From a virus: a stretch of DNA of 21,851 nucleotides. Below are positions 1 through 21,851 of this stretch, one piece after another. A model generated the notes under the pieces. It worked only from the letters and a program-made list of their open reading frames with translations. It did no database searches and was not told the origin of the DNA. Positions within the stretch are counted from its first letter, which is position 1. Each line of letters opens with the position of its first letter. The DNA is taken from IMG/VR virus record IMGVR_UViG_3300007765_000056, positions 1-21,851 of that record; one strand, 5' to 3'. The translations under genes and the position numbers were made by a program.

Positions 1-609
1 GCCAATATTGCCATGCGGAAAATGATTATCATGCTCAAAGAGATCAAGCAGGTAGCCAGAGATATGTTGGCATGGATATTTGACGATTGGAAAGAGATAA
101 CCGGAGTAGAAGAGAGTGTTCAGTATTTCTTTTCGGATATGGATCTGTCGGATGAAAAGGAAGTTCGCAAAATGCTCATTGAACTCTATGACAGGAATCT
201 TATTTCTAAAAACACCTTGCAGACCAAAATGGACTTGAATCCCCAGATAGAAAAGACCAACCGCCAGCAGGAAAAAAGTATTGTGGATATGACCTGGGAT
301 GTAAAAGATATCGTTTCCATGGTGCAGCTTGGGATTATGTCGGTGGAGACATCACAGGAGATTTTAGGTTTAGATCCGAAGCAAGAAGGTGAGAGAGCTA
401 AGCGAACAGAAGCCAGTGACATAACGGAAATGTTTGCTTCAGGGAATGTGTTTAATTCAGAACATACATGCGGAGACTGTGTTTATTGGGACGGCAGCAG
501 CAATCATTGCTCTGTCCACCTAACAGAAAAAACGTTTGATGATCGTTTCTGCAGACAATTCTCAATTGGAGAGTTGGATGTCAGCCCAAGCACAGCAGAT
601 ACTATCTGA
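1..609 (+). CDS. phage portal protein, C-terminal part (5' end outside window)
   Basis: The reading frame is open from the first base (A-N-I-A before the first ATG at 13), so this is the 3' end of a longer gene. The portal forms the dodecameric ring at one capsid vertex through which DNA is packaged and ejected. The call rests on the helical, charged C-terminal style, with LYDRNLISKNTL followed by NRQQEKS and an EILGLDP motif, as in SPP1/Mu-type portals, and on the MuF-type gene directly downstream. Near the end there is a cysteine cluster (C-x2-C-x9-C-x13-C, Cys codons from about 469 to 552) with the look of a small zinc knuckle, which is not a core portal feature. The last 32 nt overlap the chosen start of the next gene. 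The portal assignment is fairly sure from context; no conserved portal core lies inside the window. Confidence 0.72.
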   Translation, partial: ANIAMRKMIIMLKEIKQVARDMLAWIFDDWKEITGVEESVQYFFSDMDLSDEKEVRKMLIELYDRNLISKNTLQTKMDLNPQIEKTNRQQEKSIVDMTWDVKDIVSMVQLGIMSVETSQEILGLDPKQEGERAKRTEASDITEMFASGNVFNSEHTCGDCVYWDGSSNHCSVHLTEKTFDDRFCRQFSIGELDVSPSTADTI

Positions 610-3600
610 AACCCTAAAATCATATCAGGCTCGCAATCTTTATACCGAGCAACAGGTGGCCGGTATGGTGGAACTTTTAAAAAAAGGGGAGCTTTCCATC
701 AAATCCCAACTGGTTAAATATTCAGAAATTTCAGATTTAACTCCGGGCCAGAAAGTATTTCAATCTCGGTTAAAAGGATTACAGAGTGATTTAACGAAGA
801 CCCTATCCCAAGTAAAAAAAGACCAGACTTTGCTTATAACCACCGCCACGAAATCAAGTTTCCAAAGCGGAGTCCAAAATGGAATCTCGGAACTCAAAAA
901 TGCAAAATTCCCACGATGGGATATTTTGAGTTCTACAGATGAACAATTATTAGCAAAACAAGTGATGAGCTTGATTGACAGAAACGCATTGGATTTTATG
1001 GTGCGTTTTAATGTTCAGCTGGTTGGCAATGTCCATAAAGAACTTCTAAATGGAATCAAGCAGGGAATTACACTTGGCATCATCAAAGGCGATTCTATTG
1101 CAACGATCTCCAAAGGCTTGGGAAGTATCATTACTGACCCTGCTTCATTTAGAAGAGCAGGCAAGACTGTATTTAAGACCGCACAGCAAAGGTTAGAACT
1201 CATTACCCGAACGGAAACCTTAAGAGCCCACAATCAGGGCAGACTCAAATTCTTCGATACCATAAACGTTCGGCGTGTTAAATGGATGGCGGTGGGAGAT
1301 GAAAGGATGTGTCCGGTCTGTGGTGGACTCGATGGGAAAGAATTTAATATAGACAACATGCCACCTATCCCTGCTCATCCGGCCTGTCGCTGTACCACAG
1401 TGGCAGCCAGAGCCAGAGTTTGTAAAGATACTCTAAAAGCTTACAGTGATTTAAAAATAGAAACGATTTTGACAATTCCACTAACTGCGGTAGCAGACAA
1501 GAATGTTGATTGCATTTTAGTCCCGGAGCAGATCGAAGAGCTTGCTAAACATGCCAAACAGGAAAAGTCTCACTTAAATAAAATCATTCAGGATGGTAAG
1601 TACAGTTTACTCAATGGCAAGACACTCCAAAAGCTTGCTCAACAACGTGGGATAGCCGTCACCAGAAGCAAATTGGATATGATCAAACTTTTAGATCCGT
1701 TAGAACCGGGTTGGGATCTTAATGCCATGAAAACCAAGTCATTGAAAGTGTTAATGAAAAAGCATCACATCTCTGTTTTGCGAAGTAAAGATGATCTAGT
1801 AAAACTTCTTAAAGAGTGGGACAAAATTCATCAGATACAGATACCGGATTATGGAAAATGGTCAATCTTAAAACTCCGTGATGAAGCAAAAGCAAACGGT
1901 ATCTCGGTTATGCGCACCAAGGATGACTTAATTAAGATGCTGGATTCTATTGAGCCGGGTGTTCCCCACTCTCATTTAAAAGGGAATGCATTACAATTAA
2001 AATTAAAAGAATACAATATCGGCAAGGTGAGAACCAAAGATGAGCTTATTGGACTGCTCACCGGCAAAGCAAAACAGGGACAGGCTATTTCTAAAGCGGA
2101 TGATCTAATCAAGAAGCAATTAGCTGACCAGATCAAAAAAGCCAAAAAAGAATTAGATGAAATTATAGATATTTTAAAGCCCCATGAGATTATCGCTAAC
2201 CCCACACAGCTGGATGACTTCATGAAATCCTATATCAAAGGCTATGAGATACTAGCCAAGAACAACAAAAATCTCCTGCCAGAAGATATGGGTGCTTACA
2301 TCGCCAAACTGGACTCTGCTTTTGACACTTGGGATAATTACATCCAATCTTTGAAATCCGTCCAGCTTAAAAAAATCGTCAAACAGGCGGGCTTGGAAAA
2401 ATGGCAATGGATGAACAAAGACGAGATGATCATCATGCTTACTGCCAAGGATACAGCCAGCAAAGAAGCAGCCATGGAATCGGTTCTCATCAAATGGGAG
2501 AAATGGAGTCTTAAGCATGGTGGTAAGGGGATTAAATCAAAACCCAAAATCACAAAAGTTGATATCCCTAAAGTTGAAGTTCCCAAAGTTGATGTCGGAA
2601 AACCCATTGGCTGGAATAAAGTGGACAGCGATTGGGTGGCTTACGAGAAAACAGATCCGTTTAAGTTTCAAGGCAGGGCTGATATTGACGGAGCTCATAC
2701 CAAGTATTTCTTTACTGATAAGCAAGGTGACAAGTGGCTGTTTAAACCGGTGAGCGAAACATTCCGGGCACATGGGGATGAGGTGGCTTACCGCATTGGA
2801 AGGCTCATTGATGATCAAGCGGTGGATGTGAGATTTGTTCAGTTAAATGTTCCAGGCAGAGGGAATATGAAAGGCTCTATCCAGAAATGGAAGACCGGGT
2901 TAAAAGATGAATTTGATTTTAGAAATACCAATGTAAGCAAACTCACAAAAGATGAATTAGAACAACTCCAAAGAGAACACGTGATTGACTGGCTTATTGG
3001 GAACCACGATTCTCATGGGAAGCAGTTTATTAGGCATAGCGACGGTCAGGTCTATGGGATAGACAAGGGACAGCTATACAAATTCATGGGCAAGGATAAA
3101 CTGGATATTGACTACTGGCCGAATGAACGTTGGGGTGAAAAAGAACCGATTTACAATACCATCTTTCGCAGCTTTCAAAACAAAGAACTCAATGTGGATT
3201 TGAATGCATCACTTCACTATATCAAACAGGTTGAGCAGATTACAGATGATGCATTTTTAGACATTTTAAAACCCTATGCTGAAGGACGATTCGGGAAAAA
3301 TAGTGCAAATTTAAAAGCATTCTACCAGCAGGCTCTTCATCGTAAAAATCACATTAGAGAAGATTTTGAAGAATTCTATTCCAGAGTCTTATCCAAAAGA
3401 AACGGCAAGAAAACCAAATTCAAATTTGAAGAAGTAAAAACAGGGAAAGTAAAACTTACCAAGGAAGCGGAAGAGATTGTGGATGATGCAGTTGAAGCGG
3501 GATGGCAAGGAAAAGCGTTACCTCTGGATGGGGATGACATAGAAGATTTAAATGGTCTGGTCTATGTAGAGAAAATCAAAGGAACAAACAAGACTCAGGT

Positions 3601-5167
3601 AAACCTAAGAATGAAAGTCAGACCTGAGTCTGAAAAGAAATTGCTGTCACTTTTGGATGATTCTTTAGATACCATAACAGATATAAAAGGACAGCCATTG
3701 AAGGAGGATTCATTTTACAATGATATTCTTGCCGGGGTTAAAACCTTGAACCATCATATTAAAGATGGTGACTTTGCTTATAACGATAAAACGTTAAAAA
3801 TCATCCGCCGCTATCAACGGGAACTTCGAACATTAAAGAAATCATCCGACCCGGAAATATCCCAGATGGCACAGCATTACTTAAAAGCAGTGAATAAAGT
3901 TTTAAAAGGGGTCAAGGAGAATAAGAAATACACTGGAAGATTTACACAGTATCTCCGCAAGACTGATGTACCGAAACCCAAAAAGAAACAGACACTTCCC
4001 TTTAGAAAACAGAAAGTCTTATATGAACACAAGCAAAACAAAAAAGGTGACATCATCATTGAAAAAACCAAGGATGATGATTTAAGAAAGGTTATGAGAA
4101 GAGATACTGCAAAAGATGGATTGGAATATCGGATTGATCTGGGGGATGGTGTAGAAGCAGTTTATAAGCCGTGGCATGACAGAAACTATTATGCTCACCA
4201 AGGAGAGCTGGAACTGAAAATTACCGGAAGCCCGAATAGTAAAACCATTGAGTCTCTCATTGACAAATTAAATAAATTGGGATTAGATGGACGCTTGGCC
4301 TCAAAGACAGATCAGGAACTCATGTATTTACACAAACAGGCCTATCTGATTAAGGAAGATATGGAGCCCGGGTATAAACATCTGATGAATAAACTCAATA
4401 ACTCAAGTGCCACAAAAGAAGAGCGTATAAAAGCTATGAAAACATATTGGGCAAGTAAATTAGGCGTGAATGATATCTCAAAGCTTCCCGACTATAATCC
4501 CTATGGTGAATATTCATTGAGTTCAAACCCTGCACGTAAAAAGGTGTTTAACAAAACAGCCGGTTATAAAAATACATTTAGGTTTGATGTAAGTGCAAAA
4601 GAATTAGATCAAGAATTGGATGGGTTGGGGTTATATCATAAGGTTACCAGAGGACGAGATATGAGCAATACCATTGATGCGGTTCTTGCAAATAACGGTG
4701 CATTTGTGTCCACAGTTGAAAAGATCAGGATGGGGGTTCCGGTTGGGGGAATGAGTCCATTAGATGATATGGGTAGTGGCGGAGCCTCTTACTTTTTTAC
4801 ACGGATCAGGCAGTTGCCAAGTACCCGGGAAGCGGGTGAAGTGGGAATTTATTTTAAGAAGAAAATGATTCGCAGATTAGATGCTATTACCTACGATGCG
4901 GATAAATATGGAAGGGTGACTGGGAGTTCCGTGAGAGATAACCGATATCATAATCTGAATATGTTTAAGACCATCGCCAGAAGCGGAAGATCAGATGAGA
5001 CGATTTTTAAAAACTCAGTTACATTACTGGATAATGTTGACTATATCAATGTCTATGGCAGAGACAATAAAAACAAACTCGTTGCAGTATTTAATAAACA
5101 CGGAATCAAAAAACTACCGGATGGTCGTCGAATAGAAGACGTAATTTTGGTTATGGGGAAAAGATAA
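578..5167 (+). CDS. giant MuF/SPP1-gp7-type head protein with SAP-like repeats, HipA-like kinase domain and ART-like C-terminus
   Basis: About 1529 residues, against roughly 300-500 for an ordinary MuF/gp7 minor head protein, which binds the portal inside the capsid. The start at 578 has GGAGAG just upstream; an in-frame ATG at 536 has no Shine-Dalgarno site. The N-terminal ~290 residues end in the family signature CPVCGGLDGKEF (C245, C248) and PAHPACRC (C270, C272). Five SAP/HeH-like helical repeats follow (about 342-376, 379-415, 425-461, 465-496, 592-625), each with a T/R-K/S-K-D-x-L/M-I-x-L-L core. Residues about 678-900 resemble HipA/PI-kinase-like proteins: FKP (K723), E735, the catalytic-loop motif LIGNHDSHGKQF (D811, H813) and a metal-binding-like IDKGQ (D829). 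The C-terminus (about 1340-1529) has YH (H1354), GGASYFFTR (Y1405) and DETIF (E1474), spaced like the H-Y-E triad of ADP-ribosyltransferases. The MuF call is firm, the kinase call likely, the ART call tentative. It resembles the MuF polymorphic toxins known from temperate phages. Confidence 0.85.
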   Translation: MSAQAQQILSETLKSYQARNLYTEQQVAGMVELLKKGELSIKSQLVKYSEISDLTPGQKVFQSRLKGLQSDLTKTLSQVKKDQTLLITTATKSSFQSGVQNGISELKNAKFPRWDILSSTDEQLLAKQVMSLIDRNALDFMVRFNVQLVGNVHKELLNGIKQGITLGIIKGDSIATISKGLGSIITDPASFRRAGKTVFKTAQQRLELITRTETLRAHNQGRLKFFDTINVRRVKWMAVGDERMCPVCGGLDGKEFNIDNMPPIPAHPACRCTTVAARARVCKDTLKAYSDLKIETILTIPLTAVADKNVDCILVPEQIEELAKHAKQEKSHLNKIIQDGKYSLLNGKTLQKLAQQRGIAVTRSKLDMIKLLDPLEPGWDLNAMKTKSLKVLMKKHHISVLRSKDDLVKLLKEWDKIHQIQIPDYGKWSILKLRDEAKANGISVMRTKDDLIKMLDSIEPGVPHSHLKGNALQLKLKEYNIGKVRTKDELIGLLTGKAKQGQAISKADDLIKKQLADQIKKAKKELDEIIDILKPHEIIANPTQLDDFMKSYIKGYEILAKNNKNLLPEDMGAYIAKLDSAFDTWDNYIQSLKSVQLKKIVKQAGLEKWQWMNKDEMIIMLTAKDTASKEAAMESVLIKWEKWSLKHGGKGIKSKPKITKVDIPKVEVPKVDVGKPIGWNKVDSDWVAYEKTDPFKFQGRADIDGAHTKYFFTDKQGDKWLFKPVSETFRAHGDEVAYRIGRLIDDQAVDVRFVQLNVPGRGNMKGSIQKWKTGLKDEFDFRNTNVSKLTKDELEQLQREHVIDWLIGNHDSHGKQFIRHSDGQVYGIDKGQLYKFMGKDKLDIDYWPNERWGEKEPIYNTIFRSFQNKELNVDLNASLHYIKQVEQITDDAFLDILKPYAEGRFGKNSANLKAFYQQALHRKNHIREDFEEFYSRVLSKRNGKKTKFKFEEVKTGKVKLTKEAEEIVDDAVEAGWQGKALPLDGDDIEDLNGLVYVEKIKGTNKTQVNLRMKVRPESEKKLLSLLDDSLDTITDIKGQPLKEDSFYNDILAGVKTLNHHIKDGDFAYNDKTLKIIRRYQRELRTLKKSSDPEISQMAQHYLKAVNKVLKGVKENKKYTGRFTQYLRKTDVPKPKKKQTLPFRKQKVLYEHKQNKKGDIIIEKTKDDDLRKVMRRDTAKDGLEYRIDLGDGVEAVYKPWHDRNYYAHQGELELKITGSPNSKTIESLIDKLNKLGLDGRLASKTDQELMYLHKQAYLIKEDMEPGYKHLMNKLNNSSATKEERIKAMKTYWASKLGVNDISKLPDYNPYGEYSLSSNPARKKVFNKTAGYKNTFRFDVSAKELDQELDGLGLYHKVTRGRDMSNTIDAVLANNGAFVSTVEKIRMGVPVGGMSPLDDMGSGGASYFFTRIRQLPSTREAGEVGIYFKKKMIRRLDAITYDADKYGRVTGSSVRDNRYHNLNMFKTIARSGRSDETIFKNSVTLLDNVDYINVYGRDNKNKLVAVFNKHGIKKLPDGRRIEDVILVMGKR

Positions 5168-5763
5168 TGGATTTAAAAATTCAAATCAAAAACGAAAAGA
5201 AAAGAGTCAATGAATTGATTCAAAAAATCATGGACTCCAGTCGTTTGGAAACCACCAAGGGTGACAGTGAATATTTAATTCGTGATTGGCAGGATTTTAA
5301 AGGAGAAGACATTGGCGGAAAGCTTGGTGTGTATGATTATGACACTCCCCATTTTAAAAGAAAGAATTATGTGCTAACGAGTGTATTAGACAGTTTTGAG
5401 ATTGTGGAAGTCATTCCTATCATGGATAATTCAGGCAATCTTAAATCTTACGAGTATTACGGCTACTGGTCACCATTTTGGTTTTTAGAAAGCGGGTGGC
5501 AGGTCAATCATGCATCGTGTTTTACAGAGATAAAACAAGTTCAGGGTGGAATCGAATTTATCGGCACTGGAGATTTTAAAGGTAATTATGATTTAATTCT
5601 CTCAACCATTGAAGTTGAAATCGATGAGCGTGATGCAGAGATGGTGAAAGAGTGGAATGCGTTTAAAAAAGAAAATCCCAAGAGATTAAAACTGGCACGC
5701 CAGCAAGTAAGAGAAGAATTTGTGGATTCTATTATTCGCAAAGGGTGGTTAAATGAAAATTAA
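5167..5763 (+). CDS. unrecognised 198-residue protein, candidate accessory or immunity partner of the MuF protein
   Basis: I do not recognise the family. The ATG overlaps the MuF stop codon by one base (TAATG), with GGGGA upstream, so it is translationally coupled to the giant head protein. The N-terminus is a charged helix (about 1-35). The centre (about 85-120) is strongly aromatic, with YEYYGYWSPFWF, and the rest looks like a mixed alpha/beta fold ending in a charged helix. There is no signal peptide or membrane segment. A small cytoplasmic protein directly behind a multidomain effector-like gene is where immunity proteins sit in polymorphic-toxin loci, and neither this gene nor the next is part of the usual portal-MuF-protease order. 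The immunity role is inference from position only; a chaperone or moron role is equally possible. Confidence 0.6.
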   Translation: MDLKIQIKNEKKRVNELIQKIMDSSRLETTKGDSEYLIRDWQDFKGEDIGGKLGVYDYDTPHFKRKNYVLTSVLDSFEIVEVIPIMDNSGNLKSYEYYGYWSPFWFLESGWQVNHASCFTEIKQVQGGIEFIGTGDFKGNYDLILSTIEVEIDERDAEMVKEWNAFKKENPKRLKLARQQVREEFVDSIIRKGWLNEN

Positions 5764-6028
5764 AGAATATCAGATGAAGCAATACAAACTCATTGGAGAA
5801 AAGTATGTAGAAATCGGTCTTTGGACAATGTCATTTGACAGGATGAGTCTGGAGATTGAGATTGATGATGTATATCCTGACGACCAAGAAGAGGCTAACT
5901 GGATCATCAACCGATTGGTAGAAGCAGATAGCTTTCCACTGCCGGATGATTTTTTAGAACATTGGCAAGAGCAGATGAGTCCTTATGATGGTATGATGGG
6001 GAAGATTGAAAAAGTTGAAGTAAAATAA
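5753..6028 (+). CDS. small acidic protein, 91 residues, unknown function
   Basis: It overlaps the previous gene by 11 nt and has AGGGTGG upstream of the ATG, so it belongs to the same transcript. The protein is clearly acidic (for example EIEIDDVYPDDQEE around residues 36-49) with several tryptophans and no membrane segment. I do not recognise a family. It is the last gene before a non-coding gap with an intrinsic terminator, so MuF plus the two small genes form a closed unit. Small, acidic and soluble proteins are common among toxin-neutralising partners, but composition and position are the only support for that reading. Confidence 0.6.
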   Translation: MKIKEYQMKQYKLIGEKYVEIGLWTMSFDRMSLEIEIDDVYPDDQEEANWIINRLVEADSFPLPDDFLEHWQEQMSPYDGMMGKIEKVEVK

Positions 6029-6126
6029 TTGTGAGAAATTGAAATAATGTCTTAAATTCTTTGCGACGAAGAAGTAGCGTTATCCTGAATTTGTAAGGAT
6101 AAAAGCGACAGAGCGGAAAAATTTGA

Positions 6127-6168
6127 CCCGCCGGTGTTTGAAGAGAAGTTAAACACTGCGGGTTTTTT
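6127..6168 (+). terminator. Rho-independent terminator after the MuF gene unit
   Basis: CCCGC (6127-6131) pairs with GCGGG (6158-6162) and GTGTTT (6134-6139) pairs with AAACAC (6151-6156), separated by a small internal loop. The terminal loop is 11 nt. Six T residues follow at 6163-6168. This would end or attenuate the transcript from the portal/MuF side in the middle of an otherwise co-directional late operon. Confidence 0.75.
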
Positions 6169-6173
6169 GTTTT

Positions 6174-6208
6174 ATCCCGTGAAATCTGAAAGAATATTTC
6201 ACCGGGAT
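6174..6208 (+). other. imperfect inverted repeat (stem-loop) upstream of the methyltransferase-protease gene
   Basis: ATCCCGTGAAAT (6174-6185) is complementary to ATTTCACCGGGAT (6196-6208) apart from one bulged C, with a 10-nt loop. No T-run follows, so it does not look like a terminator. It could be an operator, an RNA processing site or the 5' end of the next mRNA's leader. Confidence 0.5.
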
Positions 6209-6256
6209 TATATGACCCACCGTTAGGCCTGACCAGGCTCCCGCAAAACCGATATC

Positions 6257-6261
6257 AAGGA
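6257..6261 (+). promoter_or_regulatory. ribosome binding site that supports a TTG start
   Basis: AAGGA lies 7 nt before TTG at 6269. There is no ATG or GTG between the in-frame stop at 6230-6232 and this point, so the TTG is the best available start for the long gene that follows. Confidence 0.65.
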
Positions 6262-6268
6262 TTCGGAT

Positions 6269-9200
6269 TTGCAAAATATTCCAGATATAGAAGTAGCAGA
6301 GTTTCTTGGCACGGACTTTCTGTCCTGTGAGATATTAGATGCTATTGCCCAAAAAGGGGATGACGTTGAAGAGTCTTCTGAACTACCGAAGTATATCACC
6401 AATTACATCGGCTCAAAGCAGAAGCTCATCGATTGGATCTGGCAGAATACGCCGGAAGACGTTAAGTCAGTCTTTGATGCATTTGGCGGGTCCAATGTTG
6501 TGGGATTCTTATATAAACGCAAAGGCCTTAAGGTCTTTACCAATGACCAATTAAAATATTCCTACCATATATCCAGAGCCATCATTGAGAACAATTCTGT
6601 TACGCTTTCTGATGATGAGATTGAAAACCTTGCTCAACCCAAATCCAATGCCGGCGATTTCATTCAACGCAATTTCAAGCACACCTTTTTTACACCTGAA
6701 GTTTTAAATATTTTAGATAGCCTGCGGGCAAACATCGACACCCTCAAAGGATACAAAAAAGACATCGCCCTTTTTGCATTGGGTAAAACCTGTATCTCCG
6801 GTAAGGGTGGTTTTGGACATTTCTCTTCTACCACCATGCATGGCAAACGCAGGTTTACCAAAAACCAGTTTATTGAACTCTATAAATCCAATTTAAAACG
6901 CATCAGCGACCTGGTCTTTGATAATGGACAGGAGAACAAAGCTTATAACGGTGAGATATTAGATATAGCCCCACAAGTAAAAGCAGACCTGGCTTATTTC
7001 GATCCTCCTTATGCCACCCATTTTTCCACCACCAATTATGAGACTGCCTACCATTTCGTGGAAGGTCTTATGACCATGTGGAAAGGCAAAGAGATTAAGG
7101 AAGATTCCAAAACAAAATCTTATCAAGTCTCATCCAAAACAGTAACTGAAAAAACAGCCAATGAGTTTTTTGAAAATTACTTAAACGCTTCCAAGCATAT
7201 CAAATACTGGATCATCTCATATCGAGATAATGCTTACCCGTCCGAGCGGAAGATAAAGACCATTATAGATGACTTGAATAAAGATTCACGGATGAAAAGT
7301 CGTGATCATCATTATTCTTTATCATCTGCACACGGAGAAAACAGCGATGCCAAGGAACATATCTTTATCTGCGGTCCAAGGGGGTTTTTGAATCAGGCTA
7401 AGGCGAACGCTGAAACGGAAGAAGAAATAATAGCCGCAAAAGGCACAAAAGACACAGAAACTGTAGAAGAAATACTAATTGAAGAAGATTTTCTTTTTGC
7501 GTTAGCAGCTCGTCGCAGTGGTTATGAGAATAAACATACGGAAGATAAAACAAGAGTCTCCGGATATATGGGCAGTAAATATTTTGTTTTGGATTGGATC
7601 TGGCGGGCTGTTCCAAAAGAGATAAGAAACAACCCAAATGGCAAGGTGTTCTTTGATGCATTCTGCGGTGGAGCCAATGTGGCTTATTTCTTCAAGCAGA
7701 AAGGATTCAAGGTAATAACCAATGATTCACTTGATTTTCCCACCCATATTGCAAAAGCCGTTATTGAAAATAGTTCCGTTACCCTGACGGATGAAGACAT
7801 AGAAATCCTGTTAAAAGAAAACAAATCAGCCGGGGATTTTGTGGTGAAAACATTCCACGGTTATTATTACACAAAACCCATATTAGAGTGGCTGGATAAC
7901 ATGTATGCCAATATCCAGAATCTAAAGGGATATAAAAAAGATTTGGCACTGTCTGCCATGGGTGCAACGGTTAAAGCCAAGGCACTTTTCGGAGAGTTTA
8001 AACGGAGTAAAAAAGGACTTAAAACATCTATTACAGAAAATAAGGCTAAAGACGATCGCTTTGGCAGATCTTCACTTGGAAACTTATCTGTCAAACAATT
8101 TGAACACACATTTAAATATTATGTAAAGAAATTCAATTCTCTGGTTTTTGATAACGGCCAGGAGAATAAAGTATACAAACAAGATACCTGGGATTTAATC
8201 CCGAAGGTAAAAGCCGACCTTGCTTATTTCGATCCGCCTTACGTAACAGAGTTTGAAGCCAACGATTATGAGAATGCCATGCATTTCGTGGAAGGCCTGA
8301 TGACTATGTGGAAGGGTAAAGAAATTCAGGATAATGTCTTCAGAAATTATAAATCAACAACGAAGTATTCCAAAAAAACATATCCAGATCAATTCAAAGA
8401 TTTAATCGGACTCTCACAAAAACAAAATAAACACCTCTTAATCTCATATCGTGACCACGCCTATCCCACCAAAAGTGAAATCAAATCATTCTTAAAAGAC
8501 AATTATCAAGAGTCGTCTGTCAAAGAGATTGAAGTAGAGTATCGCTTCGGGAAGAAAGATTCTAAAGCTGGTGGGAAGTATGCGAAGGAACTTCTATTCG
8601 TGGCATCTAAACCATTATCCAGTACCAGAAGTAACAGTCAGGAAGCGGAACGATTATGTCATACCACACTCACCTGTGATGCTCATCTAATTTCAAAAGC
8701 AAAAGAGGGTGACCCGCAGTTTACTTTTATATTGACTCATGCGGGCACCAATTCCAATGGCGATCATTTTCTTGCAAGTGAGCTCAAAACCAAGCATGAA
8801 ACCGTTGTTGAGAAGAAAATCGATTTAAAACATTCCCAGGATATTACAGACATTGTTGGTGGTGTCATCTCATCGGAATACAAGGAAGATAATAGCGGTG
8901 TAGTGGAATGTGTAGGCGAACTTTATGTACAGGATAATCCCCACGCCCAGCTTGCTTATAAACTCTTGAAAAAAGGGATTATAAAACAGGTGTCGATGGA
9001 ATGTGATTATGAGGAGGGTGAATGCTCTATTTGTAAAAAAAGGGTTAAAGCAAGATCAGATGATTGCATTCATTTAAAAAAGCATAAGGGAAGAGACTAT
9101 AAAGGCAAAAAAGTTTATGAGATTTTGCACAACATCACTTTTACCGGTCTTGGATTATTAGACAGAGCCGGTGCGGATGAACATGCAAAAATACTTGCAG

Positions 9201-9811
9201 TCGCTAACATAAATAAGGAGGACAGTCACATGTCAGAAAACAACAATCCCGATCAAAGCGGGAATAATAAGCAGACAGAAAAGGACACAGGATTGTCCGC
9301 ACTGGAAGCTAAATACAATGATCAGTCTGAAAAACTCAAAGGACTTCAAAAGGAAGCAGATCAAAAAGATGATCGCATTAAAGAGTTAGAGTCAGAACTG
9401 GAAAAAACAGCCAAGGATTTGGAAAAGGCACAGAAGCAAATCGAATCCATGGAAAAGGAAAAACAGGCAGCGAAACAAAAGGCTAAAGCTGAAAGCATCT
9501 TGAAAAAATGGGAGTCCATGGGTCGTTCATTTGAGACGGAAGAAGAAAAAGAAAAGGAATTAAAACGTCTTGCCGGTTTAAGTGAAGATGCGTTAGGTGC
9601 TATTGAAGAGACCATTGGTTCTTTTGATTCTTTAAAAAGCGAAAAAGCTGAAATAGAGAACAAGAAACAAGAAGAGAAAAAACAATCTCAAGCAAACATG
9701 CGGGCAAAAGCAAATGTAAAGCCGGAATCTGTGGATGACGTGGAAGTCACCTTAAAAGATGAATTGAAAAATGGTTTTGTAGCCGCATACAACTCAAGGA
9801 TAGGAGGATAA
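6269..9811 (+). CDS. fusion: two D12-class DNA adenine methyltransferase domains + prohead protease + scaffold
   Basis: 1180 codons in one open frame. The first methyltransferase has YIGSK (46-50), the SAM motif FDAFGG (69-74) and catalytic DPPY (245-248). The second, a diverged duplicate about 400 residues later, has YMGSK (433-437), FDAFCGG (462-468) and DPPY (655-658). Both share HFVEGLMTMWKGKEI after DPPY, so both should be able to make N6-methyladenine. Residues about 815-980 are a phage head maturation protease of the XkdF/assemblin-like fold, with LTHAG (822-826), candidate catalytic His855 (DLKHSQ) and Ser909 (QVSME), an inserted Cys/His knuckle (C919, C922, C933, H935) and the closing FTGLGLLDRAGADEHAKI. 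From Met988 the protein is a Glu/Lys-rich coiled coil typical of scaffolds. The gene lies exactly where protease and scaffold belong, before the capsid genes. The joint from methyltransferase to protease has no internal start codon that I can find. The fusion of methyltransferases to this module is unusual. Confidence 0.88.
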   Translation: MQNIPDIEVAEFLGTDFLSCEILDAIAQKGDDVEESSELPKYITNYIGSKQKLIDWIWQNTPEDVKSVFDAFGGSNVVGFLYKRKGLKVFTNDQLKYSYHISRAIIENNSVTLSDDEIENLAQPKSNAGDFIQRNFKHTFFTPEVLNILDSLRANIDTLKGYKKDIALFALGKTCISGKGGFGHFSSTTMHGKRRFTKNQFIELYKSNLKRISDLVFDNGQENKAYNGEILDIAPQVKADLAYFDPPYATHFSTTNYETAYHFVEGLMTMWKGKEIKEDSKTKSYQVSSKTVTEKTANEFFENYLNASKHIKYWIISYRDNAYPSERKIKTIIDDLNKDSRMKSRDHHYSLSSAHGENSDAKEHIFICGPRGFLNQAKANAETEEEIIAAKGTKDTETVEEILIEEDFLFALAARRSGYENKHTEDKTRVSGYMGSKYFVLDWIWRAVPKEIRNNPNGKVFFDAFCGGANVAYFFKQKGFKVITNDSLDFPTHIAKAVIENSSVTLTDEDIEILLKENKSAGDFVVKTFHGYYYTKPILEWLDNMYANIQNLKGYKKDLALSAMGATVKAKALFGEFKRSKKGLKTSITENKAKDDRFGRSSLGNLSVKQFEHTFKYYVKKFNSLVFDNGQENKVYKQDTWDLIPKVKADLAYFDPPYVTEFEANDYENAMHFVEGLMTMWKGKEIQDNVFRNYKSTTKYSKKTYPDQFKDLIGLSQKQNKHLLISYRDHAYPTKSEIKSFLKDNYQESSVKEIEVEYRFGKKDSKAGGKYAKELLFVASKPLSSTRSNSQEAERLCHTTLTCDAHLISKAKEGDPQFTFILTHAGTNSNGDHFLASELKTKHETVVEKKIDLKHSQDITDIVGGVISSEYKEDNSGVVECVGELYVQDNPHAQLAYKLLKKGIIKQVSMECDYEEGECSICKKRVKARSDDCIHLKKHKGRDYKGKKVYEILHNITFTGLGLLDRAGADEHAKILAVANINKEDSHMSENNNPDQSGNNKQTEKDTGLSALEAKYNDQSEKLKGLQKEADQKDDRIKELESELEKTAKDLEKAQKQIESMEKEKQAAKQKAKAESILKKWESMGRSFETEEEKEKELKRLAGLSEDALGAIEETIGSFDSLKSEKAEIENKKQEEKKQSQANMRAKANVKPESVDDVEVTLKDELKNGFVAAYNSRIGG
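9215..9221 (+). promoter_or_regulatory. internal Shine-Dalgarno site for the scaffold
   Basis: A perfect AAGGAGG, 8 nt before the in-frame ATG at 9230, inside the long methyltransferase-protease-scaffold gene. Its strength matches the sites before the decoration and capsid genes, which argues for independent initiation here. Confidence 0.8.
9230..9811 (+). CDS. capsid scaffolding protein from an internal in-frame start
   Basis: 193 residues, in frame with and nested in the 3' end of the long gene. The first ~25 residues are polar and disordered (rich in N, Q, S, D). A long charged coiled coil follows (about 30-95), then a helical region and a short basic stretch before the C-terminal segment ending NSRIGG. 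This is the usual build of a procapsid scaffold, whose C-terminus binds the coat protein. The arrangement copies lambda C/Nu3 and related phages, where a protease and its scaffold share a frame and the scaffold is made in excess from an internal start. The stop overlaps the Shine-Dalgarno region of the decoration gene. The coding sequence is certain; separate initiation is inferred from AAGGAGG and the known precedent. Confidence 0.75.
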   Translation: MSENNNPDQSGNNKQTEKDTGLSALEAKYNDQSEKLKGLQKEADQKDDRIKELESELEKTAKDLEKAQKQIESMEKEKQAAKQKAKAESILKKWESMGRSFETEEEKEKELKRLAGLSEDALGAIEETIGSFDSLKSEKAEIENKKQEEKKQSQANMRAKANVKPESVDDVEVTLKDELKNGFVAAYNSRIGG

Positions 9812-9812
9812 G

Positions 9813-10169
9813 ATGTCAATAACAGCATTACATCCAGGACTGGCTTACGGGTCAGCAACAGCAGCAGAAGATTTGACTGCTGGAGAGTTTGTAAAACTCT
9901 CTGGAGCAGATCTCTTTTCAAAAGTAATCGATGCGTTAGATAATCCTTTTGGGGTTGTGTATCGTGATGCAGCATCAGGTGAGTATGTCACCGTTTACAC
10001 CCAAGGCGGTGTTTACGAGACAGAAAGTTTTACTGCAGGCATTACAGCCGGCGATGAACTAGAAGTAAATCCAACTACTGCCTTGCTTCAAAAGGCAACA
10101 GATGGTAAGAAAATAGCTCAAGCCATCTCGGTTACCTCAACAGAACTAAAATTCAAACTCGTGATATAG
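9813..10169 (+). CDS. capsid decoration-like protein
   Basis: 118 residues starting one base after the scaffold stop, with TAGGAGG upstream. It looks all-beta, with GEFVKLSG, a GVVYRDAASGEYVTVYTQGGV stretch and LKFKLVI at the end. This resembles the DUF2190/lambda-gpD-like small head proteins that often lie between protease/scaffold and major capsid genes and cap the shell surface. The N-terminus is flexible and Ala/Thr-rich, as in many decoration proteins. Position is the strongest support; I see no unique motif. Confidence 0.7.
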   Translation: MSITALHPGLAYGSATAAEDLTAGEFVKLSGADLFSKVIDALDNPFGVVYRDAASGEYVTVYTQGGVYETESFTAGITAGDELEVNPTTALLQKATDGKKIAQAISVTSTELKFKLVI

Positions 10170-10178
10170 GAGGCGATG

Positions 10179-11036
10179 ATGGAAACAACAAATGTATTAA
10201 CAACTGAATATATGGATTCAATGGCATCACTTATGAGTCAGGCACTTGAAAGTGATGAAGGCTTGAATGCATTAGCTGCTGCAATCTTACCCCCTGTGGA
10301 GATGGAGATTGAGCGGAAAGAGATTTCTTCTCTGCTTCTGACTCGTCACGCATTACCAGCAGGACAACCTGCGAAATATGTGAAACGCAAAGGGGTTAAA
10401 GCCTATTGGATCTCTCCTGAAGGAGAAGCTGTTCATTCGGAAGCAAGTAAGGAAGAAGTAGAATTTCCTACGGTCCGAGTTCATTCTGCACCGATTATTG
10501 ATGTGGCCTCTTTAAAAAACGGCAATGTCTGGGATTTAACAGATCTGCAGACTTCAGCTGGCAGAGAGATCAGAAAGACCATTGATGCATACACACTCAA
10601 AACCCTTTCTGAATCAATCCCTACAGAAAACATAATCGAACAGACCGGAACAACCCTTTCTGAAGGTACACTGAATCAGGCAATGAGTATCTTGGAAGAT
10701 AAGGAACTCACCGTCAAAACTCTTCTGATGCGTGGGGCTCGGTTTAATGATTTACGCAGTTGGGATTTGGATCCGCAAACCAAGAATGAACTCCGTACAA
10801 AAGGTGTAATCAAAACATTCGGCGGAGCCAATATATTAACAACCGCTACGGCTGATATGAATGAGATTATCATTTTACCAGACGAAGAGATTGGAAAGAT
10901 GGCTATTAGACAGAAACTCATTAGTGAGACGGTCAAACAGACCTTGAAGTTCAGAGTTGGCTGGCTGATCTGGATGGAGATTGCTATTGGCATCTTACGT
11001 CCTGATCTTTGTGTGAAAATCAAATTGGTGGGTTAA
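10179..11036 (+). CDS. major capsid protein, HK97 fold
   Basis: 285 residues from the second of two adjacent ATGs. AGGAGG lies 5 nt before 10179 but only 2 nt before 10176, so the second start is favoured. The layout fits an HK97-type coat: a helical N-terminal arm (about 1-45), an extended E-loop-like segment with paired Lys/Arg (about 60-100), a long spine-helix region (DLQTSAGREIRKTIDAYTL), and the closing P/A-domain strand with WLIWMEIAIGILRPDLCVKI. It directly follows protease, scaffold and decoration genes. No obvious propeptide cleavage site is visible, although a protease is present. Confidence 0.85.
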   Translation: METTNVLTTEYMDSMASLMSQALESDEGLNALAAAILPPVEMEIERKEISSLLLTRHALPAGQPAKYVKRKGVKAYWISPEGEAVHSEASKEEVEFPTVRVHSAPIIDVASLKNGNVWDLTDLQTSAGREIRKTIDAYTLKTLSESIPTENIIEQTGTTLSEGTLNQAMSILEDKELTVKTLLMRGARFNDLRSWDLDPQTKNELRTKGVIKTFGGANILTTATADMNEIIILPDEEIGKMAIRQKLISETVKQTLKFRVGWLIWMEIAIGILRPDLCVKIKLVG

Positions 11037-11039
11037 GTC

Positions 11040-11339
11040 ATGATAAAACTCAAAAACCATAGACCGGTTAGGTTGATTGACAATCAAGGTCGCTTTGATT
11101 TAAAGCCAGGTGAGACTGTTTCGTTTTCATCTATCCCAAATGACATAAAGGGATTGGTAAAAAATGGATTTCTATTGGAAGTGAAATCAAAGCAAAAAAC
11201 ATCTTCCCCTGAAACGAATCAGGTTGAGATAAACGATGTCAAGACGAATGAAATGGTGGAAGCAAAAGAAGCAGCACCTACTGAAAAGCAAAGTTCTAAA
11301 TCAGATGACAAATCTGTAAAACGGAACAAAGGTAAATGA
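11040..11339 (+). CDS. small head-associated protein of unknown function
   Basis: 99 residues starting 3 nt after the capsid stop. Residues 1-48 form a compact, probably beta-rich domain (VRLIDNQGRFDLKPGETVSF). The rest is low-complexity and strongly charged, ending in basic KRNKGK. Small genes of this build commonly sit just after the major capsid gene in Mu/PBSX-like phages, often unnamed. The stop overlaps the next start in ATGA. I cannot assign a function. Confidence 0.6.
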   Translation: MIKLKNHRPVRLIDNQGRFDLKPGETVSFSSIPNDIKGLVKNGFLLEVKSKQKTSSPETNQVEINDVKTNEMVEAKEAAPTEKQSSKSDDKSVKRNKGK

Positions 11340-11785
11340 CCATTAGCAGTTTCATATCAGAGTTAAAACTGCAGATTGATGATACAGCGGATGAGTCGAT
11401 ACTTAACACCGAACAATATTCATCCATTGTATCTCGGTCATTGAATAAAGTGAATGCCACTTTGGGGATGAATTACGAAATCTCAAATGATGAGATTACA
11501 CCTGATTTGCTTTCAGATTCAAAGGAGTTATTAACAGTTCAGGCTTTGGTTTTTATTGCTGAAACAATGCGAGCCAAGGTAGCCAAGAACTTCTCCTTTA
11601 AAAGCGGTGATAAGACCATCGATAAAACCAAGCAGCCGTCCTTCTGGGCGGATCTGCATAAGGATTATTTATCTCGTCTTCACACCCTTACAAAGAGATT
11701 AGCTCCTCACTTGGATGATGAGTCTGGATTGCTCTCGGCAGGCAAATTCCCCATCCCGGAAGTCTATGAGGTTTCCAGTGCTTGA
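11336..11785 (+). CDS. head-tail connector/adaptor protein
   Basis: 149 residues in a 4-nt ATGA overlap with the gene before. It is largely helical, with a typical adaptor pattern: an N-terminal helix (ISSFISELKLQI), an ILNTEQYSSIVSRSLNKVN helix and a central hydrophobic helix (LLTVQALVFIAETMRAKVA). The family (gp15/gp6-like head completion proteins) stacks under the portal as a ring of twelve. The call rests on size, helicity and position between the capsid and head-closure genes; the sequence itself is weakly diagnostic. Confidence 0.62.
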   Translation: MTISSFISELKLQIDDTADESILNTEQYSSIVSRSLNKVNATLGMNYEISNDEITPDLLSDSKELLTVQALVFIAETMRAKVAKNFSFKSGDKTIDKTKQPSFWADLHKDYLSRLHTLTKRLAPHLDDESGLLSAGKFPIPEVYEVSSA

Positions 11786-12140
11786 GACGATGGATAAACA
11801 AATGATGAAATCGGATGTGGAAAATGTCATCCTTTCCTTCGGTAAATCCATGACGGTATATCGGAGTGCTAAAGTCAATACCGGGAGTTTCGCAGGGGGA
11901 CACAAAACAAATGAAATCACCATTGGCGAATATCCCATTGAACAGAAACTGCTCTCACCCAAATCTTTAACAGAAATCGGGGCTGATCTGGTTATTACTT
12001 GCGGAAGTGAAACGGATATTTCCGAAGGTGATCGGGTTGCGATTGAAAATCAAAATTACATCGTAAGTCATATCAATCCAGAGAACGCTTTTGGGGTTGT
12101 TACGCACTTGGAAGTGAATCTTGAAAAGAGTGAAAAATAA
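11766..12140 (+). CDS. head closure/stopper-type connector protein
   Basis: 124 residues from ATG 11766 (GGAAG upstream, 3-nt spacing). ATG 11790, giving 116 residues and starting just after the upstream stop, is an equally reasonable alternative. The protein looks beta-rich, with VILSFGKSMTVYRS at the start and a turn-rich GSETDISEGDRVAIENQNYIV motif typical of gp16/XkdH-like stoppers that close the head and join the tail. It lies between the adaptor and the gp10-like gene, as expected. The following 100 nt hold the dispersed repeat and no gene. Confidence 0.65.
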   Translation: MRFPVLETMDKQMMKSDVENVILSFGKSMTVYRSAKVNTGSFAGGHKTNEITIGEYPIEQKLLSPKSLTEIGADLVITCGSETDISEGDRVAIENQNYIVSHINPENAFGVVTHLEVNLEKSEK

Positions 12141-12148
12141 CGAAATAA

Positions 12149-12238
12149 CCACGGATTACACGGATGAACACGGATAAAAGAATTATAATTAAAGTAAAGT
12201 TTTTCTCTGTCTCTCTCTGTGGGCTCTGCGGCTAATAA
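12149..12238 (+). repeat. dispersed CACGGAT-type repeat, copy A
   Basis: It starts with three CACGGAT units spaced 2 and 3 nt apart, then an AT-rich spacer (GTAAAGTTTTTCTCTGT) and a GGGCTCTGCGGCTAATAA end. It matches copy B (21546-21625) at most positions; copy A has an extra 10 nt (CTCTCTCTGT). It ends 1 nt before the start codon of the gp10-like gene, so it now forms that gene's leader. Confidence 0.85.
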
Positions 12239-12239
12239 A

Positions 12240-12719
12240 ATGATTGATGTAAAAATAGACTTCAAAGCGATTGAAAAAGCCGAAAAAGTGGTGTCGGGCA
12301 TTTCTGAACTCATTTTACAAGAGATACAGGAAGGAATAATGGAACTTTCCACTTTGGTAGACAGGCACGCAAAAGAAAAGATCAAAGAACATGGTGCTAT
12401 CGATCAGGGGCAGTTGTGGAATTCCATTACGATTGTGCCCATAAGTAGAACAGAAGTGATTGTGGGTACGAATGTGTCCTATGCTGCTGCTGTGGAGTTT
12501 GGGACAAAAGGACATTGGCTGCATATTGAATCCACTCCCGGATTTAGGGGGTGGATGACCCGTCATGGGATTGATAAAAATAACACCATGGAATTTTTCT
12601 ACGTTGAACCCAAACCGAGACCCTACATGGAACCGGCTTTTATTCATGGGAAATCAATGGTGCCATCGGTGATTGAAGAAAGGGTTAAGAACGTCATGAA
12701 TAGGTTAAAATCATTATGA
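12240..12719 (+). CDS. HK97 gp10-like tail completion/minor tail protein
   Basis: 159 residues from ATG 12240. A GTG at 12219 is in frame but lies inside the repeat and would add only seven residues of repeat-derived sequence. The family signature is clear: VGTNVSYAAAVEFGTKGH in the middle and PKPRPYMEPAF near the end. These proteins help close the head-tail joint or the top of the tail. There is no recognisable Shine-Dalgarno site before the start, since the repeat abuts it, which is unusual among these genes. The stop overlaps the next gene's ATGA. Confidence 0.82.
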   Translation: MIDVKIDFKAIEKAEKVVSGISELILQEIQEGIMELSTLVDRHAKEKIKEHGAIDQGQLWNSITIVPISRTEVIVGTNVSYAAAVEFGTKGHWLHIESTPGFRGWMTRHGIDKNNTMEFFYVEPKPRPYMEPAFIHGKSMVPSVIEERVKNVMNRLKSL

Positions 12720-13240
12720 TTGTCCAGAGAACATTGGCGGAATACTTAGTCTCTAAAATCACTGGACTGGCTGTGTTTAAAGATGAATTGGCGTTTCAGG
12801 AAAGTCCCCAATATCCTTACATGCTTACGAGTTTAACCGGAAACAAAAGAGAATCATTAGGTGCAGGAACCCGGGATTGGAAAACAGAAACAGTTGAAAC
12901 AAAAGTTTACCTAAACGAGCAATCCATACGGTTCACATTCAGGGTTGTATCCACGGACGATAGAAACGGAAATGAGATTGTAAGTGATCTGGTTAGAGTT
13001 GCAGATGAATTTTTAAGACGGTTAACTAGGGAATCTGGAATCACGTTAACGGATTCTGTGACGGAGCTTCCAGTAAGGATTGCATACGCAGAATATCAAA
13101 CCGAGACGGATATTCAGACCATAACAGACAAACTTCCTGTGGTGTATCAGAAATCAATTACATATCTGCTCAGGGTTGTGGATCCGTCAGTAATACCTAT
13201 TGAGTCAATTCCGTTTAACAATCTTTCAATCTCTAAATAG
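12716..13240 (+). CDS. tail terminator/tail completion protein
   Basis: 174 residues, in a 4-nt overlap with the gp10-like gene. It has a mixed alpha/beta build with a short N-terminal helix and strand-rich body (VYLNEQSIRFTFRVVST), then a helix with DLVRVADEFLRRL and a YLLRVVDP strand. Size and position, between the gp10-like gene and the sheath, match the tail terminator that caps sheath and tube polymerisation (gpU/XkdJ position). The assignment is mainly from gene order. Confidence 0.6.
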   Translation: MIVQRTLAEYLVSKITGLAVFKDELAFQESPQYPYMLTSLTGNKRESLGAGTRDWKTETVETKVYLNEQSIRFTFRVVSTDDRNGNEIVSDLVRVADEFLRRLTRESGITLTDSVTELPVRIAYAEYQTETDIQTITDKLPVVYQKSITYLLRVVDPSVIPIESIPFNNLSISK

Positions 13241-13254
13241 AAGAGGAAATAATT

Positions 13255-13449
13255 ATGGCAAAAAAGAAGACCAATACAAAAATGACCTTTCAGTTCTGGG
13301 TTGATCTTTATGAGATAAAACCCAATGTAGCTGAAGGTGTTAAAGAAGCTGTCAGTGTTACAAATACAACGCGTATGACAGAAAACGAATTTAAAAATGT
13401 CATAGACGGCTGGTTAGCTGCACCGGTAAAAGGAGAGAACAATGGTTAG
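13255..13449 (+). CDS. small conserved-position protein before the tail sheath
   Basis: 64 residues, AGAGGA upstream of the ATG. It starts with a basic MAKKKTNTK and then a soluble helical segment with two tryptophans (FWVDLYEIKP, VIDGWLAAP). Small genes of this size directly before the sheath gene occur in PBSX-like myoviruses, but their role is unknown to me. The stop overlaps the sheath start by 8 nt, so the two are translationally coupled. Confidence 0.6.
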   Translation: MAKKKTNTKMTFQFWVDLYEIKPNVAEGVKEAVSVTNTTRMTENEFKNVIDGWLAAPVKGENNG

Positions 13450-14833
13450 AATTATTCCAGACTCTTATACGGAGTATTTATCAGGAAAAGTGATTGTGCC
13501 GCCTACCTTGCCAAATATTGAAGGCAAGATGGGATCTGCTGGCGGTGGTGAGATTAATAAGGTATATGTGGTTGGTGATAAACAGACAGCCAAAACCATC
13601 TTTAAATCAGGTGAATTATTGAAGGCATTGGAAGAATCCTTTAATGCAGGAGCTTCCTTGATCTATGCACAGCGGATCGGACCCGCAACCCATTCAGAAA
13701 TTTCGCTGAATGATTCCAGCGGAACTCCCACGATTAAACTCTCATCAATCGAACCCGGGATTTATTTCAATGGGGTTGAAGTGGATGTAATAGATGACGG
13801 CACATCCATTACGCTGACCATCTTAAACAACCATACAGATGAAGAGATTAATTTCATTGGCGATAATGTGATTGATTTAGCAGATGGCATAAATGCCAAT
13901 CAAACTTTGGTTTTAGCTCAAGCGATTGGTTCAGCATTGCCTGCTGCCGTGTCGCCTACTTTTATGACAGGCGGAACAGATGGCGTTGATTTAACGAACG
14001 GTGATTACATAGATGGATTAACTGTTTTTGAAAATCATCCTGAGATTAACTGGCTGCACTGCGTTGGAGCAGACTCGCTTCCTCTTTGGACTGCCATTAC
14101 AACCCATTGTGATTATATGGTGCGGGAGAACTTATCAGAACGTTTTGCATTACTTGATCCACCAAGGTTTGATCCTTTAAATCCAAACAAACCAACTTTC
14201 ACCGAAATCCAATCTTATGTGGATACGGTTACTGCCATGACCGACACATTTTCCAATCGCAATGCAGTCGTCATTGCAGGTGAAGGGAAATTCGTCGACA
14301 GTGACGGCAATGAATATGTAAACAGATTAACGGCTACACTATCCGGAATCATGGCTTCGATACCCTTACAGAAATCACTTATTGGTGAAGATATTTCTAC
14401 AGTTATTGGACTATATCCGGAGTTCAACCCTGCCCAATTCACACAGTTTATCCAGAGTAAAATCAACTTTGGACGGTTAGAACCGGGAGTGGGCTTGATT
14501 GTGGGACATTCGTTGACATTAACACCCCTTGGAGATACCTATAACCGCATTGAAAAGCTTCGAGCTATCTACTATGCAGGGAAGCAGACCAGGCTTGCTG
14601 CATTTCCCCATGTAGGGAAACCCAATGATTCGGCAGGGGAGGGATTGGCACTTTTGGAAGCGGATTTACGCACGCCATTAGATCTTATGGTAAACCATGG
14701 GCAGATTGATACTTATGAGATTGAAGTTGAATCGGATGATACCATGAGAGCCTTGGGAGAAGTGGTGGTTCGTCTGGCTGTTAACTCCATGAAGGCCATG
14801 GAGATTATTTTATCAAAAGTAACTTTGGATTAG
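13442..14833 (+). CDS. contractile tail sheath protein
   Basis: 463 residues, AGGAG upstream. The sheath subunit polymerises around the tail tube and contracts on infection. The N-terminus VPPTLPNIEGKMGS and the following VYVVGDKQTAKTIF, LLKALEESFNAGASLIYAQRIG match XkdK-like sheaths. The conserved C-terminal region includes RIEKLRAIYYAGKQTR, ADLRTPLDLMVNHGQI and the final VVVRLAVNSMKAMEII. The length is typical of the smaller Gram-positive-type sheaths. This gene identifies the phage as a myovirus and is followed 12 nt later by the tube gene. Confidence 0.88.
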   Translation: MVRIIPDSYTEYLSGKVIVPPTLPNIEGKMGSAGGGEINKVYVVGDKQTAKTIFKSGELLKALEESFNAGASLIYAQRIGPATHSEISLNDSSGTPTIKLSSIEPGIYFNGVEVDVIDDGTSITLTILNNHTDEEINFIGDNVIDLADGINANQTLVLAQAIGSALPAAVSPTFMTGGTDGVDLTNGDYIDGLTVFENHPEINWLHCVGADSLPLWTAITTHCDYMVRENLSERFALLDPPRFDPLNPNKPTFTEIQSYVDTVTAMTDTFSNRNAVVIAGEGKFVDSDGNEYVNRLTATLSGIMASIPLQKSLIGEDISTVIGLYPEFNPAQFTQFIQSKINFGRLEPGVGLIVGHSLTLTPLGDTYNRIEKLRAIYYAGKQTRLAAFPHVGKPNDSAGEGLALLEADLRTPLDLMVNHGQIDTYEIEVESDDTMRALGEVVVRLAVNSMKAMEIILSKVTLD

Positions 14834-14845
14834 GAGGAAAATTAA

Positions 14846-15331
14846 ATGGCAATTGAAGCATTAAGCGGACTGGTTGATGGTATAGCAGGTAATTCTGTCT
14901 CTCTTTTTGTTAATGGCATTAAGGTGATGGCATTAAAGAATTTTAACTGGAAAGTAAAACAAGATAAAACGGCTTTAACCGGAGCCGGGAACGCAAAGGC
15001 TCATGGCGTTACCAGATCATTTCATAAAGAATACGAGATTGATTTTGAAGTGAAAGAGATTGCATCGGGAGTGTTGGTCAATGCTCTGGAAACAGCAGCA
15101 AATATCTTAACAGGAACTAAGCAGTTTAAGATTGGAGATGTGATAGCCAATGATCTTTTGGATGTTCACAATGCCACTATTGTGGTGTTCTATCCGGGAG
15201 CAGTGGCTTGGAAGAGTAAGGTATTCACCGGCTGTGAGTTTACGGATCAAGAAGGTGGGATATCCGATGATGGGGAACCGATTGGGATGAAGGTATCCGG
15301 CTTTGCATTAGATGCGAAAGGATTGTTTTAA
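14846..15331 (+). CDS. tail tube protein
   Basis: 161 residues with TAGGAGG upstream. It forms the stacked hexameric rings of the inner tube. Strand-rich sequence with VSLFVNGIKVMALKNFNWKV at the start, TRSFHKEYEIDFEVKEI in the middle and a C-terminal GCEFTDQEGG loop matches XkdM-like tube proteins. Immediately after the sheath is the expected position. The stop is followed 1 nt later by the next start. Confidence 0.85.
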   Translation: MAIEALSGLVDGIAGNSVSLFVNGIKVMALKNFNWKVKQDKTALTGAGNAKAHGVTRSFHKEYEIDFEVKEIASGVLVNALETAANILTGTKQFKIGDVIANDLLDVHNATIVVFYPGAVAWKSKVFTGCEFTDQEGGISDDGEPIGMKVSGFALDAKGLF

Positions 15332-15332
15332 G

Positions 15333-15578
15333 ATGGAAATCTGGCAATTGGGATTTGGGATACTGCAGACAGTCATGCTGGTCGCCTTAGGCTGGTTTAT
15401 CAAACTGTTAACTCTTTTTCGCAATGATCTTCGGGTTTTGGAAGGGCGCATTACGAGACTTGAAAGACTGCAGGACGTAGACGAAGAGAAGTGGAAAAAC
15501 ATACGTGAGATTATTGACTTGGGGTTTAAGCATATCGAAAAGATGATAAACCGATTGGAAAAGAAAATTGAAAAATAA
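15333..15578 (+). CDS. small membrane-anchored coiled-coil protein (XhlA-like build)
   Basis: 81 residues from ATG 15333, one base after the tube stop, with AAAGGA within the end of the tube gene. Residues about 3-27 form one hydrophobic membrane segment (LGFGILQTVMLVALGWFIKLL). The remainder is a charged coiled coil with LEGRITRLERLQ and IEKMINRLEKKIEK. The build is that of XhlA/haemolysin-type lysis accessory proteins, which normally lie near holin and endolysin genes rather than between tube and tail chaperone. A tail-assembly role is possible. The family call is tentative. Confidence 0.6.
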   Translation: MEIWQLGFGILQTVMLVALGWFIKLLTLFRNDLRVLEGRITRLERLQDVDEEKWKNIREIIDLGFKHIEKMINRLEKKIEK

Positions 15579-15590
15579 AAGGAGCAGATT

Positions 15591-15929
15591 ATGAGTAATG
15601 ACCAAAGCAAAATAATTAAAGAACTGAAAGAAAAGTATCCCCAGAACTTATTTCAGATTGAAATACCGGGGGATGATGGGCTCTATATCGCCAGAGAGTG
15701 CAGTTGGAGTGAGTTTGCACCCTTTGTTCAGACGGATAATCTTAATGCCGATATGCTTCCGAGTCTCGTGAAAGCCTTCCTGGTCTATCCAAAAATAGAA
15801 GATCAAGATTTTGAGTACAACACCACAGGCAAGTGGGCACCGGGCAAGATCATTACATTGGCACAGAAGATTCAAGAAGCATTGGGATACAGTGAAACTG
15901 CTACGGTAAAAAGCCTGGGAAACTCGTAA
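15591..15929 (+). CDS. tail assembly chaperone, short (gpG-like) product
   Basis: 112 residues with AGGAG upstream. It occupies the slot between tail tube and tape measure where every long-tailed phage encodes the chaperone that coats the tape measure during assembly. It is soluble and helical, with SWSEFAPFVQTDNLNADMLPSLVKAF in the middle. Its last codons contain the slippery sequence GGGAAAC, so a fraction of ribosomes should shift into the -1 frame and continue to 16114. Most ribosomes stop at TAA 15927-15929. Confidence 0.8.
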   Translation: MSNDQSKIIKELKEKYPQNLFQIEIPGDDGLYIARECSWSEFAPFVQTDNLNADMLPSLVKAFLVYPKIEDQDFEYNTTGKWAPGKIITLAQKIQEALGYSETATVKSLGNS

Positions 15930-16114
15930 AGGAAGTTGACAAAACTTCCTATCTGCAAATGAGAGCGGTGATCTGTATGAAATTTCCAGCTTATACTTTT
16001 GAAACAGTGGATAGTCTACCCTTATCTCGCGTGATGGAAATCTATGCCTCCTGCCAGTGGTTAAGTGATCAGGAAAAGAAAGCAATTGATGAAGCAAAAA
16101 GGAAAATGAGATAA
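15591..16114 (+). CDS. tail assembly chaperone, long (gpGT-like) -1 frameshift product
   Basis: Reading in frame to GGA (15918-15920) and AAC (15921-15923), then slipping back one base, the ribosome continues with CTC GTA AAG and reads 63 codons to TAA 16112-16114, for about 174 residues. The -1 extension contains KFPAYTFETVD and a helix VMEIYASCQWLSDQEKKAI, like the T domains of other gpGT proteins. The extension has no good start of its own: the ATG at 15977 lacks a Shine-Dalgarno site. The extension's stop overlaps the tape-measure ATG by one base. Joined coordinates are 15591-15923 and 15923-16114. Confidence 0.8.
15917..15950 (+). promoter_or_regulatory. programmed -1 ribosomal frameshift signal
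   Basis: The slippery heptamer G GGA AAC is at 15917-15923 in the correct phase. After a 6-nt spacer comes a perfect 8-bp hairpin, AGGAAGTT (15930-15937) with AACTTCCT (15943-15950) and a 5-nt loop. The zero-frame stop TAA lies in the spacer. Heptamer, spacing and stem are the textbook arrangement, and GGGAAAN is the type used by lambda G/GT. Confidence 0.88.
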
Positions 16115-18963
16115 TGGCTTTCGGAAGCGGATTTACACAAGCGATCAATATTAAACTCATTGGTTCTTCTAATCTGAAGAACTCCATGGGCGGGGCAGCG
16201 AAAGATGTTCAAAAGTTAAAATCTGCTCTTACGGATCTTCGATCAGCAGGCTTAAAACTCATGGGTGTGGGTGTTGGGATTTCAACTGCATTTATCGGTC
16301 CCATTGTGCAAGCTTCCAAGTTTAACACGCAATTGGTACGAACCGGAAAACTGGCAGGTGTGGGTGCAGATGAGATGAAAATCTTGGGTGATGTGGCCAT
16401 GGAACTCGGTGCCAAGACATTATTTACAGCTCAACAGATTGCCATGGGACAGGAAGAATTAGTTCGCTTGGGATTTGGTATGGAAGTGGTAGGAAACAAA
16501 GCTGGAGCATTCGGTGAAGTATTGAATTACGCTTCAGCCCACCAGATTGAGATGAATGATTCTGCTCAAATGCTTATCGGAACACTCCGTTCATTTAATC
16601 AGCCATTGACAGATGCACAAAAAGTGTCCGATATGTTTTCAACAGTGCTTTCCAAGACCGGATTTTCCATGGATGGGTTGACTGAAGCGTTAAAAATGGC
16701 AAATACATCCATTCCAGCCTTTAATCAATCTATCGAGACACAGCTTACGCTCCTTGGAATACTCGCCAACAGGCAGCAGGGATCCAGTATTGGAGCTCGC
16801 AGACTTTCCACAGCAATGACCATGATTTATACCCAGCAGGATAAGATTAATAAACTCTTCGGAACAGATACATTCAAGGTTTATGACGAAGCCACAGGCA
16901 AACAGAAAAACTTTATTGATGTGATTTTTGACATGAAAAAAGCGATGAAAAGTTTTTCAGATGAACAGCAGGCGGTAATGTTAAAAGATTTAGTGGGAAC
17001 GATTGGACTTAAAGGATTAGTCCCTTTACTCAAAGCCCCGGTAGAAGAATTTAAAAGATTAGGGATTGCGATAAATGAGGGTGCGATTTCTACATCAGGT
17101 TTTGCTGATGCGGTGCGGAAAACTCCCAAGGGGATGTGGCTCTTAATGAAATCCGCCATCTCCGGTGTGACCATGGAGATTGGTCAGCATTTAATGCCAA
17201 TCGCAACAGCCACCATGAAAATTATTACCATGCTCTCTGACAAGTTTTTAGGATTTATGAAAGCACATCCGATTTTAGCCAAAGTCGTTCTAATCTCAAC
17301 TGCTTTACTTGGTGTTTTGGCACTTTTAAGTGGTGGATTATTTCTTGCTACTTCCATGTTGGGTTTAATGATGACATCCACATCCGGTCTTACCACATCC
17401 CTTATTTCAATGGCAGCCACCATGACAGGAACAAGCGTTAGCAGTATGACCTTATCCACAGCATTAGGGGTTCTCTCTGGCGTATTGTGGTCAATATTGT
17501 GGCCGATCGGAGCAATTGTTCTGGGTGCAATTGCACTCTACAAAGCGTGGCAGCATAATTTTTTAGGACTCAAAGATGTGGTGGATGCAGCATGGACCGC
17601 CATTAAGCCTTTCTTTATTTGGATAAAAAGTACATTTACAATGATTTCGACTTGGGTGAAAGCAGGGATTGGTTCCATGATTAAATCCATCCGTGATTGG
17701 TATCAAAGTTGGAATTCATCCTTCACCGGCATGAAATCTCCCCTCATGGCTTTTGCCGGTCTGGTGGCATACGTGGTGGGATTTATTGTCGGGATATTTA
17801 AAAGAGTTTTTTCTGCTGTAAAACCATACATCATGCCTTTGTTTAAGTTTCTTAAAACAGGATTTAAAGGAGCATTTCAGATTGTAACGGGAATCTTGAA
17901 AACGTTTTTCAGCTTCTTTTCAGGCATTTTCAAAATTATAGGCAGCATCTTAAAAGGGGATTTTTCAGGAGCCTTGGATGCTGCCAAAGATATGGTTAAG
18001 GGGATGGTGGCTGGAATAAAGACCGCTTTTACAGGTCTTTGGAATCTGATTAAAGGGGTACTGGGATCTATTTACAATATCTTCAAAATTACTTTTGTCG
18101 GTGCCTGGAATTTAATTAAAGCTGCCGTATCAGGGGTGTGGAAGGTGATAAAGAATGTCTTCTCTTTTATCTGGGATGGAATCAAATGGGTGGTGTCAGG
18201 AATAAAGGATGCAGGTGAGAAGATTTTATCAGCACTGGCCACACCGTTTCAGGCAGGCTGGGAGTTGATAAAGTCGGTTTTTAATGGGGTTAAAAGTTTC
18301 TTTTTATCCATCTTTTCTCCTGTGTTTGAATGGCTCTCTTCCACTTGGCAATCCATCGGCAACACCATATCAGGAGTCTGGAACAGTGTTACAACTGGTT
18401 TTAATAGTTTCAAGGAAAGTATAACCATCGGTGTTTCCTTTATTGCAGACTTTTTTGTCTCTGCATTTACCTCCATTAAAAGCACCGTATTAACCATCTT
18501 TAACGGAATATCGGATGCAATCTCCGGTGTGTGGAATGGGATTAAATCCATGTTCACAAATTCCATTAACTGGGTGATTGATAAGGCAAATTCTTTAATT
18601 GGTGGTGTAAACAGTGTAACCGGGAAGGTTGGGATTCCGGCTATACCAGAGATTCCGAAACTGGCGGTTGGTATAATGGAAGTACCGCAGGATATGCTGG
18701 CTGTCATCCACAAAGGTGAGGCGGTGATTCCTGCAGATCAGAATCCATTTAAGACCGGTTCAAATTTGACTCAATCTGTTATCAATAACACCGCTTACAA
18801 CCAGCAGCAGACAAAGTCTGTTTATATTGATCGTTCTGTAAAGGAAAACACCATTTACGTTTCAGCAGACGGAGGAAACCCGGAAGATTTTAAATCTAAA
18901 CTGATGGATGTGTTTGAAGATTTAGCTGGTAAGTCAGACAAATTGGAAATCGCTATACCATGA
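16114..18963 (+). CDS. tail tape measure protein
   Basis: 949 residues. It sets tail length and is ejected into the host envelope. The N-terminal PhageMin_Tail-type domain (about 1-260) has VGVGISTAFIGPIVQASKF and helical repeats. Hydrophobic membrane-type segments lie at about 389-415, 452-478 and 544-566. A long amphipathic region with Trp/Phe/Gly at about 11-residue spacing follows (FTGLWNLIKGVLGSIYNIFK, then GVWKVIKNVFSFIW). The typical closing motif HKGEAVIPA is at 866-874. At the known lambda ratio of about 0.15 nm per residue the tail would be near 140 nm (rough inference). The ATG overlaps the chaperone extension stop, and its stop overlaps the next start (ATGA). Confidence 0.9.
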   Translation: MAFGSGFTQAINIKLIGSSNLKNSMGGAAKDVQKLKSALTDLRSAGLKLMGVGVGISTAFIGPIVQASKFNTQLVRTGKLAGVGADEMKILGDVAMELGAKTLFTAQQIAMGQEELVRLGFGMEVVGNKAGAFGEVLNYASAHQIEMNDSAQMLIGTLRSFNQPLTDAQKVSDMFSTVLSKTGFSMDGLTEALKMANTSIPAFNQSIETQLTLLGILANRQQGSSIGARRLSTAMTMIYTQQDKINKLFGTDTFKVYDEATGKQKNFIDVIFDMKKAMKSFSDEQQAVMLKDLVGTIGLKGLVPLLKAPVEEFKRLGIAINEGAISTSGFADAVRKTPKGMWLLMKSAISGVTMEIGQHLMPIATATMKIITMLSDKFLGFMKAHPILAKVVLISTALLGVLALLSGGLFLATSMLGLMMTSTSGLTTSLISMAATMTGTSVSSMTLSTALGVLSGVLWSILWPIGAIVLGAIALYKAWQHNFLGLKDVVDAAWTAIKPFFIWIKSTFTMISTWVKAGIGSMIKSIRDWYQSWNSSFTGMKSPLMAFAGLVAYVVGFIVGIFKRVFSAVKPYIMPLFKFLKTGFKGAFQIVTGILKTFFSFFSGIFKIIGSILKGDFSGALDAAKDMVKGMVAGIKTAFTGLWNLIKGVLGSIYNIFKITFVGAWNLIKAAVSGVWKVIKNVFSFIWDGIKWVVSGIKDAGEKILSALATPFQAGWELIKSVFNGVKSFFLSIFSPVFEWLSSTWQSIGNTISGVWNSVTTGFNSFKESITIGVSFIADFFVSAFTSIKSTVLTIFNGISDAISGVWNGIKSMFTNSINWVIDKANSLIGGVNSVTGKVGIPAIPEIPKLAVGIMEVPQDMLAVIHKGEAVIPADQNPFKTGSNLTQSVINNTAYNQQQTKSVYIDRSVKENTIYVSADGGNPEDFKSKLMDVFEDLAGKSDKLEIAIP

Positions 18964-19610
18964 GTCTTTTTACAGAACTAAAACCGATTCAGAGCAACAA
19001 CACATATATGGAAGTGATGCTCGGTGGCGTAATACTTCCTGTTCCACCCAAGAGTATGAAAATTAAGCAATCCATGAAGGTGGATGAGATTGAGATTCCG
19101 GGAAGAAGCGGAAAAGTCAAACAACCCATCGGCTATGAAGATAGTGAAATCACACTCTCATTAGAAATCCCTGCCACCTATGAAAACGGCAGAATCAAAG
19201 AAAAAGCACCAGACAGATTTAAAGCGATTCAGAGTTTATTCAGGGGCAGTAAAGATACAAAACCACAGGCGGTTGATATTGCATCAACTCTCACTGAAAC
19301 GATCGGAATCAAGCAGGTCTTAATCAAATCTGTGGAAATATCCGATAGCACCATGGATCTGGTGTCTGTGAATTTGACTCTGTCCGAATATGAATCCATT
19401 GAAGTTCAACTGACACAACAGGCTCAAGAATTAGAAGCAAAGGCAGAAGCGGAGGCAAAAGGCGAAGAAGCGATTGCCGGGGATGAAAATTTAAGTGAAG
19501 CCTTGGGAAATCCAGATAATGATTATCTGTCAGAGCAATATGAAGCAGGGAAGTCTGATGCAATGGGTGGTGAGTTTGATGGCGATTCTCCAGTTGAGGA
19601 CACAGAATAA
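18960..19610 (+). CDS. tail/baseplate adaptor protein (XkdP-like position, no LysM)
   Basis: 216 residues overlapping the tape measure by 4 nt. Residues 1-145 are beta-rich with the pattern VEVMLGG-type start, LPVPPKSMKIKQSMKVDEIEIPGRSGKVKQ, as in the N-terminal domain of XkdP and related proteins that bind the tube end. The usual C-terminal LysM module is missing. Instead there is an acidic, disordered tail of about 65 residues rich in Glu, Ala, Asp and Gly. It lies directly before the hub gene, as XkdP does before XkdQ. Confidence 0.68.
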   Translation: MSLFTELKPIQSNNTYMEVMLGGVILPVPPKSMKIKQSMKVDEIEIPGRSGKVKQPIGYEDSEITLSLEIPATYENGRIKEKAPDRFKAIQSLFRGSKDTKPQAVDIASTLTETIGIKQVLIKSVEISDSTMDLVSVNLTLSEYESIEVQLTQQAQELEAKAEAEAKGEEAIAGDENLSEALGNPDNDYLSEQYEAGKSDAMGGEFDGDSPVEDTE

Positions 19611-20341
19611 TGCAATACCCGGGGATAAAAGTAATAGTCAATGAAAAAGAAATCAGTCCTGTGGTGATTCGGTTTGAATTATCATCATCTTTGTATGGTG
19701 AGATGGATTCAATGTCTCTTTCCTTTAGGGATGTGGATAATACAATTGCACCCGATCTCACAAGAGGTGATCCAATCAAAATCTCTTGGGGATATGACGA
19801 AAACTATGAAGATTTATTTGAAGGAGTGATTTCATCAATTAATGTCCAAAAGGAAGATGTCATTTTAAAAACATTAGACTATTCAGTTGGGTTTAATTCT
19901 ATTTCTGTCTCACAAACATTTGTAGAAGAGACTGCTTCAAACATTTTAAAATCTGTTCTCTCTGAATCAAATCTCACATTGGAGATTGAAGAGTCTGACC
20001 TGGCTTATAAAGTGTTTCCGATCTTTAATGAATCTGCCGCTTCCATTTTACAAAAAATCACGAAAGATGTGGAAAAAGAGACAGCAGTCCCCCAAGTCTA
20101 TTTCACGCGTGGAGATACATTCATTTGGAAATCTTTGGATATAACCACAACATCTGTGATAAGATTTACCACAGGTGAGAATATTGTCGAGTGGGTAGAA
20201 GGGAAAAAACTTACTACACTCATCGTTCCAGTCTTTACAGGGGACATAATCACAATAAACGAATCTGATTTTTTAGTGGAATCTGCCAAATATGTTTGGG
20301 ATAAGGGCGGTAGAACAACCCTTGGGGTGAGTGCAATATGA
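19610..20341 (+). CDS. baseplate hub protein (XkdQ/gpD-like)
   Basis: 243 residues, ATG overlapping the previous stop by one base. Hub proteins cap the tube end and hold the spike. The N-terminus IKVIVNEKEISP, SMSLSFRDVDNTIAPDLTRGDPIKISWGY and LFEGVISSINVQ is a clear gpD/XkdQ-type start. A helical middle (ETASNILKSVLSES, SAASILQKITKDVE) is followed by a final OB-like strand region (FTGDIITINESDFLVES). At 243 residues it is shorter than the usual 320-350, so a loop or subdomain is reduced. Confidence 0.78.
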   Translation: MQYPGIKVIVNEKEISPVVIRFELSSSLYGEMDSMSLSFRDVDNTIAPDLTRGDPIKISWGYDENYEDLFEGVISSINVQKEDVILKTLDYSVGFNSISVSQTFVEETASNILKSVLSESNLTLEIEESDLAYKVFPIFNESAASILQKITKDVEKETAVPQVYFTRGDTFIWKSLDITTTSVIRFTTGENIVEWVEGKKLTTLIVPVFTGDIITINESDFLVESAKYVWDKGGRTTLGVSAI

Positions 20342-20901
20342 TTGAAGCATATCTAAAAAAGATTATCGAACGGATTAAGCCTGATATTGGTTTGTATGTA
20401 AAACAGCCGATTAAGGGGAAAGTGGTGGCGGTTCAGCCGGATACATACACCTGCGATGTGCAGCCTGAAGACGAGACTCATCCGGTCATTCCATTGGTAG
20501 AGATTTTATCAGTCTGGGCAACCCCAATCACTCGTCTTTTGGCATTACCAACTGTTGACAGCATTGTGATTGTGGGATTTTTAGATGGAGATAATGCAAA
20601 GCCGTTTATTCAAGGCTTTATCACAGAGACAGGGTTTTCCAATCAATTCTTAATCGAAAGTGAAACTTCCAGAATCTTTCTGGATGAAGATGGAACGGTC
20701 ACAATAGAGAGTGACACAAAAGTCAATGTCAATGCACCAGAGATTAATTTAGGCGAGTCCGCATCTGAAGCAGTCATAAAAGGTAATACGTTTCAATCAC
20801 TTTTTAATGCTCATACACATGGGACAGGGGTTGGTCCATCCACACCTCCGATTCAACTTTTAACAGGAGCAGAACTTTCTGGAGTTGTCAAATGCGTATA
20901 A
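20338..20901 (+). CDS. baseplate spike protein (gpV/gp5 OB-fold type)
   Basis: 187 residues in a 4-nt overlap with the hub gene. An OB-fold N-terminal part (GKVVAVQPDTYTCDVQPED, then VDSIVIVGFLDGDNAKPFIQGFI) is followed by a repetitive beta-helix (SRIFLDEDGTVTIESDTKVNVNAPEIN), the membrane-piercing needle. Near the end, HTH (His159-His161) in FNAHTHGTG resembles the HxH iron-binding tip motif known from P2 gpV-type spikes. As a trimer it would sit under the hub. Confidence 0.82.
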   Translation: MIEAYLKKIIERIKPDIGLYVKQPIKGKVVAVQPDTYTCDVQPEDETHPVIPLVEILSVWATPITRLLALPTVDSIVIVGFLDGDNAKPFIQGFITETGFSNQFLIESETSRIFLDEDGTVTIESDTKVNVNAPEINLGESASEAVIKGNTFQSLFNAHTHGTGVGPSTPPIQLLTGAELSGVVKCV

Positions 20902-21338
20902 GCCCCCATTTTCAATTAAAAGAGTTTACAAAGTCAAAAACGGCTGATGAGAAGAAGATCAATAACACCCCATCAGTGGAGCAGATAAAAAATATTACAG
21001 CACTTTGTAAAATTGTATTAGAACCTGTCAGAAAGAACTTTGGAATGCCTATTTATATCACAAGCGGATACAGGTCAAAAGAATTGAATAAGGCTATTGG
21101 CGGTTCACTTTACTCTCAACACATGAAAGGGGAAGCAGCAGACTTTGTGGTGAAAGACATTCCTACGCCCAAGGTGTTCGATTATATCGTTTCTCATAGC
21201 ATCTTATTCGACCAATGTATTTACGAGATAAAAGGAAAGTCAGAGTGGATTCATATTTCTCATAAAAGAAACAGAAAAGAAAAATTAAAAGCAAGTCTGG
21301 ATGAAACAGGAAGGATGGTTTATCATGCCGTTAAATAA
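20892..21338 (+). CDS. M15-family peptidoglycan peptidase (D-Ala-D-Ala type)
   Basis: 148 residues with GGAG 7 nt before the ATG. Zinc-peptidase signature of the M15 type: TSGYRS (57-62), SQHMKGEAADF with His77 and Asp84, and WIHIS with His121. It cleaves peptide crosslinks in peptidoglycan. No signal peptide or membrane segment is present. Its place between spike and other baseplate genes suggests either a tail lysin for entry or the endolysin. The domain fills the whole protein, with no separate wall-binding module. It points to a bacterial host with a peptidoglycan wall. Confidence 0.88.
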   Translation: MRISPHFQLKEFTKSKTADEKKINNTPSVEQIKNITALCKIVLEPVRKNFGMPIYITSGYRSKELNKAIGGSLYSQHMKGEAADFVVKDIPTPKVFDYIVSHSILFDQCIYEIKGKSEWIHISHKRNRKEKLKASLDETGRMVYHAVK

Positions 21339-21534
21339 ATCAAGCTTGGAGTCAGCTATAAAAACTGCTCTTACTTCATCTGAAGATAAAACGATGGATG
21401 AGACGGCAGAACAAATCGCCACAGCTATTGATGAATACATTAAATCAATGACAATAACGGTAGCAGGTTTGGCCACAGCTGGGACGGCAGTGGCACAAGC
21501 TCAAACAGCACCTGTTGTGGCAACCATAACATAA
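21325..21534 (+). CDS. small tail-associated protein of unknown function
   Basis: 69 residues from ATG 21325, which has GGAAGGA upstream and overlaps the peptidase stop. The N-terminal half is helical and acidic (SSLESAIKTALTSSEDKTMDETAEQIATAIDEYIKS). The C-terminal half is small-residue-rich (Ala, Thr, Gly, Val). Small genes of this build occur near baseplate genes of Mu-like phages; I cannot name a function. Confidence 0.6.
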   Translation: MPLNKSSLESAIKTALTSSEDKTMDETAEQIATAIDEYIKSMTITVAGLATAGTAVAQAQTAPVVATIT

Positions 21535-21545
21535 ATACTAATAGG

Positions 21546-21625
21546 CCACGGATTACACGGATGAACACAGATAAAAGAATTGTAATAAAAGTAAAGTTTT
21601 TCTCTGTGGACTCTGTGGCTAATAA
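21546..21625 (+). repeat. dispersed CACGGAT-type repeat, copy B
   Basis: 80 nt, the second copy of the element at 12149-12238, in the same orientation. It keeps two perfect CACGGAT units and one changed to CACAGAT, the AT-rich spacer, and ends GGACTCTGTGGCTAATAA. It fills the gap between two genes and does not interrupt either. Unlike copy A, a good AAGGA site follows it before the next ATG. Confidence 0.85.
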
Positions 21626-21642
21626 TAAAAAGGATAAATAAC

Positions 21643-21851
21643 ATGGAAGATTGGTTTTCAATTTATAACGGATTGTATCTCATTGTTCTCATTTTAGGAG
21701 CAGTGGCCACACTCGTCACAGCAAAATACAGAAAGGTTGTAAAAGAACTTTCTGAATTGACGGTTGCCTTAAAAAACGGATATAGTGACAAGAAACTGAC
21801 CAAGGCAGAAAAAGATGAAATCATGAAAGAAGCATTGGATGTGGTTAAATC
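21643..21851 (+). CDS. small membrane protein, 3' end outside window
   Basis: 69 codons visible and open to the window edge. AAGGA precedes ATG 21643. Residues about 8-27 form a membrane segment (GLYLIVLILGAVATLVTAKY), followed by a charged helix and KLTKAEKDEIMKEAL. It could be a holin-type or other small phage membrane protein; the truncation prevents a call. Confidence 0.65.
   Translation, partial: MEDWFSIYNGLYLIVLILGAVATLVTAKYRKVVKELSELTVALKNGYSDKKLTKAEKDEIMKEALDVVK

Follow-up and report, generated by a model that had tools for sequence, protein, structure and literature searches.

The window, by which is meant the whole analysed stretch of 21,851 nucleotides (IMG/VR virus record IMGVR_UViG_3300007765_000056), contains one open frame that joins two DNA adenine methyltransferases, a head maturation protease and a putative scaffold (Table 1). 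Its start codon is a TTG at 6269 with an AAGGA Shine-Dalgarno sequence 7 nt upstream (6257-6261), and an Rfam search of the structured noncoding stretch at 6029-6268 gave no match at E values up to 1. The initial annotation had proposed this combination of domains in a single frame, and the proposal is borne out, with 6269-9811 intact over 1180 codons. A frameshift or stop at 8600-8720, which would have divided the frame into two genes, is excluded by two near-identical contigs from other metagenomes that keep the same frame (L001 and L002; 1192 codons) and by 135 complete fused frames in relatives. The proposed domain order also stood, while the borders had to be corrected to those given in Table 1, with the scaffold domain at aa 988-1180. 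An internal scaffold start at 9230 and a zinc-finger insert within the protease had been overlooked.

The fused gene occupies a constant late head context, just upstream of cement and major capsid genes. A MuF-type gene lies upstream in most relatives whose contig extends so far, a cement gene lies directly downstream in dereplicated relatives with a continuing contig, and the major head protein gene is found downstream in relatives too. No nuclease match was obtained next to the fusion, where the neighbors that could be matched encode head and tail proteins, and no Dar match was obtained among the scanned head genes.

Table 1. Coordinates of the fused gene, its predicted parts and its neighbors in the window
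Feature	Position	Strand	Evidence or remarks
MuF-type minor head protein, long C-terminal part (neighbor, outside fusion)	536..5167	+	PF04233 5.7e-15
Fused gene, methyltransferase 1 - methyltransferase 2 - head maturation protease - scaffold	6269..9811	+	one open frame, 1180 aa
Methyltransferase 1, aa 37-369	6377..7375	+	PF02086 E 2.5e-25; FDAFGGS aa 69-75; DPPY aa 245-248 (nt 7001-7012)
Methyltransferase 2, aa 430-784	7556..8620	+	PF02086 E 5.3e-18; FDAFCGG aa 462-468; DPPY aa 655-658 (nt 8231-8242)
Head maturation protease, T4 gp21/assemblin-like, about aa 800-985	8624..9229	+	PHROG matches, AF2 model, Foldseek, invariant columns
Internal Shine-Dalgarno site AAGGAGGA before scaffold domain	9215..9222	+	anti-SD pairing -12.2 kcal/mol, the strongest among the gene's 40 in-frame start codons
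Nested scaffold product, about 193 aa, predicted	9230..9811	+	internal in-frame ATG; coiled coil; conserved C-terminal tail
Cement/decoration protein (neighbor)	9813..10169	+	PF09956 3.9e-9
Major head protein (neighbor)	10176..11036	+	phrog_2522 3.6e-60

Domain assignments and the nested scaffold start

Judged by profile and motifs, both methyltransferase halves are D12-class N6-adenine DNA methyltransferases. When searched separately they score 90.1 and 66.1 bits against Pfam MethyltransfD12 (PF02086; gathering score 22), and the FxGG/SAM and DPPY motif columns of both are invariant across relatives. Sequence searches of solved structures returned no match for either the methyltransferase 1 profile or the whole fused protein; when its predicted fold was compared instead, the whole protein had E. 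coli Dam as its best PDB match.

According to its structural model, the region that follows is a head maturation protease with a gp21/assemblin-like fold, for which the PDB matches are remote (E 0.014). The AF2 model has a pLDDT of 84, and Foldseek places T4 gp21 and the herpesvirus assemblins at the top of its PDB matches with modest E values (0.014-0.05; probability up to 1.00). Against a viral library, the same model matches Bacillus phage G gp19 and annotated prohead proteases at E values from 1e-17 to 1e-8. PHROG head-protease families match most lineages (PHROG_18299 in 45 of 48), and Pfam S78 (PF04586), the caudovirus prohead serine protease, reaches 18.0 bits here, below its cut-off of 21, with weak matches in 6 of 21 members. 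Residues H855 (8831-8833), S909 (8993-8995), D965 and D970 are invariant, H855 and S909 being the putative catalytic His and Ser. The zinc-finger insert is formed by C919, C922, C933 and H935 (about nt 9023-9073), C2H2 zinc-finger Pfam families match the protease in 18 of the 21 members, and a protease-profile sequence search of solved structures returns zinc-finger proteins almost exclusively. Cleavage sites of the T4 type, (L/I)XE, were sought at the linkers. No cleavage-site claim is made, because only the leader motif F[LI][LI]E proved common, occurring in 37 of the 42 leaders examined, and this motif is missing from the 6269-9811 gene and from the relative L003.

The C-terminal domain, with long helices at aa 1011-1135, is a putative scaffold by its position, coiled coil and conserved tail, with no family match. 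An in-frame start with a Shine-Dalgarno sequence, the arrangement characteristic of lambda C/Nu3-type genes, opens this domain in 48 of 48 lineages (ATG 41, GTG 4, TTG 3), and the seven lineages with GTG or TTG carry ggagg as the Shine-Dalgarno sequence. The nested ATG is the best paired of all in-frame ATGs in 33 of 41 lineages and ranks among the top three in 40 of 41. Since synonymous-codon shuffles produce such an internal signal by chance in about 17% per lineage on average, the support for the site lies in its recurrence, as seen among lineages that are related. A search for a separate protease start between methyltransferase and protease revealed no strong conserved candidate in the 48 lineages; the best start in that interval has a mean pairing energy of -3.7 kcal/mol, versus -10.2 kcal/mol for the nested scaffold start. 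Two products are therefore expected, and the gene should yield both free scaffold and a methyltransferase-protease-scaffold fusion, as lambda C/Nu3 does.

Conservation and distribution of the fusion

The complete fused frames represent 48 lineages below 90% identity and carry one or two methyltransferases each; the second is missing in many relatives. Several are found in cultured bacteria, including complete bacterial chromosomes. The relatives of the methyltransferases comprise 137 fused frames, 15 frames cut by contig ends and eight others, namely seven frameshifted copies on four contigs and one chimera (L219). These copies and the chimera are the only free-standing members of both methyltransferase families in IMG/VR, and apart from them neither the protease without a methyltransferase nor the reverse was found. 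Among 395 Desulfobacterota genomes, 10 encode the protease; apart from one broken copy, their frames measure 802-819 or 1288-1294 aa. No other cargo domain precedes the same protease among close relatives; a methyltransferase is constantly present there, and no variable cargo slot was seen. From these patterns the fusion appears near-obligatory.

Selection has acted on the methyltransferases and the protease alike. In the double forms, dN/dS is 0.063 for methyltransferase 1, 0.073 for methyltransferase 2 and 0.060 for the protease, and in the single forms it is 0.020 for the methyltransferase versus 0.042 for the protease. By this measure, constraint on the methyltransferases matches that on the head protease in double forms and exceeds it in single forms, and values of 0.02-0.07 rule out decaying passengers. 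The fusion is, as judged from selection on its sequence, real, conserved and functional.

The fusion is carried by tailed phages of a widespread and largely uncultured group, which comprises contractile-tailed phages and prophages. Members of this phage family are found in sulfate reducers and in assembled genomes that are assigned to Planctomycetota, Calditrichota and others. A seemingly complete prophage with the fusion resides in cultured Desulfosarcina widdelii PP31, and D. alkanivorans PL12 is a further prophage host.

Entry into the procapsid and competing explanations

It is probable, though with considerable room for doubt, that the locus is a dual-product head-maturation gene whose long product carries the methyltransferases into the procapsid, after which they methylate DNA at fixed sites. 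The two starts would give a long methyltransferase(s)-protease-scaffold protein and a short scaffold alone from 9230. By analogy with lambda C/Nu3, herpesvirus UL26/UL26.5 and T4 gp21, abundant free scaffold would build the core of the procapsid, which the long product, made in smaller amounts, would join via its scaffold tail. Because no start was seen that would give the protease without a methyltransferase, each protease would be accompanied into the procapsid by one or two adenine methyltransferases. In the T4 prohead there are about 55 gp21, and N-terminal peptides are cut off the internal proteins (PMC9958956). The gp21/assemblin-like protease encoded here would likewise mature the head, digest the scaffold and cut at flexible linkers. 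The least certain steps come last: at about 40 kDa, the methyltransferase domains are bigger than the usual exit pores would let through and would remain with the DNA, and methylation at fixed target sites might take place inside the cell ahead of packaging, while packaging proceeds, or once the DNA has been ejected into the next host.

The initial annotation had placed the methyltransferases inside the procapsid, where the protease could free them and they could methylate packaged DNA or be delivered to the host. Its first element gains support from the layout, in that the nested scaffold start and the lack of a start before the protease argue for entry on the protease-scaffold. Release by the protease, retention in the virion, delivery and methylation of DNA are steps that we infer. 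A stronger version can be put forward only tentatively. The protease-scaffold may be an obligatory carrier, such that every procapsid holds fixed-specificity adenine methyltransferases that mark the genome at packaging or entry, possibly as an essential maturation step and not as optional anti-restriction cargo.

A different possibility, which we consider unlikely, is that methyltransferase activity is confined to the infected cell, with late replicated DNA as its substrate, and that the enzymes are removed early by the protease or by host proteases, with none present in the head. Fusion would provide late, stoichiometric expression, and in biochemical terms the cytosol is the simplest place to methylate replicated DNA. 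The inter-domain linkers are predicted at low confidence, as disordered segments are; in addition, the gp21 family removes N-terminal extensions, and T4 gp21 self-cleaves its N terminus (PMC9958956). However, a separate operon gene would suffice for late expression, yet the 48 lineages retain a single frame in which no good second start precedes the protease, and prohead proteases are normally inactive before assembly inside the procapsid, as in T4 (PMC9958956).

Within the dual-product explanation, the earlier reading corresponds to a sub-case in which the methyltransferases are anti-restriction cargo delivered with the DNA. The packaging of anti-restriction proteins is an established idea, with P1 Dar and T4 IPI as examples. 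In P1, the packaged Dar proteins shield the phage DNA against type I restriction (PMC9024508). Folded domains inside the head are expected to exit with or after the DNA. This function is nevertheless rather unlikely here, given a methyltransferase sequence that is fixed across many hosts, the need to methylate an entire genome faster than a restriction enzyme can cut it, and the finding of no helicase or other Dar parts. Near-constant methyltransferase sequence is not usual for arms-race cargo, and protection of incoming DNA is only one among several possible functions.

Still more doubtful is a role in quality control or packaging, in which the methyltransferases belong to the assembly or packaging machinery and, for example, bind or mark a packaging site, thereby restricting uptake to methylated or phage DNA. 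There is precedent in P1, where pac cutting depends on methylation. The strength of constraint on the methyltransferases, at or above that on the head protease, would fit such a role, as would their putative target-facing segments, which are near-constant across phages from many phyla, unlike changing anti-restriction cargo. Against it, no link to terminase was seen, and the role of the second methyltransferase, which many relatives lack, is not accounted for.

An artefact in which at least two genes were joined through sequencing or assembly error can be dismissed, for although a few relatives do hold frameshifted copies, the fused frames of L001, L002, the Desulfobacterota genomes and other relatives, with complete bacterial chromosomes among them, and the low dN/dS throughout rule it out.

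If the enzymes are carried inside, the gene would provide a simple encoded means of loading an enzyme into a capsid at a protease-like copy number, and methylation during packaging versus after ejection becomes testable. Enzyme loading by a protease-scaffold carrier would be previously undescribed.

Comparison with known systems

Lambda gpC/Nu3 and herpesvirus UL26/UL26.5 likewise encode protease and scaffold in one frame and produce the scaffold also from a nested start, but unlike the fused gene they are not known to include a methyltransferase. The protease fold of lambda gpC differs from that of the fused gene, to which the herpesvirus assemblins are closer. T4 gp21, unlike the fused protease, is not known to carry a zinc-finger insert, and T4 encodes gp21, the scaffold gp22 and the internal proteins in separate genes. 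Among PDB structures gp21 is the best fold match to the fused protease, and it serves as the model for core entry and cleavage (PMC9958956).

The idea of a DNA methyltransferase carried in the phage head is shared with P1 DarB. That enzyme, however, is a separate 250-kDa capsid-carried protein targeted by an N-terminal signal (PMC9024508), and its methyltransferase is fused to a helicase (PMC5512222), not to a protease or scaffold. The Dar hallmark of a methyltransferase fused to an SF2 helicase with DarA/Hdf/Ddr partners does not extend to this locus, as the fused protein contains no helicase. Polyvalent proteins, phage proteins of several domains that associate with the virion, may contain adenine methyltransferases and MuF fusions (PMC5512222), but fusion to a prohead protease or scaffold is not reported in that study. 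Two D12 domains per chain are also present in type IIS twin methyltransferases (M.FokI and the AlwI system of Erysipelothrix phage phi1605). Within the phage collection, the phi1605 enzyme matches best, with 34% identity to methyltransferase 1, and has an AlwI nuclease as its partner. Enzymes of the AlwI type differ in lying beside a restriction nuclease and not among head genes and in having no protease or scaffold; no match to a cognate restriction nuclease was obtained alongside the fused gene.

The earlier statement that no phage system with this layout had been described holds for the papers searched, in which no description of a methyltransferase-protease-scaffold fusion was found, but the architecture has already been clustered as PHROG_27806 ("DNA methyltransferase", 798 positions). 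This family matches aa 404-1179 over 765 of its 798 positions (972 bits) and matches all 48 lineages over the protease; it represents the fused protein in the form with one methyltransferase. It differs in being labeled as a methyltransferase only, in the category "other", with the protease, scaffold and nested start unannotated. What is new here is the candidate internal scaffold start with a Shine-Dalgarno sequence in all 48 lineages and none comparable before the protease. The catalogued "DNA methyltransferase" should be reannotated, as it provides an entire phage family with its head protease and scaffold. DNA modification would then be tied directly to head assembly, and the fused layout suggests the assembly of each new head around enzymes able to mark viral DNA.

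A fused methyltransferase, protease and scaffold gene

The initial annotation placed two adenine methyltransferases, a head protease and a scaffold in one frame, and each part of this reading holds. The 1180-codon frame is uninterrupted in the window and begins with a TTG codon, 7 nt upstream of which lies a well-matched Shine-Dalgarno sequence (AAGGA); this start sequence is also kept in L003, a close relative that is 73% identical over the alignment. Each half of the N-terminal 780 residues matches the D12 adenine methyltransferase family of Pfam, the best PDB match of the predicted whole-protein structure is E. coli Dam, and the final 190 residues are predicted to form mostly long helices.

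Against the protease, the Pfam S78 profile scores near, yet under, its cut-off. PHROG head-maturation-protease profiles match most lineages (fused proteins dereplicated at 90% identity), with phrog_18299 found in 45 of 48 (best E 5.5e-6). A focused AlphaFold2 model of the protease (48 sequences; pLDDT 84, pTM 0.75) has T4 gp21 and herpesvirus assemblins as best, although remote, PDB matches (E 0.014-0.05), and a viral structure library yields Bacillus phage G gp19 at 1.4e-17 plus many annotated prohead proteases. Residues H855, S909, D965 and D970 are invariant in 18 two-methyltransferase forms, and the equivalent columns hold in 48 lineages; a zinc-finger-like insert (C-x2-C...C-x-H) separates S909 from D965. 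Judged from these profiles and models, the part following the methyltransferases is a head maturation protease.

Among relatives with sufficiently long contigs, most carry a MuF-type minor head protein gene upstream, and cement and major capsid genes lie directly downstream. Further along the window are neck, tail sheath, tape measure, baseplate and endolysin genes, which mark the phage as contractile-tailed. The complete genome of Desulfosarcina widdelii PP31 holds the same cassette in a prophage with integrase, terminase, portal, MuF, capsid, sheath, tape measure and baseplate genes.

Features in the window and in related contigs
Feature	Location	Description
MuF-type minor head protein	window 536-5167	1543 aa, ~1250 aa past MuF domain; phrog_6577 over part
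Noncoding stretch before fused gene	window 6029-6268	240 nt; unusually stable fold, z -3.7 for 6029-6300
Terminator-like hairpin in noncoding stretch	window 6132-6158 + T run	
Fused gene	window 6269-9811 (+)	1180 aa
Candidate internal scaffold start	window 9230	
D. widdelii MuF-type minor head protein	L330:12986-17539	
Methyltransferase 1, its leader and part of linker	L219:3656-5572	inside apparently different, tail-type gene

The MuF-type protein shows a weak hint of a HipA-like kinase segment (E 0.02, under the cut-off), and its D. widdelii counterpart one of an endonuclease VII-like segment; possibly this is a second head protein with enzyme parts added. The noncoding stretch, for which Rfam gave no match, is a possible attenuator or transcription boundary. 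Some relatives (L004, L053, L056) have a GC hairpin followed by T's immediately ahead of the start codon.

Distribution and constraint

Relatives in IMG/VR and bacterial genomes were found by querying with the whole protein and, separately, with the protease and with each methyltransferase. The fusion, which the initial annotation had suggested seeking elsewhere, recurs as the same frame in two near-identical contigs of other metagenomes and as 135 complete fused frames in relatives (repeat retrievals of a contig included), representing 48 lineages. Forms with two methyltransferases span ~1160-1356 aa and forms with one ~780-860 aa, the lone enzyme being of the first type; D. alkanivorans has both. 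The protease occurs in 10 of 395 Desulfobacterota genomes, where, one broken copy excepted, its frames measure 802-819 or 1288-1294 aa. Methyltransferase relatives comprise 137 fused frames, 15 cut by contig ends, seven frameshifted copies of the fused gene (four contigs) and one chimera, on contig L219, which reflects either recombination or misassembly. Frameshifted copies occur in L192, L211, L246 and L299 and may stem from sequencing errors or from prophage decay.

Median dN/dS across 72 two-methyltransferase pairs is 0.063 and 0.073 for methyltransferases 1 and 2 and 0.060 for the protease; across 109 one-methyltransferase pairs it is 0.020 and 0.042 for methyltransferase and protease, the pairs not being independent. 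By this measure, the methyltransferases are clearly as strongly constrained as the protease. Segments around GFGHF (methyltransferase 1) and FG.F.RSK (methyltransferase 2) differ between the copies and are stable within each, from which we infer fixed, different target specificities.

An extra module (EIRYRV..SFRR..LEG..GVSIIIGRLK...QAYRF.K..NPDGWT..KAKEWI.EHE), without a Pfam match, varies in position between phages, lying between the methyltransferases in L003, L012 and L058 (D. widdelii) and before the protease in L044 and L045. A short N-terminal leader, TDLERLAFLLEADAEL (e.g. L004, L012, L046), is kept in most lineages and replaced in the window and L003; its role could resemble that of the P1 DarB signal, in capsid targeting or in processing.

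Two candidate products

In 48 of 48 lineages, the protease/scaffold junction has an in-frame start codon (ATG in 41, GTG in four, TTG in three); the Shine-Dalgarno-like sequence ahead of it is nearly always GGAGG or GGAG. This ATG is the best-paired in-frame ATG in 33 of the 41 ATG lineages and among the top three in 40, and in the window the junction start is the best of 40 in-frame start codons. Synonymous shuffles make the signal only modestly surprising per lineage (mean 0.17), and thus what argues for two starts is that the signal recurs at one position and that ATG, GTG and TTG replace one another there. The best start in the stretch separating the last methyltransferase from the protease has a mean pairing of -3.7 kcal/mol, versus -10.2 kcal/mol for the scaffold start.

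In lambda C/Nu3 and herpesvirus UL26/UL26.5, a protease-scaffold frame contains a nested scaffold start, and the fused gene, as known here from sequence, shares this layout. The lambda initiator complex consists of C, Nu3 and portal (PMC3224144).

Proposed role and known systems

By analogy with protease-scaffold fusions, the long product would enter the procapsid via its scaffold tail. Because no separate protease start is seen, the methyltransferases should be carried in along with the protease. The T4 prohead contains ~55 copies of gp21, which cleaves N-terminal peptides off the many internal proteins also present there (PMC9958956), and P1 carries ~40 DarB per virion (PMC9024508). The DNA might be methylated in the cytosol, while it is packaged, or once it has been ejected. 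Since the methyltransferases are constant across hosts, a phage-intrinsic role seems at least as likely as one as arms-race cargo.

PHROG_27806 already includes the fused protein, labelled just 'DNA methyltransferase'. The initial annotation knew of no described phage system with this layout, and in the open-licence papers searched we likewise found none describing a methyltransferase joined to a prohead protease or a scaffold. Among isolated phages, a 50,697-record collection gave partial matches and no fusion. Nested protease-scaffold genes and head-carried methyltransferases are both known kinds, on each of which the fused gene would be a variation, and there is a real chance that its novelty extends beyond such variation.

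Follow-up and report, generated by a model that had tools for sequence, protein, structure and literature searches.

Two intergenic repeats in a tailed-phage structural operon as probable miniature copies of a GxxExxY-nuclease element

The window, that is, the whole stretch of 21,851 bases analysed here as a fragment of a virus record, comprises a tailed-phage structural operon in which one element of 74-84 bp occurs twice, at positions 12149-12232 (84 nt) and 21546-21619 (74 nt). With a probability of roughly two in three, both are host-derived, gene-less miniature copies of a mobile-type element built around a GxxExxY nuclease, REPIN-like in habit but with an enzyme unrelated to RAYT. The anatomy of the copies, the bracketing of GxxExxY genes by inverted arrays, the intergenic spread, the presence or absence at orthologous sites and the match between gene lineage and repeat unit were each computed, and from these we infer movement by the nuclease. 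The nuclease link formed no part of the sequence-only reading of this DNA.

Anatomy and neighbours of the two phage copies

The operon encodes a minor capsid protein, an HK97-fold major capsid protein, a tape measure protein, a head-tail adaptor, a Neck1-type protein, a baseplate protein and an endolysin. Copy 1 (+ strand) is located between the head-tail adaptor and Neck1-type genes, with ORF 11715-12140 (PHROG head-tail adaptor, E 5.8e-6) on its left and an ORF with its ATG at 12240 (tail completion/Neck1, E 6.1e-16) on its right. Copy 2 (+ strand) is found 3' of the endolysin-like gene and of the small ORF 21301-21534 that follows it, and precedes an ORF beginning at 21643. Alignment and ORF positions bore out the sequence-only reading in placing the copies at both positions, in the same orientation and only between genes, and in giving them a common, nearly identical AT-rich spacer (12176-12204 in copy 1). 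The left side of each copy consists of three CACGGAT-type units spaced 9 and 10 nt, on the + strand at 12150-12175 (CACGGAT TA CACGGAT GAA CACGGAT) and 21547-21572 (CACGGAT TA CACGGAT GAA CACAGAT). The CACGGAT triplet ascribed to both copies thus stands for copy 1, while the third unit of copy 2 differs. The right side comprises inverted CACAGAG-type units on the - strand, three in copy 1 (12205-12232; CTCTGTCTCT CTCTGTGGG CTCTGCGGC in direct reading) and two in copy 2 (21602-21619; CTCTGTGGA CTCTGTGGC in direct reading), copy 1 having one right-hand unit more. The 5' parts (12149-12210 and 21546-21607) share 95 % identity and the 3' parts (12209-12238 and 21596-21625) 87 %. The three-unit pattern CACGGATN{2,4}CACGGATN{2,4}CACRGAT matches the window exactly twice, at the two copies. 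No GxxExxY gene occurs among the proteins scanned in the window. Rfam covariance models gave no match at the copies and two weak ones elsewhere in the window, far below the gathering score. As a separate observation, the long ORF 6269-9811 encodes two internally repeated adenine-methyltransferase-like halves and a C-terminal part with coiled-coil-like sequence, and includes 191-nt repeats at 6911 and 8141 with 75 % identity.

GxxExxY genes are bracketed by inverted arrays

In the full-length element, a single gene is enclosed by two inverted arrays whose units measure ~9-10 nt; the gene product is a GxxExxY protein of ~125 residues (TIGR04256/PF13366) belonging to the PD-(D/E)XK nuclease superfamily. 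Such proteins are encoded in 6/7 of the genomes behind the contigs that carry the strict repeat pattern, and the inverted arrays often start no more than a few dozen bases away from the gene. For bracketing, the flanks of each gene (200 nt per side) were aligned, the right one as its reverse complement, and a score of at least 16 was taken as the threshold. The main set was drawn from these seven genomes plus a further sixty; 73 of 98 distinct rows were used, with fragments left out, and 72 genes had enough flank. The threshold was reached by 48/72 GxxExxY genes, compared to 2/36 other ORFs of the same loci (Fisher 4e-10) and 66/720 mismatched flank pairs, while 43 genes, one control ORF and 17 mismatched pairs of the same sets scored at least 20. 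At the threshold of 16, the Planctomycetota set (27 of 82 rows, those with a returned locus, excluding fragments) gave 21/27 genes versus 1/56 ORFs and 47/540 mismatched pairs. Within the genus Bacteroides, 24/26 genes were bracketed; here 26 of 31 rows were added, the rest being already counted (one), fragments or interrupted by a stop, plus L246, a viral contig described below. Scores below 16 were obtained for 24/72 genes in the main set and 6/27 in the Planctomycetota. Flanks compared in direct orientation also scored at least 16 for 32/72 genes, because whole gene-less copies often flank the gene on both sides, as REPINs do beside RAYT genes. Arms like those of the window flank GxxExxY genes in two loci, L199 (GGCACGGATTACACGGATTCCACGG) and L200.

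All 20 bracketed proteins scanned match the PF13366 profile, and E25, D65, E75, K77 and Q89 (E, D, ExK, Q) are invariant in 20/20 aligned GxxExxY proteins, which are the residues that would be expected of an active PD-(D/E)XK nuclease. A search for a solved structure related by sequence to the GxxExxY protein found none, and a single-sequence structure model of the Ignavibacteria protein at L008 4564-4929 was of low quality (mean pLDDT 36), and no fold search was based on it. GxxExxY genes are present in 29/60 Bacteroidales and 27/59 Planctomycetota genomes. One small genome, the Stahlbacteria MAG G001, includes nine GxxExxY matches, most of them partial, as expected of decaying copies. In a Cloacimonadota genome, several gene-less CACTAAG/CACAAAG elements occur in a row around one GxxExxY gene (L061, 1254-2202).

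Unit sequence follows gene lineage

The units differ between genes around a loose common frame, C[A/G]C..A[G/T], outside which some of them fall; CACAGAG, CACGGAT, CACAAAG, CACTAAG, CACGAAT, CACATAG and CGCAAAG were seen, among others. Within one element, the left and right arms have similar units. Among 2,482 between-genome pairs drawn from 72 genes, arm similarity correlates with the identity of the proteins (r 0.49), a value reached in 0 of 1000 permutations; 95 of 100 entries were scored for this test and the 72 reaching 16 were entered. The radA locus of Bacteroides provides an example, in that both arms have CACAGAT units where the gene is ~75 % identical to the B. fragilis gene and CACAGAG units where identity is ~55 %, while one element at this locus (L156) is without clear arms. 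The CACATAG and CACGAAT patterns are concentrated in a few of sixty Bacteroidales genomes. Two of these, G054 (89 CACGAAT sites) and G050 (18 CACATAG sites), encode GxxExxY genes with such arms, and in G036 (32 CACGAAT sites) the two GxxExxY genes read have other arms.

Spread through bacterial chromosomes

The proposal that the repeat is of a dispersed chromosomal type is supported by the occurrence of the strict pattern in seven genome contigs of different lineages (Stahlbacteria, Opitutaceae, Ignavibacteria, Verrucomicrobia, Phycisphaerae, Bacteroides fragilis and Cloacimonadota) and by copy numbers in Bacteroides. The two-unit pattern CACGGATN{2,4}CACGGAT is found between 1 and 47 times in each of these seven genomes and never in reverse, while counts of a looser two-unit pattern reach 164 in one Bacteroides genome, against 0 for the reversed pattern there. 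In 1.59 Mb of B. fragilis, 130 arrays could be distinguished versus two in the reversed control, with unit spacing peaking at 9 and 10 nt (112 and 97). These include 44 gene-less inverted pairs in one arrangement and 0 in the opposite one; 0/44 overlap coding sequence, although 87 % of the DNA is coding. At the radA locus, the gene-bearing B. fragilis element of 457 bp is present whole in 10/60 Bacteroides genomes and most others match its flanks only. Twenty loci lacking the whole element were examined, and both flanks are present in 17 of them. In genomes without it, the alignments cover query positions 1-445 and 903-1401, the gap separating the two can be as short as 1-16 nt, and at least one locus (L158) retains an array remnant.

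Across sixty Bacteroides genomes, the median count of the two-unit pattern was 16 where a GxxExxY gene is present (23 genomes) and 1 where it is absent (37 genomes; Mann-Whitney p 0.001). The exceptions, 6/37 gene-less genomes with at least ten sites, imply that copies outlive the gene or that something else moves them. They are compatible with an order of events in which the arrays came first, moved by another enzyme (RAYT/IS200-type) or by host recombination or replication slippage, with the GxxExxY genes as lodged cargo. Tandem arrays without any gene point the same way: some array-rich genomes hold tandem satellites rather than dispersed copies, as in G063, where arrays occur with no GxxExxY match and contigs C128 and C133 are tandem satellites of CACGAAT and CACATAG units. 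However, the Y1 transposase family PF01797 is present in only 12/60 genomes, and none was found in B. fragilis (G006; 152 sites), G243 (108 sites), G229 (67) or G225 (54), all of them rich in the repeat, so that a Y1 transposase is not needed. Furthermore, unit sequence follows GxxExxY lineage, a match that would not be required of cargo. Cargo status for the gene is thus considered unlikely, though it is the strongest of the alternatives.

Comparison with known systems and proposed mechanism

The closest parallel to the GxxExxY-array element is REPIN-RAYT. In PMC3116915, this system is described as short intergenic repeats that occur in numerous copies per genome as inverted doublets around a spacer, with matching repeats flanking a dedicated nuclease-type gene and several gene lineages each having their own repeat; PMC3733652 gives the tag rule for REPs, GTAG or CGTC at one end of a short palindrome. 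The GxxExxY repeats are likewise extragenic inverted doublets present many times per genome. The enzymes differ, however, that of the GxxExxY element belonging to a PD-(D/E)XK family (PF13366) while RAYT is a Y1 HUH transposase. The arms also differ, being iterated 9-10 nt units here rather than tagged palindromes, and GTAG and CGTC are absent from either strand of both window copies. Moreover, the repeats of the GxxExxY element are spread over other phyla. Like MITEs, the window element is short and gene-less, with terminal inverted arms matching those of a longer gene-bearing element; unlike them, the GxxExxY element is without a DDE transposase. Empty sites were observed at the radA locus and reciprocally between phages, and no target-site duplication was seen by eye. 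The gene in the full element belongs to TIGR04256/PF13366 and the window copies are without it, while the bracketing arrays are, as far as the present data show, no part of the family definition. PD-(D/E)XK homing endonucleases are small free-standing or mobile nuclease genes that use one long target site; in contrast, the insertion sites of the GxxExxY element differ from one another and the repeats lie in its own ends.

A mechanism can be proposed in which the nuclease would recognise the unit array of its own element, perhaps as an extruded hairpin or cruciform, and would cut at the array or at the hairpin formed by the inverted arms. Repair or copying of the hairpin-ended DNA could then place a copy in another intergenic gap. 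The gene-less form, which retains only the two arrays and a short spacer, is dispersed between the genes of host chromosomes and might be moved in trans by the nuclease of the element. A host chromosome is the most likely source of the phage copies, acquired during replication or residence in the host; a copy would afterwards have taken a second site within this phage lineage.

In the literature searched, the scope of which excludes subscription journals and preprints, no report of an association between the repeat and GxxExxY and no match to the two unit strings was found; the available portions of the literature naming GxxExxY mention the family in passing only. The nuclease-linked hairpin repeat has the look of a miniature mobile DNA of a kind not described before. 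The repeat is among the commonest unexplained interspersed repeats of several phyla and gains a candidate enzyme, while the GxxExxY protein gains a testable substrate. If the nuclease moves the repeats, the REPIN-RAYT way of life would have been invented twice, independently, and the lineages with their private units would supply naturally matched pairs of enzyme and site. That such repeats cross into phages is shown by the copies in the window.

Occupied and empty sites among related phages

The strict two-ended pattern was found in four viral stretches, all of them near-identical relatives of the window phage, and the near-identical contigs covering each site are occupied in 2/2 cases for site 1 and 2/2 for site 2. 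The phage represented by L015/L018, with 70-75 % identity to the window, carries three-unit half arrays of CACAAAA type at both sites, without a right arm. Two further intergenic sites, both empty in the window, are occupied in this phage: the gap corresponding to 14834-14845 holds a half array of three CACGAAT units, and a CACAAAA-type three-unit half array lies just 5' of the tape-measure start codon, corresponding to 16105-16114. A more distant phage (L021) contains a full CACAGAG element at another place. At site 1 of the distant relatives, the two genes are only a few nt apart and the site is unoccupied in 8/8 loci. The suggested mobility of the repeat into phages gains support from these unoccupied loci, the different-unit arrays of L015/L018 and the reciprocal empty sites. 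The different units and empty sites among the phage relatives further imply that arrays enter this phage lineage repeatedly. Fixation at both sites in all relatives, named in the sequence-only reading as the sign of a phage-specific signal, does not hold as worded, since occupation is seen in near-identical contigs, the next relative has another unit and no right arm, and distant ones are empty at site 1.

Selection for a phage regulatory signal, with an RNA hairpin acting as terminator, processing or attenuation site at two operon boundaries, would account for the common orientation of the copies and for the occupation of sites 1 and 2 in a phage of 70-75 % identity. As RNA, the + strand of the copies also folds better than shuffled sequence (z -2.1 and -3.0), which the - strand does not; as single-stranded DNA, neither strand of either copy gave a significant fold. 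Terminator scans, however, revealed no + strand terminator (a G+C-rich hairpin followed by a T run) at either copy, and site 1 is vacant in the distant phages. A purely RNA role is made less likely by the half arrays, which in the absence of a right arm cannot form a hairpin, and by the lack of strand bias in B. fragilis, where G:U bias was independent of the direction of transcription (12 vs 14 in ++ contexts; 5 vs 8 in -- contexts). Such a signal is therefore regarded as improbable, more so than cargo status for the nuclease gene.

Returning to the nuclease-based reading, the occupation of sites 1 and 2 in both the window and L015/L018 may reflect either shared descent with rewritten units or independent filling, as few gaps tolerate insertion. 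A broader interpretation, offered tentatively and with somewhat less than even odds, is that GxxExxY nucleases and inverted unit arrays constitute a mobile DNA class of their own. The PD-(D/E)XK protein would be the sole enzyme, with each lineage reading its own 7-10 nt unit. The units of an element would change together and lineages would drift to private addresses. Miniature copies would spread both within chromosomes and to phages. On this view, one old insertion with rewritten units would underlie sites 1 and 2 in the window and its relative.

Beyond these relatives, a DNA search with the element gave no match in the phage collection, which also yielded no GxxExxY protein, and the element is nearly absent from plasmids. 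The IMG/VR viral contig L246 includes a whole GxxExxY element with its own inverted ends. A general enrichment of the arrays in viruses was considered and rejected, as 71/152 of the matches listed fall in long ORFs (control, 38/80); most single arrays in viral contigs may thus be coding or low-complexity sequence, and an inverted partner is present in only 13/120 viral loci among the matches listed. Chance or low-complexity sequence as the origin of the copies can practically be discarded: although the three-unit CACAGAG pattern occurs in at least 120 stretches of viral contigs versus 79 when reversed, the three-unit pattern of the window is found in 0 of 100 dinucleotide shuffles of it, which already refutes chance there, reversed-pattern control arrays number 0 in 153 kb of phage loci, and an inverted partner follows 20/152 viral arrays versus 1/80 controls among the matches listed.

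A comparison of the major capsid protein with 124 genomes from the phylum of the Cloacimonadota genome gave one weak match (25 % identity, E 1.2e-4), so that no host was assigned. Two further observations concern the near-identical phages. A 48-bp insertion polymorphism occurs at 15585-15590, between the ribosome site and the start codon of ORF 15591, with the hairpin-forming insert present in L013 and L002 but not in the window or L014; it may be another small mobile repeat. Finally, phage contigs that are otherwise ~99 % identical are interrupted by patches of high divergence (2324-2398, 8794-8896, 19110-19424 and 20466-20640), a pattern such as recombination leaves.

Follow-up and report, generated by a model that had tools for sequence, protein, structure and literature searches.

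One gene in the tail module of an uncultured contractile-tail phage very probably yields two tail assembly chaperones by a -1 ribosomal frameshift. The gene lies in a 21,851-bp IMG/VR virus record, the whole of which was analysed and is called the window here, and which also encodes a Mu-F-type head protein, a major head protein, sheath, presumed tube, tape measure and baseplate proteins. A -1 slip that yields two tail chaperones is known from many tailed phages, and the locus is very probably, as judged from its sequence, a G/GT-type tail-chaperone frameshift in a new protein family, an arrangement of a known kind and mechanistically ordinary. The chaperone gene sits between the tube and tape measure genes, which is a defining feature of the G/GT type, and the order sheath, tube, chaperone, extension, tape measure is kept in relatives wherever the locus reaches, with the presumed tube gene present in every relative whose locus extends that far. 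An earlier note on this DNA had proposed a tail chaperone frameshift here; conserved register, a conserved extension, selection in the -1 frame and gene order now support that proposal.

Table 1. Features of the chaperone locus and neighbouring tail genes, in window coordinates.
Feature	Coordinates	Strand	Basis
Tail sheath protein (contractile tail)	13442..14833	+	phrog_279 tail sheath, E 1.3e-23
Presumed tail tube protein	14846..15331	+	after sheath; weak phrog_365 tail protein match, E 0.032
Tail assembly chaperone, short 0-frame product, 112 aa (gpG/gpE-like role)	15591..15929	+	between tube and tape measure; relatives 39-88% identical
A_AAA_AGC, possible decayed older site	15908..15914	+	where distant relatives carry A_AAA_AAG; inference from site comparison
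Slippery heptamer G_GGA_AAC	15917..15923	+	in register; identical across three clades
-1 frame extension, 63 codons + stop (gpT/E'-like role)	15923..16114	+	purifying selection in -1 frame only; helical model
6-nt spacer TCGTAA, including 0-frame stop TAA	15924..15929	+	sequence
Presumed stimulatory hairpin, 8 bp, 5-nt loop	15930..15950	+	stem kept in relatives, one U-A to U-G change
Tail tape measure protein	16114..18963	+	phrog_58, E 2e-50; TIGR01760, E 1.3e-26; PF10145, E 9.8e-19

The slip itself, its rate and its role in tail assembly we infer; the site, its register, the predicted structure, conservation, coding selection and gene order are what the sequences show. Most ribosomes would terminate at the TAA at 15927-15929 and release the short chaperone. 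A minority, stalled by the hairpin while on GGA AAC, would move back by one base to GGG AAA and continue in the -1 frame, adding 63 residues to give a predicted fused product of 174 aa with the junction ...SLGN/LVKEVDKTS.... The analogy with gpG/gpGT of lambda and gpE/E+E' of P2 suggests that the tape measure would be covered by the short form, and that the rare long form would use its extension to bring in tube subunits, allowing the tail to polymerise to its proper length.

The earlier note placed GGGAAAC, a 6-nt spacer and a perfect 8-bp hairpin at the end of the chaperone frame, and register, spacer and predicted fold all bear this out. The chaperone frame reads ..CTG GGA AAC TCG TAA, leaving one sense codon between the heptamer and the stop. 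The hairpin arms, AGGAAGTT (15930-15937) and AACTTCCT (15943-15950), pair perfectly around the loop GACAA, and the 37-nt hairpin region has a minimum free energy of -11 kcal/mol (z -5.1), equalled by 0 of 200 shuffled sequences. Heptamer, spacer and hairpin stand where a stimulated -1 slip needs them. Across 21 genes of the window, in-register X_XXY_YYZ heptamers number 45. Only GGGAAAC at 15917-15923, at the end of its gene, is followed by a stem of at least 6 bp, and only there does the -1 frame run beyond 42 codons. In simulated gene ends, a heptamer in the last 10 codons, a stem of at least 8 bp and a -1 frame of at least 60 codons occurred together at about 2.5e-5 per gene end; the heptamer alone occurred at 0.069 per gene end.

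The -1 frame encodes 63 aa (15923-16111), and its TAA at 16112-16114 shares one base with the tape measure ATG at 16114, which agrees with the earlier description of a frame open for 63 codons up to the tape measure start. Among the close clades, dN in this frame is 0.14-0.16 against a dS of 1.2-1.3, and dN exceeds dS when this stretch is read in either of the other two frames. In the more distant clade with the A6G heptamer, the -1 frame again has the lowest dN/dS and zero stops, against 3-6 stops in the other frames. Purifying selection acts on the -1 frame and not on the others. The extension is modelled as helical with a mean pLDDT of 80, and this model found no convincing fold match in the PDB or BFVD; the model of the chaperone (pLDDT 49) is too poor for a fold search.

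The extension had also been described as start-less, which does not hold for the window: in-frame ATGs lie at 15959 and 15977, and a mechanical listing of open reading frames picks up a 51-aa ORF at 15959-16114. What does stand is that no start is conserved among the relatives. These ATGs, the second with an anti-Shine-Dalgarno energy of -5.3, which the spread among other genes in the window (-3.1 to -10.2) includes, raise the possibility that the -1 frame is translated as a small gene of its own (51 or 45 aa), maybe coupled to the chaperone stop, and that no frameshift takes place. However, the ATG at 15959 is TTA in L004 and L065, otherwise the same phage, and an alanine codon in L070 and L073, while the ATG at 15977 is replaced by Lys, His or Asn in distant relatives, so that no start codon position is common to all. 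The open frame and the selection on it, moreover, extend upstream of both ATGs to the heptamer, and an in-register heptamer is kept everywhere. We consider a separate gene very unlikely.

Frameshifting is further supported by close relatives, with the chaperone 85% identical in L005-L007 and 88% identical in L008 (L002-L004 are the same phage). As several of these contigs are identical over the site, they count as three clades, with 82-88% protein identity, rather than as seven witnesses. The close clades retain GGGAAAC, the 6-nt spacer, the 8-bp stem, the loop length and the -1 frame. The only pair variation in the stem is a change of its last pair from U-A to U-G in two divergent close clades, and because of this the hairpin is unproven by covariation. 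At codons for invariant residues, silent changes are found in 2 of 9 codons from heptamer to hairpin and in 23 of 36 beyond (one-sided Fisher p 0.03, a small test); scarcer silent change is as expected if the site also acts as RNA. A pattern scan for GGGAAAC followed by the GGAAGT hairpin returned the known relatives and six further matches, which we rejected as chance occurrences that carry neither extension nor chaperone.

More distant relatives (L056-L059 and L070-L076, some of them the same contigs) were reached with an alignment of the extension and then a widened chaperone alignment. They are 39-45% identical to the window in the chaperone and about 48-66% in the extension. In nine distinguishable relatives, whose chaperones range down to about 40% identity, an in-register heptamer ends exactly 3 nt short of the chaperone stop, and a homologous -1 extension precedes the tape measure. 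The earlier note had named relatives lacking joint conservation of heptamer and -1 frame as the finding that would refute a frameshift, and every relative that covers the site keeps both. This joint conservation holds for the register, the 3-nt distance to the stop and the extension, but the exact letters of the heptamer are not kept beyond the closest relatives: GGGAAAC is confined to the window's clade, L072, L074, L075, L076, L070 and L073 carry AAAAAAG, and L071 carries AAAAAAC. The slippery site appears to have shifted about two codons downstream in the window's lineage, since the window reads GTA AAA AGC CTG where its relatives read GTA AAA AAG CTG; the fused protein would stay nearly the same length at the junction.

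The short A runs at the A6G sites of these relatives could suggest that the frames are joined by slippage of RNA polymerase rather than of the ribosome. For transcriptional slippage to be efficient, however, 6 A in a row are few, the longest homopolymer in GGGAAAC is 3, and a hairpin 6 nt downstream suits ribosomal slippage; we regard transcriptional slippage as extremely improbable. Equally hard to credit is gene decay or a sequencing error, with an indel splitting what was once a single ORF: one continuous protein is indeed encoded by two adjacent frames, and the very distant L060 appears to have both parts as one ORF, but the identical arrangement, with low dN/dS, recurs in several diverged clades and several contigs.

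Under ribosomal frameshifting, the type of heptamer can be set beside the RNA structure that follows it. In the GGGAAAC clade a compact structure begins 4-6 nt past the heptamer (z -2.6 to -4.6, 28 nt), and L071, with AAAAAAC, also has one (z -2.4 over 28 nt, -5.7 over 60 nt); the AAAAAAG relatives have no compact structure downstream (z -0.8 to +2.0, 28 nt). Counting against the frameshift, the report of G_GGA_AAC as one of the shiftiest heptamers concerns mammalian ribosomes, and in E. coli A_AAA_AAC, which likewise ends in AAC, is far less effective than A_AAA_AAG (PMC5009743). A tree of sheath and tube separates the window's clade from the AAAAAAG lineages (100% support for the split), and because L071 groups with the latter (60% support for its placement), the combination of a weak heptamer with a hairpin seems to occur in two lineages. 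The natural reading of these few sites would be that heptamer and stimulator compensate each other. That the recoding signal turns over across this tail-module family while the recoding event stays is a proposition we hold to be evenly balanced. If true, it would demonstrate in nature that heptamer and stimulator strengths compensate, holding the ratio of short to long chaperone. The small natural series of GGGAAAC with hairpin, AAAAAAC with hairpin and AAAAAAG lacking a compact hairpin could reveal how phages maintain that ratio as the slippery sequence changes. In the high-GC relatives L070 (at 5289-5294) and L073, a Shine-Dalgarno-like AAGGAG precedes A_AAA_AAG by 8 nt, an arrangement also found in dnaX.

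The likeness to known systems is one of arrangement. In lambda G/GT, too, the gene lies between the major tail protein and the tape measure, a -1 shift occurs near the end of the chaperone frame, the extension is in the -1 frame and the tape measure follows with a short overlap; unlike the window's source, lambda is a siphophage, slips at GGGAAAG and has a longer T (144 codons). P2 E/E+E' shares the contractile tail, the order sheath, tube, E, -1 E' and tape measure, the short extension and its overlap with the tape measure, but P2 slips at TTTTTTG. The same G_GGA_AAC has been reported for the g-t chaperone frameshift of HCTV-1 (PMC5009743), which, unlike the phage studied here, is a haloarchaeal siphovirus. 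The A_AAA_AAG heptamer of most distant relatives is that of E. coli dnaX, an unrelated gene. Alignment of the extension with gpT-type proteins, proposed earlier as a check, gave no significant match to lambda gpT or P2 E', and neither the chaperone nor the extension showed significant similarity to lambda G/T or P2 E/E' (hhalign probabilities 0.1-0.3%). Because these alignments gave no significant match, the likeness to lambda and P2 is one of arrangement and mechanism, not of detectable homology.

The chaperone matched no Pfam or NCBIfam family, and neither it, the extension nor the chaperones of the distant relatives had a tblastn match in 50,697 phage records. Two phrogs of unknown function, phrog_10943 for the extension (E 0.0035) and phrog_5128 for one relative's chaperone (E 1.4e-4), add nothing to the naming. 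Annotation as tail assembly chaperone is reported in the PRFect study for 2,397 of 3,679 SEA-PHAGES genomes (PMC10885494); for the contractile-tail phage group described here, the phage collection searched contained no match to the chaperone. Our reading gives a function to a gene and a hidden extension that ordinary annotation would reduce to a hypothetical protein followed by either a gap or a 51-aa ORF, and what it adds is a functional name for an unannotated family together with the turnover of a recoding signal. As for the host, genome contigs scanned with the sheath alignment gave no match and those scanned with the M15 peptidase only distant ones; a search for the sheath in 147 and 296 genomes of two phyla gave no match.

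Several further observations concern this and neighbouring loci. A second inverted repeat lies about 30-60 nt past the heptamer in several relatives, at 15951-15978 in the window and at the same place in L066, L072 and L071 (CTTGCAGATGAGAGCGGTGATCTGCAAG in L072); because the best-conserved block of the protein (LQMRAVIC) is encoded in an overlapping stretch, coding may account for it. In L060 (2194-3279), a very distant possible relative with a 31% identical extension, the apparently continuous chaperone-extension ORF is 199 aa long and directly follows a 158-aa ORF weakly similar to its N-terminal half, perhaps as two tandem genes replacing one frameshifted gene.

In the head module, the Mu-F-type minor head protein (536-5167) is 1543 aa long, with the Mu-F domain at residues 173-288 and only weak HipA_C and SAP matches in Pfam outside it. 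Directly upstream of the cement and major head proteins, within the head-gene cluster, a 1180-aa ORF (6269-9811) has two D12 adenine-DNA methyltransferase domains followed by about 400 aa more, and phrog_27806 covers its residues 404-1179 nearly end to end (E 5e-292). Judged by position, its C-terminal part may be a capsid protease or scaffold fused to the methyltransferases.
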